Shown here in pieces: positions 1-64,000 of a stretch of 64,000 bases of DNA. The notes below the pieces were generated by a model that saw only the letters and a program-made list of their open reading frames with translations, was not told the DNA's origin and searched no databases. The position numbers and the translations under genes are program-made. The stretch spans positions 2,064,722 through 2,128,721 of the forward strand of contig NZ_CP049865.1 in assembly GCF_011393335.1 (NCBI RefSeq). Direction: 5' to 3'. The stretch's first letter is position 1; the number at the start of each line of letters is the position of its first letter. This DNA comes from Propioniciclava coleopterorum. Its GTDB lineage: Bacteria > Actinomycetota > Actinomycetes > Propionibacteriales > Propionibacteriaceae.

Positions 1-1528
1 CCGCCCGGCCCGCCGCGGCGGCGTCCACCTCGTCGAGGCGGTCGCGGAGCTGGGTGTGCGGGATGTTGAGCGAGCCGGGGAGGTGGCCGGTCGCGTACTC
101 GGCGACGCTGCGGGTGTCGAGCAGCAGGGCGGTGTCGCGCACCTCGTCGAGCTCGTCGGCGTACCAGAGCCGCAGGGTCTCGTCGAGGACGTTCGAGCCC
201 ACCATGCCCGTCAGGTTCACGGCGTCCTTGGCCTGCCCGTAGGGCGGGGAGTAGGCCAGGTCGAGGTCGATGAGGTCGGCGACCGTCATGCGGGCGCGGA
301 TCGCGGTGGCGAACACGTCGATGCGCTTGTCGACGCCCTCGGCCCCGACGGCCTGCGCGCCCAGGAGGAGGCCGTCGCCGTCGCGGACGTGCACGATGAG
401 GTGGATCTGCCCCGCGCCGGGGAAGTAGCCGGCGTGCTGGTTGGGGTGCAGGTGCAGGGTGCGGTAGGCGAGTCCCGCGGCCGCCAGGGACGACCGGTTG
501 GCGCCGGTCATCGCCGCGGTGAGCGTCCCGACCCGGACGATCGCCGTCCCCACGGGGGCCGGGATCGGACGCGCCTGCTCGGGGCGGACGATGTGGTCGG
601 CCACCTGTCGGCCGGCGCGGTTCGCGGGGCCCGCGAGCGGGACGGGCCGGCGCACGCCGGTCACGGCGTCCACCGACGCGACGGCGTCGCCGACGGCCCG
701 GACGCCGGGCGCGGACGTCCGGCCGTGCTCGTCCACCAGGATGGCGCCGCGCTCGCAGGCGATGCCCGCGGCCTCGAAGGCCTCGGTGTCGGGGCGGACG
801 CCGACCGACAGCACGACCAGATCGGTGGCCACGCGGCTGCCGTCGCCCAGCACCACGGTGTCGTGGCCGGAGGCGTGCTCGATGGCGGTCGCGGCGACGC
901 CGGCGCGCACGTCGATGCCCAGGGCCCGCAGTTCCTCGGTGACCAGGTGGGCCATCTCGGGCTCCAGAGCGGGCAGGACGTGGGGCGCGAGTTCCACGAC
1001 GGTCACGTCGAGCCCGCGCTCGGCCAGCGCCTCCGCGGCCTCCAGGCCGATGAAGCCGGCGCCGAGCACGACGGCGCGCCGGGCGCCCGCCTCGACCTTC
1101 TCGCGCAGGGAGATCGCATCGTCGACGGTGCGCAGCGTCCGGACGCGCGGGGAGTCGAGGCCGTCGATCGGCGGGCGGATGGCCCGCGCGCCCGGCGCGA
1201 GGACCAGCGCGTCGTAGGACAGGTGCCGGACGCCGTCGGGCGTGCGCACCTCCACGGTGCGCGCCTCGGTGTCGACGCCGATGACGTCGTGCCGGGTCCG
1301 CACGTCCAGGTTCAGGGCGGCCTCCAGCGACGCCGGCGTCTGGACCAGCAGCTTGTCCGCGTGCTCGATCTCGCCCCCGACGTAGTAGGGCAGGCCACAG
1401 TTCGCGAACGAGACGTGCTCGCCCCGCTCCAGCACGACGATGTCGGCTGTCTCATCCAGTCTGCGGGCGCGGGCCGCGCAGCTCATTCCGCCGGCGACGC
1501 CGCCGACCACCACGATCTTCATGTCCAT
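1..1528 (-). CDS. CoA-disulfide reductase with C-terminal rhodanese domain (3' end outside window)
   Basis: FAD/NAD(P)H-dependent pyridine nucleotide-disulfide oxidoreductase of the CoADR/persulfide reductase type. The protein starts MKIVVVGGVAGGMS, an FAD-binding GxxxGG motif. The redox-active cysteine is seen in SFANCGLPYY near residue 44, and the NAD-binding motif VVLGAGFIGLEAAE follows near residue 150. After the dimerisation domain it runs into a rhodanese domain (LLDTRSVAEYATGHLPGSLN), which is cut by the window edge before its catalytic Cys. ATG at 1528 (MDMK...) or 1522 (MK...) are both possible; the G-run 7 nt upstream favours 1528. CoADR-rhodanese fusions act in sulfane-sulfur/persulfide handling, and the operator in front of the gene fits that. 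Reading is open across the visible part. Confidence 0.9.
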   Translation of the reverse strand, partial: MDMKIVVVGGVAGGMSCAARARRLDETADIVVLERGEHVSFANCGLPYYVGGEIEHADKLLVQTPASLEAALNLDVRTRHDVIGVDTEARTVEVRTPDGVRHLSYDALVLAPGARAIRPPIDGLDSPRVRTLRTVDDAISLREKVEAGARRAVVLGAGFIGLEAAEALAERGLDVTVVELAPHVLPALEPEMAHLVTEELRALGIDVRAGVAATAIEHASGHDTVVLGDGSRVATDLVVLSVGVRPDTEAFEAAGIACERGAILVDEHGRTSAPGVRAVGDAVASVDAVTGVRRPVPLAGPANRAGRQVADHIVRPEQARPIPAPVGTAIVRVGTLTAAMTGANRSSLAAAGLAYRTLHLHPNQHAGYFPGAGQIHLIVHVRDGDGLLLGAQAVGAEGVDKRIDVFATAIRARMTVADLIDLDLAYSPPYGQAKDAVNLTGMVGSNVLDETLRLWYADELDEVRDTALLLDTRSVAEYATGHLPGSLNIPHTQLRDRLDEVDAAAAGRA

Positions 1529-1531
1529 CAA

Positions 1532-1549
1532 GATACCCCCGGGGGTATC
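1532..1549. promoter_or_regulatory. CsoR/CstR-type operator palindrome
   Basis: Perfect 18-bp palindrome GATACCCCCGGGGGTATC placed 3 bp before the first possible start codon of the CoADR-rhodanese gene. G/C-run palindromes with flanking TAT are the known operator type of CsoR-family repressors (CsoR for copper, CstR for persulfide). A regulator of that class would block transcription or initiation here. The copper-type CsoR of this window (20325-20756) or an unseen CstR could be the ligand. Confidence 0.7.
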
Positions 1550-1620
1550 GAGATCAAGCCCGGTTGCCTTGCGGTTGCCGCGGCGGACGCCCCGCCGTCG
1601 CGGCAAGCGGGTGGCGCGGG

Positions 1621-2385
1621 CTACCCGCGCGCCTGGCGGCGGTACAGCAGTGTGGCGACCGCGTAGGCGACCGCGAGGATGCCCAGGCACCACGCCAGGG
1701 CCACTCCCAGGTCGGCCCCGACGGGACGCCCGGCGAGGAGGTCGCGGATCGCGTTCACGATCGAGGTGACCGGCTGGTTCTCCGCGAACAACCGCAGCGG
1801 CCCCGGCATCGTGGCGGTCGGGACGAACGCGGAACTCACGAACGGCAGGAAGATCAGCGGGTAGCTGAACGCGGACGCCCCGTCGACGGTCCTCGCCGTG
1901 AGGCCGGGGATCACCGCCACCCACGTCAGAGCCAGGGTGAACAGCCCGAGGATGCCCGCGACGGCGAGCCAGGCGAGCGGCCCGGCGGGGGAGCGGAACC
2001 CCATCAGCAGCGCAACCGCCACGACGATGACCAGCGAGACCGCGATGGCCACCAGGGAGGTGAGCACGTGCGCCCACAGCACCGAGGAGCGGGCGATCGG
2101 CATCGAGCGGAGTCGCTCCATCAGGCCGCCCTCCTTGTCCTGGAACAGGCGGAACGCGGTGTAGGCGATGCCCGAGGCGATGGTGATGAGCAGGATGCCC
2201 GGCAGCAGGTAGGTCACGTAGGGCTCGGGCCCGGCGGAGATGGCACCGCCGAAGACGTACACGAACATCAGCATCATCGCGATCGGCATGAGCGCGGTGG
2301 TGATGATCGTGTCGGGGCTGCGGGTGACGTGCCGCAGCGAGCGTCCCAGCAGGGCGGACGTGTCGGCGAGGGCGTGGCTGGTCAT
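1621..2385 (-). CDS. ABC-2 type transporter permease (DrrB-like)
   Basis: 254 residues with about six hydrophobic segments, beginning after a short cytoplasmic N-terminus (first membrane span around TALMPIAMMLMFVYVFGG). The tail motif NQPVTSIVNAIRDLLAG is typical of ABC-2 permeases such as DrrB of daunorubicin-type efflux pumps. Its ATG overlaps the stop of the ATPase gene by 4 bp (ATGA), so the two are translationally coupled. It is last in a four-gene operon padR-DUF1048-ATPase-permease read leftward. Probable role: export of a lipophilic drug or lipid; the substrate cannot be read from sequence. Confidence 0.9.
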   Translation of the reverse strand: MTSHALADTSALLGRSLRHVTRSPDTIITTALMPIAMMLMFVYVFGGAISAGPEPYVTYLLPGILLITIASGIAYTAFRLFQDKEGGLMERLRSMPIARSSVLWAHVLTSLVAIAVSLVIVVAVALLMGFRSPAGPLAWLAVAGILGLFTLALTWVAVIPGLTARTVDGASAFSYPLIFLPFVSSAFVPTATMPGPLRLFAENQPVTSIVNAIRDLLAGRPVGADLGVALAWCLGILAVAYAVATLLYRRQARG

Positions 2386-3200
2386 CGGTGTTCCTCCGTG
2401 GTGGCTGCGGCCGACTGGTGGCCGGTGTCGGGGCCGGCGCCCCCGGACGCCGCGCGCGGGCCGCCGACGAGGGCGAAGAAGACGTCCTCGAGGGTCGGCT
2501 GCTTCTCCACGTACTCGACGGTCGCGGGCGGGAGGACGGCCTTGAGTTCGGCCAGGGTGCCGTCGATGATGATCCGACCCTCGTGCAGGATGGCGATCCG
2601 GTCGGCCAGGTGCTCGGCCTCGTCGAGGTACTGGGTGGTCAGCAGGATGGTCGTGCCCTTGCCGGACGCCTCCCGCACGGCGTCCCAGACCTCCAGGCGT
2701 GCCTGCGGATCCAGTCCCGTGGTGGGCTCGTCGAGGACGATGATCGGCGGGTCGCCGATCAGGCTCATCGCGATGTCGAGGCGGCGCCGCATCCCGCCCG
2801 AGTAGGTCTGGACGCGCCGGTCGCCGGCGTCGGTGAGCCCGAACCGCTCGAGCAGCCGTCCCGCGACCGCGCCCGGGGCGTCCACGTGGCGCAGGCGCGC
2901 CATCAGGACGAGGTTCTCCCGGCCCGTGAGGACGTCGTCCACCGCGGCGAACTGCCCGGTGAGGCTGAGGGACGCCCGCACGTCGGCGGCCTGGGTCGCC
3001 ACGTCGAAGCCGTGGACGGTGGCGGTGCCCGCGTCGGCCCGTAGCAGCGTGGCGATGATGCGCACCAGGGTGGTCTTGCCGGCCCCGTTGGAGCCCAGCA
3101 GCGCGACGATGCTGCCCGGCTCGGCGCGCAGGTCGACGCCGCGCAGGACGGAGACGTCGCCGAAGGACTTCTCCACGCCGGTGACGGCGATGGCGCTCAT
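2382..3200 (-). CDS. ABC transporter ATP-binding protein (DrrA-like)
   Basis: 272-residue nucleotide-binding subunit. Visible motifs: Walker A GSNGAGKT near residue 37, signature YSGGMRRRLDIA, and Walker B IIVLDEPTTGLD followed by the H-loop region. The YSGGM signature and the C-terminal TVEYVEKQPTLEDVFFAL segment are typical of the DrrA drug-resistance subfamily. The start ATG at 3200 overlaps the stop of the DUF1048 gene by 4 bp; a longer upstream reading would run through that gene and is rejected. It pairs with the downstream permease to form a homodimeric-type exporter. Confidence 0.93.
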   Translation of the reverse strand: MSAIAVTGVEKSFGDVSVLRGVDLRAEPGSIVALLGSNGAGKTTLVRIIATLLRADAGTATVHGFDVATQAADVRASLSLTGQFAAVDDVLTGRENLVLMARLRHVDAPGAVAGRLLERFGLTDAGDRRVQTYSGGMRRRLDIAMSLIGDPPIIVLDEPTTGLDPQARLEVWDAVREASGKGTTILLTTQYLDEAEHLADRIAILHEGRIIIDGTLAELKAVLPPATVEYVEKQPTLEDVFFALVGGPRAASGGAGPDTGHQSAAATTEEHR

Positions 3201-3565
3201 GACTGGCTCTTCTCCGCGGCGTCGATGGCCTCGATCAGGCGCCGGCGCTCCTTGTTGACCCACTGACCGTCCGCGTAGGTGCGCAGGAAGTCCTCGGCGA
3301 AGGCGACGGGGTCCTCGCCGACGATCGTCCGCACGGGCGTGCCATCGGCCGCGGCCTGCTCGAAGAGGTCGGCCAGATCGTCGGCCATGGTGACGATGAC
3401 GTCGCCCTTCACGATCGACCCGTAGTAGGTGAGGTAGCGCTCGATGGCCTCGGTGGCCCGGCGGTACGGCTCGGGCAGGGCCGCGACCCGGGCCTTGTAG
3501 GCGCGCCAGCGGCGCTTGTCGCCGAGGTCGCCGACGACCTTCTCGAGCAGTTCGTTGATGTTCAT
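3197..3565 (-). CDS. DUF1048 family protein
   Basis: 122-residue soluble, helical protein (MNINELLEKVVGDL...). Proteins of this family are usually encoded between a PadR-type repressor and an ABC drug exporter, exactly as here. Both ends overlap neighbours by 4 bp (ATGA), showing tight operon coupling. Biochemical function is unknown; the context suggests an accessory or sensing role in the PadR-controlled efflux system. Confidence 0.85.
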   Translation of the reverse strand: MNINELLEKVVGDLGDKRRWRAYKARVAALPEPYRRATEAIERYLTYYGSIVKGDVIVTMADDLADLFEQAAADGTPVRTIVGEDPVAFAEDFLRTYADGQWVNKERRRLIEAIDAAEKSQS

Positions 3566-3897
3566 GCGTGGTTCTCCTCGTCCCGCAGGGCGGCCAGGCG
3601 TCCGTCGAGGAACGCCCAGGTCCGCCAGAATTCGTCCAGTTGGTCGCGGCCCTGGTCGTTGAGCGAGTAGACCTTCCGCGGCGGCCCCTTCTCCGAGGGG
3701 ACCTTCGCGACGTCGACCAGCCCGCGTTGTTCGATGCGCAGCAGCAGCGCGTACACCGTCCCTTCGGCGATGTCGGCGAACCCCTGCTCGCGCAGCCAGG
3801 TGGTGATCTCGTAGCCGTAGGCGGGGCGGGCGGCCAGGATCGCCAGGACGATCCCCTCCAGGGTGCCCTTGAGCATCTCCGTCATCTGCCTGCCCAC
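3562..3897 (-). CDS. PadR family transcriptional repressor
   Basis: 111-residue winged-helix regulator. The PadR core is visible: GTLEGIVLAILA, then AYGYEITTWL, then EGTVYALLLRIEQRGLV (recognition helix and wing) and RKVYSLNDQGRDQL. The start is GTG at 3897 because AGGAGG lies 5 nt upstream; ATG at 3885 would be poorly spaced. First gene of the operon and probably an autorepressor released by the compound exported by the downstream ABC pump. Confidence 0.9.
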   Translation of the reverse strand: MGRQMTEMLKGTLEGIVLAILAARPAYGYEITTWLREQGFADIAEGTVYALLLRIEQRGLVDVAKVPSEKGPPRKVYSLNDQGRDQLDEFWRTWAFLDGRLAALRDEENHA

Positions 3898-3999
3898 CGC
3901 GTCCTCCTGCTACTCACTGACACTGACTACCAGTACATAGTAACGCCGAGTACCGAGATGGCAAGGGGGTCGGGGCCGTGAGTTTCGCTGTCGGACCTG
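3898..3999 (-). promoter_or_regulatory. padR operon promoter region
   Basis: Short gap holding the AGGAGG ribosome site of padR and AT-richer DNA around 3925-3945 (ACTACCAGTACATAGTA), where an imperfect inverted repeat TAC...GTA could be a PadR operator. No exact PadR consensus (ATGT-N8-ACAT) is present, so the operator assignment is tentative. Confidence 0.3.
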
Positions 4000-4766
4000 T
4001 CAGGCGGGCTGGCAGTGGGGGCAGACGAACAGTTCGCGCTGCTCCGGGGGCGTCCCAACCGTCACGCGCGTGATCGGGGTGCCGCAGCGCCGGCAGGGGC
4101 GCCGCGCCCTTCCGTACGCGAACGGCTCCGGACGCCGCCGCAGTCCGAGCATCAGCAGCGAGGGCAGCCGCTCCACCAGGCGGGCGAGGGTGCCCGGGTC
4201 GGCCGCCGCGACCGGCGTAAGCGGGTGGAGGCCCTGCAGGAACAGCGCCTCGGACGCCCAGTAGGTCCCGACGCCGGCGAGGATCCGCTGGTCGAGCAGG
4301 GCGTCCCCCAGCGTGCGGTCGGACGCCGCGCGCAGCCGGGCTAGCGCCGCCGAGGCGTCCCACTCGGGGCCGAGGACGTCCGGCCCAGATGGCCGATCAG
4401 GGACGCCTCGCGGTCGGTCGGCACCAGGTCGAGCATCCCGAGGCTGAACCCCACCGCCACGTGCGCCCCGGTGACGAGCACGGCACGCGCCAGCGTCCGC
4501 GGGCCGGGGATCGGCCGTTCGCCGGTCGCCCAGACGCGCCACGAGCCGTCCATCCGCAGGTGCGTGTGCAGGGTCAGCGGCGGCCCGTCCGCGGCGTCCA
4601 GCCTGGTCAGGAGGTGCTTGCCGACGCTCCGGGTACCCACGACGCGGCGGCCCACCAGGCGGGCCGCTGGCGCCGAGGGCCAGCGCAGTTCGGCGCGGGT
4701 CAGCACCTCGCCGCTCAGCCGGTCGAGTCGGCGGGCGGTGAGCAGGACGCTGTCACCCTCGGGCAT
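4000..4766 (-). CDS. nei: Endonuclease VIII/Fpg-family DNA glycosylase (apparent frameshift)
   Basis: Base-excision repair glycosylase/AP lyase. The start MPEGDS gives the catalytic Pro and Glu after Met removal; ATG 4766 is preferred over 4775 for that reason. The helix-2-turn-helix region (LDQRILAGVGTYWASE) and a C-terminal zinc finger (CRRCG...CPHC) are present. The frame changes near 4384-4386: the N-terminal half ends at GHLG, and the C-terminal half continues in another frame as PDVLGPEWD, matching the family's HLGPDLLG motif. Adding one C to the run (plus strand) restores a full-length protein of about 255 residues. Either a consensus error or a recent single-base loss. Confidence 0.85.
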
Positions 4767-4791
4767 GTCCCCCATGGTGACGCATCGGGAA

Positions 4792-5376
4792 TCACTCGCA
4801 GGCGTGCAGCGTGGGCCGGTAGGTCAACTCGAGCGTCCGGCCGTCGAGGACCCGGTGCTCGAGCAGTTCGAGGTCGTAGTCGTCCACCCCGGCGAACAGC
4901 GGCTCGGTCCCGGTGTCCCCGGTGAGCACCGGGAACACCGTCACCTGGATCCGGTCCACCAGCCCCGCCGCGAGCAGCGCCCGGTTCAGCGACAGGCTGC
5001 CGTGCGAACGCAGCGGGAGCGGCGAGGCCTGCTTCAGCCCGGTCACGACCTCGACGGCGTCGCCGCTCGCCAGGGAGGCGTCCGGCCAGTTCAGGGGGGC
5101 GCGCAGCGTGGACGAGATCACGGTCGCGGGGAGATGGGTCATGAGGCTTACCCACGCGTCGCCGACGTCGGGGAACTCGTCCCGGCGGTCGAGGAAGTCG
5201 ACGAACATCCGGAAGGTGTCGGCGCCGAAGACCATCAGCTGCGGCTCGGAGTAGAGCTCCCGGCGACGTTCGAGCAGTTCGGGGCCCTGTTTGCCCCAGT
5301 AGCCGCCCCAGTCGCCGATGGTGGCGCCGTATCCGTCCAGGGTGGAGAACAGGTCGACGGTGTAGGTGGCCAGCAT
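4792..5376 (-). CDS. Dihydrofolate reductase/RibD C-terminal-like oxidoreductase
   Basis: 194 residues of the RibD-C/DHFR-like fold: N-terminal strand and FSTLDGYGA loop, middle PATVISSTLRAP, NADPH-binding-type segment GSLSLNRALLAAGLVDRIQV, and VFPVLTGDTG. Such small proteins are NADPH-dependent reductases of unknown substrate. They do not replace housekeeping FolA, and the substrate cannot be assigned. The gene has a paralog in the window at 16353-16913 with the same order of motifs. Starts at ATG 5376 with GGAGG upstream. Confidence 0.85.
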   Translation of the reverse strand: MLATYTVDLFSTLDGYGATIGDWGGYWGKQGPELLERRRELYSEPQLMVFGADTFRMFVDFLDRRDEFPDVGDAWVSLMTHLPATVISSTLRAPLNWPDASLASGDAVEVVTGLKQASPLPLRSHGSLSLNRALLAAGLVDRIQVTVFPVLTGDTGTEPLFAGVDDYDLELLEHRVLDGRTLELTYRPTLHACE

Positions 5377-5512
5377 GGCGCCTCCTCATGGGGGAGCCCG
5401 ACAGCCCCGGCGAGGGTGGCCTCCGGGAAGGGTCGCCTGCGGCCGCCCACCCGCCGGAACGTCGGCACGGGACGTGGTCCCGTGGCCGCCATGGTAGGCA
5501 CGCCGCGGTCCG

Positions 5513-5544
5513 TGAGAAAAGGCGTCCCACCCTGCCCGGGTGGG
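5513..5544 (-). terminator. Rho-independent-type terminator after the HTH gene
   Basis: Hairpin CCCACCC-N5-GGGTGGG starting 12 nt past the stop of the HTH gene (minus strand), followed on that strand by ACGCCTTTTC. Stem plus T-tract fits intrinsic termination of the two-gene operon above. Confidence 0.6.
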
Positions 5545-5555
5545 TATCCCCCTGC

Positions 5556-6290
5556 TCAGAGCGGCCAGGACTCGGGGGCGCCCGCGATCCGGACGGTGAT
5601 TCCCAGGACGCGGCCCCGGCGGTTCAGCGCGACGTGCGCGACGGCGTCGCCCTCCTCGTGGTGCAGGACGACCCGCCCCACGATCGGCCCCGGCGCGCGG
5701 CCCCGAAGGGGCTCCCCGTCCAGGTGGTGCAGGGTCGCCGCGCCGATGCTCTCGTGGGCCCCGATCGCGTCCACGATCTGAGCGCGCACCGTGCGCAGTC
5801 GCTTCACGCCGAGGCTCCGCGCGCAGGTGGACGTCATCCGCGCCCTCAGGGACGCCAGGTCGTCGCGCCCGAACAGGGAGGCCGCGTCCCGGGCCGCCGC
5901 CTCGGTCGGCGTGTGATCCGGCGCGACCGTGGTGGTCGGGTCGCCGAGTTCGGCGTGGGCGAAGCGCTTGTAGGCGGCCTGCCGCGAGACGCCCAGGGTG
6001 TCGGCGATCTCCTGCCAGGTGTGTCCCGCGTCGTGGGCGGCGGTGACGCTCCTGCCCAGGTCGATGTCGGCCGCCGCGACGGCCTCGCGGGCGCGGAGGA
6101 TCGCCGCCAGGGTGGGGCTGCCCTCGGCCGCCGCTCCGCCCGCCGTGTCCCCACGCTCCGACGGCGCGGCCGGGGTGCCGCCCGACGGTCCGTAGCGGCG
6201 ATCCTGGGCGTGCCCCGTGGGGGAGTCGGGGCCGGAGCGGCCCTGGAGTGCGACACCCTGGAAGGGGTCGTGCGGGTGGGGTCGGGTCAC
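5556..6290 (-). CDS. Helix-turn-helix protein with C-terminal fold domain
   Basis: 244 residues. A disordered Gly/Pro/Ser-rich N-terminus is followed by a helical segment and a clear HTH (HTWQEIADTLGVSRQAAYKRF, about residues 90-112) of the kind used to read DNA. The C-terminal half (FGRDDLASLRARM... to GRVLGITVRI) resembles NTF2/DUF3887-like accessory domains, where acyl or small-ligand sensing is supposed; that is inference. Its ATG overlaps the stop of the upstream membrane-protein gene by 4 bp, so the two form an operon, and a 25-bp palindrome in front of the operon may be its own operator. Confidence 0.7.
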   Translation of the reverse strand: MTRPHPHDPFQGVALQGRSGPDSPTGHAQDRRYGPSGGTPAAPSERGDTAGGAAAEGSPTLAAILRAREAVAAADIDLGRSVTAAHDAGHTWQEIADTLGVSRQAAYKRFAHAELGDPTTTVAPDHTPTEAAARDAASLFGRDDLASLRARMTSTCARSLGVKRLRTVRAQIVDAIGAHESIGAATLHHLDGEPLRGRAPGPIVGRVVLHHEEGDAVAHVALNRRGRVLGITVRIAGAPESWPL

Positions 6291-6675
6291 GGGCGCGCGT
6301 CGTCCTCGTGGCGAGAGGCGGTGGACGCCGTCGCGGCGGTGCTGACGGCGCCGACACCGATCGCCACCGCGATGCCGACGATGACCGCCACCCCGGATGG
6401 GCGTGCAGCAGGGTGTGGGCGATGACCATCGCGAGGGCGCCGCCGACGAACTGGACCATCTTCGTCATGGACGCCTGTGGCGTGCGGGGCGCGCCGAACA
6501 GGGCGGCGTCCCGGCCGAAGGATGCCGGCGCGAACCACGCGCCGACCGCGAACGCCACGGCGCAGAGCGCTCCGACGGCGAGGTCCGGGGCGGTGATGCC
6601 GTCGAAGGGGCTGGCCAGCAGGACCGCGAGAGCGACGATCGTGACGGCGATGACGATGCTGAGGGGGGTGCGCAT
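6287..6675 (-). CDS. Small membrane protein (apparent frameshift)
   Basis: About 130 residues after repair, with four hydrophobic segments: SIVIAVTIVALAVLLASP, AVGALCAVAFAVGAWF, FVGGALAMVIAHTLL and, in the next frame, VAVIVGIAVAIGVGAVST. The frame breaks at the CCCC run 6391-6394; one more C joins HAHPG to GVAVIVG and carries the reading to the stop that overlaps the HTH gene start. Start ATG 6675 has GAGTGGAGC upstream. No family recognised; the tight coupling to the HTH regulator suggests a membrane partner of that regulator. Confidence 0.6.
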
Positions 6676-6701
6676 GCTCCACTCTCGGCCCGGTTTCGGA
6701 T

Positions 6702-6726
6702 ATCTGTCAACCCTGTGTTGACAGAT
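6702..6726. promoter_or_regulatory. 25-bp perfect palindrome upstream of membrane/HTH operon
   Basis: Arms ATCTGTCAAC and GTTGACAGAT, 10 bp each, separated by 5 bp, 27 bp before the start of the small membrane protein. The minus-strand copy includes TTGACA, a good -35 hexamer, so a protein bound here would compete with RNA polymerase. The HTH protein of this operon is the nearest candidate ligand. Confidence 0.6.
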
Positions 6727-6790
6727 CTGGTCGTTCTGCCGGCGTCCCCTCGCCCGGCTGCGACGCGCGGTCGCCGCCGGGCGATCGGGG

Positions 6791-9433
6791 TCAGACGACG
6801 ATGCGGATCTCCCGGACCTGGGTGTTGCCCTTGGTGTCGACGAAGACGCGGTACTGACCCACCCGGTACGTCCCGGCCGCGTTGTTGCGGATTGTGACGG
6901 TCTCGGTCAGTTCGACCACGGCGCCGCTGGGATAGGTCTCCGTGACGGTGATGGTGAGGCTGTTCGACGAGCCGGACCCGCGCGTCACGACGGCCGTCGG
7001 CGCCACGGACGCGGGGCTCTCCCAGCACGCGTGCAGGGTGAGGTCGTCGGTGACCGGCGTCGCGAAGTCGTACGGCGCCGTGCAGGCGGCGTCGACGGAC
7101 CAGCCGGTGAATCGGTGCCCGGGCCGGGTCGGGTCGGCGGGCCGCTCGACCGTCGCGCCGTCGTGCACCGCCACGGCGTCGATGGGCGAGCCGCCGCCGG
7201 TGTCGAAGCTGACGCGGTGGCCGTTGACCACGAAGATCTCCGACCAGCCGCTGCTCCCGGCCGCGTTCAGGGCGCGGATCCGGAACACGTACATCCCGTT
7301 CGGGTCGGACGCCGTGGCGAGCAGCGAATCGGTCTCCGGCGTGGCGAACTGGTTCATCGTCTCCGTGACGAACCTCGTGGGACGAGGCCCGGCGGGGATG
7401 TCCGCGACCGACGTCCAGGCGCCGCGACCCTGGTCCCACTGCAGTTCGTACTGCGTGGTGGTCACGTCGGGGTCGGCCCAGACGACCGTGAAGGTGCCCT
7501 CATGGACGACGACCTTGCCGGGAGCCGGGATGAAGTCGCTGATCGCCGAGCGGACCTCGTCGTTGATCGTGACGTCGGTGACGCTCGGTGCGACCGGGGC
7601 CTGCGTCGCCGCGGGCGCGGGGAGGGCGCCGGACCGGGTCTCGATCTCGGTGCGCAGCGCGGCCGCCTGGGCGTCGGTGCCGGTCGGCCACACGCCTCCC
7701 GCGTTCGGGCGGAACGACCAGTCGAACTGGGCCGGCGGGTTGGTCGTCATCGCCGGGTTCGTGGTGGTCGAGCCGGCCGCCACGACGACGCCGATGTCCA
7801 GGTCGGGGTCGAAGTTCGCCCGGGACGCGGCGTCCAGGACGTTGGGCTGCAGCGCCAGCGCCGCCTCCCGGAGGTCGGACAGGGCGGCCTCGGTCAGCCC
7901 GGGTCGCAGGTCGGAGTCGCGCCGGAAGCCGGACACGTCGGCGGGGAAGTCGCCGTCGGTGGCGACCTCACGGGTCACGATGAAGCCCGGGGCGTCGCCG
8001 AAGAAGTGGTTGAAGCCGGCGTTCGCGGTGGCGGACTCGCCGGGCCCGGGCTCGTAGTCGATCGTCTGGCTTCCGCGGGCGTGGCCCTGGCGGCTGCGCA
8101 GGAACGGGAAGTTCACCGTGTCGAAGACGTTGCCCTCGGCCCAGATCGTGGCGTTGTGGCCGGCGCCGATGCCGTAGCCGGTGTTCCGGTCCAGCAACTG
8201 GTTGTGGTACGGGTGGCCCTGGATGTGGTCGTAGAGGTTGTTGAACACGTGGACGCGCCCGTTGCGGACGCGCGGGGTGCGCTCCTCGGACCCCTGGAAC
8301 CAGTTGTGGTGGATCGTGCCGTAGTGGGCGCTGATCGATCCGGCGCCGCCGCCCACGAGCATCGCCTTGCTGCTGCCGGCGAAGTGGTTGTAGCCGACGG
8401 TGTAGTTGCGGGCGTGGTTGGAGATGTCGACCGCGCCGTCGCCCTTGGCCTGGTCGGGGTCCTGGCCGAGCGCGAGGTGCTTGTTCTGGCCGTAGCCCAG
8501 GGTGTTGTGGTGCACCCACAGGTTCGAGCCGCGCGTCCCGGTGCCGCCGCCGTCGAGGTAGATGGCGTCGTCGTACCACTGGTCGAAGTTGAGGTTGCGG
8601 AACTCGACGTTGTGGGCGCCGGCGGTGGTGATGCCCCAGCCGAACAGGGTGGCGTCGGGCCCGATGCCCTCGACGGTCACGTTGCCGTTGCCCTTGCCGA
8701 TCGCGACCATGCGGCTGTCGGTGGCCGCCGGCGGCACGACTGCCCCGGCGCCGGCCTTGGTCGCGGCGACGGTGTCGAAGGAGCCGACGGTGCCCAGGAA
8801 GCGGATCACCAGCGGGGTGCGGGCGTCCGCGGCGCCGCCGCGGCCCGCGGTGAAGGCATCGGCGGGCAGCGTGGTCGCCATGGTGTCGTGGCTCACGTAG
8901 CGCACGACCGCGGCCGGGTCGAGGCGGCCGTCGGGCAGGTAGCCGCCGGTGGCGCCGTTCGGCGCGGCGGCGTTGGTGCCCGGGAAGTCGGAGACCCGCT
9001 GCGTCGAGGGCACGAACGCCGCGCCGTTGCGCGGGAACGACTCGGTCGTCAGGCCGGAGAGGGTGTGGAGCACGGTGGCGCCGTCGGTGGCGCGCACCTG
9101 CAGGTCGTAGCCGCCGCGCGGCAGCCCCGGCACGTCGACGCGCCAGGTGTTGCGGGCCGGATCGACCTCGCGCACGAGTTCGGCGTCGGCCTCCTCCCAG
9201 GAGGCGAGCCAGCCGGTGATCGGGCTGCCGTCGCGCCAGTCGAACGCGCCGGTCGTCCGCACGAAGACCCGGTAATCGGCGGCGTCGCCGGTCCAGGTGG
9301 CGTGCGCGGACTCGAACCAGGTCCCGCCGCTGGCCTGCGCTTCCGCGGCGCGCGCGGTGGTGGCCAGGGCGGGGAGCATGCTGACGGCGAGCAGGGCGCT
9401 CGTCAGGATGCCGAGGGATCTCTTCACTCCCAT
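6791..9433 (-). CDS. Secreted pectate lyase, family PL1, with fibronectin-type and repeat domains
   Basis: 880 residues. Signal peptide 1-28 (hydrophobic LGILTSALLAVSMLPALA, then ARA). N-terminal beta domain, then the PL1 right-handed beta-helix: LWVHHNTL, DGAVDISNHARNYTVGYNHF, K-x2-L-x-G, GTIHHNWFQ and the catalytic-arginine motif ERTPRVRNGRVHVFNN. After it come a fibronectin-III-like domain (about 620-740), a Listeria/Bacteroides (Flg_new-type) repeat (VSFDTGGG...GHRFTGW...LHACWE) and a small C-terminal beta domain. No LPXTG or membrane anchor, so probably released. Role: beta-elimination of pectate, pointing to plant polysaccharide or dietary pectin use. Ribosome site GAAGGAG precedes the chosen ATG. 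Confidence 0.92.
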   Translation of the reverse strand: MGVKRSLGILTSALLAVSMLPALATTARAAEAQASGGTWFESAHATWTGDAADYRVFVRTTGAFDWRDGSPITGWLASWEEADAELVREVDPARNTWRVDVPGLPRGGYDLQVRATDGATVLHTLSGLTTESFPRNGAAFVPSTQRVSDFPGTNAAAPNGATGGYLPDGRLDPAAVVRYVSHDTMATTLPADAFTAGRGGAADARTPLVIRFLGTVGSFDTVAATKAGAGAVVPPAATDSRMVAIGKGNGNVTVEGIGPDATLFGWGITTAGAHNVEFRNLNFDQWYDDAIYLDGGGTGTRGSNLWVHHNTLGYGQNKHLALGQDPDQAKGDGAVDISNHARNYTVGYNHFAGSSKAMLVGGGAGSISAHYGTIHHNWFQGSEERTPRVRNGRVHVFNNLYDHIQGHPYHNQLLDRNTGYGIGAGHNATIWAEGNVFDTVNFPFLRSRQGHARGSQTIDYEPGPGESATANAGFNHFFGDAPGFIVTREVATDGDFPADVSGFRRDSDLRPGLTEAALSDLREAALALQPNVLDAASRANFDPDLDIGVVVAAGSTTTNPAMTTNPPAQFDWSFRPNAGGVWPTGTDAQAAALRTEIETRSGALPAPAATQAPVAPSVTDVTINDEVRSAISDFIPAPGKVVVHEGTFTVVWADPDVTTTQYELQWDQGRGAWTSVADIPAGPRPTRFVTETMNQFATPETDSLLATASDPNGMYVFRIRALNAAGSSGWSEIFVVNGHRVSFDTGGGSPIDAVAVHDGATVERPADPTRPGHRFTGWSVDAACTAPYDFATPVTDDLTLHACWESPASVAPTAVVTRGSGSSNSLTITVTETYPSGAVVELTETVTIRNNAAGTYRVGQYRVFVDTKGNTQVREIRIVV

Positions 9434-9520
9434 AGGGAAGCTCCTTCGACAAGAAAGCGGTTGCCGGGACGCCAGCACGGCCTTCGGGCGCCGGGAAGGG
9501 CTCGCCTCTGAATCGTCGCG

Positions 9521-9726
9521 CCGCCCGCGTTTGTGACGAGTCGCTCGCGTTTGTGACGAGTCGCTTGCGTTTGTGACGAGTCGCTCGCGTTTGTGACGAG
9601 TCGCTCGCGTTTGTGACGAGTCGCTCGCGTTTGTGACGAGTCGCCCGCGTTTGGGACGAGTCGCCCGCGTTCGGTGCAGTCGCCCCCGTAGGAAAGGGGG
9701 CATCTGCCACAAAGGGGGGCGACTGC
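9521..9726 (+). repeat. 20-bp tandem repeat array 1 with terminal hairpin
   Basis: Seven full 20-bp units of the type TCGCTCGCGTTTGTGACGAG at 9521-9660 and one decayed unit, then a cap: GCAGTCGCCCCC (9676-9687) pairing with GGGGGCGACTGC (9715-9726). Lies between the 3' end of the deoR gene and the 5' end of the pectate lyase gene. All frames stay open through it only because the unit lacks stops; the resulting Arg/Thr/Ser-rich peptides are not credible proteins. Same family as the arrays at 36751 and 39641. Confidence 0.9.
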
Positions 9727-10150
9727 GCCGGCGTGGCGGAGCGCGTGCGATCGCCATGATGCGTAGCGGAGCGGGGCACCCGCGTCTTGGCCGCGTCGCG
9801 GAGGCGCCCGGCCTTCGGGCAGACCCGGCGACGAGTCCTTCGTCATCCGATGGGCGTGAACTGGGAAGCGCCGGGTGCCGGGGCCCTTGCTGTCGTTCTG
9901 GTGCCCCGAGAAGGAGTCGCCTTCCGCGGGTGCCCTTGTCAGCGCAAACCGGGCGGTGCGCGGCGTCCAGTCGGGGCACCAGAGCGACGTGTGCGCCCCA
10001 ATCGCCGAGATGAGCGAGGAGAGGCTCCCTGGCGAGGAGAGTGCCTGCCGGCCATGCGGGTCGGCACCCGCACGTCGGCGATCGCGCGGCGGGACGGATT
10101 GGCCGTTGACTCGTACCTGGCCGCGATCACGATCGGGTCCGGGTGTGCCC
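9727..10150. other. Intergenic stretch without a recognised gene
   Basis: About 420 bp between repeat array 1 and the end of the deoR gene. No reading frame with convincing coding character. The only structure seen is a hairpin TGCGGGT-CGGC-ACCCGCA at 10055-10072, 80 nt past the deoR stop, without a T-run; it may help end deoR transcription. Confidence 0.5.
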
Positions 10151-10966
10151 TCACCCCTGGCCGGTCGGCTGGTCCGGATGCGGCCGAGGGGCGCCGGCGT
10201 CCACGGTGGGGTCGGCGATGTGGACGGCCACGCCCGCCGCCCGGAAGCCGTCGAGCAGGGCGGCCGGGGCGTCCGGGGTGGTCACGAGGTCGTCCAGGTC
10301 GTCCAGATCGGCGAACCGGAACGACGAGGTGCGCGTGAGCTTGGTGCCGGTCGCCAGCAGGACGACCCGGTTGGCGGCCGCGCGCATCTCGCGCTTGATG
10401 CGGGCGTCCTCCCAGGTCGTCGTGGTGAGGCCGTGGGTGGGCGAGGCGGCGCAGGCGCCGATGAAGGCGAGGTCGGCGCGGACGTTCCGGATCGCGTCGA
10501 TGGACGCCGCCGCGCCGGCCGCGAGGGTGTCGGGCAGGAGGGGGCCGCCCGGCGTGACGACCTGGCAGGCCGGGTCGGTGCCCAGCACCACGGCGGTGTG
10601 CAGTGACAGGCACAGGGCGGTGAGGGGGCGGCCGCGCAGTTCGTGGGCCACCGCCACCGTGGTGGTGCCGTTGTCGAGGATGATCGACTGGTCCGGCTCC
10701 ACCAGCGCGGCGGCCACGCGGGCGATCGCCGCCTTCAGGTCGTGTTCCTCGGCGGCGCGGACGTGGTGCGGCATCGGCGTGCCCCGCTGGTGGACGCGGA
10801 CCGCGCCCCCGTGGATGCGCCGGAGCAGGCCGCGGCCCTCGAGGTCGGCCAGGTCGCGGCGGATCGTGACCCCGGAGGCGCCCGTGAGCTCGGACAGGGC
10901 CTCGACGGAGACGGGCTGGTGGCCGATCGCCCGAATGATCACTTTGTGGCGAGATGATCGTTGCAC
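10151..10966 (-). CDS. DeoR family transcriptional regulator
   Basis: 271 residues. N-terminal DeoR HTH (VSVEALSELTGASGVTIRRDL, then LEGRGLLRRIHGGAV) followed by the sugar-phosphate-sensing domain with DNGTTTVAVAHEL and the C-terminal KREMRAAANRVVLLATGTK segment. Family members repress sugar or nucleoside catabolic genes and respond to phosphorylated sugars. The only start upstream of the HTH in this frame is GTG at 10966. Divergently transcribed from the unknown gene at 11026, which is its likely target together with its own promoter. Confidence 0.88.
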   Translation of the reverse strand: MQRSSRHKVIIRAIGHQPVSVEALSELTGASGVTIRRDLADLEGRGLLRRIHGGAVRVHQRGTPMPHHVRAAEEHDLKAAIARVAAALVEPDQSIILDNGTTTVAVAHELRGRPLTALCLSLHTAVVLGTDPACQVVTPGGPLLPDTLAAGAAASIDAIRNVRADLAFIGACAASPTHGLTTTTWEDARIKREMRAAANRVVLLATGTKLTRTSSFRFADLDDLDDLVTTPDAPAALLDGFRAAGVAVHIADPTVDAGAPRPHPDQPTGQG

Positions 10967-10974
10967 ATGATCAT
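10954..10974. promoter_or_regulatory. Inverted repeat in the deoR / unknown-gene divergent region
   Basis: ATGATC (10954-10959) and GATCAT (10969-10974) separated by 9 bp, covering the deoR start codon. Further copies of the half-site lie at 10935 and at 11022, where GATCAT overlaps the start of the rightward gene. Repeated half-sites in both directions fit DeoR-type operators. Confidence 0.45.
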
Positions 10975-11025
10975 TTGAGCATGAACCATGGGGTCATGAC
11001 CAGCGGACGAGCGAAGGGAACGATC

Positions 11026-11682
11026 ATGAATCGGCCGTGGCGGAGGGGACTGCAGGACGTGCTCGAGATGGGCGGCGTCGTGGTGGCCGTGGAGGCGATC
11101 GTCGACCCGGGGCTGCGCGCCTCCCGGGTGCCGACGGGCTGGGCGGTCGAAGCGGGCGCGGCCCCACGTCCCGCGCGTCCGACGGGGCTGCGCACCGACG
11201 TCCGGCACGCCGCCGGCCTCGCGCCCGAGGTGTCCGGCGAGGACACCGACGGCCTCAACGCCGCCCGGCAACTGCTGTGGCTGCTCGACCTGCTCGGCGT
11301 CCCGTGGTGCTACGTCACCGACTACTCCGAGGGTGAGGCGGTCGTGCAGTTGCTGATGGCGCAGGTGCCGGTGAAGCCGGTGCTCGGCGACCTGACCGCC
11401 TACGGGCTCGCGGGCGCCGCGCACGCGATGGGCGTCCCGGCGCTGAGTTGCGCGGCGCTCCTGCCCGACCGGCACGGCCCGCACGACGAGGCGGTCCTGG
11501 CTGGGATCCTGCCGCTCACCCTGGGACGCGTCTTCGGCGACGTCCCGGACGCCGCGGGCGACGTCCCGGCATCGGGCGGCGCGCTATCGGGCGTCGGCTG
11601 GGCCGCCCGGCTGGCCGGGGCAGTGGAGCGCTTCCAGTCCGAGGGGCTGCGCCGCACCGCCGCGGTGCTCCGCCCCGCGTGA
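11026..11682 (+). CDS. Protein of unknown function divergent from deoR
   Basis: 218 residues from ATG 11026, chosen because GAAGGGA lies 7 nt upstream; earlier ATGs at 10954 or 10981 lack such a site. Soluble alpha/beta character: an N-terminal MGGVVVAVEAIVDPGL segment, a central DGLNAARQLLWLLDLLGVPWCYVTDYSEGE stretch, then PVKPVLGDLTAYGLAGAA and a C-terminal helix. The alternation of strands and glycine turns looks like a nucleotide- or sugar-binding fold, but I recognise no family. The position beside a DeoR regulator suggests control by a phosphosugar. No partner enzyme is adjacent. Confidence 0.7.
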   Translation: MNRPWRRGLQDVLEMGGVVVAVEAIVDPGLRASRVPTGWAVEAGAAPRPARPTGLRTDVRHAAGLAPEVSGEDTDGLNAARQLLWLLDLLGVPWCYVTDYSEGEAVVQLLMAQVPVKPVLGDLTAYGLAGAAHAMGVPALSCAALLPDRHGPHDEAVLAGILPLTLGRVFGDVPDAAGDVPASGGALSGVGWAARLAGAVERFQSEGLRRTAAVLRPA

Positions 11683-11737
11683 GCCTCGCGCCGGCGTGAG
11701 CGACGCTCGCCGCCCGCGGCCGGGCGCGCGCCGCCGC

Positions 11738-11820
11738 GCCCACGTTTGCGGCAGTCGCCCCCGTTGCACCGTGGGCGGCTGACGCGAGCGGGGCGGCTCG
11801 CTGCATACGGGGGCGACTGG
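11738..11820 (+). repeat. Solo copy of the repeat-family cap hairpin
   Basis: Contains one decayed unit (CGCCCACGTTTGCG) followed by CAGTCGCCCCCGT (from 11752) and, 40 bp on, ACGGGGGCGACTG, which can pair with it. It matches the caps of the three tandem arrays and has the same orientation. Located between two rightward genes. Confidence 0.75.
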
Positions 11821-11922
11821 GCGTGTGCGCGGCGGCGAGGCGCGTCTGGTTAGGGTGGTGGTTCAGGACGGCCGCGGCGAGGCGCCGCGCGCCGGGACTC
11901 ACCCCCGAGCCCAGGAGACTGC

Positions 11923-12456
11923 ATGTTCACCGAGTTCCTCCGCGACCATCTGTTCACCGTCGGCTGGTACGGCCTCATGGCGTTCGTCTGGCTGGGATGG
12001 TCGCAGGAGGCGCCGCCGAAGAAGCTGCGGGTGTGGCTGGGCATCGCGTCGGTCGTCGGCCTCGGCCTGGCCGTCTTCTTCGGCATCCAGGTGGCGCGGC
12101 ACTGGAGCGAGCCCGCCGCGCTCGACACCCGGCTCGGCTGGTACACCGCGCTCGTGGCGGCGGAGGTGGTCGCCGCCGGCGTCGGCGCGATCGTCCTGGC
12201 GCGCCGCGGCGCCTCCCGGTGGATCGCCTGGTGGGTGGGCATGGTCGTCGCCGTCCACTTCATCCCGCTCGGCTTCATCCTCTCCGACCCCGCCAACGTG
12301 GTGCTCGGGCTCGTCCTGACCGGCGTCCTGGTGTGGCTGGTGCCGCGCCTGCGCGCCGACGACCGGCCCACCAGCCGGCTCGTCGGTCCCGTCCTGGGCT
12401 TCTCACTGCTGGGTTTCGCCGTCGTCTCCGCCCTGATGGCGCTGCCGAAGTTGTAG
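11923..12456 (+). CDS. Integral membrane protein, unknown function
   Basis: 177 residues with five to six membrane spans (for example LMAFVWLGW, LGIASVVGLGLAVFFGI, WYTALVAAEVVAAGVGAIVLA, MVVAVHFIPLGFIL, VLGLVLTGVLVWLV, VLGFSLLGFAVVSALMA). CAGGAG 6 nt before ATG 11923. A charged RRG-type loop after span 3 suggests inside-positive topology. No transport or catalytic motif seen. Stands alone; convergent with the AAA+ gene. Confidence 0.75.
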   Translation: MFTEFLRDHLFTVGWYGLMAFVWLGWSQEAPPKKLRVWLGIASVVGLGLAVFFGIQVARHWSEPAALDTRLGWYTALVAAEVVAAGVGAIVLARRGASRWIAWWVGMVVAVHFIPLGFILSDPANVVLGLVLTGVLVWLVPRLRADDRPTSRLVGPVLGFSLLGFAVVSALMALPKL

Positions 12457-12496
12457 CGGGACCTCCGGCCCGGCGAACGAGGCCCGTGGAGCGGCG

Positions 12497-13882
12497 CTAC
12501 ACCGTGTGGTCGTGGGCGCCCGGGGACATCAGCCGCGCCAGCGTGGACGCAGAAGCGAGCATCGCGGAGGTGGCCGCCGCCAGGTGGGCGTCGCCGGGCG
12601 GCTCGCCCGCGATGGTGGCGAGCAGCACGGCCCGGCGGACGAGTTCGCGCGCGAAGGAGGCCGTCGTCCCCTCGGTCGCCGTCGCCGCCTCGGCGATCCC
12701 GGCGTCGCTGAACGTGTCGGGGGCGGGGGAGTACAGCCGCAGCAGCCGGCGGCGGCCCTCGTCGTCCGGCAGGGGGATCTCCATGGCCAGGTCGATCCGG
12801 CCGGGACGCTGGGTCAGGGCCCGCTCCATGTCGTCGACGCGGTTGGTCGTGAGCAGGAAGGTGACGTCGGCGTCCGGGTCGAGGCCGTCCATCGCGTCCA
12901 GCACCTCGAACAGCAGCGGCTTGAGGCCGCCCATCATGTCGCGGTCGGACGCGATCAGGTCGCAGTCCTCCAGGACGACGATCGCGGGTTCCAGCTTGCG
13001 CGCGAGCCCCGCCGCGAGCCCGATCGCGCGCAGCGTCTCGCCCGACAGCAGCACCACCGTGTGCTCCGGCGTCCCGCTGAGCAGGTGGCGGACGGTGTGG
13101 GTCTTGCCCGAGCCGGGCGGACCGTACAGCAGCAGCCCGCGCTTGAGGTGCTGCCCTTGGGCGCGCAGCGCGTCGGTGTGGGCGGCGAAGCCGATGACCT
13201 GCTCGCGGATGCGGTCCAGGACGCCGGCCGGAAGGATGACGTCCTCGGCGGGCAGCTCGGGACGCTGGACGAACGTGACCCCGTTCGCCGTCGCCTCGTA
13301 GCCGGTGGCGTCCAGGGTGATGACCTGGCCGCGCAGCACGCTGTGCTCGATGGAGAGCGCCCGGAGTTCGGCCAGCAGTCGCTGGGCGACCGTCCGGTCG
13401 GAGCACAGCACCTCCAGGCCCGCCTGCTCGCGTCCGTAGCGGGGGTTGGGTTGTCGCAGCAGCACCGCGACGGGCTGCCCGTCGTAGCGGAACAGCCGGA
13501 CGCCGAACCCCAGGCAGGTCCGCTCGGTGTCGGGACCCGTCGGGAGACTCGCGTAGTCGACCGGCCCCACCGACGTGTGGGCGAACGCGTGCCGCTGCAG
13601 CATGTCGGCGAACTCCGCGTGGTGCCGCATGTCCCCCGTGACGCCGATGAGCACGGCGTCCGGGTCGCGGTCGGCGAGCATCTCGAGGGCGATGTCGGCG
13701 TCGACGTAGCGGTGGGCGGGGATCCGGTCGGCCACCACGGGCACGGCGGCGGCGTCGGCGCCCAGGTGCGCGCTGAGCCGGGCGGTCAGCGGTTCCCCGC
13801 CCGTGGAGAGGCTGTGCCGCTGCACGATGTCGAGCAGTTGCTTCAGGGTGTCGAGCGTCTCGGTCTCAGGGGTGCCGGTCAT
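12497..13882 (-). CDS. AAA+ family ATPase (FtsH/CDC48-like ATPase module)
   Basis: 461 residues. N-terminal 220 residues form a unique alpha/beta region; the AAA+ module follows with Walker A YGPPGSGKTHT, Walker B IVVLEDCDLI, sensor-1 LLTTNRVDD and the second-region-of-homology arginine pattern RALTQRPGRID. The Walker B reads LEDCD instead of DEID, so the position preceding the usual catalytic Glu/Asp is altered, though acidic residues remain. No protease domain and no membrane span, so it is probably a soluble remodelling ATPase. Target unknown. Confidence 0.85.
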   Translation of the reverse strand: MTGTPETETLDTLKQLLDIVQRHSLSTGGEPLTARLSAHLGADAAAVPVVADRIPAHRYVDADIALEMLADRDPDAVLIGVTGDMRHHAEFADMLQRHAFAHTSVGPVDYASLPTGPDTERTCLGFGVRLFRYDGQPVAVLLRQPNPRYGREQAGLEVLCSDRTVAQRLLAELRALSIEHSVLRGQVITLDATGYEATANGVTFVQRPELPAEDVILPAGVLDRIREQVIGFAAHTDALRAQGQHLKRGLLLYGPPGSGKTHTVRHLLSGTPEHTVVLLSGETLRAIGLAAGLARKLEPAIVVLEDCDLIASDRDMMGGLKPLLFEVLDAMDGLDPDADVTFLLTTNRVDDMERALTQRPGRIDLAMEIPLPDDEGRRRLLRLYSPAPDTFSDAGIAEAATATEGTTASFARELVRRAVLLATIAGEPPGDAHLAAATSAMLASASTLARLMSPGAHDHTV

Positions 13883-13982
13883 GGCGGCAGCGTAGGGACG
13901 CGCGCGTCCCGCCGAGAGGGGAGGGCTCCACCTCGTGCGGGGCCGCGCCGCGGCCGGACGCCGCCGCGGCGCGGTGTGCCCG

Positions 13983-16115
13983 TCAGCGGAGGAGCACGAG
14001 CTCCTGGGTGGCGCGGGTCATCGCGACGTAGCGGTCCACCGCGCCGGCGACGCCGGGGCCGAAGGCGTCCGGATCGAGCAGGACGACCAGGTCGAACTCG
14101 AGGCCCTTGGCCTGCTCGGGCGGCAGCGCGAGGACCCGCTCGCGCGGCGCGGGCAGCGGCCCGGTGCCGATGATGCAGGCGACCCCGTCGTGGGTGGCGA
14201 GCCAGTCGGACACCACGGCGTCCAGGTCGCCCGGCGACCCGTGGCGCACCGGGATGCCGGCGCGGCGGATCGACGTCGGCACCGAGGCGTCGGGCAGGGC
14301 GGCGAGGATGATCGGCGCGGCGACGTCCATCACCTCCTGCGGGGTGCGGTAGTTCACCGTCAGCTCGGCGCGCCGGACGTGGTCGAAGCCGAGGCGTCCG
14401 AGCCGGTCCTCCCAGGCTTCGGCGAAGCCGCCGCGGGCCTGCGCGCGGTCGCCCACGATCGTGAAGCTCCGCGACGGGCAGCGGCGGATCAGCATCGCCC
14501 ACTGCGCGTCGGTGAGCTCCTGGGCCTCGTCGACGACGATGTGCGCGAACGGCCCCGCGAGCGGGTCGCGACCGTCGTCGAACCCGGACTCGTCGACCAG
14601 CGCCTCCCGGATGCTGGCGCGGCGCAGGTACTGCAGGCCGCTGTCGGGGTCGTCGTCGGTGCGCAGCAGGTAGTCGACCACCTCGTCCATCTCCGCGCGG
14701 TCGCGGGCCAGACTGGCACGGCGCTCCTGCTGCTTCGCGGAGAACTGCGGGTCGCCCAGCCGGGCGCGCATGGCGTCCAGCAGGGGCAGGTCGGCGTCGG
14801 TCCACGGTGAGCCCTCGGGACGCCGCAGCGCGCGGGCGTCCTCGGGGTCGATGCCCGGGACGCAGCGGCGCAGGTAGGCGGGCACGGCCCACAGGTCGGC
14901 GACGAGGTCGTCGGCGTGCAGGATCGGCCAGGCGGTGCGGAACTGGTCGCGGAGTTCGGCGTTGCGGGCCAGGTCGGCGCGCAGTTCGTCGGGCTCCTCG
15001 CCGGCCTCGCGCTCGACGAGTTGGGTGAGCAGGGCGTCCCACACGTCGTCGCGGGCCTCGTTGTGCGGCGTGCCCGGGTCGACCTCGGCGAACGCCTGCG
15101 CCCAGTCGTCGGCCGTCACCGCCACGTCGCCCCAGCCGGTCTCGAGCGCGGTGTCGTCGGTCGGCGGTTCCTCGTACAGCGCCACCGCCGGCTCGATCGC
15201 CGCCACCAGCGGCAGGGACGCCTTCAGCGCGGCCACGCGCGGGTCGGGTTCGGGGATCGCGTCCGCCGCTTCGGGGACCAGGTCGGCCGGCGTGCAGGTG
15301 CGCACCCCCTCCTCGCCGAGGCTCGGCAGCACGTCCGCGACGTAGTCGAGGTAGGGCTGGTGGGGGCCGACCACCAGGACGCCGCCGCGATGGCCGCCCA
15401 GCCGGGGGTCGGCGTAGAGCAGGTAGGCGGCCCGGTGCAGGGCGGCGACGGTCTTGCCGGTGCCCGGGCCACCCTCGACGACCAGCGCGCCGCGGGAGTC
15501 GGCCCGGATCACCGCGTCCTGGTCGGCGGCGATGGTGGTGAGGACGTCGCGCATCCGGCCCGTCCGGCGCTCCCCGAGGCTCGCCAGGAAGGCGGAGTCG
15601 TCGTCGAGCGCCAGACCGGCGCGGGCGGCCGGGCCGGCGTCGGGGTGGAGGAGTTCGTCCCAGTAGTCGACGATCCGGCCCAGCGACCACCGGTACCGTC
15701 GCCGGCTCGCGACGCCGCGGGGCTCGGCGGCGGTGGCGGCGAAGAAGGGTTCGGCCGCCGGGGTCCGCCAGTCGATGAGCAGCGGCTCCTCCTCGGGGCC
15801 GGTCGCGCCGATCCGGCCGATGAAGGTAACCGTCCCGTCGGGGGCGACGACGCGGCCCAGGCACACGTCGCGCCCGAACCGGCGCAGGATGCCGAGGCGT
15901 CCGGACAGGCGGTGGATGTCGAGGTCGCGGTCCAGGGCCTTGCGGCCGCGTCCGGCGGGCTCGGCGCGGAGCCGGTCGAGGTCGGACGCCAGCGCGGCGG
16001 CCTGGGCGTCCAGCGTGGCGGCGACGCGGGACAGGTGCGCCTCGTCGGCGCCGATGCGAGAGGGGTCGGCCTTGGCGGCCAGGCGAGGGGGAAGGTGGAA
16101 GATCGGATCGCTCAC
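13983..16115 (-). CDS. helR: HelD-family RNA polymerase-recycling ATPase (HelR-like)
   Basis: 710 residues, UvrD/Rep-like superfamily 1. An N-terminal coiled coil (VAATLDAQAAALASDLDRLR) would enter the polymerase secondary channel. Split ATPase: Walker A VEGGPGTGKT near residue 215, later VVDEAQELTDAQW, SFTIVGDRAQA, LTVNYRTPQEV and the C-terminal KGLEFDLVVLLDP and YVAMTRATQELVLL motifs. GTG 16115 is taken as the start because CAGGAG lies just before it. HelD/HelR proteins pry stalled RNA polymerase off DNA and, in actinobacteria, can confer rifamycin tolerance. The palindrome at 16186-16204 supports that role. Confidence 0.9.
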   Translation of the reverse strand: MSDPIFHLPPRLAAKADPSRIGADEAHLSRVAATLDAQAAALASDLDRLRAEPAGRGRKALDRDLDIHRLSGRLGILRRFGRDVCLGRVVAPDGTVTFIGRIGATGPEEEPLLIDWRTPAAEPFFAATAAEPRGVASRRRYRWSLGRIVDYWDELLHPDAGPAARAGLALDDDSAFLASLGERRTGRMRDVLTTIAADQDAVIRADSRGALVVEGGPGTGKTVAALHRAAYLLYADPRLGGHRGGVLVVGPHQPYLDYVADVLPSLGEEGVRTCTPADLVPEAADAIPEPDPRVAALKASLPLVAAIEPAVALYEEPPTDDTALETGWGDVAVTADDWAQAFAEVDPGTPHNEARDDVWDALLTQLVEREAGEEPDELRADLARNAELRDQFRTAWPILHADDLVADLWAVPAYLRRCVPGIDPEDARALRRPEGSPWTDADLPLLDAMRARLGDPQFSAKQQERRASLARDRAEMDEVVDYLLRTDDDPDSGLQYLRRASIREALVDESGFDDGRDPLAGPFAHIVVDEAQELTDAQWAMLIRRCPSRSFTIVGDRAQARGGFAEAWEDRLGRLGFDHVRRAELTVNYRTPQEVMDVAAPIILAALPDASVPTSIRRAGIPVRHGSPGDLDAVVSDWLATHDGVACIIGTGPLPAPRERVLALPPEQAKGLEFDLVVLLDPDAFGPGVAGAVDRYVAMTRATQELVLLR

Positions 16116-16185
16116 GGGTGCTCCTGGGTCGGTGCTCGTCGCGCCCGTCGGGGCGGCGACGGCTACCGAGTATGCGCGCCGGGGA

Positions 16186-16204
16186 GGGCCTTGCGGCAAG
16201 CCCC
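16186..16204 (-). promoter_or_regulatory. Rifamycin-associated element (RAE)-like palindrome
   Basis: 19 bp, read on the gene strand as GGGGCTTGCCGCAAGGCCC, centred about 80 bp before the helR start. It differs from the RAE sequence described upstream of rifamycin-inducible genes only in the central base, as far as I recall that sequence. A possible -10 (CATACT) lies downstream of it. It predicts induction of helR by rifamycins. Confidence 0.75.
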
Positions 16205-16352
16205 CGGTGGGTCTATAGATTTGAAGTGCAGGGACGCTCGCGGGTCCGCGGGTCCGCGGCGCGAGGTCTCCACAACCCCGAGAGGCAGCCTGCGGAGACA
16301 CAACCCTGGAGACGCAACCCCAGGGATCAGAGCATGCGTCGACGCGCGCGGA

Positions 16353-16913
16353 TCACGCCGCGGGACCCGGCGGCGCCTCCACGGGGCGCGGCACGTACTC
16401 CAGCAGTTGGATGCCCGCGTCGAAGGTCCGGCTCTGCACCAGATCGAGCAGCAGGTCGGGGTAGCCGTCGAAGATCCGCTCGCGCCCCGTCAGCCCGGTG
16501 ATGACCGGGAAGATGACCACGCGGAACCGGTCGACCAGGCCCGCATCGAGGAGTGCCCGGCACAGGCTCAGGCTGCCGAGGGTGCTCAGAGGCGGCCCGT
16601 CCTGCTCCTTGAGCGCTCGCACCGCCGCGACGGCGTCCCCCGTCACCAGCGTGGTGTTCGGCCAGGCGAGCGGCTCGCGCAGCGTCGAGGAGAACACGTA
16701 CTTCGGGGTCGCGGCGAGGGGATCGTCCTCCCCGGCGGCCGCGAAGCCCGACATCAGCCGGTACGTGGTCGCCCCCATGAGCAGCGCATGCTCGGGTTGG
16801 TCCGCCAGCCAGGCCAGGTACTCGGGCCCCTCCATGCCCCAGAACCCCGGCCACCCCTCGGCGGCGGCGTACCCGTCGAGGGAGATGATGAAGTCGATGG
16901 TCAGTGTGCGCAT
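16353..16913 (-). CDS. Dihydrofolate reductase/RibD C-terminal-like oxidoreductase
   Basis: 186 residues, same family as the gene at 4792-5376: start MRTLTIDFIISLDGYAA, WPGFWGMEGPEY, MGATTYRLMSG, VFSSTLREPLAWPNTT, LGSLSLCRALLDAGLVDRFRV and IFPVITGLTGRERIF. Start ATG 16913 follows GGGAGGTGCGTC. It lies 20 bp past the end of the VOC/PhnB-like gene and may be co-transcribed with it. NADPH-dependent reductase of unknown substrate. Confidence 0.85.
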   Translation of the reverse strand: MRTLTIDFIISLDGYAAAEGWPGFWGMEGPEYLAWLADQPEHALLMGATTYRLMSGFAAAGEDDPLAATPKYVFSSTLREPLAWPNTTLVTGDAVAAVRALKEQDGPPLSTLGSLSLCRALLDAGLVDRFRVVIFPVITGLTGRERIFDGYPDLLLDLVQSRTFDAGIQLLEYVPRPVEAPPGPAA

Positions 16914-16933
16914 GACGCACCTCCCGATGTTCG

Positions 16934-17326
16934 TCAGCCCTGATAGCCGATCAGCCAGGTGACGCCGAACCGGTCGCGGACCTGGCCGTCGTGGTCGCCC
17001 CACGGGCGCACCTGCAGCGGGTCGAGGATCTCGCCTCCCTCGGCGAGGTCGGCGAACCACTCCTCGAGCACCGCCGGTTCTGCCGTCCCGAGCAGCGCGA
17101 AGAGCAGGCCGTCGACGCGCAGGGATGCGTCGCCCTCGTCCGCGTCGGTGGCGAACAGGTCCACGGGACCGTTGAGCATCCCGTGCGCGATGGCGTCCGG
17201 GCGGGTGTCGCGCCCGAAGTCCGCGTAGGTGTGCAGGACCAGTTCGCCGCCGAAGACGCCCTGGTAGAACGTGAGCGCTTCGCGGGCGGTGCCGTCGAGG
17301 AAGAGGTACGGGGTGAGACCGGTCAT
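16934..17326 (-). CDS. VOC/glyoxalase-fold protein, PhnB type
   Basis: 130 residues: TPYLFLDGTAREALTFYQGVFGGEL at the N-terminus and the family C-terminus WGDHDGQVRDRFGVTWLIGY. PhnB-like proteins share the betaalphabetabetabeta glyoxalase fold and are often annotated as demethylubiquinone methyltransferase-like; they are not methyltransferases by fold. Metal ligands typical of true glyoxalases are not evident, so binding rather than catalysis is possible. Precedes the reductase gene in the same direction. Confidence 0.85.
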   Translation of the reverse strand: MTGLTPYLFLDGTAREALTFYQGVFGGELVLHTYADFGRDTRPDAIAHGMLNGPVDLFATDADEGDASLRVDGLLFALLGTAEPAVLEEWFADLAEGGEILDPLQVRPWGDHDGQVRDRFGVTWLIGYQG

Positions 17327-17393
17327 GCGTCCACGCTACGACGCGCGCGCCGATTCGGGAACGCCCGCGGTGCCGCGGGACCAGCGGTCCGGG

Positions 17394-17591
17394 TCACTGG
17401 AAGTCGTCGTAGGGGACCACGGGCGCATACCGGTCCTCCTGGTCGCGAGCCATGAGGTCGATGCGCCAGAAGTCGCCCGGCGCGAACGGGACCAGGCTGT
17501 CGCAGCGTCGGTAGACGCCGTCGGGGCCGAACAGCGAGTCGCTGCCGTACCACTCCGCCCCGGTGCCGTAGCGGACCTCTTGGAGGCGCAT
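17394..17591 (-). CDS. Small conserved-looking hypothetical protein
   Basis: 65 residues (MRLQEVRYGTGAEWYGSDSL...). Aromatic- and acid-rich, no membrane segment, no cysteine pair. The balanced composition and typical high-GC third positions make it look real. A strong ribosome site is not obvious. No family assigned; separated from the VOC gene by about 65 bp. Confidence 0.5.
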   Translation of the reverse strand: MRLQEVRYGTGAEWYGSDSLFGPDGVYRRCDSLVPFAPGDFWRIDLMARDQEDRYAPVVPYDDFQ

Positions 17592-17746
17592 GACGGGCGG
17601 AACACCGATGCGGGAGGCGATCGATGGTCATGTGCAGGCTGATCGCGACGGGGTCACCTAGCGGTGCAATGAGGTTTGGTTGCCCGGGTGGAAGCGGTCT
17701 GGCATCATGAAAGCAAGCCAGGCCACTGCGGTGAGTGCTGGAAGTG

Positions 17747-17783
17747 AACCCGGGATTTCCTGCCGGACGACAGGGCCCGGGTT
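17747..17783 (-). terminator. Hairpin 3' of the DUF3800-like gene
   Basis: AACCCGGG and CCCGGGTT arms (37 bp in all) with an inner CCTG...CAGG stem, 22 nt past the stop of the leftward gene at 17806. No long T-run; probably acts as a transcription end or mRNA 3' stabiliser. Confidence 0.5.
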
Positions 17784-17805
17784 TCGCGTTGTTCGGGCTC
17801 AGTGC

Positions 17806-18387
17806 CTACGGCGCGCGCTCGATGAATGTGATCTTGCTGGCGAGCCGGTCGAAGAGCTCCGGTTCCCCGCAACGTCGGGCCGTGACCATGCCGCACAAGG
17901 CGTCAGGAATCCACAGCAAAGGTTCGTCTCGGCCCACTTGGTGGTCGATCCGCATGGTGCTGTTGAGGAGGCGCCGCTGGCGAAGGTGGTCGAGCATCTG
18001 CCGGTCGCGTTGATCGTCCTTGGGACCCCGCGATTCGAGGATGACCTGGTCCACACCCAGGCCTGCCAGTTCGGGGAAGAGCACTCCCAAGGTGAGCCGT
18101 CGGCGACGCTCCGATGTGGCGTGAACCTCGTGAGGTGAGGTGACCACCACGAGGTGTTCGATGTCGAGTGCAGCGAGCGTTTCCGTGATCCGGGCCTGGC
18201 GACGCGACTGCTCATCGCGCCAGTGGAGCTTGACCTGGCCGGGGAGGAGCAGCCCCGCCATGGCGAGACGGGTCGGCTCACACTGCCGCAGGGTCGTGAT
18301 GGCGGCCCCCATGATGTACGTGCCGGGGTCGTCCCGCGTGTTCGAGCCGGACTCATCGACCCACGCGATGAAGGCGTCATCGATCAC
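17806..18387 (-). CDS. DUF3800-like protein
   Basis: 193 residues beginning AFIAWVDESGSNTRDDPGTYIMG, the acidic DESG motif at the start of DUF3800 proteins (RNase H-like fold, often linked to mobile or defence islands). Further acidic or basic residues that could form the active site: LHWRDEQSRR, VILESRGPKDDQRDRQ, WIPDALCGMV. Composition is less GC-biased than neighbouring genes, hinting at later acquisition. It sits alone just past dnaB in the same direction (12 bp gap). Nuclease activity is inferred from the family only. Confidence 0.7.
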   Translation of the reverse strand: MIDDAFIAWVDESGSNTRDDPGTYIMGAAITTLRQCEPTRLAMAGLLLPGQVKLHWRDEQSRRQARITETLAALDIEHLVVVTSPHEVHATSERRRRLTLGVLFPELAGLGVDQVILESRGPKDDQRDRQMLDHLRQRRLLNSTMRIDHQVGRDEPLLWIPDALCGMVTARRCGEPELFDRLASKITFIERAP

Positions 18388-18399
18388 GGTGGTGCATCA

Positions 18400-19776
18400 C
18401 TACCGCTGCATGTCGACGAAGCGGCTCAACGCGCCCTGGAAGGCGACGGGCAGCACGTCGGTGGCGCCGTTGCGGTGCTTGGCGACGATGAAGTCGGCCT
18501 CGCCGGCGCGGGGGGACTGCTTGTCGTAGGCGTCTTCGCGGTGCAGCAGGATGACCACGTCGGCGTCCTGCTCCAACGAGCCGGACTCACGCAGGTCGGA
18601 CAGCATCGGCTTCTTGTCGGTGCGGGACTCCGGGCCACGGTTGAGCTGGGACAGCGCCACCACGGGCACCTCGAGTTCCTTGGCCAGCAGCTTGATCTGG
18701 CGGGAGAACTCCGAAACCTCCAGCTGGCGGGACTCGACCTTCTTGCCGGAGGTCATCAGCTGCATGTAGTCGATGATGATCAGCTTGAGATCCATGCGCT
18801 GCTTCAGGCGCCGCGCCTTGGAGCGGATCTCCATCATCGTCAGGTTGGGGGAGTCGTCGATGAACAGCGGGGCCCGGCTGACCTGGGAGGTCTTGGCCGA
18901 GATCCGGCTCCAGTACTCCTCGGTCATGTCGCCCTTGCGGATCGCGCCCATGGGGACGCCGGACTCGGCGGCCAGGAGACGCATCACGATCTCGGACTTG
19001 GTCATCTCCAGGCTGAAGAAGACGCTGCACAGCCCGTGCTTGATGGACGCCGCCCGCGCGAAATCAAGGCCGAGGGTGGACTTACCCATGCCCGGACGCG
19101 CCGCGACGATGATCATCTGGCCCGGGTGCAGGCCGTTGGTGAGGTGGTCGAGGTCGATGAAGCCGGTCGGGACGCCGGCCATCTGGCCGTGCTGGGCCAG
19201 CGCCTCGATCTCGTCCAGGGTGACCTCGACGAGCTCCGACAGCGGCTGATAGTCCTCCGAGGCCCGGTTTTCGGCGACCTCGAAGATCGCCTGCTGGGCG
19301 GCGTCGACGATGTTCACCACGTCGCCCTCGGCCTGGTAGCCCATCTGGCTGATTTTCAGCGACGCGTCGACGAGCCGGCGCAGGATCGCCTTGTCGCGCA
19401 CGATCTCGGCGTAGTAGGTGGCGTTCGCCGTCACCGACACCGCCGACACGAGCTCGTGCAGGTAGATGTGGCCGCCGATCTGCTGGATCTGGCCCTTCTT
19501 GCTCAGGTTGTCGGCGACGGTGATCGCGTCGACGGGCTCGCCGCGGCCGTACTGATCCATGATCGCGTCGTAGATGTACTCGTGCGCGGGCCGGTAGAAG
19601 TCGCGGCCCTTGAGCACCTCGGTGACCTCGCCGATCGCGTCCTTGCTCAGCAGCATCGCCCCGAGCACGCTCTGCTCGGCGGGCAGATCCTGCGGCGGCG
19701 TCCGATCGGAGCCACCGCCGGACCGCCCGAAGGGGACGACATTGTCGGACCACGATCCCTGCTGGTCCATCGACAT
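18400..19776 (-). CDS. dnaB: Replicative DNA helicase DnaB
   Basis: 458 residues. N-terminal primase-interacting domain (PAEQSVLGAMLLSKDAIGEV), linker helix, then the RecA-like motor: Walker A ARPGMGKSTLGLDFA, FFSLEMTKSEIVMRL, Walker B KLIIIDYMQLM, VVALSQLNRG and the arginine-finger region DLRESGSLEQDADVVILLHRED. Hexameric 5'-3' helicase at the replication fork. Start ATG 19776 with AAGGAAGGGA upstream. No intein interrupts the ATPase motifs, unlike in several actinobacteria. Confidence 0.97.
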   Translation of the reverse strand: MSMDQQGSWSDNVVPFGRSGGGSDRTPPQDLPAEQSVLGAMLLSKDAIGEVTEVLKGRDFYRPAHEYIYDAIMDQYGRGEPVDAITVADNLSKKGQIQQIGGHIYLHELVSAVSVTANATYYAEIVRDKAILRRLVDASLKISQMGYQAEGDVVNIVDAAQQAIFEVAENRASEDYQPLSELVEVTLDEIEALAQHGQMAGVPTGFIDLDHLTNGLHPGQMIIVAARPGMGKSTLGLDFARAASIKHGLCSVFFSLEMTKSEIVMRLLAAESGVPMGAIRKGDMTEEYWSRISAKTSQVSRAPLFIDDSPNLTMMEIRSKARRLKQRMDLKLIIIDYMQLMTSGKKVESRQLEVSEFSRQIKLLAKELEVPVVALSQLNRGPESRTDKKPMLSDLRESGSLEQDADVVILLHREDAYDKQSPRAGEADFIVAKHRNGATDVLPVAFQGALSRFVDMQR

Positions 19777-20282
19777 GTGATGCGTCCCTTCCTTCACGAT
19801 CGCGACGCTAGGCGCCGCCTCCGACAGTTCCCGCACGTCGGCGGCGCGTGTGGGGGCCACGGTGACGGGATCATCCGAACGTAGCCCGCCCGGAGGCGTC
19901 CCACAAACCCTCCATCAACCTCCGCCTGTGGATGAAATGTGGATAGGTGTGGACCCACGCCGCACCCCCTGTGCACGACACGCCGGACGCGGTGGGCCCG
20001 CCCCGGCAACTGAACGCAGCAACCACGCCCTGACAAGGGAAAACGGTCCGATCCGCCTGTGGGTGACGGGCGGATTTTCACTCTTCCTCGTCGGCGGAAG
20101 CCGAGTTGACGTCTCCCGACCCGGGGGTGCTATGGGGGCGTCCGGGGCGCGGTTGTCCACAGGAATCGGGCACCCCTGTGGGTGACGGGGAGGCGTCCCC
20201 GCCCCGGCTGCGGCGGTGGGGTTTGATCCGCGCCCCGCGCGCGTGAAACTAGGGGGTGACTGCCCGTAACGCCCCGTGGAAT
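19777..20282. other. dnaB-csoR intergenic region with clustered DnaA-box-like sites
   Basis: Half a kilobase without a credible gene. It holds TGTGGATGA (19927), TGTGGATAG (19938) and TGTGGACCC (19948), spaced 11 and 10 bp, plus TTGTCCACA at 20153, the high-GC actinobacterial DnaA box. A hairpin ATCCGCC-N11-GGCGGAT followed by TTTTC at 20051-20078 looks like a rightward terminator. Two copies of CCTGTGGGTGACGGG (around 20056 and 20174) also occur. Confidence 0.5.
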
Positions 20283-20299
20283 AAACCCCCATGGGGTAT
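20283..20299 (+). promoter_or_regulatory. CsoR operator upstream of csoR-copA operon
   Basis: AAACCCCCATGGGGTAT, the C-run/G-run near-palindrome typical of copper-responsive CsoR operators, 25 bp before the csoR start. AGGAGG follows at 20313. Same class as the palindrome at 1532-1549. Predicts derepression by Cu(I). Confidence 0.75.
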
Positions 20300-20324
20300 G
20301 GTTGAGCCCGTCAGGAGGCAACAC

Positions 20325-20756
20325 ATGAACGACGACATCGCCATGCCGGAGGTGCCGAACGACGCCAGCACGCTGGCCACCGACGACACCCCGCAGCCGA
20401 CGCTCGAGTCCGCGCCCGAGCAGGCCGAGCAGGCCGAGGGCTGCTGCCACCCCGACGATCCGGACGCCGCCCACCAGCACGGCTACATCACCGCCAAGGA
20501 CAACTACCTCCGCCGCCTGCGCCGCATCGAGGGCCAGGCCCGCGGCCTGCAGCGCATGGTCGAGGAGGAGAAGTACTGCATCGACATCCTCACCCAGGTC
20601 TCCGCGATGACGAAGGCCCTGCAGTCGGTGGCCCTGGAACTGCTCGAGGACCACATGGCGCACTGCGTCGTCTCGGCCGCGCGCGAGGGCGGCCAGGCCG
20701 CCGAGGACAAGATCCAGGAGGCCTCCGAGGCGATCGCCCGGTTGGTCCGCAGCTGA
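20325..20756 (+). CDS. csoR: Copper-sensing repressor CsoR
   Basis: 143 residues. The four-helix CsoR core carries the Cu(I) ligand set C85-H110-C114, with spacing 25 and 29 identical to Mycobacterium CsoR C36-H61-C65, and the preceding Tyr. This is the copper rather than the persulfide (CstR) or nickel (RcnR) pattern. A 55-residue acidic N-terminal extension includes GCCHPDDPDAAHQH, additional thiol/histidine residues that might bind metal. Start ATG 20325 follows AGGAGG. First gene of a three-gene copper operon. Confidence 0.95.
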   Translation: MNDDIAMPEVPNDASTLATDDTPQPTLESAPEQAEQAEGCCHPDDPDAAHQHGYITAKDNYLRRLRRIEGQARGLQRMVEEEKYCIDILTQVSAMTKALQSVALELLEDHMAHCVVSAAREGGQAAEDKIQEASEAIARLVRS

Positions 20757-20802
20757 ACCCCCTGACACCCACCACTGTTCACAGCAACGAGGAGTAGAGA
20801 TC

Positions 20803-21213
20803 GTGGATCTGAGCATCAAGGACGCCAACGCGACCGGCGGCGGCTGCAACTGCGGCTGCGGCGGCCACGAGGAGGCGGCGACCGAGCAGGCGCAGCCGAC
20901 CTGTGCGTGCGGCGCCGACTGCACCTGCGGCTGCCAGGACGGCGGACCCTGCACCTGCGGTGAGGAGTCCCCGGTCGCCAAGGACACGTCCGACGCCCCG
21001 GCCGGCGCCACCGTCGGGCAGTACACCGTCTCCGGCATGACGTGCGGCCACTGCGTCAACGCGGTCACCGAGGAGGTGTCCGCCATCCCCGGCGTCACCG
21101 AGGTGAGCGTCGACCTGGAGTCGGGTTCGCTCAAGGTCATCTCCGACGCGCCGGTCGACTTCGACCGCATCGTCGAGGCCGTCGCCGAAGCCGGGGACTA
21201 CTCCGTCTCCTGA
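20803..21213 (+). CDS. Cysteine-rich N-terminal domain fused to HMA copper-chaperone domain
   Basis: 136 residues from GTG (GAGGAG upstream). The first 52 residues hold ten cysteines in C-x-C clusters ([27 protein letters not shown]), a metallothionein-like pattern; residues about 70-136 are a CopZ-type HMA fold with the Cu(I) motif MTCGHC. The HMA part would pass Cu(I) to CopA encoded next; the Cys-rich head could store or scavenge several ions. I know no standard name for the combination. Between csoR and copA, so expressed on copper stress. Confidence 0.85.
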
Positions 21214-21347
21214 GGCAGGCAGCGGGCCGGGCGACCGGCCCGCGGGCGCCCCGGCGTCCCACAACTGAAGATCCCAACCGCCAGGACCGGCCCGTCCTCG
21301 CCCCCGGGGCGACCACACGCCGGCCCTCCGCACGAAGGAGCACCACC

Positions 21348-23576
21348 GTGTCCACCCGGACCACCACCCCCGTCACCACCGACCCCGACCGGCGCGCGTC
21401 GCTCGAGCTCGACATCAGCGGCATGACCTGCGCGTCCTGCGCGGCCCGCATCGAGAAGAAGCTCAACAAGGTCGACGGCGTGACCGCCTCGGTCAACTAC
21501 GCCACCGAGAAGGCCAAGATCCTGGCCCCGACCGCGCTCAGCCTCGACGAGCTCATCGGCGTCGTCGAGAAGACCGGCTACGGCGCCAAGGCGCCCGACC
21601 CCGCCGCGCCCGAGGTCGACCGCGTCGCCCCGCTGCGCCGCGACCTGCTGCTGGCCGCCGCCCTCGGCCTCCCGGTCATCGCCATGGCGATGATCCCCGC
21701 CCTGCAGCTGCCCGGCTGGACGTGGACCTCCCTGATCCTGACCACCCCGGTCTACTTCTGGGCCGCCCGGCGCTTCCACCACTCCGCCTGGGTCAACCTG
21801 CGCCACGGCGCCACCACCATGGACACCCTCATCTCGCTGGGGACGTCGGCCGCCTACTGGTATTCGGTGTGGGCGCTGCTGTTCACCCACGCCGGCGACC
21901 TGCACTACACGCACCCCTTCGAGTTCAGCATCGGGCACTCTGACGGCGCCGCCATCTACTTCGAGGCCGTCGTCGGCATCGTGGCGTTCCTGCTCGCCGG
22001 ACGGCTGTTCGAGGCCCGCGCCCGCACCCAGTCGTCGGAGGCGCTGCGGGCGCTGCTCACGCTGGGGGCGTCCGAGGTCACCGTGCTGCGCCGCGGTAAG
22101 GAGGAGCGGCTGCCGATCGACTTCCTCAAGCTCGGCGAGGAGTTCGTCGTGCGCCCCGGGGAGAAGATCGCCACCGACGGCGAGGTCGTCTCCGGCGGCT
22201 CCGCGGTCGACGAGTCGATGGTCACCGGGGAGTCCCTGCCGGTCGACAAGCTGCCCGGCGACCACGTCATCGGCGCCACCGTCAACGTCAACGGGCGCCT
22301 CGTCGTCCGCGCCACCGCGTTGGGGGAGGACACCGAACTCTCCCGCATGGCCCGCATGGTCGAGGAGGCCCAGACCCGCAAGGCGCCCGTCCAGGCGCTC
22401 GCCGACCGGATTTCCGGGGTGTTCGTCCCGATCGTGCTCGGCATCGCCGCGCTCACGCTGGTGGGCTGGCTGCTCGCCGGCGAGACCGCCCTGTTCGCCG
22501 CCACCGCCGCCGTCGCCGTCCTGATCATCGCCTGCCCCTGCGCCCTGGGGCTGGCCACCCCCACGGCCCTGCTCGTCGGCACCGGACGCGGCGCCCGCAT
22601 GGGCGTCATCATCTCCGGGCCCGACGTGCTCGAGCGCGCCCGCTCGGTGCGCGCCATCGCCCTGGACAAGACCGGCACCGTCACCACCGGCGAACTCCGC
22701 GTCGTCGGCACGGTGCCGGCGGCCGGCATCGCGGACGCCGAACTGCTCCGCTGGGCCGGGACGGCCGAGTCCGGCTCCGAGCATCCGCTCGCGCAGGCGA
22801 TCGTCGCGGCGGCGTCCGAGGGCGGGCTGGGCGTCCTGGACGCCTTCGAGAACGTCCCCGGCGAAGGGGTCCGCACGCGCGTGGACGGCGTCGACGTGGC
22901 CGTCTCGCGTCCGGACGCCGTGGCGGCCCTGCCCGCCGCGCTGGCCGAGGCGGTCGACGCGTCCCAGGGCCGCGGCGAGACCGCGGTCGTCGTGGTGCGC
23001 GCCGGACGCCCGGTGGGCGTGATCGCGCTCGCCGACACCGTGAAGCCGACGTCGCGCGAGGCGGTCGCGCACCTGAAGGAACTGGGGCTGACCCCGGTGC
23101 TGATCACCGGCGACAACGAGCGCGCCGCCCGGGCGGTCGCCGCCGACGTCGGCATCGACCGGGTGCTGGCGGACGTGCGTCCCGACGGCAAGGTCGCGGC
23201 GATCCGCGACCTGCAGGCCGAGGTGGGGCAGGTCGCGATGGTCGGCGACGGCGTCAACGACGCGGCCGCGCTCGCGGCGTCCGATCTGGGGATCGCGATG
23301 GGCTCGGGCACCGACGCCGCGAAGGAGGCCGCCGGCATCGTGGTGATGCGTCCCGACCTCATGCTGGTCGTGGACGCCGTCCGGCTCTCCCGCGCCACGC
23401 TGCGCACCATCCGGACGAACCTGTTCTGGGCGTTCGCCTACAACGTGGCCGCCATCCCGCTGGCCGCGTTCGGCCTGCTCACCCCGATGATCGCCGGCGC
23501 CGCCATGGCGTTCAGTTCGGTGTTCGTGGTGTCCAACTCGCTGCTGCTGCGGCGGTTCCGGCCGATCTCCGACTAG
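21348..23576 (+). CDS. copA: Cu(I)-exporting P1B-type ATPase CopA
   Basis: 742 residues from GTG 21348 (AAGGAG upstream). One N-terminal HMA domain (MTCASC, 26-31), eight membrane spans, membrane metal site CPC (396-398), phosphorylation motif DKTGT (D440), SEHPLAQA nucleotide-site loop, and GDGVND. The YN and MxxSS motifs of Cu(I) transport appear in the last spans ([23 protein letters not shown]). Exports Cu(I) across the membrane at the cost of ATP. Third gene of the operon; 134 bp after the chaperone gene. Confidence 0.96.
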
Positions 23577-23758
23577 GGGGATCCCGGGGCCGCGCGACGG
23601 GCCGGAGCCGCCGGTTCCGGCCCCGTCGTCGACGCCCGTCGCGGCAGTATCGCGGTTCGTCGGAAAGTGTCCCCGCTGACTGTCGCTTGCGAGTGATCGG
23701 GCCGGCACCCTCGCAGTCGCCAGTTATACTAGGGCTACTGGTATGACAGGAGTTGGGC

Positions 23759-24808
23759 ATGAAGACCTGGAAAGTGGTGGTGGCCTCCGCCGGAGCGCTC
23801 GCTCTCGGGTTGGGCACCTGGGCGGGGTGGGGAGTGTGGAACAACCTGACGGCGTCCGACCGGGCCCTGGTCGCCGTGGAGCGGGCCGGCTTCGTGGAGC
23901 GAACCGCGACCGTGAACGGGCGCGCGATCGCCTACGGTGAGGGCCCGGACAACGGGCCGGCGCTGCTCCTGATCCATGGCCAGTCCACCGACTGGAAGAG
24001 CTACGCGGGTGTCCTCCCGGAGTTGGCGCGCCGCTACCACGTGTACGCCGTCGATTGCTTCGGCCACGGACGCTCCGCGCACGATCCTGCTCTCTACGAC
24101 GCCGCCGGCCACGGAGTGCAACTCGGGGCATTCCTGGACCAGGTGGTCCGTGGGCCCGTCATCGTGTCCGGGCACTCCTCGGGAGGGCATCTCGCCGCGT
24201 GGCTCGCGGCCCATCACCCCGACGTCCGGGGCGTCCTGCTGGAGGACCCGCCCTTCTTCACCACCACGCTGCCGCGGGCGGCGACCACCTGGAACTACGT
24301 CGACCTGGCCACCACCGCGCATACTTTTCTCGCCGAGGGTGGCGGCGACTTCGTGGCCTACGTGAACGAGCATCAGCGGATATGGCGGTTCTTCGGTGAC
24401 TCGGCCGACTGGTTCAGGCAACAGGGACGTGACTATCACACGCGGCATCCTGGCCAGCCGATCAGGTACTGGGCCATGCCCCCGGTGATGAACGAGTCCG
24501 TGCGCGGCCTGGCGGCCTACGATCCCCATTTCGGCGATGCCTTCCACACCGCCAGTTGGGACGCGACCTGGGACCAGGCCGCGACGCTGGCGTCCATCGA
24601 CGTGCCGTCGACGCTGGTGCACACCCGGGTCTCCTACGACGAGGACGGAATCCTGATGGCGGCGATGGGGGAGGAGGAGGCGGCGCGCGCGCGGGCGCTC
24701 ATCCGGGGCGTGGAGTTCGTCAAGACCGATACGGGCCATGGCTTCCACGTCGAGGATCCCGCCCACTTCATCCGGCTCGTCGACGGGCTCGCCGCTCGGC
24801 TTCCGTGA
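23759..24808 (+). CDS. Alpha/beta hydrolase, membrane-anchored or secreted
   Basis: 349 residues. N-terminal hydrophobic segment (VVVASAGALALGLGTWAGW) acts as signal or anchor. Hydrolase core: oxyanion-region HGQSTDWKSY, nucleophile elbow SGHSSGGHLA (Ser catalytic), acid region in the VHTRVSYDEDG stretch, and catalytic His in DTGHGFHVEDP. Start ATG 23759 with AGGAG 6 nt upstream. TATACT at about 23725 could be the -10. The sequence is less extreme in GC than copA. Substrate unknown; followed by an AbrB-type gene 23 bp later. Confidence 0.88.
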   Translation: MKTWKVVVASAGALALGLGTWAGWGVWNNLTASDRALVAVERAGFVERTATVNGRAIAYGEGPDNGPALLLIHGQSTDWKSYAGVLPELARRYHVYAVDCFGHGRSAHDPALYDAAGHGVQLGAFLDQVVRGPVIVSGHSSGGHLAAWLAAHHPDVRGVLLEDPPFFTTTLPRAATTWNYVDLATTAHTFLAEGGGDFVAYVNEHQRIWRFFGDSADWFRQQGRDYHTRHPGQPIRYWAMPPVMNESVRGLAAYDPHFGDAFHTASWDATWDQAATLASIDVPSTLVHTRVSYDEDGILMAAMGEEEAARARALIRGVEFVKTDTGHGFHVEDPAHFIRLVDGLAARLP

Positions 24809-24831
24809 GCCGCGTGGGGGAGAATGGGCGC

Positions 24832-25098
24832 ATGCCGGATCAGCACTTCACCATTCCGTCCGGGCCGCCTCCTGCCGGGCGGCTCGCGGCCACGGTCAAG
24901 GTGGGCGCCAAGGGGCAGATCGTGATCCCGCAGGACGCACGTGACATGTTCGGGATCCGGCCAGGTGACACGCTTCTGCTGCTCGCTGACGTCGAGCGGG
25001 GGATCGCCATTGTCCGCAACGACGTGTTCCGCGGGTTCACGGATGCCGCGCTCGACCACGCTGCGCCCCCGTTCCCGCCGAAGGACCCTTCTGTCTGA
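24832..25098 (+). CDS. AbrB/MazE-type DNA-binding protein
   Basis: 88 residues. SpoVT/AbrB swapped-hairpin motif ATVKVGAKGQIVIPQDARDMFGIRPGDTLLLLADVERGIAIV covers about residues 18-60. These proteins serve as antitoxins or transition-state regulators. No toxin gene follows, so a regulatory role for the neighbouring hydrolase is more likely than a toxin-antitoxin pair. GGGGGAGAA lies before the ATG. Confidence 0.85.
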   Translation: MPDQHFTIPSGPPPAGRLAATVKVGAKGQIVIPQDARDMFGIRPGDTLLLLADVERGIAIVRNDVFRGFTDAALDHAAPPFPPKDPSV

Positions 25099-25149
25099 CC
25101 GGCGCGTCACACCACAGCGACGCCGACAGGCTTGACGGAAGTCGGGCGC

Positions 25150-25793
25150 TCAGCCCAGCGGGAGCGGGCGGGCCGGGTGCAGGGCGTAGTCGGCCATGTG
25201 GTCGAAGACGCCGCGCAACTCCACGCGCGCCGGATCGCGGTAGTAGCCGCGCTGCGCGTCCGGGAAGTCCTCCCAGGCGCCCGAGAAGTCGAACGCCCAC
25301 GTGAACAGGTCGTGGGGCTCGTCCGACACCGCGAAGAGCACCCGGAACCCGTGCCGCTCCCGGAGCGGGACGACCCGGCGCCACAGGTCCAGGAAGCCCG
25401 GCCAGCCCAGGATCGAGTACCGGCGCATCACCACCGTGCCGGCCTCGCCCGCGGCGTCCGGGGTGGTCAGCAGCTCGACGCGCACCGGCCGCTCCACCAG
25501 GTTGCCGAAGACGTGCGGCGCCGCTGACCGGCCGACCGCCAGCGCGTCCGGGTCGGTCGCCAGGGCGGCGCCCCGCGGACGTGGTCCGGGTGCGACCACA
25601 GCGCGGTCACCTTCGGCTCGGCGTCGGTCTCGACGAACGCCCGGTGCAGCACGAACCCGTGCCGGCGGCGCGCGGCGACCTCGCGCGGCCACACCCCAAG
25701 CCAGGCGTCCAGGTGTCCCGGCCGCACGGTGAAGCGCTGCAGCGTCGTCACGCCCGGCGGAACGGGGGCGCGGTCCAGGGGTGGGCTGGCCAT
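25150..25793 (-). CDS. NIPSNAP-like protein (apparent frameshift)
   Basis: About 214 residues once repaired. Two ferredoxin-like repeats: TTLQRFTVRPGHLDAWLGVW...KVTALWSHPD and, in the next frame, GTVVMRRYSILGWPGFLDLWRRVV...FTWAFDFSGAWEDF. The break is at the CCCC run 25571-25574; one more C restores VRG-(G)-AALATDPDAL. The repeated dimeric alpha/beta-barrel halves resemble the NIPSNAP family, which has no firm enzymatic role in bacteria. Start ATG 25793. Confidence 0.7.
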
Positions 25794-25826
25794 GCCCTGA
25801 TCGTTTCACGGCGCTACGGTGTCCCG

Positions 25827-27271
25827 GTGTCGTCCTCCGCAACCCGCCCGATCGCGGCGCTGATCCTCACCAACATCCTCGGCGGCGTGGGGGTGGCTTC
25901 GGGTGTTGCGGTGGGGGCGCTCCTGGTCGCCAGCCTCGGCGGGACCGCCGTCGCGGGTCTTGGGCAGGCAATGTCGGTGCTCGGCGCCGCCGTCGCCGCC
26001 GTCCCGCTCGCCAACCTCGCCGCCCGCCGCGGCCGCCGCATGGCGCTCGGGGTCGGCTACGTCATCGCCGCCCTCGGCGCGGTCGGGATCCTGGCCGGCG
26101 CCACCCCGGGGGTGGCTGTGGCTGACACTGGTGGGCGTCACCGCCTTCGGATTCGCCCAGGCGACGAACCTCCAGTCCCGCTACGCCGCCTCGGACGCCG
26201 CCCCGCGCGCCACCCGCGGCCGCACCATGTCGATCGTCGTGTGGGCGACCACCATCGGCTCGGTGGTCGGCCCGAACCTGAGCGAGTCCGGCGCCGAACT
26301 GGGGCAACGTCTCGGACTCAACCCGCTCGCCGGCCCCTACCTGTTCTCGCTGCTCGCCTTCGCCCTCGCCGCGCTCGTGGTCGTCGCGGTCTACGGACGC
26401 GCCGGCGCCGCCCCGGCCGGCTCGATCCCACCCGCCCCGGACGCACCGGACGCCGCCGCGGCGCCGACCCCTGGCCCGACCACGCCGGTTCAGCCGCCAG
26501 CCGCGGGCACCGCGACGTCGGCGTTCGGTGGCGTCCCGGCCCCGGTGTCCGGGACCCCCGTTCCGACGCCGGCGTACGGTGCCTCCACCTCGAGGCCTGC
26601 CTACGGCGAGCCCCCGGCCCCGCGCCCGGCTCCGCCCCCATCCCGGCCCCGACCCTGCCGCCGGGCTGCGCCCGGGCGCCCTCATGGCGCTGCGCTGGGC
26701 GATGGCCCACCCGGTCGCCCGGTTCGCGGTGCTGCTGCTGGTGATCGCCCACGCGGTGATGGTCGGCATCATGTCGATGACCCCGGTGCACCTGGGGCAC
26801 GAGGGCGAGGGGCTGCGCATCGTGGGCCTGGTCATCAGCCTGCACATCCTCGGCATGTACGCGCTCAGCCCGGTCTTCGGCTGGATGGCCGACCGCGCCG
26901 GTCCCCTCAGGACCGCCCTGGTCGGACTGATCATGCTCGGCGCCTCGGCAGCGCTCGTGTTCGTCGGGTCGGCGTCGCTGGCGGTCGTGATGGCCGCCCT
27001 CATCCTGCTGGGGCTCGGCTGGTCCGCCTCCACGATCTCCGCGTCGGTGCTGCTCGCCGGGGTGAACGCCGGCGCGCTGCGGGTGCCGCTGCAGGGCGCC
27101 ACGGACGCGCTGATGAACTACGGCGGCGCCGTCATGGCCCTCATCAGCGGCCCGCTGCTCGCCGCGCTCGGGTTCGGCGGCCTCGCCCTGGTCGCGGGCC
27201 TGCTCATCATCCCGGCCGCGGCCTTCGGCTGGATCGCCCGCCGGCACCGCCGCGCCGAGTCCGTGGTCTGA
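25827..27271 (+). CDS. Major facilitator superfamily transporter (several apparent frameshifts)
   Basis: Twelve-span MFS protein of about 480 residues if repaired. The N-half (LILTNILGGVGVASGVAVG... ANLAARRGRRMALGVGY) is in one frame. From 26108 it continues as WLWLTLVGVTAFGFAQ in a second, and from about 26620 to 26665 it passes through a third into LRPGALMALRWAMAHPVARF. All changes fall in C/G runs (26104-26112, 26618-26621, 26663-26665) and are repaired by single-base additions. A Pro/Ala-rich cytoplasmic loop links the halves. Start GTG 25827 has no clear ribosome site. Substrate unknown. Confidence 0.75.
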
Positions 27272-27428
27272 GCCGGACCCTCAGGAGGCGTGCGGACGCC
27301 GCCGCCGAGAGATCAGCCAGCGCACCCGCAGCAGGCTCTGCTCCAGCAGCAGCCCGGGGCGACGTCGGTCCCGAGGACCCGCCCCCGCGAGGACCTGCCC
27401 GCGGCGCGGGCGGGACGCGGCGGCGGGG

Positions 27429-27815
27429 TCAGCGGTCCGCGACGTCCCCGTCGATGTAGAGCCAGCGGCCATCCTCGAAGACGAAGCGGCTGCGCTCCCG
27501 CAGGACGCCCGCGCGGCGTCCTGCGCGCCAGGACGCGGTGAACGTCACGGTGCCGGCGTCCTCCCACGCCCGCCCGGCCTCGGTCGCCTCGATGACCAGA
27601 CCTGTCCAGACGGTGTCGGCGTCCAAACTCAGGTCGGCCGGACGCGTCGAGGGGTGCCAGGTGTCGGCCAGGTAGCCGGTCAGCCCGCGCGCGAACGCGG
27701 CGTAGCGCGAGCGCATCAGCGCGGACGCCGTGGGTGCGCCGCGGCGTCCGGCGTGGAAGGGCCCGCAGCACGCGTCGTAGGGCTTGCCCGACCCGCAGGG
27801 GCACGGGTCGCTCAC
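27429..27815 (-). CDS. YchJ-like SEC-C motif protein
   Basis: 128 residues. N-terminal SEC-C zinc motif CPCGSGKPYDACCGPF, then ALMRSRYAAFARG and LADTWHPSTRP, and the NTF2-like C-terminus (ERSRFVFEDGRWLYIDGD). UPF0225/YchJ proteins are widespread and uncharacterised; the Cys cluster binds zinc in SecA-type tails. Its start overlaps the stop of the glycosyltransferase gene by 4 bp. Confidence 0.9.
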   Translation of the reverse strand: MSDPCPCGSGKPYDACCGPFHAGRRGAPTASALMRSRYAAFARGLTGYLADTWHPSTRPADLSLDADTVWTGLVIEATEAGRAWEDAGTVTFTASWRAGRRAGVLRERSRFVFEDGRWLYIDGDVADR

Positions 27816-29473
27816 GGCGCCCCCCGCTCGCCGGGGCCCGACCCGTCGGAGGCCTCCTCAGGGCGCCCACGGTCGTTCCCGCCCGGCGCGTCCTCGTCCG
27901 GGTCCGGCGCATCGCCGCCGGCCGGGAGGCCCGGTTCCGCGCCGCCGACGTCCCCGGACCGGGCTGCGGCCCCACCCGGAACGGCCCCACCCGGAACGGC
28001 CCCACCCGGAACGGCCCCGCCCGGAACGGCCCCGCCCGGTACGGCCGCACCCGGAATGGTCCCACCCGGAACCGCGTCGCCGTCGGGCGGGATCGCGTGC
28101 ATGGACTCGGCCACCGGCCGCCCGGCGGCGAGGTCGCGGTACAGGCTGATGATCGCCTCGGACTGGTGGTGGATCGTCCACCAGGACGCCATCTCGCGGG
28201 ACCGGGCGTGCGCCCGCGCCGCGAAGTCGGGCGACTCCAACCGCCGGATCATCGACACCAACTGCCGGGCCAGCGACTCCGGGGTGGGGCGGGCGAACAG
28301 GCCGTTCACGCCCTCGTCGACCACCAGCCGGAGCTCGGGGTCCACGGACACGATCGGCAGCCCCGCGTGCGCCGCCTCGTGCAGCACCAGCGCCTGGGTG
28401 TCGGTGGTGGACGGGAACGCGAACACGTCCGCGGACGCGTAGTACGGGCCCAGGTCGTCGCGCGGCACCTGGCCGACGAGGGTGACGCCGCCGCGCCGCC
28501 GCGCCGAGCGGAGCTTCTGCGCCAGCGTCGAGGACACCTTCCAGTCGCCGACGAACATCAGCTCGGCGTTCGGGATCTCCTCCCGGACCCACGCGAAGGC
28601 GTCCACGAGCAGGGCGATGTTCTTCTCCGGCGCGATCCGCCCCACGTACAGGATCCGCGGCCCGGACGCCGCCGGCAGCGGCCGGCCCTCGGGGAGGGCG
28701 TCCAGGCCGTTGGGGACCACCCGGATCCGGGAACGGAACGCGAGCTCGCGGACGCGCAGCGCCGTCTTGTCGGAGGGGGCCGTCACCAGCTCGGCGGCCT
28801 CCAGCATGCCGCGGGCGGCGTTGAGCAGGCTGCGGCGCGACAGGCTGCCGCCGCGCAGGCGGAACCGGAGCCGCCGCAGCGACAGCCAGTTGCGGTCGAC
28901 GAGCCAGCGCCGCATCTCCTGAAGCTGCGGGCGCTTCATGCCCCGCGTGGCGACCTTCAGCAGTTGGTAGAAGGCGTCCATGAAGGGCGTGAGCATCGCG
29001 TAGTGGTCGGCGTAGGCCTCGAAGTCGGTGTGCCAGGTCACCAGCAGCGGGCGCTCGACCCGGTCGGCGGCCCAGACCCCCAGCAGCCCGATCGGGCCCA
29101 GCCCGTGCACGTGGATGATGTCGGGCGGGTCGGCGGCGAACTCGTCCAGCGCCCGCTCGAAGCCGCGGCCGCCCGCGACGGCGACCGGGACGCCGGGCAG
29201 CTTGATCGAGGGCAGCCGCTTCTCCGAACGCAGCGGATGGTCGCGGTACGGATTGGGCCCGTCGGTGGCCGGCGCCACCACGAGCACCTCGAAGCCTGCG
29301 GCGAGCAGTTCCCGCTCCAGGAACTGGACCGCGAACAGCAGCCCGCTGGGGGAGGGGCCGTAGTTGTCGGTGAACAGCGCCACCCGTAACCGACGGCCCG
29401 TCGGCGCCGCTCCGGAGGGGACGCCGTGGGCGGCGGGGCTGTGGCGGGCGCGGGTCGGCTTGGAGGGTTCCAT
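27812..29473 (-). CDS. Family 4 glycosyltransferase with pentapeptide-repeat tail
   Basis: 553 residues. GT-B fold: N-terminal domain with RVALFTDNYGPSPSGLLFAVQFLERELLAAGFEV split by IIHVHGLGPIGLLG and TWHTDFEAYA; C-terminal domain with PNGLDALP, ILYVGRIAPEKNI, LMFVGDW, ADVFAFPSTTDTQALVLHEAAHAGLP, the donor-binding E-x7-E region. Retaining glycosyl transfer to a lipid or glycan is expected, as in phosphatidylinositol mannosyltransferase relatives. The last about 95 residues are disordered: PGGAV-type pentads (DNA 27970-28075, 15-bp period) then a Gly/Asp/Glu-rich end. Confidence 0.88.
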   Translation of the reverse strand: MEPSKPTRARHSPAAHGVPSGAAPTGRRLRVALFTDNYGPSPSGLLFAVQFLERELLAAGFEVLVVAPATDGPNPYRDHPLRSEKRLPSIKLPGVPVAVAGGRGFERALDEFAADPPDIIHVHGLGPIGLLGVWAADRVERPLLVTWHTDFEAYADHYAMLTPFMDAFYQLLKVATRGMKRPQLQEMRRWLVDRNWLSLRRLRFRLRGGSLSRRSLLNAARGMLEAAELVTAPSDKTALRVRELAFRSRIRVVPNGLDALPEGRPLPAASGPRILYVGRIAPEKNIALLVDAFAWVREEIPNAELMFVGDWKVSSTLAQKLRSARRRGGVTLVGQVPRDDLGPYYASADVFAFPSTTDTQALVLHEAAHAGLPIVSVDPELRLVVDEGVNGLFARPTPESLARQLVSMIRRLESPDFAARAHARSREMASWWTIHHQSEAIISLYRDLAAGRPVAESMHAIPPDGDAVPGGTIPGAAVPGGAVPGGAVPGGAVPGGAVPGGAAARSGDVGGAEPGLPAGGDAPDPDEDAPGGNDRGRPEEASDGSGPGERGAP

Positions 29474-29640
29474 CGCCCCCGATCCTACGGGGAAGGGCGA
29501 CCGCCCGCGGCCGGGCGCGGTTGCGAGGAACGCCTCCGCCCGCGGCGGGATCGGATTACCGTGAAAACGGAGGGGTCACGACGGTGGCCTCCCCGCTACA
29601 CCCCCGAAGCTGTTACCCCACAGAAATGGAGCGTGACGTC

Positions 29641-30237
29641 ATGACGTCGTACGTGGCAGTGCTGACCTTCCCCAACAGCGCGGACGTCTACCAGGCGTAC
29701 TCGGACCTGAAGTCGTCCCCCGTCATCGGCGAGGTGGGCTCGGCGGTGATCCTTCAGCGGGACGCCGACGGTGCCCTCACCGTCCCGCAGGACTTCGACC
29801 CCGGCGCCGGCGCCGGCGTCGCGACCGGCTCGCTCGTCGGCCTGCTGGTCGGCATCCTGGGCGGACCGCTCGGCATGCTGCTGGGCTGGGGCGCCGGCGC
29901 GGCGATCGGCGCCCTGACCGACGCGGATCGCGCCGACGACGCCGACTCGGCGCTGTCGGTGCTCGCGCGGAGCGTCCCCGCCGGGCGCAACGCCCTGGTG
30001 CTCCAGACCGAGGAGACCGACGAGTCCGCCCTCGACCACTTCGCCGCCGACCGCGGCGCCACCATCGTGCGCCAGCCGCTCGACGAGGTGCTCGCCGAGG
30101 CGGAGGCGGAACAGGACGCAGCCGAGGTCGCGCGCGAGGCTGCGAGCGAGAAGCTGCGGTCGGAGCGCAAGGCCGGGCGCAAGGAGAAGATCGAGGACCG
30201 CATCGCCGCGCTGAGGGCGAAGCTGGAGCAGCTCTAG
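29641..30237 (+). CDS. DUF1269-type membrane-associated stress protein
   Basis: 198 residues from ATG 29641 (ATGGAGCG upstream gives the ribosome site). An N-terminal alpha/beta ferredoxin-like part (SYVAVLTFPNSADVYQAYSDL) is followed by a Gly-rich hydrophobic hairpin (GAGAGVATGSLVGLLVGILGGPLGMLLGWGAGAAIGAL), then a second soluble part and a charged coiled-coil tail (EAEAEQDAAEVAREAASEKL...). The Gly-rich insert is diagnostic of DUF1269. Function unknown. Confidence 0.8.
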   Translation: MTSYVAVLTFPNSADVYQAYSDLKSSPVIGEVGSAVILQRDADGALTVPQDFDPGAGAGVATGSLVGLLVGILGGPLGMLLGWGAGAAIGALTDADRADDADSALSVLARSVPAGRNALVLQTEETDESALDHFAADRGATIVRQPLDEVLAEAEAEQDAAEVAREAASEKLRSERKAGRKEKIEDRIAALRAKLEQL

Positions 30238-30255
30238 GCCGGCGCCCACCCATGC

Positions 30256-30289
30256 ACGAGGTCCCCGACCACGCTGTCGGGGACCTCGT
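30256..30289. terminator. Bidirectional hairpin between convergent genes
   Basis: Perfect 14-bp stem: ACGAGGTCCCCGAC and GTCGGGGACCTCGT with a 6-nt loop, between the ends of the DUF1269 gene and the DHOD-like gene. No T-run on either side, but the stability and position argue for termination of both. Confidence 0.75.
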
Positions 30290-30327
30290 CGGCGGAGCAG
30301 GTCCGCCTCAGGGTGGCTTCGGACCCG

Positions 30328-31338
30328 CTAGAGCGAGCCGTACCGTTCCTTGGCCGCCTGGATCGCCCCGACGTAGCCGCCGCGCTCGATCGCGTCGGCG
30401 TCGGTGACCATCGGCAGCGCCACCATGCCGCGCATCTGGTCCAGCGAGGTGAACCCCTTGCGGACCAGCCAGCTGTGCAGCCCGCCCACGAGTTCGGCTG
30501 TGTAGCCGCGCCCGTGCCGGATGAGCGACGCCGTCGTCATCACGACGTCGGCCCCGGCCAGCAGGTACTTCACGACGTCGTCGCTGGTCTCCACGCCCGT
30601 GGACCCCGCCAGCGAGGCCCGCGTGTGGTTGCGGAGCGCCGCGATCCACGTGCGGGGGAGCCGGCCCTCGTGCGGCGTGGACAGGTCGAAGGACGTGTCC
30701 ATCCGCAGGGTCTCTGGGTCGATGTCCGGCTGCAGGAAACGGTTGAACAGCACCAGGCCCGCCGCGCCGGCGTCCACCAGCTGCAGGGCCATGTTGCCCG
30801 GCGAGCTGAAGTACGGCGACATCTTCACCGACACCGGGATCCGGACCGCGTCGGCGACAGCCGCCACGATCTCCAGGTGCCGCTTGGCGACGACGTCGCC
30901 GGTCGTGGCGATGTCGCCGGGCACGAAGTAGATGTTCAGCTCGATCGCGGACGCCCCCGCGTCGGCCAGCTCGCGGGCGAACTCGACCCAGCCGCCCAGG
31001 TCGGCGCCGTTGAGCGAGGCGATGATCGGGACGTCGACCGCGTTGACGGAGCGCTCGACCAGCGACAGGTAGGTGTACGCAGCCGACTTGGTCGTGATCG
31101 GGTTCGCCGGGAAGTAGTCCAGCGCCTCGGGGGAGGCGTTCTCATGCGACGCGATCAGCGCCTCGTCACGGGCGACCTCGGCGCGCAACTGCTCCTCGAA
31201 CAGCGAGTAGAGCACGATCGCGGACGCCCCGCCCTCGGCCAGGCCCTTCACGCCGTCGACGTTCTGGCTGAGCGGACCGGCGGACGCAACGACGGGGTGC
31301 TTGAGCTCGAGCCCCAGGTAGGTGGTGGTCAGATCCAT
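30328..31338 (-). CDS. Dihydroorotate dehydrogenase-like protein
   Basis: 336-residue FMN TIM barrel: YLGLELKHPVVASAGPLSQN start, LNIYFVP, IPVSVKMSPYF (FMN-lysine region), GAAGLVLFNRF, and the phosphate-binding GVETSDDVVKYLLAGADVVMTTASLIRHG end. It lacks the usual PyrD catalytic Cys/Ser environment as far as I can see. Relatives are commonly found next to pyruvate:ferredoxin oxidoreductase, as here (3 bp downstream of nifJ). Probably a flavoprotein feeding or using the ferredoxin pool, not the pyrimidine enzyme. Confidence 0.85.
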   Translation of the reverse strand: MDLTTTYLGLELKHPVVASAGPLSQNVDGVKGLAEGGASAIVLYSLFEEQLRAEVARDEALIASHENASPEALDYFPANPITTKSAAYTYLSLVERSVNAVDVPIIASLNGADLGGWVEFARELADAGASAIELNIYFVPGDIATTGDVVAKRHLEIVAAVADAVRIPVSVKMSPYFSSPGNMALQLVDAGAAGLVLFNRFLQPDIDPETLRMDTSFDLSTPHEGRLPRTWIAALRNHTRASLAGSTGVETSDDVVKYLLAGADVVMTTASLIRHGRGYTAELVGGLHSWLVRKGFTSLDQMRGMVALPMVTDADAIERGGYVGAIQAAKERYGSL

Positions 31339-31341
31339 CGC

Positions 31342-34300
31342 TCACTCCTTCGCATCGGCGGCGAACTGGCCGGCCCCGCGGGCCGCCATCTCCTCGTAGT
31401 CGCGCCAGCGGCGCTCGACCTGCTGCTGCCCGAACTCCAGCATCCGCTCGGCGGCCTCGGGGTCGGACTGCCGCAGCATCCGGAACCGTAGCTCGTTCTC
31501 GTGGTACTTGCTCAGCGGGAAGCGCGGGCGCGGCGAGTCCAGCAGGAACGGGTTCCGGCCGGCCATCCGCAGCACCGGGTTGTACCGCATCAGCGGCCAG
31601 TGCCCCGAGTTGACGGCCAGGTACTGCTGGTCGAGGCCCTTCTTCATGTCGATGCCGTGGGCGATGCAGTGGCTGTAGGCCAGGATGATCGACGGCCCGT
31701 CGTAGGCCTCGGCCTCCCGGAACGCCTTCAGCGTCTGCTCCGGGTCGGCACCCATCGCCACGCGGGCGACGTACACGTTGCCGTAGGAGATCGCCTGCAG
31801 GGCCAGGTCCTTGGAGATGGTCTCCTTGCCGGCGGTGGCGAACTTCGCCACCGCGCCCATCGGCGTCGCCTTGGACGCCTGGCCACCGGTGTTGGAGTAC
31901 ACCTCGGTGTCCAGCACCAGCACGTTGACGTCCCGGCCCGAGGCGAGCACGTGGTCCAGGCCGCCCGAGCCGATGTCGAAGGCCCAGCCGTCGCCGCCCA
32001 CGATCCACACCGAGCGGCGCAGCAGGTGGTCGGCCACCGAGCGCAGGTCGGCCGCCTTGGGGCCCTCGAGGCCGTCCAGGACGCCCTTGAGCTCCTCGAC
32101 GCGGGTGCGCTGGGCGCTCAGGTCGGACTCGTACTGCTGCTCGGCGTCCAGGATGGCGTCCACCAGGTCGTCGTTGCCGATGACGGGACGCATCTCGTCC
32201 AGCCGGGTGCGCGCCAGCTCGGTCTGCAGGTCGGCGGCCAGGCGCAGGCCCAGGCCGAACTCGGCGTTGTCCTCGAACAGCGAGTTGGACCAGGCCGGGC
32301 CGCGGCCGTACTTGTTGCTCGACCACGGCGTGGTGGGCAGGTTGCCGCCGTAGATCGAGCTGCAGCCCGTCGCGTTGGCGATGGACGCGCGCCCGCCGAA
32401 CAGCTGGCTCAGCAGCTTCAGGTAGGGCGTCTCGCCGCAGCCGGTGCAGGCGCCGGAGAACTCGAACAGCGGTTCGAGGTACTGGACGCCGCGGACCGTC
32501 GCGAAGTCCACCCGGCTGCGCCGGTTGATCGGCAGCGACTCGAAGAACGCCACGTTGGTGCGTGCGGGCTCGCGGTCCTCGACGAGCTCGAGGTTGATCG
32601 CCTTGCGGTTGTGGCCGCCGTTGCGCACCTTGACCGGGCACGCCTCGACGCACAGGCCGCAGCCGGTGCAGTCCTCGGCGTACACCTGCAGGGTGTAGCG
32701 GGCCCCGGGCAGGCCGGCCGCGTTCAGCTCGGCGGTCTGGAAGCCGTCGGGCATGCCGTCGAGCGCCGTCTCGGGGTAGTACTTGGCGCGCAGCACCGAA
32801 TGCGGGCACACGAAGGCGCAGTTGCCGCACTGGATGCACTCCTGGGGGTCCCACACGGCGACGATGTCGGAGATGTTCCGCTTCTCGTACTGCGTGGTGC
32901 CGCTGGGGTAGGTGCCGTCCACCGGCAGCGCCGACACCGGCAGCAGGTCGCCGTTGTCGAGCAGCATCTGCGCGGTCACGTCGCGGACGAACTCGGGCGC
33001 GTGGTCCGGCACGGGGGCGAGCAGCTGCTTGTCCGAGACGGGCGCGTCCGGCACCTCGACGCGGTGCAGGTGCGCGACGGCGGCGTCCACGGCGTTCTCG
33101 TTCTTGGCCACCACGTCGGCGCCGCGGCGTCCGTACGTCTTGCGGATGGACTCCTTGACCGCCTCGACGGCGTCCTCGCGCGGCATCACCTTGCTGATGG
33201 CGAAGAAGCACGTCTGCAGCACGGTGTTGGTGCGGTTGCCCATGCCGGCGGCGCGGGCGACCGCGTTGGCGTCGATCGTCCACAACTCGCAGTCCAACTC
33301 GATGAGGCGGCGCTGCATCCCGACCGGCAGGTGCGCGAACAGCTCGTCGGGGCTGTGGTGGCTGTTGACCAGGACGACGGTGCCCCGGCGGGCCATCTTG
33401 AGCACGTCGACGCGCTCGAGGATCGACCAGTGATGGACGCCGATGAAGCCGGCCGCGTTCACCAGGTAGGGCGCGGTGATCGGCTTGGGGCCGAAGCGCA
33501 GGTGGCTGACGGTGCGGCTGCCGGACTTCTTGGAGTCGTAGACGAAGTAGCCCTGGGCGTACGTCCCGTCCTGGCTGCCGAGGATCTTGATGGTGTTCTT
33601 GTTGGCGCCGACCGTGCCGTCGGAGCCGATCCCGAAGAAGACCGCGCGCAGCGTCTTGTCGGACTCGACGTCGATCTCGGGGTAGTCGATGCTCAGCATC
33701 GTCACGTCGTCGTTGATGCCGACGGTGAACCGGGGCCGCGGCGAGGGCTTGTCGAGCTCGTCGAAGACGCCGATGACCATGCCCGGCGTGAACTCCTTGC
33801 TGGACAGCCCGTAGCGTCCGCCGATCACGCGCGGCAGGGTGGCCCGCGCGCCGGAGGAGACCGCCTCGGCCAGCGCCGAGGTCACGTCGAGGAACAGGGG
33901 CTCGCCGCCCGCGCCGGGCTCCTTGGTGCGGTCCATGACCGCGATGCGGGTGGCCGAGGCCGGGATGGCCGCGAGCAGCTGCTCCACGGGCAGCGGGCGG
34001 TAGAGCCGGACGTGGACGACGCCCACCTTCCGGCCGCGCTCGTTCATGTACTCCACGGCCTGCACGGCGGTCTCGATGCCCGAGCCCATGATGACGATGA
34101 CGGCTTCGGCGTCCGGGTCGCCGTGGTACTCGACCAGGCCGTAGCCGCGTCCGGTGAGCGCGCGGTACTCGTCCATGGCCTGCTGGACGATGCCGGGCAC
34201 CTTCTCGTAGAAGGGGTTGACCGTCTCGCGGCTCTGGAAGTAGGTGTCGGGGTTCTGCGCCGTGCCGCGGATGTAGGGGTGCTCCGGGCTCAGGGCCCGG

Positions 34301-34908
34301 TTGCGGTGCTCGATGATGAGCTCCTCGGGCACGTAGGCGCGCAGGTCGTCGTCGCTGAGCATGTCGAGCGTGTTCAGCTCGTGGCTGGTGCGGAAGCCGT
34401 CGAAGAAGTGCAGGAACGGGACGCGGCTGCGCAGCGTGGAGAGCTGCGCGATGGCCGCCATGTCGTGCGCTTCCTGCACCGACGCCGAGCTGAGCAGGGC
34501 GAAGCCGGTCTGCCGGACCGCCATGACGTCCTGGTGGTCGCCGAAGATGGACAGGCCCTGGGCGGCCAGCGAGCGGGCGGCGACGTGGAACACCGTCGAG
34601 GTCAGCTCGCCGGCGATCTTGTACATGTTCGGGATCATGAGCAGCAGGCCCTGCGACGCGGTGAACGTCGTGCTCAGCGCGCCGCCCTGGAGGGCGCCGT
34701 GCAGCGCGCCGGCGGCGCCGCCCTCGGACTGCATCTCGATGACGGTGGGCTTGACGCCGAAGACGTTGCGGCGCCCCTGGCTGGCCCAGTCGTCGGCGAG
34801 CTCGGCCATGGTCGAGCTCGGGGTGATCGGGTAGATGGAGCACAGCTCGTTGAGCCGGTAGGCGACGGAGGCGGCCGCCTCGTTGCCGTCGATGATCGCT
34901 CGGGTCAT
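31342..34908 (-). CDS. nifJ: Pyruvate:ferredoxin (flavodoxin) oxidoreductase
   Basis: 1188 residues, the full single-chain PFOR length. Domain I with AYRLNELCSIYPITPSSTMAE, domain II/III, then the gamma-like domain, an inserted two-[4Fe-4S] ferredoxin domain (CIQCGNCAFVCP and CTGCGLCVEACP), and the thiamine-diphosphate domain (CTGCGETPYLKLLSQLFG, GDGWAFDIGSGGLDHVL, NTGGQASKATP). Oxidises pyruvate with CoA to acetyl-CoA and CO2, reducing ferredoxin or flavodoxin. Oxygen-sensitive chemistry implies anaerobic or microaerobic use. Start ATG 34908, 15 bp after the upstream oxidoreductase gene. Confidence 0.97.
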   Translation of the reverse strand: MTRAIIDGNEAAASVAYRLNELCSIYPITPSSTMAELADDWASQGRRNVFGVKPTVIEMQSEGGAAGALHGALQGGALSTTFTASQGLLLMIPNMYKIAGELTSTVFHVAARSLAAQGLSIFGDHQDVMAVRQTGFALLSSASVQEAHDMAAIAQLSTLRSRVPFLHFFDGFRTSHELNTLDMLSDDDLRAYVPEELIIEHRNRALSPEHPYIRGTAQNPDTYFQSRETVNPFYEKVPGIVQQAMDEYRALTGRGYGLVEYHGDPDAEAVIVIMGSGIETAVQAVEYMNERGRKVGVVHVRLYRPLPVEQLLAAIPASATRIAVMDRTKEPGAGGEPLFLDVTSALAEAVSSGARATLPRVIGGRYGLSSKEFTPGMVIGVFDELDKPSPRPRFTVGINDDVTMLSIDYPEIDVESDKTLRAVFFGIGSDGTVGANKNTIKILGSQDGTYAQGYFVYDSKKSGSRTVSHLRFGPKPITAPYLVNAAGFIGVHHWSILERVDVLKMARRGTVVLVNSHHSPDELFAHLPVGMQRRLIELDCELWTIDANAVARAAGMGNRTNTVLQTCFFAISKVMPREDAVEAVKESIRKTYGRRGADVVAKNENAVDAAVAHLHRVEVPDAPVSDKQLLAPVPDHAPEFVRDVTAQMLLDNGDLLPVSALPVDGTYPSGTTQYEKRNISDIVAVWDPQECIQCGNCAFVCPHSVLRAKYYPETALDGMPDGFQTAELNAAGLPGARYTLQVYAEDCTGCGLCVEACPVKVRNGGHNRKAINLELVEDREPARTNVAFFESLPINRRSRVDFATVRGVQYLEPLFEFSGACTGCGETPYLKLLSQLFGGRASIANATGCSSIYGGNLPTTPWSSNKYGRGPAWSNSLFEDNAEFGLGLRLAADLQTELARTRLDEMRPVIGNDDLVDAILDAEQQYESDLSAQRTRVEELKGVLDGLEGPKAADLRSVADHLLRRSVWIVGGDGWAFDIGSGGLDHVLASGRDVNVLVLDTEVYSNTGGQASKATPMGAVAKFATAGKETISKDLALQAISYGNVYVARVAMGADPEQTLKAFREAEAYDGPSIILAYSHCIAHGIDMKKGLDQQYLAVNSGHWPLMRYNPVLRMAGRNPFLLDSPRPRFPLSKYHENELRFRMLRQSDPEAAERMLEFGQQQVERRWRDYEEMAARGAGQFAADAKE

Positions 34909-34925
34909 GGTCGTGTCAGTCCTTC

Positions 34926-36556
34926 TCAGCGCTCGGGGATCATCTCGATGGCGTGGACCGGGCACTGCTCGTAGCAGGTGCCGCAGCCGGTGCACTTGGC
35001 GTAGTCGTACTTGTAGCGCAGCCCCTTGCCGAGTTTGATGACCGCGTCCTCGGGGCACGAACCCAGGCAGCCGTCGCACTCGATGCAGTTGCCGCAGCTC
35101 AGGCAGCGCCACGCCTCGGTGCGGGCCTCGGTCTCGGTGAGGCCGCCGACGACCTCGTCGAACGCGACGCGCGCGGCGACGGCGAGCTCGGGCTGGGTGG
35201 TGCGGCGGTTGTCGCCCCAGTACCAAAGATTGAGCTTGTCGAAGCTGGCCAGGTCGTGCTTCTCGGTGAGGATCGCGGGCATGTTGGACAGCCACAGGTC
35301 GATCATCTTGGCGGCCTTCTTGCCGTGGCCGACGCCGATGGTCACCGTGCGCTCGGAGGGCACCGCGTCGCCACCGGCGAAGATGCCGGGGACGTCGGTC
35401 ATGAGGGTCCTGGGGTCGACGTTGACGACGTCGCCGTCGAAGCTCATGCCGGGGATCGAGTGCAGGAAGCCCGAGTCGGCCTCCTGGCCCAGCGCGAGGA
35501 TGACCGTGTCGGCCTCCAGCGTCTCGAAGCGGCCGGTGCCGCGCGCCTTGCCGGCGTCGTCGAGCTCCATGATCTCGACCTGCATCTGGCCCTCGTCGAA
35601 CTGGTTGATGGTGCGCAGCCAGTTCATCTTGACGCCCTCGCGGACGGCCTCGGCGTGCTCCTCGGCGTGCGCGGGCATCTGCTCCTGCGTCCGCCGGTAG
35701 ACCACGATCGACTCCTCGGCGCCCAGGCGGCGGGCGGTGCGGGCGGCGTCCATGGCGGTGTTGCCGGCGCCGTAGACCGCGACGCGGCGTCCGATCAGCG
35801 GGCGCTCGCCGGAGGCGACGTCGCGCAGGAAGCTCACGGCGTCCACGATGCGCCCGGCGTCCATGGTGGGGATGTCGACCCGCTTGGACAGGTGCGCCCC
35901 GATCGCGACGAACACGGCGTCGAAGTGGCCGGCCTTCTGCTCGGCGAGCAGGTCCTCGACCTTGTGGTTCTGCACGAACCGGACGCCCAGGTTGCGGATG
36001 CGCTCGATCTCGGCGTCCAGGACATCGCGGGGAGGCGGTACTCGGGGATGCCGTAGCGCATCATGCCGCCGGGCAGCTCGGACCCGTCGTGGATCTCGAC
36101 CTCGTGGCCGAGCATCGCCAGGTGGTAGGCGGCCGACAGGCCCGAGGGGCCGGACCCGATCACCAGGACGCGGCGTCCGGAGGTGCGGGCGGGCTTGAGG
36201 AACTGCCAGGCGTTCTCGATGGCGGCGTCGCCGAGGAACCGCTCGACCGAGTGGATGGAGACGGCGCCGTCCAGCTCGATGCGGTTGCAGGCGGTCTCGC
36301 ACGGGTGGTAGCAGACCCGGCCGTGGATCGCCGGGAACGGGTTGTTGCGGGTCAGCTCGCGCCACGCGCCCAGGTCGTCCTTGGCCTTGACGAGGCGCAG
36401 CCACTCTTGGATGTTCTCGCCGGCGGGGCAGGCGTCGTTGCAGGGCGGCAGCAGGTCGACGTAGATCGGCATCCGGACGCGCACGGGTCCGACGCGGCCC
36501 GCCGAGGTGCCCAGATCGGGCAGTTGTGTCAGGTTGCGGGTCGTGGGCTGGTCCAT
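34926..36556 (-). CDS. GltD-like FAD/Fe-S ferredoxin:NAD(P)H oxidoreductase (apparent frameshift)
   Basis: About 543 residues once repaired. N-terminal Fe-S domain (CNDACPAGENIQEW, CYHPCETACNR), FAD site VLVIGSGPSGLSAAYHLA, NAD(P) site VAVYGAGNTAMDAARTARRLG, IFAGGDAV, and a C-terminal two-cluster ferredoxin (CLSCGNCIECDGCLGSCP, CTGCGTCYEQCP). GltB is absent, so ferredoxin-NAD(P)H exchange for the adjacent PFOR is likelier than glutamate synthesis. The frame breaks at GGGG 36029-36032; one more base joins YRLP to RDVLDAEIERI. Start ATG 36556 follows GGAGG with 6-nt spacing. First gene of the operon. Confidence 0.85.
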
Positions 36557-36589
36557 GCTCAACCTCCGAGTCGGGGCACTGATGCGGTA

Positions 36590-36608
36590 ACACTACCTTT
36601 TGTAGTAG
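36590..36608 (-). promoter_or_regulatory. BlaI-like near-palindrome upstream of the PFOR operon
   Basis: ACACTAC-CTTTT-GTAGTAG, arms 7 bp, 5-bp spacer, core ACTAC/GTAGT perfect. 34 bp before the start of the oxidoreductase gene, so within promoter reach. It shares arm sequence and spacing with two boxes between cydA and the BlaI-type gene at 53 kb. Confidence 0.5.
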
Positions 36609-36750
36609 ATCCCCGCAGGCTTGGCAAGCGTTTTCCCGAGAGATAATTCGGCAAGGTTGTCGACACGAAAAACATTTCGTGTTAGTGGGGCTGATGATGG
36701 GGTTCGCCGCTCGCGCTGCTGCGTCCCGCGTTGGGGGCGGTCTGGGGCGC

Positions 36751-37015
36751 GTCGCCCGCGTTCGCGACGAGTGGCCCGCGTTCGCGACGAGTGGCCCGCG
36801 TTCGCGACGAGTGGCCCCCGTTCGCGACGAGTGGCCCCCGTTTGCGACGAGTCGCCCTCGTTTGCGACGAGTCGCCCTCGTTTGGGACGGGCCGCCCCCG
36901 TTTGCGACGAGCAGCCCGCGTTCGCGACGAGCCCCCCGTTCGCGACGAGTCGCCCCCATTCGCGTCAGTTGCCCACGTAGGAAAGGGGGCAACTGGCGCT
37001 AGCGGGGGCGACTGG
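36751..37015 (+). repeat. 20-bp tandem repeat array 2 with terminal hairpin
   Basis: About ten 20-bp units (GTGGCCCGCGTTCGCGACGA type, variants CCC/CTC and TTCG/TTTG), with one shortened unit at 36931-36948, ending in CAGTTGCCC (36966) / GGGCAACTG (36987) and a second GGGGGCGACTGG (37004). Lies between the 5' end of the oxidoreductase gene and the 3' end of a GNAT gene. Same orientation and cap design as arrays 1 and 3. Confidence 0.9.
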
Positions 37016-37184
37016 CCGCGGCCGTCTCACTGCAGGGGGCTGTGAGAGCCCCCGTGATCGAGCGGGCGTCTCGCGGCGGGCTGGCGTCTCGCGGCGGGTT
37101 GGGTGTCCCGTTCATCGAAGAGGCGGGACGTGGTCGGAGCCGAACGCGGTGCCGCAGTGGCGAGACGTCCAGGTCGGCGGCCGG

Positions 37185-37757
37185 TCAGGACGCCGAGGTG
37201 CGGACCATGCGGTGCATCATGAGGTCGCCCCATTCGGGGCCGGAGCGGCCGCCGAAGCCGTCGAGGCGGAAGCCGTTGCGCTCGTAGAACCGCTGCGCGC
37301 CCGCGTTCCCGTCGATCACCCAGAGGTAGGCGTCCTGGTGGTCGGGTAGGACGGCGTCCAGGAGTTCCTGGCCCAGGCCGCCGCCGCGCACCTCGGGCAT
37401 CACGTACAGCGTGTCGAGGCACCGCTGCGCGCCCGCCGGGACGTGGGCGTCCCCGAACAGGTGGAGTTCCCAGTCGCCGACGCCCTTGAAGGCCGACGCC
37501 ACGCCGATGACGGCGCCGCGCGCGCTGCGCGCGATCCGGTGGCGCGCCTCGGGTTCCACGCCGGCCTCGGCGGCCGCCGCCTCGGCGTCCAGGTCGGCCG
37601 CGAAGGCGGCCCGTCGCTCCGGCGCGGACTCCCACAAAGCGGCCGCGTGGCCGGCGTCGGCGAGGTGGGCGTAGGCGACGTGCTGCATGGCGATGTGGGC
37701 GCGGACGGTGTCGTCGATGTCGGCCGCCGTGAGCGGCGCGATGGAGGCGTGGTGCAT
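37185..37757 (-). CDS. GNAT family N-acetyltransferase
   Basis: 190 residues. Acetyl-CoA site: CLDTLYVMPEVRGGGLGQELLDAVL (motif A, V-x-x-x-x-R-G-x-G-x-G/A variant RGGGLG), then ERNGFRLDG at the C-terminus. The N-terminal half is unusually long and Ala-rich (ERRAAFAADLDAEAAAAEAG). Substrate unknown. Monocistronic; starts at ATG 37757. Confidence 0.88.
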   Translation of the reverse strand: MHHASIAPLTAADIDDTVRAHIAMQHVAYAHLADAGHAAALWESAPERRAAFAADLDAEAAAAEAGVEPEARHRIARSARGAVIGVASAFKGVGDWELHLFGDAHVPAGAQRCLDTLYVMPEVRGGGLGQELLDAVLPDHQDAYLWVIDGNAGAQRFYERNGFRLDGFGGRSGPEWGDLMMHRMVRTSAS

Positions 37758-37876
37758 CCCTCCATGATCGCAAACCAGGGGGTCCGCGCGCGCATCGGGG
37801 TTGCCGCGAGTTGCTGCAACCCGACGGCAATGTTCCGATTTGGGTGGTGAGACCCCGGCGTCCGTGTTGCACTCTA

Positions 37877-37913
37877 CTTACACGAGCAACGCAAGATCTG
37901 CTTACACGAGCAA
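37877..37913 (+). promoter_or_regulatory. Direct repeat upstream of MFS gene
   Basis: CTTACACGAGCAA occurs at 37877-37889 and again at 37901-37913, 24 bp apart, about 100 bp before the transporter start. Spacing near two helical turns suggests paired binding of one regulator on the same DNA face. Confidence 0.45.
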
Positions 37914-38010
37914 TGATCGTGTGGTCAGCGATGACACCCGATGCGGGGTGTTGTGGCCGGCCCTCGGTGGGCCTCAGGCTCGCCTCACACACAAGGAAAG
38001 GCCGACACAG

Positions 38011-39479
38011 GTGTCAGACAACAACCAGGGTCCGGACGAGGACCAACTCTGGGGAGCTTCCCGCGTCTCCGGGACCGACGACTTCGCCGCGATGACCCCG
38101 CAGGGCGTCACCGTCCTGGACGGCGACGAGGACGATGACGAGCGGGACTTCGTGCCCCGCAGGGCCGCTTCATGGGCGCCCTGTCGCTCGGCGTCTCCCA
38201 GTCGATCGACAACTCCGAGGGCGGCGTCTCGAAGACGTTCTTCCCGCAGATCATGGTCGCCTTCGGGCTCGGCGACGCCCAGCTCGGCCTGCTGAACGCG
38301 CTCAGCAACGCGGCCCGCATGATCTTCGGGCCGGTCTGGGCGATGCTCGCCGACCGGTTCGGACGCAAGCCCATCCTGTTCGTCGTCACCGGCGTCTGGG
38401 GCCTGTGGACCATCGCGACCGGCTTTGCGACGAGCTGGCCGATGCTGCTCGTCCTGTACTCGGTCGCCCTGATCGGCACCGTGGCGTCCGAGCCCATCCT
38501 GAACGGCCTGCTGGGCTCGCTCTACAAGCGCTCCGAGCGGGGCCGGGCGTTCGGCATCGTCCGCTCGACGTCCTCCGGCGTCGCGATCGTGCTGACGCCG
38601 CTGCTGGGCCAGTTCGGCCACAACCCCGAGGGCTGGCGCTACGCGATGATCGCGATGGGCGTGCTGTCGCTGCTGTCCGGCGTCCTGATCCTGCTCTTCG
38701 TCAAGGAGCCCAAGGAGGTCGCCGCCGACGACCGCGCCGAACTCAAGGCCGACGCCGGCATGTTCTCCTGGGCCGACGTCCCGAAGCTGTTCAAGATCCC
38801 CACGATCGCGTTCATGGCCCCGATGCTGCTGCTCGTCACCTCGCTGGTGCTGTTCGGCTTCATGAACCAGGTGTGGGCCCGCGACCTCGGCTACGGCGTG
38901 GTCAACGCGTCCTACCTCAACACCGTCTTCCAGATCGGCTCGACGCTGTCGGCGCTGCTGGGCGGCTTCCTCGCCGACTTCTTCGTCCGCAAGCTCGGCC
39001 CCAAGGGTCGCGTCACCCTGTTCCAGCTCTACGCGGTGTCGTTCGGCATCATCATCGCCCTCACGATGTACTTCTCGTCCTGGTGGGACGCCGACGTGTC
39101 GCCGGGCACCGGCCAGACGGTCACCAACGACCCGAGCCTGCTGTACTACGTGATGGTCTTCCTCATGGGCCTGGTGTTCTCGATCGGCTTCACCGGGTGC
39201 GTGCTGCCGATGATCTCCACGGTCTGCCCCAAGCAGCTCTCGGCGACCGCGTTCGCGGTGCTGTTCTCCCTGATCCAGGGCGGCATCAACGTGGTCTACA
39301 ACCTGGCCGTCGGCCAGATCGCCGACGCCATCGGCAGCCTGCCGCTGACGATCCTGGTCGGCGTCTCGGTCCCGTACTTCCTGAACGCGATCTACTGGTT
39401 CGTCTTCTACAAGACCTACCCCAAGGACATCGCCCTGCAGGATCAGCGCAGCGAGCTGATCGCCCAGGGCAAGTTCTGA
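38011..39479 (+). CDS. Major facilitator superfamily transporter (apparent frameshift)
   Basis: About 490 residues. GTG 38011 follows AAGGAAAGG; the first 50 residues are an acidic cytoplasmic tail (GPDEDQLWG, DGDEDDDERDFVPR). The reading then shifts at GGG 38162-38164; one more G gives RRGRFMGALSLGVSQSIDN and the twelve spans that follow. MFS signature between spans 2 and 3: MLADRFGRKPIL. Later WARDLGYGVVNASYLNTVFQIG and LLGGFLADFF. A large outside loop (WWDADVSPGTGQTVTNDPS) separates spans in the C-half. Substrate unknown, possibly an organic acid or sugar. Confidence 0.82.
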
Positions 39480-39559
39480 GTGCTCGTCTCAGGGCCGCGG
39501 TTCTGAGCGCCCGAAGTTCTGGGCCCAAGTTCTGATCCCTCCGGACCGACCAACCCTCA

Positions 39560-39595
39560 CCGCAGGGCCGGACGCCTCGGCGTCCGGCCCTGCGG
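39560..39595 (+). terminator. Strong hairpin after MFS gene
   Basis: 17-nt perfect arms (CCGCAGGGCCGGACGCC with its complement, 2-nt centre) about 80 bp past the stop. No T-run. The strongest stem in the window; very likely ends the transporter transcript. Confidence 0.8.
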
Positions 39596-39640
39596 TGTCC
39601 GCGCTTGGGGCGGGTTCGACTCGGGCCGCCCGAATCAACG

Positions 39641-40110
39641 ACGCGCCGCCCGCGTGTACGTCGAGTCGCCCGCGTTGGTGACGATCCGCCCGCGTTCGCG
39701 ACGAGCCGCCCGCGTTGGTGACGAGCCGCCCGCGTTCGCGACGAGCCCCCCGCGTTCGCGTCACGCCGCCCGCGTTTGTGACGAGCCGCCCGCGTTTGTG
39801 ACGAGCCGCCCGCGTTCGCGACGAGCCCCCCGCGTTCGCGTCACGCCGCCCGCGTTTGTGACGAGCCGCCCGCGTTGGTGACGAGCCGCCCGCGTTCGCG
39901 ACGAGCCCCCGCGTTCGCGTCACGCCGCCCGCGTTTGTGACGAGCCGCCCGCGTTGGTGACGAGCCGCCCGCGTTCGCGTCGAGCCGCCCGCGTTGGTGA
40001 CGAGCCGCCCCCGTTTGCGACGAGTCGCCCTCGTTTGTGACGAGCCGCTCCGTTTCCGGTCAGTTGCCCCCGGTGCAACGGGGGCGACTGACCCGAACGG
40101 GGGCGACTCG
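39641..40110 (+). repeat. 20-bp tandem repeat array 3 with higher-order period and terminal hairpin
   Basis: About 21 units of ACGAGCCGCCCGCGTTNGTG type between 39641 and 40060. A four-unit (80-bp) block containing GAGCCCCCCGCG and TCACGCCGCC variants recurs at 39741, 39821 and 39901 (the last one base shorter in a C run). Capped by CAGTTGCCCCC (40061) / GGGGGCGACTG (40080) and a second GGGGGCGACTCGG. Sits between the 3' ends of the MFS and GNAT genes. Confidence 0.9.
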
Positions 40111-40289
40111 GCGCGCGGGAGGAGTCCGCGTGCGAAGCGCGTCGCCCGGCAGGCGTGTAGACGCCGTCGCGGACGTGGGGTCCACCCGGACATCGGGACC
40201 TCGGGTTCTGCAGGGTCCTCCACCTTCGCGGGCCGGGTTGCCCACCGCGAGCCGGTCGCGGAGTGGGCCGGGCCCCAGGAAGCCGAAGC

Positions 40290-40709
40290 TCAGTCGAACT
40301 TCACGAAGGCGCGGATGGGGGAGTCCATGTCGCGGATCTCGGTGAACCCCCGCGCCTCGTAGAACGCGCGCTGACGCGGCTCGTCGTCGGTGATCAGGGC
40401 CTTCTGCCGCACGGTGCAGAAGGGTTCCAGGACGCTCTGGAGCAGGCGCGTCCCGATCTGGCGCCGCTGGTGCGTGGGCGCGACCAGGATGTCCTGCAGG
40501 TAGACGATCGTCAGGCCGTCGCCGACGACGCGCGCCAACCCGACGAGCCGGTCGCCGTCCCGCGCGCAGACCACCCGCAGGGATCGGCTCATCGCGTCGT
40601 AGAGCAGCGAGGGGTCCCGGGTGTAGGTGTTCCAGCCGACGCTGTCGTAGAGGGCGACGAGTTCCTCGACGCGGGGGAGGTCGTGGTCCGTCAGCTGGAT
40701 GCGGGGCAT
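40290..40709 (-). CDS. GNAT family N-acetyltransferase
   Basis: 139 residues: MPRIQLTDHDLPRVEELVALYDSVGW, then VGLARVVGDGLTIVYLQDILVAPTHQRRQIGTRLLQSVLE (motif A with QRRQIGTRLL in the CoA loop) and YEARGFTEI. Belongs to the small YitH/PhnO-like GNATs. Start ATG 40709 rather than the longer reading to 40859, which lacks coding character. Substrate unknown. Confidence 0.88.
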   Translation of the reverse strand: MPRIQLTDHDLPRVEELVALYDSVGWNTYTRDPSLLYDAMSRSLRVVCARDGDRLVGLARVVGDGLTIVYLQDILVAPTHQRRQIGTRLLQSVLEPFCTVRQKALITDDEPRQRAFYEARGFTEIRDMDSPIRAFVKFD

Positions 40710-40929
40710 GGGGACGACCCTAGGCCGCGGCTCGGTGGACCAGGCGCAACGCCGCACCGTGGTGCGCAAGACCGGCGTGTGGCAATCGGGACGTCGTGCG
40801 CGGTGTGCAGGCTCAGACCGGGCGCATCGGTCGGCGCATGGTCGGCCCGGCCCGAGCACGGCCGCGCGTCGCGCTGGCCGGGCTACCTCGTCGGGCGAGG
40901 GGAGTTCTGAGGGGCTGACGCCACGCGCG

Positions 40930-41418
40930 TCAGCGCACCAGCGCGCCGATCCCGGCGAACAGGCCCCAGATCAGCAGGCCGACCAGGACGAGGGAGACCA
41001 CCACGAACGCGGCCACCATGGCGACGGCCAGCCCGAGGTAGCCCTTGGCGCTGACGTCGACGCGGCGGCCCGTCCGGACGCACTCCTCGAGCAGCCGGTA
41101 GTTCTTGCGGTTGGCCCGGTGCAGCACGTCGAGGGCGTCGCCGGCGACCGGGACGAAGCCCATGCCGGTGTCCAGCAGCAGGTTGCCGCCCATCCTGGCC
41201 AGCACCGGCAGCGGGACGCGCTGGCGGACGGCGTCCACCATGATCGCGCTCGACAGGCCGGTGCCGATGAGGTCGCCCACGCCGGGGATGAGCCCGACGA
41301 CGGCGTCCGCGCCGATCCCGAAGGTGGTGCCGGGCACGCGGATCAGGTCGTCGGTGAACCGGGCCAGTGCCCGGCTCATCGTGATGTCGGGATAGGGCTC
41401 CCGCGGCGGTGTGCTCAC
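40930..41418 (-). CDS. DUF4112 membrane protein
   Basis: 162 residues from GTG 41418. DUF4112 pattern: LDDLIRVPGTTFGIGADAVVGLIPGVGDLIGTGLSS-type core (here FTDDLIRVPG...), MGGNLLLDTGMGFVPVAGDALDVLHRANRKNYRLLE, then a C-terminal transmembrane hairpin (LGLAVAMVAAFVVVSLVLVGLLIWGLF). The Gly-rich amphipathic core plus hairpin suggests a membrane-associated protein. Function unknown; stands alone. Confidence 0.85.
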   Translation of the reverse strand: MSTPPREPYPDITMSRALARFTDDLIRVPGTTFGIGADAVVGLIPGVGDLIGTGLSSAIMVDAVRQRVPLPVLARMGGNLLLDTGMGFVPVAGDALDVLHRANRKNYRLLEECVRTGRRVDVSAKGYLGLAVAMVAAFVVVSLVLVGLLIWGLFAGIGALVR

Positions 41419-41586
41419 GCCCCGAGGCTAGTGCGGCGGGGCGCGGAGCGGCATCGGGGCACCCCCGAGCCGACGCGGACGCCACCCCGGACGCCGAGCG
41501 GGCAGCACGTCCTGACAGCGCGCGCCGGAACGCCGCGGCTCGGCGGCCGCAAGAAGGGCGCTGGATGTCCTGACCGGACGCGTTGA

Positions 41587-42114
41587 TCAATGTGCCCGCT
41601 CGAGGCGTCGCACGGTCTCGACGTGGTCCGCCAGTTCATCGTCGGTGAGAGGTGGCAGTCGGAGGAACCATCGGAAGAGGAGGGGCGCCAGAAGGAGCTC
41701 CATGGCTTGCTCGGCGTCGGCGAAGCCGTCTGCAGCGACCAGCCGGGCGAACTGCCGTTGCTGGGGCTGTAACAGCGCGGTGTGGAACTGGCGGGCGATC
41801 GCGTCGTCGCTCTGAACAGCAGCGGCCAACATCCGCAGCAGTGAGGCTCGTGGTTCGGATGCGAGTTCGGCGCTGGTCGCCTTCAATGCCTCAAGCAGTT
41901 CGGGGTGGCCGACGAGGGGCTCGGCCGCAGCGGATTCTGCTGCCAGAGCATCGAACAGGAGGGCATGCAGCGATGGCCACGTGCGGTAGAGCGTTTGCTT
42001 TCCGACACCCGCTTCGGCGGCGATTCCCTCCATGGTCAGAGCGCTCGGTCCGCCGCGCTCGGCGAGATGCAGGACGGCGGCGAACACACGCGCAGCAGTG
42101 GTAGGGCGGGCCAT
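41587..42114 (-). CDS. TetR family transcriptional regulator
   Basis: 175 residues. N-terminal HTH: ALTMEGIAAEAGVGKQTLYRTWPSLHALLFDAL. The ligand domain is helical with a TetR_C-like end (LLLAPLLFRWFLRLPPLTDDELADHVETVRRLE). Divergent from the SDR gene with a 50-bp gap that contains a perfect palindrome, so it most likely represses both itself and the SDR. Ligand unknown. Confidence 0.92.
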   Translation of the reverse strand: MARPTTAARVFAAVLHLAERGGPSALTMEGIAAEAGVGKQTLYRTWPSLHALLFDALAAESAAAEPLVGHPELLEALKATSAELASEPRASLLRMLAAAVQSDDAIARQFHTALLQPQQRQFARLVAADGFADAEQAMELLLAPLLFRWFLRLPPLTDDELADHVETVRRLERAH

Positions 42115-42125
42115 GGCCAGAGTAT

Positions 42126-42148
42126 AAACGAGACGCAGCGTCTCGTTT
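42126..42148. promoter_or_regulatory. TetR operator between tetR and SDR genes
   Basis: Perfect arms AAACGAGACG and CGTCTCGTTT around a 3-bp centre, 11 bp from the tetR start and 16 bp from the SDR start. TATAAA at 42123-42128 overlaps it and may be a -10. Classic self-operator arrangement. Confidence 0.85.
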
Positions 42149-42164
42149 GGTGTTCAATGACGCC

Positions 42165-42992
42165 ATGACGACAACGAACACCTGGCTCATCACCGGCGCG
42201 AGCAGCGGTCTTGGTCTTGCCTTGACCCAGAAAGTATTGGCTGCGGGCCATCGCGTCGTGGCCACCAGCCGCTCGGGCGCGCTGCCTGTGCAGCACCCAG
42301 CTCTGACCGTGATGCACCTGGATCCGACCGACCGGAGAGAGTGTCGGCGAGCCGTCCAGGAAGCTCACGAGGTCGCAGGCCGACTCGACGTCCTGGTGAA
42401 CAACGCGGGCTACGGCCTCGTGGGCGCCGTCGAGGAAGTCAGCGAGGAGCAAGCGAGGGCCATCCTTGAGGTCGACCTCTTCGGCCCCTTGTGGCTCACC
42501 CAGGCGGCGATCCCGCTGATGCGCGCTCAGGGCAGGGGCCACATCGTGCAGGTCTCCTCGACCGGCGGGGTCGGCTCCATGCCGATGCTCGGCCTGTACA
42601 ACGCCGCGAAGTGGGGCCTTGAGGGTTTCACCGAGTCCCTGGCTGGCGAGGTCAGCTCCATGGGTGTGCGTGCCACCCTCGTCGAGATCGGCGCCATGGA
42701 TACCGAGTGGGCGACCTCGGGGATGCAGTTCAGCTCGCCGCTTCCCGCGTACGACGAACTGCGCCGACAACTCTTCGGAACCTCCCTCGTGCCCTGGCCG
42801 AGCGAGCCTGGGGCCACGGGCGGCGGCTCGTCTCCGGCAGTCATCGCCGAGGGGATTCTCGCCCACGTGAACGCGGAAGAAGGGCCCCTACGGCTGGTCC
42901 TCGGTGAGGGCGCCGCCGACCAGATCCGCATGGTTCTCGATCAACGCCACCGGGACTATGCGCGTCAGCCGGGGTTCCGGGTCGAGGGCTGA
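42165..42992 (+). CDS. Short-chain dehydrogenase/reductase (SDR)
   Basis: 275 residues. Cofactor site LITGASSGLGLALT (residues 9-22), NNAGYG, the catalytic Ser region VSSTGG, and the YNAAK pair (Y145, K149). The Arg at the end of strand 2 (ATSRSG) fits NADP(H) preference. Classical SDR of the oxidoreductase type; substrate unknown. No ribosome site before ATG 42165, so translation may be leaderless from the promoter inside the TetR operator. Codon use is milder in GC than neighbours. Confidence 0.92.
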   Translation: MTTTNTWLITGASSGLGLALTQKVLAAGHRVVATSRSGALPVQHPALTVMHLDPTDRRECRRAVQEAHEVAGRLDVLVNNAGYGLVGAVEEVSEEQARAILEVDLFGPLWLTQAAIPLMRAQGRGHIVQVSSTGGVGSMPMLGLYNAAKWGLEGFTESLAGEVSSMGVRATLVEIGAMDTEWATSGMQFSSPLPAYDELRRQLFGTSLVPWPSEPGATGGGSSPAVIAEGILAHVNAEEGPLRLVLGEGAADQIRMVLDQRHRDYARQPGFRVEG

Positions 42993-43047
42993 CATCCGCC
43001 GCGCGGCCGGATGCGCGCCTCGCTTGGGCTCAGTCACGCTGAGCGCT

Positions 43048-43111
43048 GGGGACGCTGGGCGTCGAGTTGGAGTCCGCCGCGCCCCTCGGCGGCGCGCCGC
43101 TCAGCGTCCCC
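43048..43111. terminator. Nested hairpin between convergent genes
   Basis: GGGGACGCTG (43048) pairs with CAGCGTCCCC (43102), enclosing CCGCCG...CGGCGG. Between the SDR stop and the iron ABC ATPase stop; a shared transcription end. Confidence 0.6.
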
Positions 43112-43156
43112 ATCGCCCATGAATCGCGCGACGGCAGGGCTCCCCGGTCAGGAAAG

Positions 43157-43915
43157 CTAGAAGTAGACGGCGACCGGACGGCCGTTGGGGCCGTCCATCA
43201 CGGTGATGTCGGTGTTGAAGATCGTGCTCAGGACGCCGTCCTGCATGATCGCCTCGGGGGTGCCGAACTCGGCGATCACGCCGTCCTTCATCGCGCAGAT
43301 GTAGTCGGAGTAGGCCGCCGCGAAGTTGATGTCGTGCAGCACCACGATGATGGTGCGGTCGAACTCGGCGGCCGCGCGCCGCAGGTGGCGCATCATCGCG
43401 ACCGAGTGGGCGATGTCGAGGTTGTTGAGCGGCTCGTCCAGCAGGACGTGGTCGGTCTCCTGGCACAGCACCATCGCGACGTAGGCGCGCTGCCGCTGCC
43501 CGCCGGAGAGCTGGTCGAGGTAGCGTCCCTCGAGTTCGCCGAGATCGAGGAAGTCGATGTAGCGGCTGATGATCTCCTCGTCCGCGCGGGTCAGGCGGCC
43601 CTGACTGTGCGGGAAGCGTCCGAACCCGACGAGCTGGCGGACCGTCAGCCGGGTGATGAAGTGGTTCTCCTGCCGCAGGATCGACAGGATCTTGGCCAGG
43701 TCGCGCGATTTGGTGGACGCCACGTCGTACCCGGCGACCTCGATGGCGCCCTCGTCCATCCCGAGCAGCCGGCCGATCATGGTGAGCATGGTGGACTTGC
43801 CGGCGCCGTTGGGTCCCACGAGCGCGGTGATCCCGCCGGTGGGGATCGTCAGGTCGATCGGGCCGATCGCCACCTCGGAGCTGTAGCGCTTGACGACGCT
43901 GTCGAGGGAGATCAC
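43157..43915 (-). CDS. Iron-siderophore ABC transporter ATP-binding protein
   Basis: 252 residues from GTG 43915, which overlaps the permease stop (GTGA). FecE/FhuC class: Walker A VGPNGAGKSTML, signature LSGGQRQRAYVAM, Walker B HVLLDEPLNNLDI, H-loop VVLHDINFAAAYSD. Energises uptake by the two permeases encoded just upstream. Last gene of the four-gene operon controlled by the iron boxes at 47034-47062. Confidence 0.95.
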   Translation of the reverse strand: MISLDSVVKRYSSEVAIGPIDLTIPTGGITALVGPNGAGKSTMLTMIGRLLGMDEGAIEVAGYDVASTKSRDLAKILSILRQENHFITRLTVRQLVGFGRFPHSQGRLTRADEEIISRYIDFLDLGELEGRYLDQLSGGQRQRAYVAMVLCQETDHVLLDEPLNNLDIAHSVAMMRHLRRAAAEFDRTIIVVLHDINFAAAYSDYICAMKDGVIAEFGTPEAIMQDGVLSTIFNTDITVMDGPNGRPVAVYF

Positions 43916-44970
43916 AGGCGGCCCTTCTTGAGGATGACGATCAGGAACACGGTGCCGCCGACGAGCTCGATGATGATCGAGACGACGCCGGAGCCGTAGA
44001 AGATGTGGTTCATGACGAAGTAGGCGGCGCTGAGCACCACGAACCCCGTCAGCGCCGCGACCGGGAACAGGTAGCGGTGGTCGAACGTGTCCGCGAACTG
44101 GTAGGCCAGCGTGGCGACGAGGAAGCCCAGGAACGTCAGGGGCCCGACCAGCGCCGTGGACGTCGCGATCAGCGCGGACGCGGCGATCAGGACGATGATC
44201 ATGGTCCGGCGGTGGTTGACGCCCAGGTTGACGGCGGCGTCCCGGCCCAGGCTGAGGGTGTTCAGCGAGCGCGACATCGCCCACAGGACGGCGACGGAGA
44301 CGACGACGAGGGGGATGGCGACCGGGAAGTAGGCGGGGTTGGCGTTGCTGACCGAGCCGAACATCCGCGCCGTGAGGACGTCGAACTCGCTCGGCGTGAG
44401 CAGGCGCTGCATGAACGAGGAGACCGCGCCGAGGCCGCCGCCGATCACGATGCCGATCAGCAGCATCACCTGGAGGTTCGCGAAGCGTCCCGACAGCAGC
44501 CAGCCGTACAGCGCGCAGGCCAGCGCCATCATGATCACGACCTGGAACACGAACGACCACACGCCCGTGAACGAGACCAGCCCGGCCAGGCCGAACAGAT
44601 ACACCGAGGTGGTCTGGATGGCCCGGTACAGCGACTCGAACCCCATGATGGACGGCGTCAGGATGCGGTTGTTGGTGACGGTCTGGAACGCCACCGTGGC
44701 GACGGCCTGGCAGACCGCGATGAGCGCCATCACGAAGACGGCGACCGAGCGGTGCTGCGCGATCAGCCAGAAGCCGCGGGTGCCGAGGGGCATCGGGTTG
44801 GCGTAGCTGATGAGCAGGGTGCCGAACAGCAGCGCCAGCCCGACCAGCGCGGCGACGACCAGCCAGTAGCGGCGGGCGGCGCGCGGCGTCGGGAACGCGC
44901 CCGACCGTCGGGGCGAGGACGCCTCGCGCGGGGCGGCGGGCGCGTGGGGGGCGGCGGTGATCAGGGCCAT
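43912..44970 (-). CDS. Iron-siderophore ABC transporter permease 2
   Basis: 352 residues, FecCD family with nine to ten spans (for example WLVVAALVGLALLFGTLLISY, FVMALIAVCQAVATVAFQTVTNNRILTPSIMGF). GxxxG-rich coupling helix region near LLIGIVIGGGLGAVSSF and conserved LVGPLTFLGFLVATLAYQF. ATG 44970 has GAGGTAA upstream; a longer reading into the next gene is rejected. Forms a heterodimer with permease 1. Confidence 0.93.
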   Translation of the reverse strand: MALITAAPHAPAAPREASSPRRSGAFPTPRAARRYWLVVAALVGLALLFGTLLISYANPMPLGTRGFWLIAQHRSVAVFVMALIAVCQAVATVAFQTVTNNRILTPSIMGFESLYRAIQTTSVYLFGLAGLVSFTGVWSFVFQVVIMMALACALYGWLLSGRFANLQVMLLIGIVIGGGLGAVSSFMQRLLTPSEFDVLTARMFGSVSNANPAYFPVAIPLVVVSVAVLWAMSRSLNTLSLGRDAAVNLGVNHRRTMIIVLIAASALIATSTALVGPLTFLGFLVATLAYQFADTFDHRYLFPVAALTGFVVLSAAYFVMNHIFYGSGVVSIIIELVGGTVFLIVILKKGRL

Positions 44971-44980
44971 GGTCGTTACC

Positions 44981-45973
44981 TCACAGGGCCCCGGCGCGGC
45001 GCTGGCGCAGGAGCAGGGCGATGAAGACGGCCGCACCCACGATCCCGAGGATCAGGGAGACGGGCACCTCGAAGGGCATGATGATGACGCGGCTGATGAT
45101 GTCGCAGGCGGTGACGATCCCGACGCCGAGCAGCGCCACCCAGGGCAGGTTGCTGCGCAGGTCGTCGCCGCGGATCATCGAGACGATGTTGGGCACGATC
45201 AGGCCCAGGAACGGCAGGTTGCCCACGACGACCGTGACCACGCCCGTCGCGATGGCGATCAGCCCGGTTCCCAGCAGGACGATGCGGTTGTAGTTCAGGC
45301 CGACGTTGGTGGCGATGTCCTCGCCGAGCCCCGCCACGGTCAGCCGGTCGGCGACGACGAAGATCGCGATGACGATCAGCACCACGACCCACAGCACCTC
45401 GTACTGCCCCTCGATGACGCTGATGAAGCTGCCCGCGAACCACACGCCCAGGTTCTGCAGCGAGTTGGTCTGCAGGGCGACGAAGGTGGACACCGACCCG
45501 ACGACGGCGCCGAGCATGATCCCGACGATGGGGACGATGAGCGAGGAGCGCAGCGTGACCCGGCGCAGGAACGCGAAGAAGATCATCGTGCCGATGAAGG
45601 CGAAGATGACGGCGCCGACCATGCGCACCAGCAGCGGCGGGTTGGGGAACACGATCATGGTCGCCAACAGCCCGAGGCCGGCCCACTCGGTGGTGCCGGT
45701 CGTGGTCGGCTCGACGAAACGGTTCTGGGTGAGCAACTGCATCACCAGGCCGGACATGGCCATGGCGGCGCCGGCGAGCACCAGCGCGATGGTGCGGGGG
45801 ACGCGGGTGATGAAGAACATCTGCCAGCCGTCCTCGGCGCCGACGATGTCGTAGACGCCGACGAACAGCGACGCCACCAACAGGACGCCGACGACGGCGA
45901 CCCCGATGAGGAGCCGCCAGTCGAGCAGTCCCGCCGCGCGGGTCGCGCGGGGTCTGGTCGTGGTGCCCGTCAT
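44981..45973 (-). CDS. Iron-siderophore ABC transporter permease 1
   Basis: 330 residues, FecCD family: RVPRTIALVLAGAAMAMSGLVMQLLTQNRFVEPTTTG, the canonical start of the permease core, and VGNLPFLGLIVPNIVSMIRGDD near the cytoplasmic coupling loop. About nine spans. Together with permease 2 it belongs to the FatCD/YclNO-like group by order and sequence feel. Probably imports a catecholate or mixed siderophore. Confidence 0.93.
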   Translation of the reverse strand: MTGTTTRPRATRAAGLLDWRLLIGVAVVGVLLVASLFVGVYDIVGAEDGWQMFFITRVPRTIALVLAGAAMAMSGLVMQLLTQNRFVEPTTTGTTEWAGLGLLATMIVFPNPPLLVRMVGAVIFAFIGTMIFFAFLRRVTLRSSLIVPIVGIMLGAVVGSVSTFVALQTNSLQNLGVWFAGSFISVIEGQYEVLWVVVLIVIAIFVVADRLTVAGLGEDIATNVGLNYNRIVLLGTGLIAIATGVVTVVVGNLPFLGLIVPNIVSMIRGDDLRSNLPWVALLGVGIVTACDIISRVIIMPFEVPVSLILGIVGAAVFIALLLRQRRAGAL

Positions 45974-46019
45974 GGGTGTCGCCGTCGCCGGAGGGGGTGT
46001 GGTGTTCAGTGCGCCGTCC

Positions 46020-47009
46020 TCACTTGGCCGCGGAGAAGGCCTTCGCCAGTTCCTCGAAGAACGTGGTGTAGGTCTGGATGCCCTCGTTGGTGTAGGTGTC
46101 GGCGGGCATGTAGACGATCTGGCCCTTGGTGACCGCGGTCACGTTCGCCAGCGCCTTGGAGTCCTCGAGCACCTTCGCCGCCGGGACGAACGAGGGGTCG
46201 CCCGCCTTCACGGCCGCGTCGCGGTCCATGACCAGGATCCAGTCGGGGTTGGACGCCGCGATGGTCTCCACCGAGATGTCGTCGCCCTGGTGGTCGTCCG
46301 TCGCGCCCTCGATCTTCAGCGCCGGCTCGAAGCCCACGAGGTCGAAGACCGGGCCGAGCGTCCGGCCGACCTTGGGGGCGAGGTAGCCGATCTTGCCGCC
46401 GGAGGTGTTGACCGCCATCACGGTCTCGCCCTTGTCGTAGGCCTGCTTGACGGCGGCGATGGAGGCGTCGAACTTGTCGTTGATGGCCTTCGCCTCGGCG
46501 TCCTTGCCGAACACCTTGCCCAGCTCGGTGGTCTGACGCTTCAGCTCGGAGTCGAAGGGCTGGTCCTCGCGGGGGTCGAGCAGCAGCTGCACGGCGCCGG
46601 GCGCGCGCGTCGCGATGTCGTCGTACTTGGCGGCGAACCGCTGGCCGGTGATGATCAGGTCGGGCTCGGCGGCCGTGATGAGCTCCAGCTTGGGCTCGTT
46701 GTGGGTGCCGATGTCGACGATCGACTCGTCGGTCTTGAGCTTGTTGGTGTTCGGCATCAGGCCGCGGGACGCCGCGACGGGCTTGACGCCCCACTCGGCC
46801 AGCGTCTGGAAGGTCCGGTTGTCGAGGGCGACGACCGACGCGGGCGGGGTCGTCACGGTCTTGGTGCCCTTGTTGTCGGTCACCTGGACGGTGGTCGCGG
46901 TCTGGGCGGAGGGGGAAGCGGCGGGCGCGGCGTTCTGTGCGGCGCAGCCGGAGAGCGCGAGGGCGAGCGCGGCGACGGGGGCCAGCGCGCGGCCGACGAG
47001 GCGGTTCAT
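46020..47009 (-). CDS. Siderophore-binding lipoprotein
   Basis: 329 residues. Lipoprotein signal with lipobox ALSGC (C22). FatB/YclQ-like class III binding fold: VVALDNRTFQTLAEWGVKPVAASRGLMP, then the helix backbone TELGKVFGKDAEAKAINDKFDASIAAVKQAYDKGE and the C-terminal lobe DWILVMDRDAAV. Delivers ferric siderophore to the permeases encoded behind it. First gene after the DtxR-type boxes, hence iron-repressed. ATG 47009. Confidence 0.94.
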   Translation of the reverse strand: MNRLVGRALAPVAALALALSGCAAQNAAPAASPSAQTATTVQVTDNKGTKTVTTPPASVVALDNRTFQTLAEWGVKPVAASRGLMPNTNKLKTDESIVDIGTHNEPKLELITAAEPDLIITGQRFAAKYDDIATRAPGAVQLLLDPREDQPFDSELKRQTTELGKVFGKDAEAKAINDKFDASIAAVKQAYDKGETVMAVNTSGGKIGYLAPKVGRTLGPVFDLVGFEPALKIEGATDDHQGDDISVETIAASNPDWILVMDRDAAVKAGDPSFVPAAKVLEDSKALANVTAVTKGQIVYMPADTYTNEGIQTYTTFFEELAKAFSAAK

Positions 47010-47033
47010 GGGTCTCCAGACGTTCGAGGTTGT

Positions 47034-47062
47034 TTAGGCTTACCTAAGTTAGGTCAACCTAA
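47034..47062 (-). promoter_or_regulatory. Tandem DtxR/IdeR-type iron boxes
   Basis: TTAGG-N4-CCTAA twice in succession (47034-47047 and 47049-47062). The second, with its left flank, fits the 19-bp IdeR consensus at roughly 15 positions. Placed 25-53 bp before the lipoprotein start, where a bound iron-regulator dimer pair would block transcription in high iron. Confidence 0.8.
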
Positions 47063-47205
47063 GCATGTGGCGGCAAGGCCACGCAACTCGTTGCCCAATA
47101 TACGTGAGACTCCGCTTTCCTAATTCTGGTGCGCGTCGGCATCGAGGGCAGGTCGGGGTGGTCGGCCACGGGCCGCGGCCAGGCCTCCATGTGCGGGTGC
47201 TGTGG

Positions 47206-48770
47206 TCAGCCGAGCACGAGTTCGCGGTCGCAGCGCGCCCGGACCTCCGGGTCGTGCGTGATGACCAGCAGCGGGGACGCCCCGGCGCCGGCCCACACGT
47301 CGTCGAGCAGCGCGCTCGCCGTCTCGGGGTCGAGGTGCTCGCTCGGCTCGTCCAGGATCAGCACCTGGTACTCCCCGACGACCAGGCGGGACAGCGCCAG
47401 GCGCCGCGCCTCGCCGCCGGACAGTGCCGTGCCCAGTTCCCCGACGACCCGGTCGGCCGCCACGTCGAGGCGGACGGCGGCCAGCGCGGCCTCCACCTGG
47501 TCGCGGGTGGCCGCCTTGTCGCCGATCATCACGTTCTCGGCCACGGAGGTGGAGAAGATGTGGGCGTCCTGGGCCAGGTAGCCAACCCGCCCGGTCACCT
47601 CCACCGAGCCCGCCGCGGGCGGGATCAGCCCCAGCAGTGTCGCGGCCAGCGTCGTCTTGCCGATCCCGGAGGGCCCGACGACGGCCAGCGACTCGCCCGG
47701 CCCCACCTCGAACGTCAGCCCGCTCAGCAGCGGGGCCGCCCCGGCCAGCCGATGCTGAGGTCGCGGGCCGCGAGCGCCGGCGTCGCGGCCGTCGGGGCGG
47801 CGTCCAGGTCGCCGCGGCCGACGGGCCGGGCGGCGAGCAACTCCCGGACGCGGGCCAGCGCGACCCGGGCGCGGGTCGAGGTCTGGGCGGCCTTGGTGAA
47901 GTCGGCGAAGACCTCGTGCAGCGCCAGCGGCATGAGGGTCAGGACGGCGAGCAGCGTGTGGTCCAGCGTCCCGGCGCGCACCTGCACGGCGCCGATCCCC
48001 AGGGTGGCGATCACCGAGCCGCCCGCGGCCAGCGTCTGGAGCGCGGTCGCCAGGCCGCGGGTGCGTGCGGCGCGCTCCTCGTGGCGGCGCAGTGCGTCGT
48101 CGGCGGCGGCCACGCGCGCCAGGGCGCGGTCCTGCGCGTCGTAGGCGACCAGGTCCGGGGCGGTGCGGCCCACCTCGTGCACCGCGTCGGCCAGGGCGCC
48201 GCGTCCGGACAGGGTAGCGGCATCCGCGCGGGCTGACAGCCGGGCGGCCAGCCAGGGTGCCAGCACCCCGGCGACCAGCGCCCCGGCCAGCAGCGCCAGC
48301 GCCGCGGGCCACGAGAAGACGCCCATGATGACGGTGGTCGCGAGCAGCACGAACAGCCCGGATCCGAAGGGCAGCAGCACCCGGACGACGGCGTCCAGCA
48401 CCGCGTCGACGTCGGCGACCACGCGGGTGAGCAGGTCGCCGCGGCGGCGTCCCAGCAGGGTGGTTCGGGCCAGCGCCCGGTAGGTGTCCAACCGCAGCGC
48501 CGATTGCAGCCGCAGGCCCAGGTCGTGACCCACCAGCCGTTCGAGGTAGCGGAACACGCCGCGGCTGATGCCGAACGCGCGGACCAGCACGGACGCGGCG
48601 GTCAGGTACATCACCGGCGGATGCTCGGCGGCGCGCGACAGCAGCCAGGCCGAGACGCCCATCAGCGCCACCGACGACAGCGACGCGGCGCCGGCCAGCA
48701 GGACGGCCAGCGCGAGCCGCGCCCACCCGCGGGGGACGGCGGAGATCAGCGAGCGGAGCAGGGGGATCAC
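47206..48770 (-). CDS. cydC: Thiol/heme-type ABC exporter CydC subunit (apparent frameshift)
   Basis: About 521 residues after repair. Six-span ABC exporter domain (RLALAVLLAGAASLSSVALMGVSAWLLSRAAEHPPVMYLTAA), then the nucleotide domain in another frame: Walker A VVGPSGIGKTTL, signature variant LSGGEARRLALSR, Walker B VLILDEPSEHLD. The frame breaks at CCCC 47739-47742; one more C turns WPGRPRC-stop into WPGAAPLLSG. Starts at GTG 48770, overlapping the cydD stop by 4 bp. CydDC exports cysteine/glutathione and is needed to assemble cytochrome bd. Confidence 0.88.
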
Positions 48771-50503
48771 GACGCGGCCCCGATCGTGACGACGCGGTCG
48801 GCCTCGGCGAGCACCGCCGGCCGGTGCGACACGACGACCACCGTGACGCCGGTGCCCCGCAGGCTCCGCAGCAGGGCGGCCTCGGCGTCGGCGTCCAGGC
48901 CGGCGGTGGGCTCGTCCAGCAGCAGGACGTCGGCCCCCGCGTCGATCCGCAGCAGGGCCCGGGCGGTGGCGACGCGGCGGCGTTCGCCCGCCGAGAGCCC
49001 CTCGCCGTCGTCGCCAACCGGACGCTCCGGGTCCATGCCGGCCGCCCCGGCCCGGGCCAGGGCGTCGGCCAGCGCCGTGGCGTCGGCGTCGGCGTCCGCG
49101 AGGCGGAGGTTGTCGGCGATCGTCCCGTTCACCATGCCGGGGTCCTGCCCGACGAACGCGATCCTTCGGCGCGCGGGCAGGGTCAGGGCGCCCGCGCTGG
49201 GGCGGAGAAACCCCATCAGGGCGTTGAGCACCGTGGTCTTGCCGCCGCCCGAGGGGCCGGTGAGGACGACGAACTCGCCGCGCCCCACGGTCAGGTCGAC
49301 CCCGGTGACGGCGGGGCCGTCCGCGCCCGGGTAGGTGTGGCCCAGGCCGCGCGCCCGCAGGACCGGCCCGGCCTGCTCGGAAGCCTCGGACGCCTCAGGC
49401 GCCGGCGCGGGGCCGGCCGGACCGGAGGGACCCGCGGCGTCGATCACCGCGAAGGCCTGGTCGGCGGCGGCCATCCCGTCGGCGGCGTCGTGGTAGTGGA
49501 CGCCGACCTGGCGCACCGGCAGGTAGACCTCGGGCGCCAGGATCAGCACGAACAGCGCGGTCCCCAGCTCCAGGTCGCCGTACACGACCCGGAACCCCAC
49601 CGTCACCGCGATCACGGCCACGGACAGGGTGGCGAGCAGCTCCAGGACGAACGCCGACAGGAACGACACCCGCAGCGTCCCCATGGTCTCGGCGCGGCTG
49701 GCGTCCTCGGTCTTGGTCAGGCCGATCGCCTGGGCGCGGGCGCGTCCGAAGACCTGCAGCGTCGGCAGCCCGGCGACCAGGTCGGCGAAGTGCCGGGCCA
49801 GCCGCTGCTGGGTGCGCCAGCGCTTCTTGGTGCGGGCCTCGGTCGTCCAGCCGACCAGCGCCATGAACACCGGGATCAGGGGCAGCGTCAGGACGATGAT
49901 GAGGGCGGCCTGCAGATCGGCGAGGGCGATCGCCGCGCCCACGATCAGCGGGACGGTGCAGGCCAGCGCGAGCTGCGGCAGGTACTTGGAGTAGAAGCCG
50001 TCGAGCGCGTCCAGCCCGACGGTGGTGAGGTTCACCAGCCCGGCGGTCGAGGTGCGGTCGGCCAGCGGGTCCGCCAGCCGCGCGGCCACGATGTCGCGGC
50101 GCAGCTGGGACTTCACCGCGGCCGCGGCCCGGTGCGACATCAGGGTGTTGAGCCAGTTCAGCCCGGCCTTGGCCGCGAAGATCCCGGCCAGGGCGAGCAG
50201 GGCGGGTGCCAGCGCGGGCCACTCCCGGGTCCCGGGGACCGGGGTGAGGTAGTCAAGGCCGGGGGCGGCGTCGAAGAACCCGGCGATGGTGTCGGCCAGC
50301 ACCCGGCCCTGCCCGACCGTCAGCAGCGCCAGCGCGACCCCGATCGCAACCCCGGCGACGAGGTAGCCGCGCGTCGCGCGCGCCCGGCGGAGCAGGCGCG
50401 GGTCGATCGGGCCACGGGTGGGCGCGCCACCCTCGGGCGCCGGGGATGCCGCAGGGGCGGCGTCCGGGCGGACGCCGCCCCTGGCGGTCTGTTGTGGTGG
50501 CAC
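48767..50503 (-). CDS. cydD: ABC exporter CydD subunit
   Basis: 578 residues from GTG 50503. Exporter membrane domain (GYLVAGVAIGVALALLTVG, KSQLRRDIVAARLADPLADRTSTAGLVNL) and nucleotide domain: Walker A LTGPSGGGKTTVL, an altered signature GLSAGERRRVATAR in place of LSGGQ, Walker B VLLLDEPTAGLD, H-loop VVSHRP. The changed signature is common in CydD and may make one ATP site weaker. A Pro/Ala-rich loop (GPSGPAGPAPAPEASEASEQ) joins the domains. Partner of CydC encoded next. Confidence 0.93.
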   Translation of the reverse strand: MPPQQTARGGVRPDAAPAASPAPEGGAPTRGPIDPRLLRRARATRGYLVAGVAIGVALALLTVGQGRVLADTIAGFFDAAPGLDYLTPVPGTREWPALAPALLALAGIFAAKAGLNWLNTLMSHRAAAAVKSQLRRDIVAARLADPLADRTSTAGLVNLTTVGLDALDGFYSKYLPQLALACTVPLIVGAAIALADLQAALIIVLTLPLIPVFMALVGWTTEARTKKRWRTQQRLARHFADLVAGLPTLQVFGRARAQAIGLTKTEDASRAETMGTLRVSFLSAFVLELLATLSVAVIAVTVGFRVVYGDLELGTALFVLILAPEVYLPVRQVGVHYHDAADGMAAADQAFAVIDAAGPSGPAGPAPAPEASEASEQAGPVLRARGLGHTYPGADGPAVTGVDLTVGRGEFVVLTGPSGGGKTTVLNALMGFLRPSAGALTLPARRRIAFVGQDPGMVNGTIADNLRLADADADATALADALARAGAAGMDPERPVGDDGEGLSAGERRRVATARALLRIDAGADVLLLDEPTAGLDADAEAALLRSLRGTGVTVVVVSHRPAVLAEADRVVTIGAAS

Positions 50504-50512
50504 CCCGTCAGG

Positions 50513-51589
50513 CTACGCGGACGCGGAAACCGGGATCGTGGCGACGTCGTCGGGGATGTTCTTCGTGCTGATCCGCTTGCGGAACACCCAGACCGACCAG
50601 CCCTGGTAGGCCAGCACGATCGGGACGAAGACCACCGCGGCGCCGGTCATGATCGACAGGGTGAGTTCGGTGGACGCCGCCGTGACGCGGTCGAGCGGGA
50701 TCCCCGTGCCGGAGTTGATGAAGCCGAGGTTCGGCCACATCCGGATGAAGATCCAGACGGCGACCAGCAGGATCGTCACGGTGGTGCTGGCGAACGCCCA
50801 GCCGTCCCGGTCCGCGCGGATCGCGACCCAGGCGGCCACCAGGGCCACCGCGGCGACGGCCGCGAGCGCCCAGCCGAGCGCGCCGATGCCGAAGGCGACG
50901 TTGGCCCAGATCAGGTAGGCGGCGCCCAGCACGATGGCCGCGAGCCCCTCCTTCTGGGCGAACGCCTTGGCGCGCTCGTGGACGGTGTCGCGCGTCTTGA
51001 GCGTGATGAAGTTCGCGCCGTGGAACAGGAACAGCGCGACCATCACGACGCCGCCCAGCAGGGCGAACGGGCTGAACAGGCTCCAGAAGCCGCCGGTGAA
51101 GACGTGGAGGTGGTTGCTGCCCTCGGCCAGCGCGACCGGCATCCCGATGATGAAGTTGGCGAACCCGACCCCGAAGACCAGCGACACGATGAACGAGCCG
51201 ATGCAGGCCATCCAGTCGAAGGCGTTGCGCCAGCGGGCGTCGGGGTGCTTGGCGCGGTACTCGAACGAGACGCCGCGGATGATCAGCCCGACCAGGATGA
51301 GGAACAGCGGCAGGTACAGCCCCGAGAACAGCGTGGCGTACCAGCCCGGGAAGGCCGCGAACATCGCGCCGCCGGCGGTCAGCAGCCACACCTCGTTGCC
51401 GTCCCACAGCGGGCCGATGGTGTTGACGATGACCCGGCGTTCCTTCTCGTTCTTGCCGAGGAAGGGCAGCAGCATGGCCACGCCGTAGTCGTAGCCCTCC
51501 AGCACGAGGAAGCCGATCCACAGGACGGCGATCAGGCAGTACCAGACCACCTGCAGGGTGGTGGGCTCAGTGGCGAGAAGCGTCAGCAT
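50513..51589 (-). CDS. cydB: Cytochrome bd oxidase subunit II
   Basis: 358 residues, eight to nine spans. Typical start LQVVWYCLIAVLWIGFLVLEGYDYGVAMLLPFLG and DGNEVWLLTAGGAMFAAFPGWYATLFSGLYLPLFLIL, later GANFITLKTRDTVHERA. Supports the heme-bearing subunit I in quinol oxidation with O2 reduction to water. 16 bp after cydA. Length fits the family. Confidence 0.96.
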   Translation of the reverse strand: MLTLLATEPTTLQVVWYCLIAVLWIGFLVLEGYDYGVAMLLPFLGKNEKERRVIVNTIGPLWDGNEVWLLTAGGAMFAAFPGWYATLFSGLYLPLFLILVGLIIRGVSFEYRAKHPDARWRNAFDWMACIGSFIVSLVFGVGFANFIIGMPVALAEGSNHLHVFTGGFWSLFSPFALLGGVVMVALFLFHGANFITLKTRDTVHERAKAFAQKEGLAAIVLGAAYLIWANVAFGIGALGWALAAVAAVALVAAWVAIRADRDGWAFASTTVTILLVAVWIFIRMWPNLGFINSGTGIPLDRVTAASTELTLSIMTGAAVVFVPIVLAYQGWSVWVFRKRISTKNIPDDVATIPVSASA

Positions 51590-51605
51590 GTCGTCTCACT
51601 CCCTC

Positions 51606-53102
51606 TCAGTAGGCGAAGGAGAGGACGTCGTCCTCACCCTTGATCTCGACGGGAGCCACCTCGGCCGGCAGGCCGGCCTTCGCGTAGCGGATCATCAGCC
51701 CCACCTCCACGACGGCCAGCGCCCCGTAGATGAGCGTGTAGAGCACCATCGTCGCGAACACCGAGCCGACGCCCACCCCGGGTGAGACCGCGGACGCCGT
51801 GGGCAGCACCCCGGCGACGATCCAGGGCTGGCGGCCCATCTCGGTGAAGATCCAGCCCGCGGAGTTGCCGAACAGCGGCCCCAGGACGACGGCCAGCATC
51901 AGGAAGGACCACAGCACCGAGTGTTTGGGCAGGCGATCCTTGCGGAGCGTGAACAGCGTCCAGGCGCCGATCGCGATGGCGATGAAGCCCAGCGTCATCA
52001 TGATGCGGAACGTCCAGTAGGTGACCGGGATGTTGGGCGTGAAGTCGCTGATCCCGATCGTGGCGAGCTTGTCGGAGTAGGCCTGCTGCAGCGCGTTGTT
52101 CGGGTTGACCAGCGCGCCCTGGCGGTAGGACTCCTGCAGGTTGTTGATGCCCTCGATGCGCGCGTAGGGGTCGTTCTTGGCCAGGATGCCCAGGACGCCG
52201 GGCACGTGGATCTCGAAGATCGGACGCGAGCCGTCCAGGCTGCCGATGGTCAGCAGCGAGAACGGCGCCATCTCGCCGTCGCCGCCGGCGGTCTCGTACA
52301 GCGCCTCGGCCGCGGCCATCTTCATGGGCTGGACCTGGTACATGACCTTGCCCTGGAAGTCGCCGGACAGGATCACGGCGGCGCCGGAGGCGAGCAGCAC
52401 CCAGGCGGCGAACTTGGTCGACCAGCGGAAGGCGGACACGTCGGCGTCCTCCTGCGCGGTGCGGTCGGCCTTGTTGAGCTTGGCCAGGTGCCAGCCCGAG
52501 ATCGCCAGGACCAGGCCGCTGCCGGTCATGTAGGCGGCCGACAGCGTGTGGGGGAAGGTCGCCAGGAAGACCGGGTTGGTCAGCAGCGCCCCGAAATCGG
52601 TCATCTCGGCCCGGTCGGTGAACGGGTTGTAGGTGGCGCCGACCGGGTTCTGCATGAAGCTGTTGGCGGCGAGGATGAACACCGCCGAGACCGTGGCGCC
52701 GGCCGAGGCGAGCCAGATGGCGGCCAGGTGCAGCTTTTTGGGCAGCCGGTCCCAGCCGAAGATCCACAGGCCGAGGAACGTCGACTCGAGGAAGAAGGCC
52801 AGCAGGGCCTCCAGCGCGAGCGGCGCGCCGAAGATGTCACCCACGAAGCGGGAGTACTCCGACCAGTTCATGCCGAACTGGAACTCCTGCACGATGCCGG
52901 TGACGACACCCATGGCGAAGTTGATGAGGAAGAGCTTGCCGAAGAACTTGGTGAGACGGAGGTATTTGTCGGCTCCGGTCCGGACCCACATCGTCTGCAT
53001 GACCGCCACCAGCAGCGACATCGCGATCGTGACCGGCACGAAGAAGTAGTGGTAGACGGTGGTGATACCGAACTGCCATCGTGCGATCGTTTCGGGACTC
53101 AT
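51606..53102 (-). CDS. cydA: Cytochrome bd oxidase subunit I
   Basis: 498 residues. Heme-ligand His in TTVYHYFFVP (H18, equivalent of E. coli H19), another in TFPHTLSAAYMTG, the GRQPW motif (MGRQPWIVAGVLPT), and a short quinol loop as in actinobacteria. Start ATG 53102 (MSPETIARWQFG) matches the family; the TTG at 53138 would run through an operator box. High-affinity quinol oxidase used in low oxygen. First gene of cydABDC. No strong ribosome site is visible in front of the ATG. Confidence 0.96.
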   Translation of the reverse strand: MSPETIARWQFGITTVYHYFFVPVTIAMSLLVAVMQTMWVRTGADKYLRLTKFFGKLFLINFAMGVVTGIVQEFQFGMNWSEYSRFVGDIFGAPLALEALLAFFLESTFLGLWIFGWDRLPKKLHLAAIWLASAGATVSAVFILAANSFMQNPVGATYNPFTDRAEMTDFGALLTNPVFLATFPHTLSAAYMTGSGLVLAISGWHLAKLNKADRTAQEDADVSAFRWSTKFAAWVLLASGAAVILSGDFQGKVMYQVQPMKMAAAEALYETAGGDGEMAPFSLLTIGSLDGSRPIFEIHVPGVLGILAKNDPYARIEGINNLQESYRQGALVNPNNALQQAYSDKLATIGISDFTPNIPVTYWTFRIMMTLGFIAIAIGAWTLFTLRKDRLPKHSVLWSFLMLAVVLGPLFGNSAGWIFTEMGRQPWIVAGVLPTASAVSPGVGVGSVFATMVLYTLIYGALAVVEVGLMIRYAKAGLPAEVAPVEIKGEDDVLSFAY

Positions 53103-53112
53103 GTGCGGGAGG

Positions 53113-53178
53113 GTACTACCCCTTGTCGTGGCCTCCAAGTCGAGTTGAGTAGCCGTTTTCTACTACTAAGTGTCGTAG
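53113..53178. promoter_or_regulatory. Two BlaI-like boxes between cydA and the BlaI-type gene
   Basis: Box 1, 53113-53131: GTACTAC-CCCTT-GTCGTGG, only 10 bp before the cydA start. Box 2, 53160-53178: CTACTAC-TAAGT-GTCGTAG, 30 bp before the BlaI-type start. Both have 7-bp arms with a 5-bp spacer and share the core of the box at 36590. Positions fit repression of cydABDC and autorepression. Confidence 0.6.
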
Positions 53179-53207
53179 CAAGGATGATGTGTGGATATCA
53201 TGGGGCT

Positions 53208-53534
53208 ATGCCGATCCTCGGAGACCTCGAACACGCGGTGATGAACGTGCTGTGGGCGCGTTCGGTGCCGACGCCCGTTCGCGACGTGCATGAGGCGCTC
53301 GCTCAGAGCCGGGAGATCGCCTACACGACGGTCATGACCGTGCTCGACCGACTCGCCAAGAAGGGCATCGTCACGCGCCACCTCGAAGGCCGCGCCTGGC
53401 TGTACCAGCCCGCGCGCAGCCGCCTCGACCTGTACGCCGACACCGTGAACGAGGCGCTCGCGACGCTGGAGCCCGAGGAGCGCCTGTACGTGCTGCGGGG
53501 CCTGTTGGCGCAGGAGTCCCCGGCCGACGCCTGA
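53208..53534 (+). CDS. BlaI/MecI-type winged-helix repressor
   Basis: 108 residues. BlaI N-terminal wHTH: LGDLEHAVMNVLWARSVPTPVRDVHEALAQSREIAYTTVMTVLDRLAKKGIVTRHLEGRAWLYQPA; a shortened C-terminal dimerisation part (LATLEPEERLYVLRGLLAQ). Such repressors are often cleaved by BlaR1 sensors; no BlaR1-like protease is nearby, so another signal is likely. Divergent from cydABDC. Start ATG 53208; ATG 53199 in frame is possible. Confidence 0.88.
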   Translation: MPILGDLEHAVMNVLWARSVPTPVRDVHEALAQSREIAYTTVMTVLDRLAKKGIVTRHLEGRAWLYQPARSRLDLYADTVNEALATLEPEERLYVLRGLLAQESPADA

Positions 53535-53577
53535 ACGTTGCCGCTCGTCACGCCCCCGTTGCGGGGTAAAACCCCTA

Positions 53578-53596
53578 GTAGGTAAGCCTTTCCTTC
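53578..53596 (+). promoter_or_regulatory. Iron box-like site upstream of VIT-family gene
   Basis: GTAGGTAAGCCTTTCCTTC fits the DtxR/IdeR consensus at about 13 of 19 positions, strongest in the left half (TAGGTAAGC). 38 bp before the transporter start. Iron-dependent control of an iron/manganese transporter would make sense, but the right half is weak. Confidence 0.4.
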
Positions 53597-53633
53597 GTTG
53601 CGCCCGCGCGCGTTCCGGCGCATCATCGGTGTT

Positions 53634-54377
53634 GTGAGGACCACCGAGATCCCCGACGAGCGGGCCGTCGTGCGCCCGCCGCACGCCGAAGAGGGCGGCG
53701 ACTCCCACGCCGCGCTGCTGAACAAGCTGCGCGCCGCGGTGCTGGGCGCCAACGACGGCATCATCTCCACCGCCGGCCTCGTCATGGGCGTCGCCGGTGC
53801 CACGACGAACAGCGCGGCCCTGGCGACCGCCGGCATCGCCGGCCTGGTCGCCGGTGCGCTGTCCATGGCCGCCGGTGAGTACGTCTCGGTCTCCGCCCAG
53901 CGGGATTCGGAGCGCGCGCTGCTGGCCAAGGAGCGGCACGAGCTCGCCACCATGCCCGAGGAGGAACTCGACGAACTCGCCGGCCTGCTGCGCGAGCGCG
54001 GCCTCAGCGCCGACGTCGCGCATCGGGCCGCCGAGCAGATGATGGCGCACGACGCCCTGGGTGCCCACGCCGACCTGGAGCTCGGCATCGACCAGCACGA
54101 CCTCGTCTCGCCGTGGGCCGCCGCCGTCTCGTCGCTGTTCTCGTTCGCGGTCGGCGCCCTCATCCCGCTGCTCGCGATGGTGCTGGCCCCGGCCGATGTG
54201 CGCGTCGGGGTCACCGTCGGCTCGGTGCTGGTGGCGCTGTTCCTGACCGGGTTTGCGTCGGCGCGTGTGGGCGGGGCGCCCCCGGCGCGCGCGATCGCCC
54301 GCAACATCGTGGGCGGCTTCCTGGCGATGGCCGTCACCTTCGGAATCGGCACGCTCGTGGGCACGCAACTCGGCTGA
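53634..54377 (+). CDS. VIT-family iron/manganese transporter
   Basis: 247 residues from GTG 53634. CCC1/VIT1 family: LRAAVLGANDGIISTAGLVMGVAGA (span 1 with conserved DGI), LSMAAGEYVSVSAQRDSE (span 2 with the MAAGEYVS motif), a charged cytoplasmic metal-binding insert (ERHELATMPEEELDELAGLL), and three C-terminal spans ending GFLAMAVTFGIGTLVG. Predicted to export or store Fe(II)/Mn(II). Unlinked in operon terms from blaI. Confidence 0.92.
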   Translation: MRTTEIPDERAVVRPPHAEEGGDSHAALLNKLRAAVLGANDGIISTAGLVMGVAGATTNSAALATAGIAGLVAGALSMAAGEYVSVSAQRDSERALLAKERHELATMPEEELDELAGLLRERGLSADVAHRAAEQMMAHDALGAHADLELGIDQHDLVSPWAAAVSSLFSFAVGALIPLLAMVLAPADVRVGVTVGSVLVALFLTGFASARVGGAPPARAIARNIVGGFLAMAVTFGIGTLVGTQLG

Positions 54378-54427
54378 CCCGCCGGGCCCCGCGTGTCAGG
54401 ATGGGGGTGACCCACGAGGAGGGAACG

Positions 54428-56642
54428 ATGAGCTTCGACGTCGACCACGTGCTCCGCGAGGCCACCACCGCGGAGCTTGCGGCCCTGGTGTGCGGCGACG
54501 GATTCTGGGAGACCGCGGGGATCCCGCGGCTCGGGGTGCCGAAGCTGTGGCTCTCCGACGGGCCGCATGGGCTGCGCGTCGACAAGGCGGGCGACCTCAC
54601 GGACGCCGAGCCGGCCACCTGCTTCCCGACCGCCGTCGGTCTGGGGTCGTCCTGGAACCCGGCGCTGCTCAAGCGCGTCGGGGAGGCGCTCGGGCTCGAG
54701 GCGAACGCCCTGGGCGTCGACGTGATCCTGGGGCCGGGCATGAACATCAAGCGTTCGCCGTTGTGCGGGCGCAACTTCGAATACTTCAGCGAGGACCCGC
54801 ACGTGTCCGGGACGCTCGCCTCGGCGATGGTCTACGGCATGCAGAGCGTCGGCGTGGGCGGCTGCGTCAAGCACTTCGCCGCCAACAACCAGGAGACCGA
54901 CCGGATGCGCGTGGACGCCGTGGTCTCGCAGCGCGCGCTCCGCGAGATCTACCTGGCCGGCTTCGAGCGGGCGCTCGCGGCGTCCCAGCCCTGGATGGTG
55001 ATGTGCGCCTACAACCGGCTCAACGGGACGCTGGTGTCGCAGGACCCGTGGCTGCTCACCGACGTGCTGCGCGGCGACTGGGACTACCGCGGCGCCGTCG
55101 TGAGCGACTGGGGGCCGTGTACGACCGGATCGCGGCGCTCATCGCCGGGCTCGACCTGGAGATGCCGCACGCGCCGGGCAACTCGGACGCCGCGATCGCC
55201 GAGGCTGTCGAGTCGGGGCAGCTCAGCCGCGAGCTGCTCGAGCTCGCCGCCGAGCGGATCCTCGTCCTCACGCACCGGGCGGTCACGGCGGTGCGCCCCG
55301 CCGGCAAGCTCGGCCATCACGACCTGGCGCGCGAGGCGGCCGTCGAGTCGACCGTGCTGCTCAGCAACGACGGCGTCCTGCCGCTGGCGGACGGGGTGCG
55401 GGTGGCGCTCGTCGGCGAGTTCGCCCGGACGCCGCGCTACCAGGGCAGCGGGTCGTCCAAGGTGCACCCGATCCAGCTCGACCGGCTCGTCGACACCCTC
55501 GCCGAGCGGCGCGAGGTCACCTTCGCGCCCGGGTTCGCGCTCGACGGTGAGCTCGACGACGACCTGATCGACGAGGCGGTGGCCGCGGCCGAGGCGTCCG
55601 ATGTGGTGGTGGCGTGCCTGGGGCTGCCCGAACCCGAGGAGACCGAGGGCGCCGACCGCACCCACCTGCGGCTGCCGGACAACCAGCTCGCGCTGCTCGC
55701 CGCGCTGGCCGAGGTCGGACGGCCCGTCGTGGTCGTGCTGTCGAACGGCTCCGCGGTCGAGGTGGCCGCCTGGCTCGACCAGTGCAACGCCCTGGTGGAG
55801 GGTTGGCTGGGCGGGGAGGCCGGCGCGCTCGCGCTGGCCCAGGTGCTGACGGGCGAGGCGGAACCGTCCGGACGCCTCACCGAGACGCTCGGCCTGCGGC
55901 TGGCGGACTACCCCAGCGCGCTGATGTTCCCCGGCGAGACCGGCCGGGTGCTGTACGGCGAGGACGTCTTCGTCGGGTACCGCGGCTTCGACGCCCTCGA
56001 CCGCGAGGTGGCGTTCCCGTTCGGGCACGGCCTGGGTTACACCACGTTCAGCTACGACAAGCTCGCGGTGAAGGCCGTCGGGACCGTCGCGAGCCGCGAC
56101 CTGCGCGTCGCCGTGCACGTCACGGTGACCAACACCGGCGGGCGGGCCGGCGCCGACGTCGTCCAGGTGTACGTCCGCAACGCGCCCGCGTCCGTGCCGC
56201 GACCCGTCCGCGAACTGCGGGGATACGCCAAGGTCTGGCTCGAGCCGGGGAGAGCCGCACCGTCACGATCGCCCTGGACGACCGGGCGTTCGCGTTCTGG
56301 TCCACCGAGCACGACCGCTGGGTCGTGGAGAGCGGCGACTACGCCATCGAGGCCGGTCCGAACAGCCGCGACCTGCCGCTGGCCGGGGGCATCCACCTGG
56401 ACGTGCCCGCGCTGCGGACCCGGCTGCACGACGAGTCCACCATCGACGAGTGGCTGGCCGACACCGAGGCCGCCGAGGCGCTGCAGGCCCGCGTCCTGGA
56501 ACGCGGCGGCGAGCGCTTCGAGATCCCGCCGGGCCTGCTCGCCGTGGTGGGCGGCCAGCCGCTGCGCCGGTTCGTCCAGTTCCCGGGGAGCGGGATCACC
56601 GTGGAGGACGTGGACGCGATCCTGGCGCGCTACGGACGCTGA
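54428..56642 (+). CDS. Family 3 glycoside hydrolase, beta-glucosidase-like (two apparent frameshifts)
   Basis: About 738 residues after repair. GH3 N-terminal barrel: LWLSDGPHGLR, GPGMNIKRSPLCGRNFEYFSEDP, VKHFAANNQE, and the nucleophile region GAVVSDWGAVYDR (Asp of SDW). Then the alpha/beta sandwich (STVLLSNDGVLPL, GSGSSKVHPIQ) and a fibronectin-like C-terminal domain (PFGHGLGYTTFSYD, VTNTGGRAGADVVQVY). No signal peptide, so intracellular. Breaks at the G runs 55110-55114 and 56247-56250, each repaired by one more G. ATG 54428 follows GAGGAGGGA. Releases glucose or another terminal sugar from oligosaccharides. Confidence 0.9.
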
Positions 56643-56741
56643 GGGCCCGGCACGAGCGGTCCGAGCCCCCGGCGCGGAGTGCGCCGAGGGCTCGGAGGGG
56701 ACGCCGCGGGCCGGATGCTGTGAGCGGCTCGCGGACCCGCG

Positions 56742-58163
56742 TCAGTTGCGGGGGCCGTCGCCGCCCAGGTACTCCTCGTGGGTGATCGCGGTCGGCGTGT
56801 GCCGGACGGTCTTGTTCACCACAAAGGTCAGCACGCCCAGGACGGCGCCGATCGCGAGCAGGATCAGGGCGATGGTGAACTGCTCCATCGGGCGTCCCGT
56901 CCACGGGCCCACCAGGTAGAACGTGCACAGCCCCGCCACGATGGGGATCCACGTCGGCGCGGTGAAGTGCTGGTGGTCGACCTTGTCCTTGCGCAGCACC
57001 AGCACCGCCACGTTGGTGATGGTGAACACGCCGAGCAGCAGCAGCGCGGTCGTTCCGCCCAGCTGGGACACCTGACCCACGAACGTGATCAGCACCGCGG
57101 CCAGCGCGGAGGTGAACAGGATCGCGAACCACGGCGTCCGGCGGGCCGACAGCACCTTGCCGAACACCGGCGGGAGGATGCCCTGCTTGGACATCCCGTA
57201 CAGCAGGCGGGACGCCATCAGCATGTTGATCAGGGCCGTGTTGGCCACGGCGAACATCGAGATGAACGGGAAGATCGCGCCGAACGGCAACCCCGGGGCG
57301 CCCATCTGGACGACGGTGAGCAGCGGCGTCGCGCCCGTCTTGGTCAGCTCCCCGACCGGGACGATCGCGACGGCGGTCAGGGACACCAGCACGTAGATGA
57401 CGCCGGTGATCCCCAGTCCGGTGAGCATGATCTTGGGGAAGATCTTGTTCGGCTCCTTGGTCTCCTCGGCCATGTTGACCGAGTCCTCGAAGCCGACCAT
57501 CGCGAAGAAGGCCACCGACGTCGCGGCCGACACGGCCAAGAAGACGCCCTTGTCCTCGGGGGTCTCGAACACCATGGCGCGGCTGAAGTCGGCCTTGCCG
57601 TTGGCCATCGCCAGGAACCCGACGAAGATGACGATGAGAAGGCCGGACAGCTCGATGATCGTGAGGACGATGTTCGCCTTGACCGACTCGCCGACGCCCC
57701 ACAGGTTCACCGCCATCACCAGCGCGATGAACGCCAGGGCGATGATCGTGATCGTCACCGGGGAGTTCCCCAGGCCGAAGCCCTTCATGAAGTTCTCGGC
57801 GAAGGCCCGGGACGCCGTGGACGCCGACGTGATGCCGGAGGCCATCACGGTGAACGCCACCATGAACGTCAGGAACCCGATCTTGAACGCCTTGTTGGTG
57901 TAGACCGCCGCGCCGCCGGCGTGCGGGTACTTGGTCACGAGCTCCAGGTAGGCGAACGCGGTCATCACGGCCACGACGAACGCCAGCAGGAACGGCAACC
58001 AGACCGCGCCGCCGACCTCCTTGGCGACCGTGCCCGTGAGCGCGTAGATGCCGGTGCCGAGGATGTCGCCGATGATGAACAGCAGCAGCAGTCCCGGGCC
58101 CATCACCCGCTTGAGTTCGTCCTTGTGTTCCTCGATCTGTTCCGTCGACCGGAGATCGGACAT
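56742..58163 (-). CDS. APC family amino acid permease
   Basis: 473 residues, about twelve spans. Substrate-site motif in span 1: IIGDILGTGIYALTGTVAKEVGGAV; span 6 VAFFAMVGFEDSVNMAEETKEPNKIFPK, matching the APC signature. Na+- or H+-coupled amino acid or amine uptake is expected; the exact substrate is not evident. Own promoter region with AAGGAGG before ATG 58163; separated from the exporter operon by a hairpin. Confidence 0.92.
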   Translation of the reverse strand: MSDLRSTEQIEEHKDELKRVMGPGLLLLFIIGDILGTGIYALTGTVAKEVGGAVWLPFLLAFVVAVMTAFAYLELVTKYPHAGGAAVYTNKAFKIGFLTFMVAFTVMASGITSASTASRAFAENFMKGFGLGNSPVTITIIALAFIALVMAVNLWGVGESVKANIVLTIIELSGLLIVIFVGFLAMANGKADFSRAMVFETPEDKGVFLAVSAATSVAFFAMVGFEDSVNMAEETKEPNKIFPKIMLTGLGITGVIYVLVSLTAVAIVPVGELTKTGATPLLTVVQMGAPGLPFGAIFPFISMFAVANTALINMLMASRLLYGMSKQGILPPVFGKVLSARRTPWFAILFTSALAAVLITFVGQVSQLGGTTALLLLGVFTITNVAVLVLRKDKVDHQHFTAPTWIPIVAGLCTFYLVGPWTGRPMEQFTIALILLAIGAVLGVLTFVVNKTVRHTPTAITHEEYLGGDGPRN

Positions 58164-58284
58164 GGGGGTGCCTCCTTACTCGTCAGGGGCGACGCGGCGT
58201 CGTCGCCGCGTGATGGGAGCACTTTTCTGCAACGTCGTCCCGGTGTAAAGGGTTGTGATCCAACTGATACTGAGGCGCGCGGAC

Positions 58285-58326
58285 GCCGAAGGGGCGCCCG
58301 CAGTGCGTGCGCGGGCGCCCCTCGGC
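58285..58326 (-). terminator. Hairpin after the ABC exporter operon
   Basis: GCCGAAGGGGCGCCCGC pairs with GCGGGCGCCCCTCGGC (one bulged A), about 50 nt past the stop of the second exporter gene. No T-run. Ends the leftward tetR-ABC-ABC transcript before the permease promoter. Confidence 0.7.
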
Positions 58327-58374
58327 GACGGGCGGAAGGCGTCCGGGCGCGACCGCGGCGTCCGGACGCAGGCC

Positions 58375-60363
58375 TCAGGCGGCGTCCTCCTCGAGCTGGG
58401 GGCCGCTGAACTGCGACTGGTAGAGGTCGTGGTAGGCGCCCCTGGCGTCCAGCAACTGCTGGTGATCGCCCTGTTCGACGATCGAGCCGTTCTGCATGAC
58501 CAGGATCGCGTCCGCGTCCCGGATCGTGGAGAGCCGGTGCGCGATCACGAACGACGTGCGGTTGGCCCGCAGCGCGTTCATGGCCCGCTGCAGCAGCAGC
58601 TCGGTGCGGGTGTCGACCGAGCTGGTCGCCTCGTCGAGGATCAGGATCGCCGGGTCGGCCAGGAAGGCGCGGGCGATCGTGATGAGCTGGCGCTCGCCGA
58701 CCGAGATGTTGGAGCCCTCGTCGTCGATCAGCGTGTCGTAGCCCTCGGGCAGCGAGTGGACGAACCGGTCCACGTAGGTGGCGGTCGCCGCGGCGCGGAT
58801 CTCGTCTTCGGTGGCGTCCGGACGCCCGTAGGCGATGTTCTCCCGGATGGTGCCCTGGAACAGCCAGGTGTCCTGCAGCACCATGCCGATCTTGGAGCGC
58901 AGTTCGGCGCGCGGCACCTGCGCGACGTCGACGCCGTCGAGCGTGATGCGCCCGCCGTCCAGCTCGTAGAACCGCATCAGCAGGTTGACCAGGGTGGTCT
59001 TGCCGGCGCCGGTGGGGCCCACGATCGCCACGGTCGAGCCGGGCTCGACGGTCAGATCGAGGTCCTCGATGAGCGGCTTGTCCGGGGTGTAGGAGAACCG
59101 GACGTCGGAGAACTCGACGCGCCCCCGCGTCGGCACGGGGAGGTGCTGTGCGCCGTCGGCGACCTGCTCCTCGGCGTCCAGCACCTGGAAGACGCGCTCG
59201 GCCGAGGCGACGCCGGACTGCAGCAGGTTCGACATGGACGCGACCTGCGTGATCGGCTGGGTGAACATCCGGCTGTACTGGATGAACGCCTGGACGTCGC
59301 CCAGGCTCATCTGGCCGGTCGCCACGCGCAGGCCGCCGACGACGGCGACCGCGACGTAGCTCAGGTTCCCGATGAACATCATGACCGGCATCATCAGGCC
59401 CGAGAGGAACTGGGCGCCGAAGGCGGCCTCGTACATCTGGTCGTTGTCGCGCGCGAACGCCGCCTCGACCTCCTTGCTGCGGCCGAACACCTTCACCAGC
59501 GCGTGGCCGGTGTAGGCCTCCTCGACCTGGGCGTTGACGTCGCCGGTCGACTTCCACATCTGCGCGAACCGGCTCTGGGAGCGCTTGCCGATCACCATGG
59601 CCGCGGCCAGCGAGATCGGCACGGCGACGATCGCGATGATCGCCAGCACCGGCGAGACCCAGAACATCATGAACAGGACGCCGACGAGCGTGAGCAGGTT
59701 GCTCAGGAGCTGGCTCAGCGTCTGCTGCAGCGACTGGGCGATGTTGTCGATGTCGTTGGTGACGCGGCTCAGCAGTTCGCCGCGGGGCTGCCGGTCGAAG
59801 AACGACAGCGGCAGGCGTCCGAGCTTGGCCTCGACCTGTTCGCGCATCCGGTACACCGAGTTCTGCACCGCGGTGTTGAGCAGCCAGCCGGCCGCCCACG
59901 CGACCACGGCGCCCGCGACCGCCAGCGAGATCGCCAGGATGCCGACGCGGGCGACGGCGTCCCAGTCCACCCCGACGCCGGGGGTGAGGTTCATGCCGGA
60001 CAGCATGTCCGCGAAGGTGCCCTGCCCGGACGCGCGCAACTGCTCGATGATCGTCGCGAGCGGGACGCCGGCCGGCAGGTTCTTGCCGATGAGGCCGGCG
60101 AACAGCAGGTTCGTCATCTCGCCGAGGATCTTGGGGTTGACCACGTTCATCACCACGGCGAAGGCGGTGAGGATCGTCACCACGATGATCCGCGGACGCT
60201 CGGGGCGCAGGTTGCCCAGCAGGCGCTTGAGCGAGGGACCGAAGTTGATCGCCTTCTCGTTCGACATGGCGGCCATGGGGCCGTGCCCGCGGGTCTGCGG
60301 CGCGTTCTTGTCCCGCACCGGCGCCTCGGTGACGCGGTGCGGGGTGTTCTTGGCGTCGCTCAT
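58375..60363 (-). CDS. ABC exporter half-transporter 2 (MDR type)
   Basis: 662 residues. Gln/Arg-rich N-terminal tail, six spans (FAVVMNVVNPKILGEMTNLLF start), then nucleotide domain: Walker A VGPTGAGKTTLVNL, signature variant ISVGERQLITIAR in place of LSGGQ, Walker B AILILDEATSSVD, H-loop VIAHRLSTI. The changed signature points to an asymmetric heterodimer with the preceding half-transporter (TM287/288 or TmrAB-like). ATG overlaps the stop of the upstream gene by 4 bp. Confidence 0.94.
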   Translation of the reverse strand: MSDAKNTPHRVTEAPVRDKNAPQTRGHGPMAAMSNEKAINFGPSLKRLLGNLRPERPRIIVVTILTAFAVVMNVVNPKILGEMTNLLFAGLIGKNLPAGVPLATIIEQLRASGQGTFADMLSGMNLTPGVGVDWDAVARVGILAISLAVAGAVVAWAAGWLLNTAVQNSVYRMREQVEAKLGRLPLSFFDRQPRGELLSRVTNDIDNIAQSLQQTLSQLLSNLLTLVGVLFMMFWVSPVLAIIAIVAVPISLAAAMVIGKRSQSRFAQMWKSTGDVNAQVEEAYTGHALVKVFGRSKEVEAAFARDNDQMYEAAFGAQFLSGLMMPVMMFIGNLSYVAVAVVGGLRVATGQMSLGDVQAFIQYSRMFTQPITQVASMSNLLQSGVASAERVFQVLDAEEQVADGAQHLPVPTRGRVEFSDVRFSYTPDKPLIEDLDLTVEPGSTVAIVGPTGAGKTTLVNLLMRFYELDGGRITLDGVDVAQVPRAELRSKIGMVLQDTWLFQGTIRENIAYGRPDATEDEIRAAATATYVDRFVHSLPEGYDTLIDDEGSNISVGERQLITIARAFLADPAILILDEATSSVDTRTELLLQRAMNALRANRTSFVIAHRLSTIRDADAILVMQNGSIVEQGDHQQLLDARGAYHDLYQSQFSGPQLEEDAA

Positions 60364-62091
60364 GCTGCCTCCTCGGCCTTGAACTGGGAGTCGACGATCT
60401 CGGCGTACGTGGGGCAGGTCTCGAGCAGTTGCTCGTGCGTCCCGATCCCCTCGATGCGGCCGTCGTCGAGGACGATGATCTGGTCGGCGCCCGCGATGGT
60501 CGCGACGCGCTGGCCGACGATGACGACCGCGGCGTTCTCGGTCTCGCCCGCCAGGGCGGCCCGCAGGCGGGCGTCCGTGGTGACGTCGAGGGCGGAGAAG
60601 CTGTCGTCGAAGATGTAGACGTGCGGGCGCCGGACCAGCGCGCGGGCGATGGACAGCCGCTGCCGCTGGCCGCCCGAGACGTTGGTGCCGCCCTGGGCGA
60701 TCGGGGCGTCCAGCTGACCGGGCATCTGCTCGACGAAGTCGCGGGCCTGGGCGACCTCGAGCGCGTGCCACAACTCCTCTTCGGTCGCCTCCGGGTTGCC
60801 GTAGCGCAGGTTGGACGCGACGGTGCCGGTGAACAGGTACGGCTTCTGCGGCACCAGGCCGATCGAGCCCCACAGCACGTCGGGGTCGAGTTGGCGCACG
60901 TCCACCCCGTTGACGCCGACCGTGCCGGACGTCGCGTCGAACAGGCGGGGATCAGGCTCACCAGGGTCGACTTGCCGGCGCCGGTCGAGCCGATGATCGC
61001 GGTGGTCTGGCCGGGCGCGACCGCGAACGAGATGTCGGAGAGCACCGGCACCTCCGCGCCGGGGTAGGTGAAGGTGACGTTGTCGAAGACGACCTGGCCC
61101 GGGTCGGGGTCTCGGTGACCCCGTGCTCGGGCGGGACGACGCTGGAGCGGGTGCGCAGCACCTCCTGGATGCGCTGGGCGCAGACCTGGGCGCGCGGCGC
61201 GATCATCAGCATCATCGTCGACATCATCACGCTCATCAGGATCTGGATGAGGTACTGCAGGAACGCCGTCAGCTGGCCGATCTGCATCTCGCCGGCGTCC
61301 ACCCGCAGGCCGCCGAACCACATCACGCCCACCGAGGACGCGGCCATGACGAACTGCACGACGGGGAACAGCGTGAGCATGCGGCGTCCGACGCGCAGCG
61401 AGGTGGTGGTGAGCTCGCGGTTCGCGCGGGCGAACCGCTGCGACTCGTACGGCTCGCGGACGAAGGCGCGGATGACGCGCAGGCCGGAGATCTGCTCGCG
61501 CAGCACCCGGTTGAGCGTGTCGATCCGGCCCTGCATCTGCCGGAACAGCGGCATGGCCTGCATGAGGATGATGAGGATGACGGTGCCCATCACGGCGACG
61601 GCGACCGCGATCAGCCACGACAGGCCGACGTCCTCGCGCAGCGCCATGAACAGGCCGCCGACCATCATGATCGGTGCCTGCACGATCATGAACGCGGTCA
61701 TCATGACCAGCATCTGCACCTGCTGGACGTCGTTGGTGGTGCGGGTGATCAGCGACGGGGCGCCGAAGTGGCTGACCTCGCGCGCGCTGAAGCTCAGCAC
61801 CCGGTCGAAGACCGCCGCGCGGAGGTCCCGGCCGAAGCCCATGGCGGTCTTGGCGCCGAAGTAGATGGCGGTGACCTGCCCCAGGATCTGCACGAGCGAG
61901 ACGCCGAGCATGACGGCGCCGAGGCTCCAGATCACGCCGGTGTCGCCCTTGGCGACCCCCTCGTCGATGATCCGGGCGTTGAGCGTGGGCAGGTACAGGG
62001 ACGCGGCGGTCGAGATCAGCTGGAACAGCACGATCAGGCCGACGTTGCGCCAGTAGGGGCGCAGGTAGGTCTTCAGTGTGGCGAGGAGCAT
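60360..62091 (-). CDS. ABC exporter half-transporter 1 (two apparent frameshifts)
   Basis: 577 residues after repair, the normal half-transporter length. Membrane domain NVGLIVLFQLISTAASLYLPTLNARIIDEGV...; then, in a second frame, GQVVFDNVTFTYPGAEVPVLSDISFAV with Walker A IGSTGAGKSTL; then, in a third, VDVRQLDPDVLWGSIGLVPQKPYLF, signature VSGGQRQRLSIARAL and Walker B YIFDDSFSALD (Asp in place of the catalytic Glu, i.e. the degenerate site of a heterodimer). Breaks at GGGG 61106-61109 and 60947-60950, each repaired by one base. ATG 62091 shares one base with the tetR stop. Confidence 0.87.
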
Positions 62092-62732
62092 CAGGCTTCC
62101 TTTGCGATTCCGTGGAGAAGCAGGTCGGTGATGGCGGCGGGGTCGGCCAGGTCGGGGTGCCCGGCGAACGGGTGGAGCGCCCCGAACGTCAAGGAGATGA
62201 GCGCGGACGCGGCGAGATCCGGGCTGGTAGACAGCTCGGCGCGGTGACGGGCGAGCACGGCCGTGGTGGCGTCGGTGATGCGGCGGTGGAACGCGCGGGA
62301 GCCGCTCTTGCGCCGGTCGTCGTCGCAGGCGCTCTTGTCGCCGGTGTCGCGGCCGTCGTGCGGGTCGCCCGGGTGCGGCCCCCAGCCCGGGGGCGGCGGG
62401 AACTCGTGCGCGAGCTCGATCAGGGTGCGGGCCCGCAGCACGTGCGCCGCGATCAGCCCCGCCAGCCGTGTCACCGTGGCGGCGAGGTCGCCCTCGGGGA
62501 TCCCGGCGAGTTGGTCGGCGATGTCGTCCTGGTGCATGGCCTGGTGGATGGACGCGTGCACCAGGTCGTCCTTGGACGCGAACACCCGGAAGATCGTGCC
62601 CTCCGCGACGCCCGCAGCCTCGGCCACCTGCCGGGTGGACACCGCGGCGCCGTGCTCGGTCAGCAGCGGGATCGTCGCTTCGATCAGCGCCCGGCGGCGC
62701 TCGTCGCGGGGGAGTGGTTTGGCTCTGGTCAC
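62091..62732 (-). CDS. TetR family regulator of the ABC exporter operon
   Basis: 213 residues from GTG 62732. HTH: STRQVAEAAGVAEGTIFRVFASKDDLVHASI. Helical ligand domain with a charged insertion (GDPHDGRDTGDKSACDDDRRKSGSR). First gene of the operon; a palindrome 16 bp upstream is its probable operator. Loss of ligand-free binding would induce the heterodimeric exporter. Confidence 0.93.
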   Translation of the reverse strand: MTRAKPLPRDERRRALIEATIPLLTEHGAAVSTRQVAEAAGVAEGTIFRVFASKDDLVHASIHQAMHQDDIADQLAGIPEGDLAATVTRLAGLIAAHVLRARTLIELAHEFPPPPGWGPHPGDPHDGRDTGDKSACDDDRRKSGSRAFHRRITDATTAVLARHRAELSTSPDLAASALISLTFGALHPFAGHPDLADPAAITDLLLHGIAKEA

Positions 62733-62747
62733 GGTGTCGAAGGATAG

Positions 62748-62767
62748 GTGAGTGAGTGCTCACTCAC
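62748..62767. promoter_or_regulatory. TetR operator upstream of exporter operon
   Basis: GTGAGTGAG-TG-CTCACTCAC, 9-bp perfect arms, the classic operator form of this TetR subfamily (TGAGTGAnTnnTCACTCA). 16 bp before the regulator start. Confidence 0.88.
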
Positions 62768-62878
62768 AAACGGGATGCCTCCTGTTGCGCAAACGGCCTT
62801 GCGAGTCGTGTGTGGCGCAACCGTGGAAACCGGACGACGTGACCCGCCGCACGGACTAGCCTCCTCAGGGAGGTGGGC

Positions 62879-63784
62879 ATGGATCTGGTGCTGAAGGCCG
62901 CGACGCTGGTCGCGATCATCGCGCTCGGCTACCTCGTGAAGCGGCTGGGCTGGCTGCAGGGCGCCGACTTCCGCGTGCTGTCCACCATCGCGCTGCGCAT
63001 CACCCTGCCCTGCGCGCTCATCGTCGGCTTCGACAAGTTCGAGATCCAGCCGTCCCTGCTGTGGCTGTCGCTGTTCGCCTTCGTCACGGTCGTCGCCGGG
63101 CAGGTGATCTCGTGGGTGGTCGAGCGCCGGTGGGGGCTGCGCGCCCAGGCCTTCGGCGTCCTGAACGTGTCCTCGTTCAACATCGGCCTGTTCGTCATCC
63201 CCTACCTCGGCGCGTTCCTGGGGCCCGAAGCCATCGTGATCGCGTCGATGTTCGACGTCGGGAACGCCCTGTCGGCCGCCGGGGTGGGGTACGCGTGGGG
63301 GCTCGGCCTCGCGGCCGGCCGGAAACCGTCGATCCTGAAGTTCCTCAACACGCTGCTGCACTCGCCGGTCTTCATGACCTACCTCGTCCTCCTGCTGCTG
63401 GGACTGTTCCGGATCCACCTCCCCGGCCCCGTGCTCGGATTCGCCGCCACAGTCGGCGCCGCGAACACGTTCATCGCGATGTTCATGATCGGCATCGGGC
63501 TGGAGATCGTGCTCGACCGGCGCTCCTACGTGGTGGCCGCCCGTTACCTGGCGACGCGCTACGCCGTCGTGGCGCTGGCCGCGATCGCGCTGTGGGTCCT
63601 GGTGCCGTTCTCGCACATGGAGAAGGTGGTCCTGACGGCTGTGCTCGTCGCGCCGATGGCGGCGATGTCGTCGGGGTTCACCGCGGAGGCGGACCTCGAC
63701 GTGAGCGTGTCGACGTTCATGACGACCTTCACCGTGCTGGTGGCGATCGTTGCGATGCCGGCCCTGCTGTTGGCGCTCGGCTGA
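62879..63784 (+). CDS. AEC (auxin efflux carrier) family transporter
   Basis: 301 residues, ten spans in two five-span halves: [23 protein letters not shown] and the crossover helix [13 protein letters not shown] in the first half; [19 protein letters not shown] and [17 protein letters not shown] in the second. Bacterial members carry malate, malonate or similar organic acids. ATG 62879 has GGGAGG with 5-nt spacing. Divergent from the TetR gene; might be under the same operator region. Confidence 0.9.
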
Positions 63785-63842
63785 TCGCTGCCATGTCGCA
63801 TTCCTGCTAGATCTTGGCGTCCGCGTGCCGCAGGATGGACGC

Positions 63843-64000
63843 ATGATCCCGAACCGAGAGACCTGCCTGGCGGCCGTCGCCAGCCGCGATGCGCGGTTCG
63901 ACGGCAGCTTCTACACCGCGGTGACGTCCACGGGCATCTACTGCCGCCCGTCCTGCCCCGCCCGGACGCCGCGGGCCGCCAACATGGTCTTCCACCCCAG
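63843..64000 (+). CDS. Ada-type methyl-phosphotriester repair/regulatory protein (5' part only)
   Basis: 52 residues seen before the window ends. Typical Ada zinc domain start: [35 protein letters not shown] with the first two zinc ligands C34 and C38 (C34 would be the methyl-accepting Cys). In actinobacteria this domain is often fused to an AraC HTH and AlkA glycosylase. AGGATGG precedes ATG 63843. Further domains lie outside. Confidence 0.9.

Follow-up and report, generated by a model that had tools for sequence, protein, structure and literature searches.

BlaI of Mycobacterium tuberculosis (Rv1846c) is paired with an M56 protease. In the BlaI/MecI family, to which CopY is a metal-sensing relative, the operator spacing differs from that of the ACTAC-N5-GTMGT box described here. 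FNR and Rex, for their part, have regulons that comprise the bd oxidase, nitrate respiration, iron uptake, fermentation and redox genes. For M. tuberculosis BlaI, passages of published accounts extend the regulon to energy metabolism with the ATP synthase operon (PMC5874750; PMC12565901), tie the protein to the beta-lactamase blaC (PMC8265638) and assign the blaI gene to the IdeR regulon (PMC7924339); the corresponding passages of the citing papers do not mention a cyd, PFOR or nar regulon. Among the matches listed from the open PMC literature, none describes a BlaI regulon that covers cyd or genes of anaerobic metabolism. Matches to BlaI in two actinomycete papers (PMC3724488, PMC4172946) are unrelated, the main text of one being without BlaI and the other having only an author called Blair.

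The BlaI of Propioniciclava coleopterorum considered here is encoded divergently from cydA. It shares the winged-helix fold and the PF03965 domain with staphylococcal BlaI/MecI but, in contrast to these, it has no BlaR1 partner at the cyd locus and no beta-lactamase target. The genes preceded by its putative operator, ACTAC-N5-GTMGT, would make up a regulon of a kind similar to those of FNR and Rex, while the sensor is unrelated. We consider it probable that this repressor has come to control low-oxygen metabolism globally. If the operator of M. tuberculosis BlaI (Sala et al. 2009) proved to be the same, the motif would not be new; the anaerobic regulon still would be.

Boxes at the cyd and PFOR loci

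The window, i.e. the whole stretch of 64,000 nucleotides that was analysed, covers C1:2064722-2128721 of a 3.67-Mb one-contig genome. Its two loci comprise the following genes and boxes:

53208..53534, + strand: blaI, 108-aa Penicillinase_R (BlaI/MecI) repressor (PF03965, 77.9 bits)
51606..53102, - strand: cydA, cytochrome bd subunit I (PF01654)
50513..51589, - strand: cydB, cytochrome bd subunit II (PF02322)
48767..50503, - strand: ABC exporter gene (ABC_membrane and ABC_tran), presumably cydD, a name given from position
34926..36556, - strand: FAD/Fe-S oxidoreductase gene, first of the PFOR operon (Pfam; frameshifted here)
31342..34908, - strand: nifJ-type PFOR (POR_N, POR, EKR, PFOR_II, TPP_enzyme_C)
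30328..31338, - strand: dihydroorotate-dehydrogenase-like gene (DHOD; DHO_dh)
53115-53129, no strand: BlaI-type box ACTACCCCTTGTCGT, 12 bp from the cydA start codon
53162-53176, no strand: BlaI-type box ACTACTAAGTGTCGT, 31 bp from the blaI start codon, kept in the congener G011
36592-36606, no strand: BlaI-type box ACTACCTTTTGTAGT, 35 bp from the start of the PFOR operon, kept in six genomes

The original prediction had placed three such boxes in the window, one of them just before cydA, and a pattern scan finds all three where they were claimed, the cydA box being also kept in relatives. The predicted spacer of exactly 5 bp holds, but the predicted arms of 7 bp do not: only 5 bp of each arm (ACTAC/GTMGT) are constant, and outside them T or A is weakly preferred. 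Allowing at most one mismatch, the window contains 9 matches for 2.25 +/- 1.62 expected, and none of 100 shuffles gets to 9.

Other features of the two loci were seen on the way. A 20-bp unit is repeated in tandem (10.6 copies) upstream of the PFOR-operon box, at 36754-36964. After blaI, at 53598-54377, lies a gene for a protein weakly matching TIGR00267 (VIT1/CCC1-like by eye), of which tblastn finds a homologue, likewise after blaI, in 7 of 30 relative loci, own genome included. The assembly carries frameshifts in the FAD/Fe-S gene of the PFOR operon (window ~36030), in a radical SAM gene (L019 ~5860-6070) and in a molybdopterin enzyme gene (L022 1-3150). The first two genes are whole in the congeners looked at, and all three frameshifts are likely to be assembly indel errors.

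Sites in the whole genome

A genome-wide scan for exact ACTAC-N5-GTMGT, suggested along with the original prediction, gives 12 distinct places (18 pattern matches). Nine loci thus add to cydA, blaI and the PFOR operon; distances are from box to start codon, several start codons being chosen by us, and genes were named from the ORFs round the sites and from family searches:

feoB, preceded by a small feoA-like gene (feoA by eye, without an NCBIfam match)
1445-aa acyl-CoA dehydratase activase; a TetR-type gene divergent
pyruvate phosphate dikinase (PPDK), 172 bp; on the other side a methyltransferase gene, 8 bp
3-oxoacid CoA-transferase subunit A (scoA), 162 bp
TIGR04053 / AhbD-like radical SAM gene (haem-synthase-like), 14 bp
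Flavodoxin_5 gene, weakly HemG-like (30.8 bits)
NarK-family gene, 48 bp; divergent, an HTH gene then a large molybdopterin enzyme gene read as narG (nar names given partly by eye)
Fe-S/NrfD gene followed by a molybdopterin enzyme gene, 64 bp; on the other side an ABC-F gene
pntA-like gene, 39 bp

The targets have a common anaerobic/redox theme. Eleven of the 12 sites lie upstream of genes. The one exception is the scoA box, which overlaps the last codons and stop codon of the preceding gene here and lies past the stop of that gene in G011. A formate dehydrogenase name was tried for the NrfD operon and dropped, since what can be recognised there goes no further than Fe-S, NrfD and molybdopterin-enzyme features.

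Spacer and position controls

The refuting observation named beforehand was a motif equally frequent by chance across the genome. The count alone does not speak for the prediction, while spacing, position and conservation do. The reversed pattern has 88 matches against 18 for ACTAC-N5-GTMGT, so that rarity by itself is no argument; the reversed pattern, whose composition in coding DNA differs, is a poor yardstick and was set aside in favour of other spacers. When spacers 2-8 are scanned, perfect palindromes ACTAC-Nx-GTAGT occur at 6 distinct places with spacer 5 and at 4 places with the six other spacers together (two at spacer 4, one at 6, one at 7), a comparison in which longer spacers are perhaps undercounted since the scan may give the shortest match per start only. 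Spacer 8 gives three further perfect palindromes, all of which overlap boxes of spacer 5.

For spacers 3 and 6 the totals are 10 and 12 places, 9 of each having been examined. Fifteen of these 18 sites are inside long ORFs with a third-position GC excess of at least 0.35; three are unclear or non-coding, and one of these, a spacer-6 site, is a perfect palindrome in sequence that is not clearly coding. Overlap with coding sequence is thus seen for 15/18 controls and for 1/12 spacer-5 sites (at a CDS end), a difference for which the Fisher p = 9e-5 is only rough because the criteria differed between the two classes of sites.

A sequence model trained on 34 boxes yields no new site in three genomes, with 150 of 1103 first-look candidates scored. 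This fraction, and the fact that it lists 8 of the 12 known sites of this genome, make the model insensitive; it is also biased, because its training sites all came from the exact pattern.

Conservation in related genomes

Four congeners (G001, G009, G011 and G012) contain 48 exact sites, and 26 of them have targets in common with this genome: 8/10 in G011, 5/10 in G009, 7/14 in G012 and 6/14 in G001. Eight further sites are common among the congeners, at genes for GAPDH (three), a membrane pyrophosphatase (three) and an Asp-Al_Ex transporter (two); GAPDH and the pyrophosphatase were confirmed by family search on one member each, and the transporter was also confirmed. The pyrophosphatase sites of G001 and G012 are adjoined by an HTH gene and a sufB-like gene (sufB by eye). 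The 14 sites left outside these groups include tryptophanase (G001), transcarboxylase 5S and sulfide:quinone reductase (G012) as well as sites without evident link, at trpS (L056) or in transposase-like surroundings (L102, L108). In G012 (L076 1518-2858) a gene that the NCBIfam model 'type III sulfide quinone reductase, selenoprotein subtype' matches starts 2 bp after a box.

The upstream regions of the PFOR operon from six genomes were aligned. The longest blocks conserved in all six are CTACTAC, N5, GTAGTGT and the GGAGGT for ribosome binding: the box CTACTAC-N5-GTAGTGT is kept though the regions have otherwise diverged.

In other genera, boxes are found in G015 at GlpA, ferredoxin FdxA, SdhC and lactate permease (the last by eye), and in G020 at transcarboxylase 5S (by eye) and an IOR-alpha-like gene (below cut-off). 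With names given by eye, two boxes stand at cydA in Acidipropionibacterium jensenii, which has others at a glpA-like and a lactate-permease-like gene; Tessaracoccus lapidicaptus has boxes both at cydA and at a radical SAM gene, and Propioniferax innocua at cydA and the FAD/Fe-S gene that elsewhere starts the PFOR operon; each of the three also has sites in coding sequence or lacking evident link. The central proposal of the original prediction, a link of cydABDC and the PFOR operon by a common box, is therefore well supported by genome-wide position, by spacing and by conservation in congeners and Propioniferax.

The cyd-linked BlaI protein

The PF03965 Penicillinase_R domain scores 77.9 bits in the cyd-linked BlaI for a curated cut-off of 22.6. 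The predicted model (pLDDT 88) has the BlaI/MecI winged-helix fold. Its best PDB match is 2g9w, M. tuberculosis BlaI, followed by BlaI (1sd4) and MecI (1okr); with 45% aligned identity, 2g9w is the nearest solved structure by sequence as well as fold. More distant forms have a longer C-terminal part than the Propioniciclava protein. No cysteine is present among the 108 residues, nor is an Fe-S or NADH site recognised in them. The test for CopY/TcrY finds no C-terminal cysteine metal-binding motif, TIGR02698 giving 45.1 bits for a cut-off of 121.95. Thiol, Fe-S or CopY-like sensing is therefore unlikely.

The palindromic putative operator is present at the promoter of blaI itself and at those of the targets. 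This genome has a second, diverged BlaI at C1:394808 (C1:394071-395131, L024), beside an M56-like gene; the 14-kb stretch around it is without box, and the searches made do not find it in the four close congeners. Each of these keeps boxes with a single BlaI match, and the cyd-linked BlaI is therefore the economical candidate for the binder.

M56 genes near blaI

The absence of a BlaR1 protease, as originally predicted, holds at the cyd locus but not for the genome, given the M56-like gene beside the second BlaI. Genome-wide, none of seven same-genus relatives has a detectable M56 match. Among ten same-family genomes searched only G016 has one; in a sample of the family, the detection rate is 23 of 77. 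Since M56 matches are mostly below the Pfam cut-off, absence here means not detected.

The blaI neighbourhoods were compared in 80 named loci, which are the best 80 of a longer list, some ending near blaI, so that the proportions are not unbiased. In 41 of them cydA is divergent from blaI within 500 bp, and 36 of these 41 have a box ACKAC-N5-GTMGT within 400 bp before blaI; the exact box is not found at Nigerium, Micropruina and three other cydA/blaI loci. An M56 (BlaR1-type) gene lies within 1.5 kb of blaI in 50 of the best 80. Both neighbours occur together in 12, e.g. in Phytoactinopolyspora, Actinoplanes, Microlunatus, Kineococcus and two Propionibacteriaceae MAGs. The cydA/blaI loci of Propioniciclava (for which no M56 is seen beside the cyd-linked blaI at the loci of the genus in this set), Propionicimonas, Tessaracoccus and Acidipropionibacterium lack M56, some contigs ending near. 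The ancestral unit may thus have been cydA/blaI-M56, from which M56 would have been lost in part of the family.

A putative BlaI regulon of low-oxygen metabolism

We propose that a BlaI dimer would occupy the box over or beside the promoters of about a dozen transcription units and of its own gene, and that bound units would be kept off in air. These would comprise cytochrome bd, PFOR, nitrate respiration, the Fe-S/NrfD/molybdoenzyme operon and ferrous iron uptake, together with oxygen-independent haem steps, PPDK, transhydrogenase, CoA-transferase and the 2-hydroxyacyl-CoA dehydratase activase. Judging from their functions, the targets would be switched on without oxygen. The M56 partner protease having presumably been lost in Propioniciclava and related genera, release of BlaI must then need a different signal, the most plausible being a lack of oxygen or a reduced redox state, which would be indirectly sensed.

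At cydA, the methyltransferase gene, the flavodoxin gene and the radical SAM gene, the box overlaps or abuts a -10-like TANNNT, admittedly a loose motif, 6-7 nt before the ATG, and the PFOR box continues into an invariant TAGTGT. These positions fit repression by RNA polymerase blocking. No -10-like motif is found near the narK and pntA boxes, and a sigma-70 scan finds no promoter at the cydA/blaI or PFOR sites of the window. Further points do not favour the proposal: the PPDK and scoA boxes are 160-170 bp from the start codon, and the scoA box overlaps a stop codon; this genome has the second BlaI; 14 of the 48 congener sites fall outside the shared groups; five cydA/blaI loci are without the exact box; and GAPDH and trpS do not count as anaerobic genes in themselves.

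The same regulon could answer to a metal or haem (iron supply) rather than to oxygen or redox, which we hold to be unlikely. It is favoured by feoB, the haem-synthesis-like genes and the Fe-S enzymes among the targets, by a box 6 bp before a CopA-like ATPase gene (by eye) in G020 (L112) and by CopY, a metal-sensing cousin; yet a protein without cysteine has no CopY-type site, and oxygen better fits PPDK, transhydrogenase, nitrate respiration and transcarboxylase. The placement of M. tuberculosis blaI in the IdeR regulon, in the passage available (PMC7924339), points to iron.

It is less probable still that BlaI governs cydABDC and itself only, the other boxes being due to chance or belonging to another regulator, e.g. 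the second BlaI. This is what the existence of that protein would favour, as does the aspect of larger Propionibacteriales genomes, where most exact matches beyond cydA/blaI resemble, by eye, scattered coding matches. But the box positions are non-random and the targets common across genomes, and neither the box-free surroundings of the second BlaI nor the congeners with one BlaI each agree with such a restriction.

That the box is a promoter element, e.g. part of the recognition sequence of an alternative sigma factor, is very improbable: the right arm does continue into a -10-like TAGTNT in several targets, but the box is an inverted repeat with a constant spacer that occurs on either side of divergent genes, its distance to the start codon varies from 8 to 172 bp, and it tracks blaI across genera even where cydA is absent.

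For a BlaI regulon of low-oxygen metabolism we advance, tentatively, the following history: in part of the Propionibacteriaceae, a BlaI that formerly answered to a BlaR1-type protease at the cyd locus may have lost this protease and become a global oxygen/redox switch, taking the part of FNR and Rex with no cysteine, Fe-S cluster or NADH site. The Rex domain PF06971 is found in none of five Propioniciclava genomes searched; it is found in G015. In a group of propionic-acid bacteria, BlaI, from a family known above all for the control of penicillin resistance, may be the master switch of the anaerobic way of life, and air/anoxia switching in the facultative anaerobes among them would become directly testable, with one candidate protein, one operator and a predicted list of targets. 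If this is true, actinobacterial BlaI would be a regulator of energy metabolism of which beta-lactam resistance is one offshoot.

A particular arrangement is observed at L045 and L048 (G026 and G038, genomes of ~8 Mb from the same order): three boxes stand between cydA and blaI at exact 33-bp intervals, i.e. about three helical turns.
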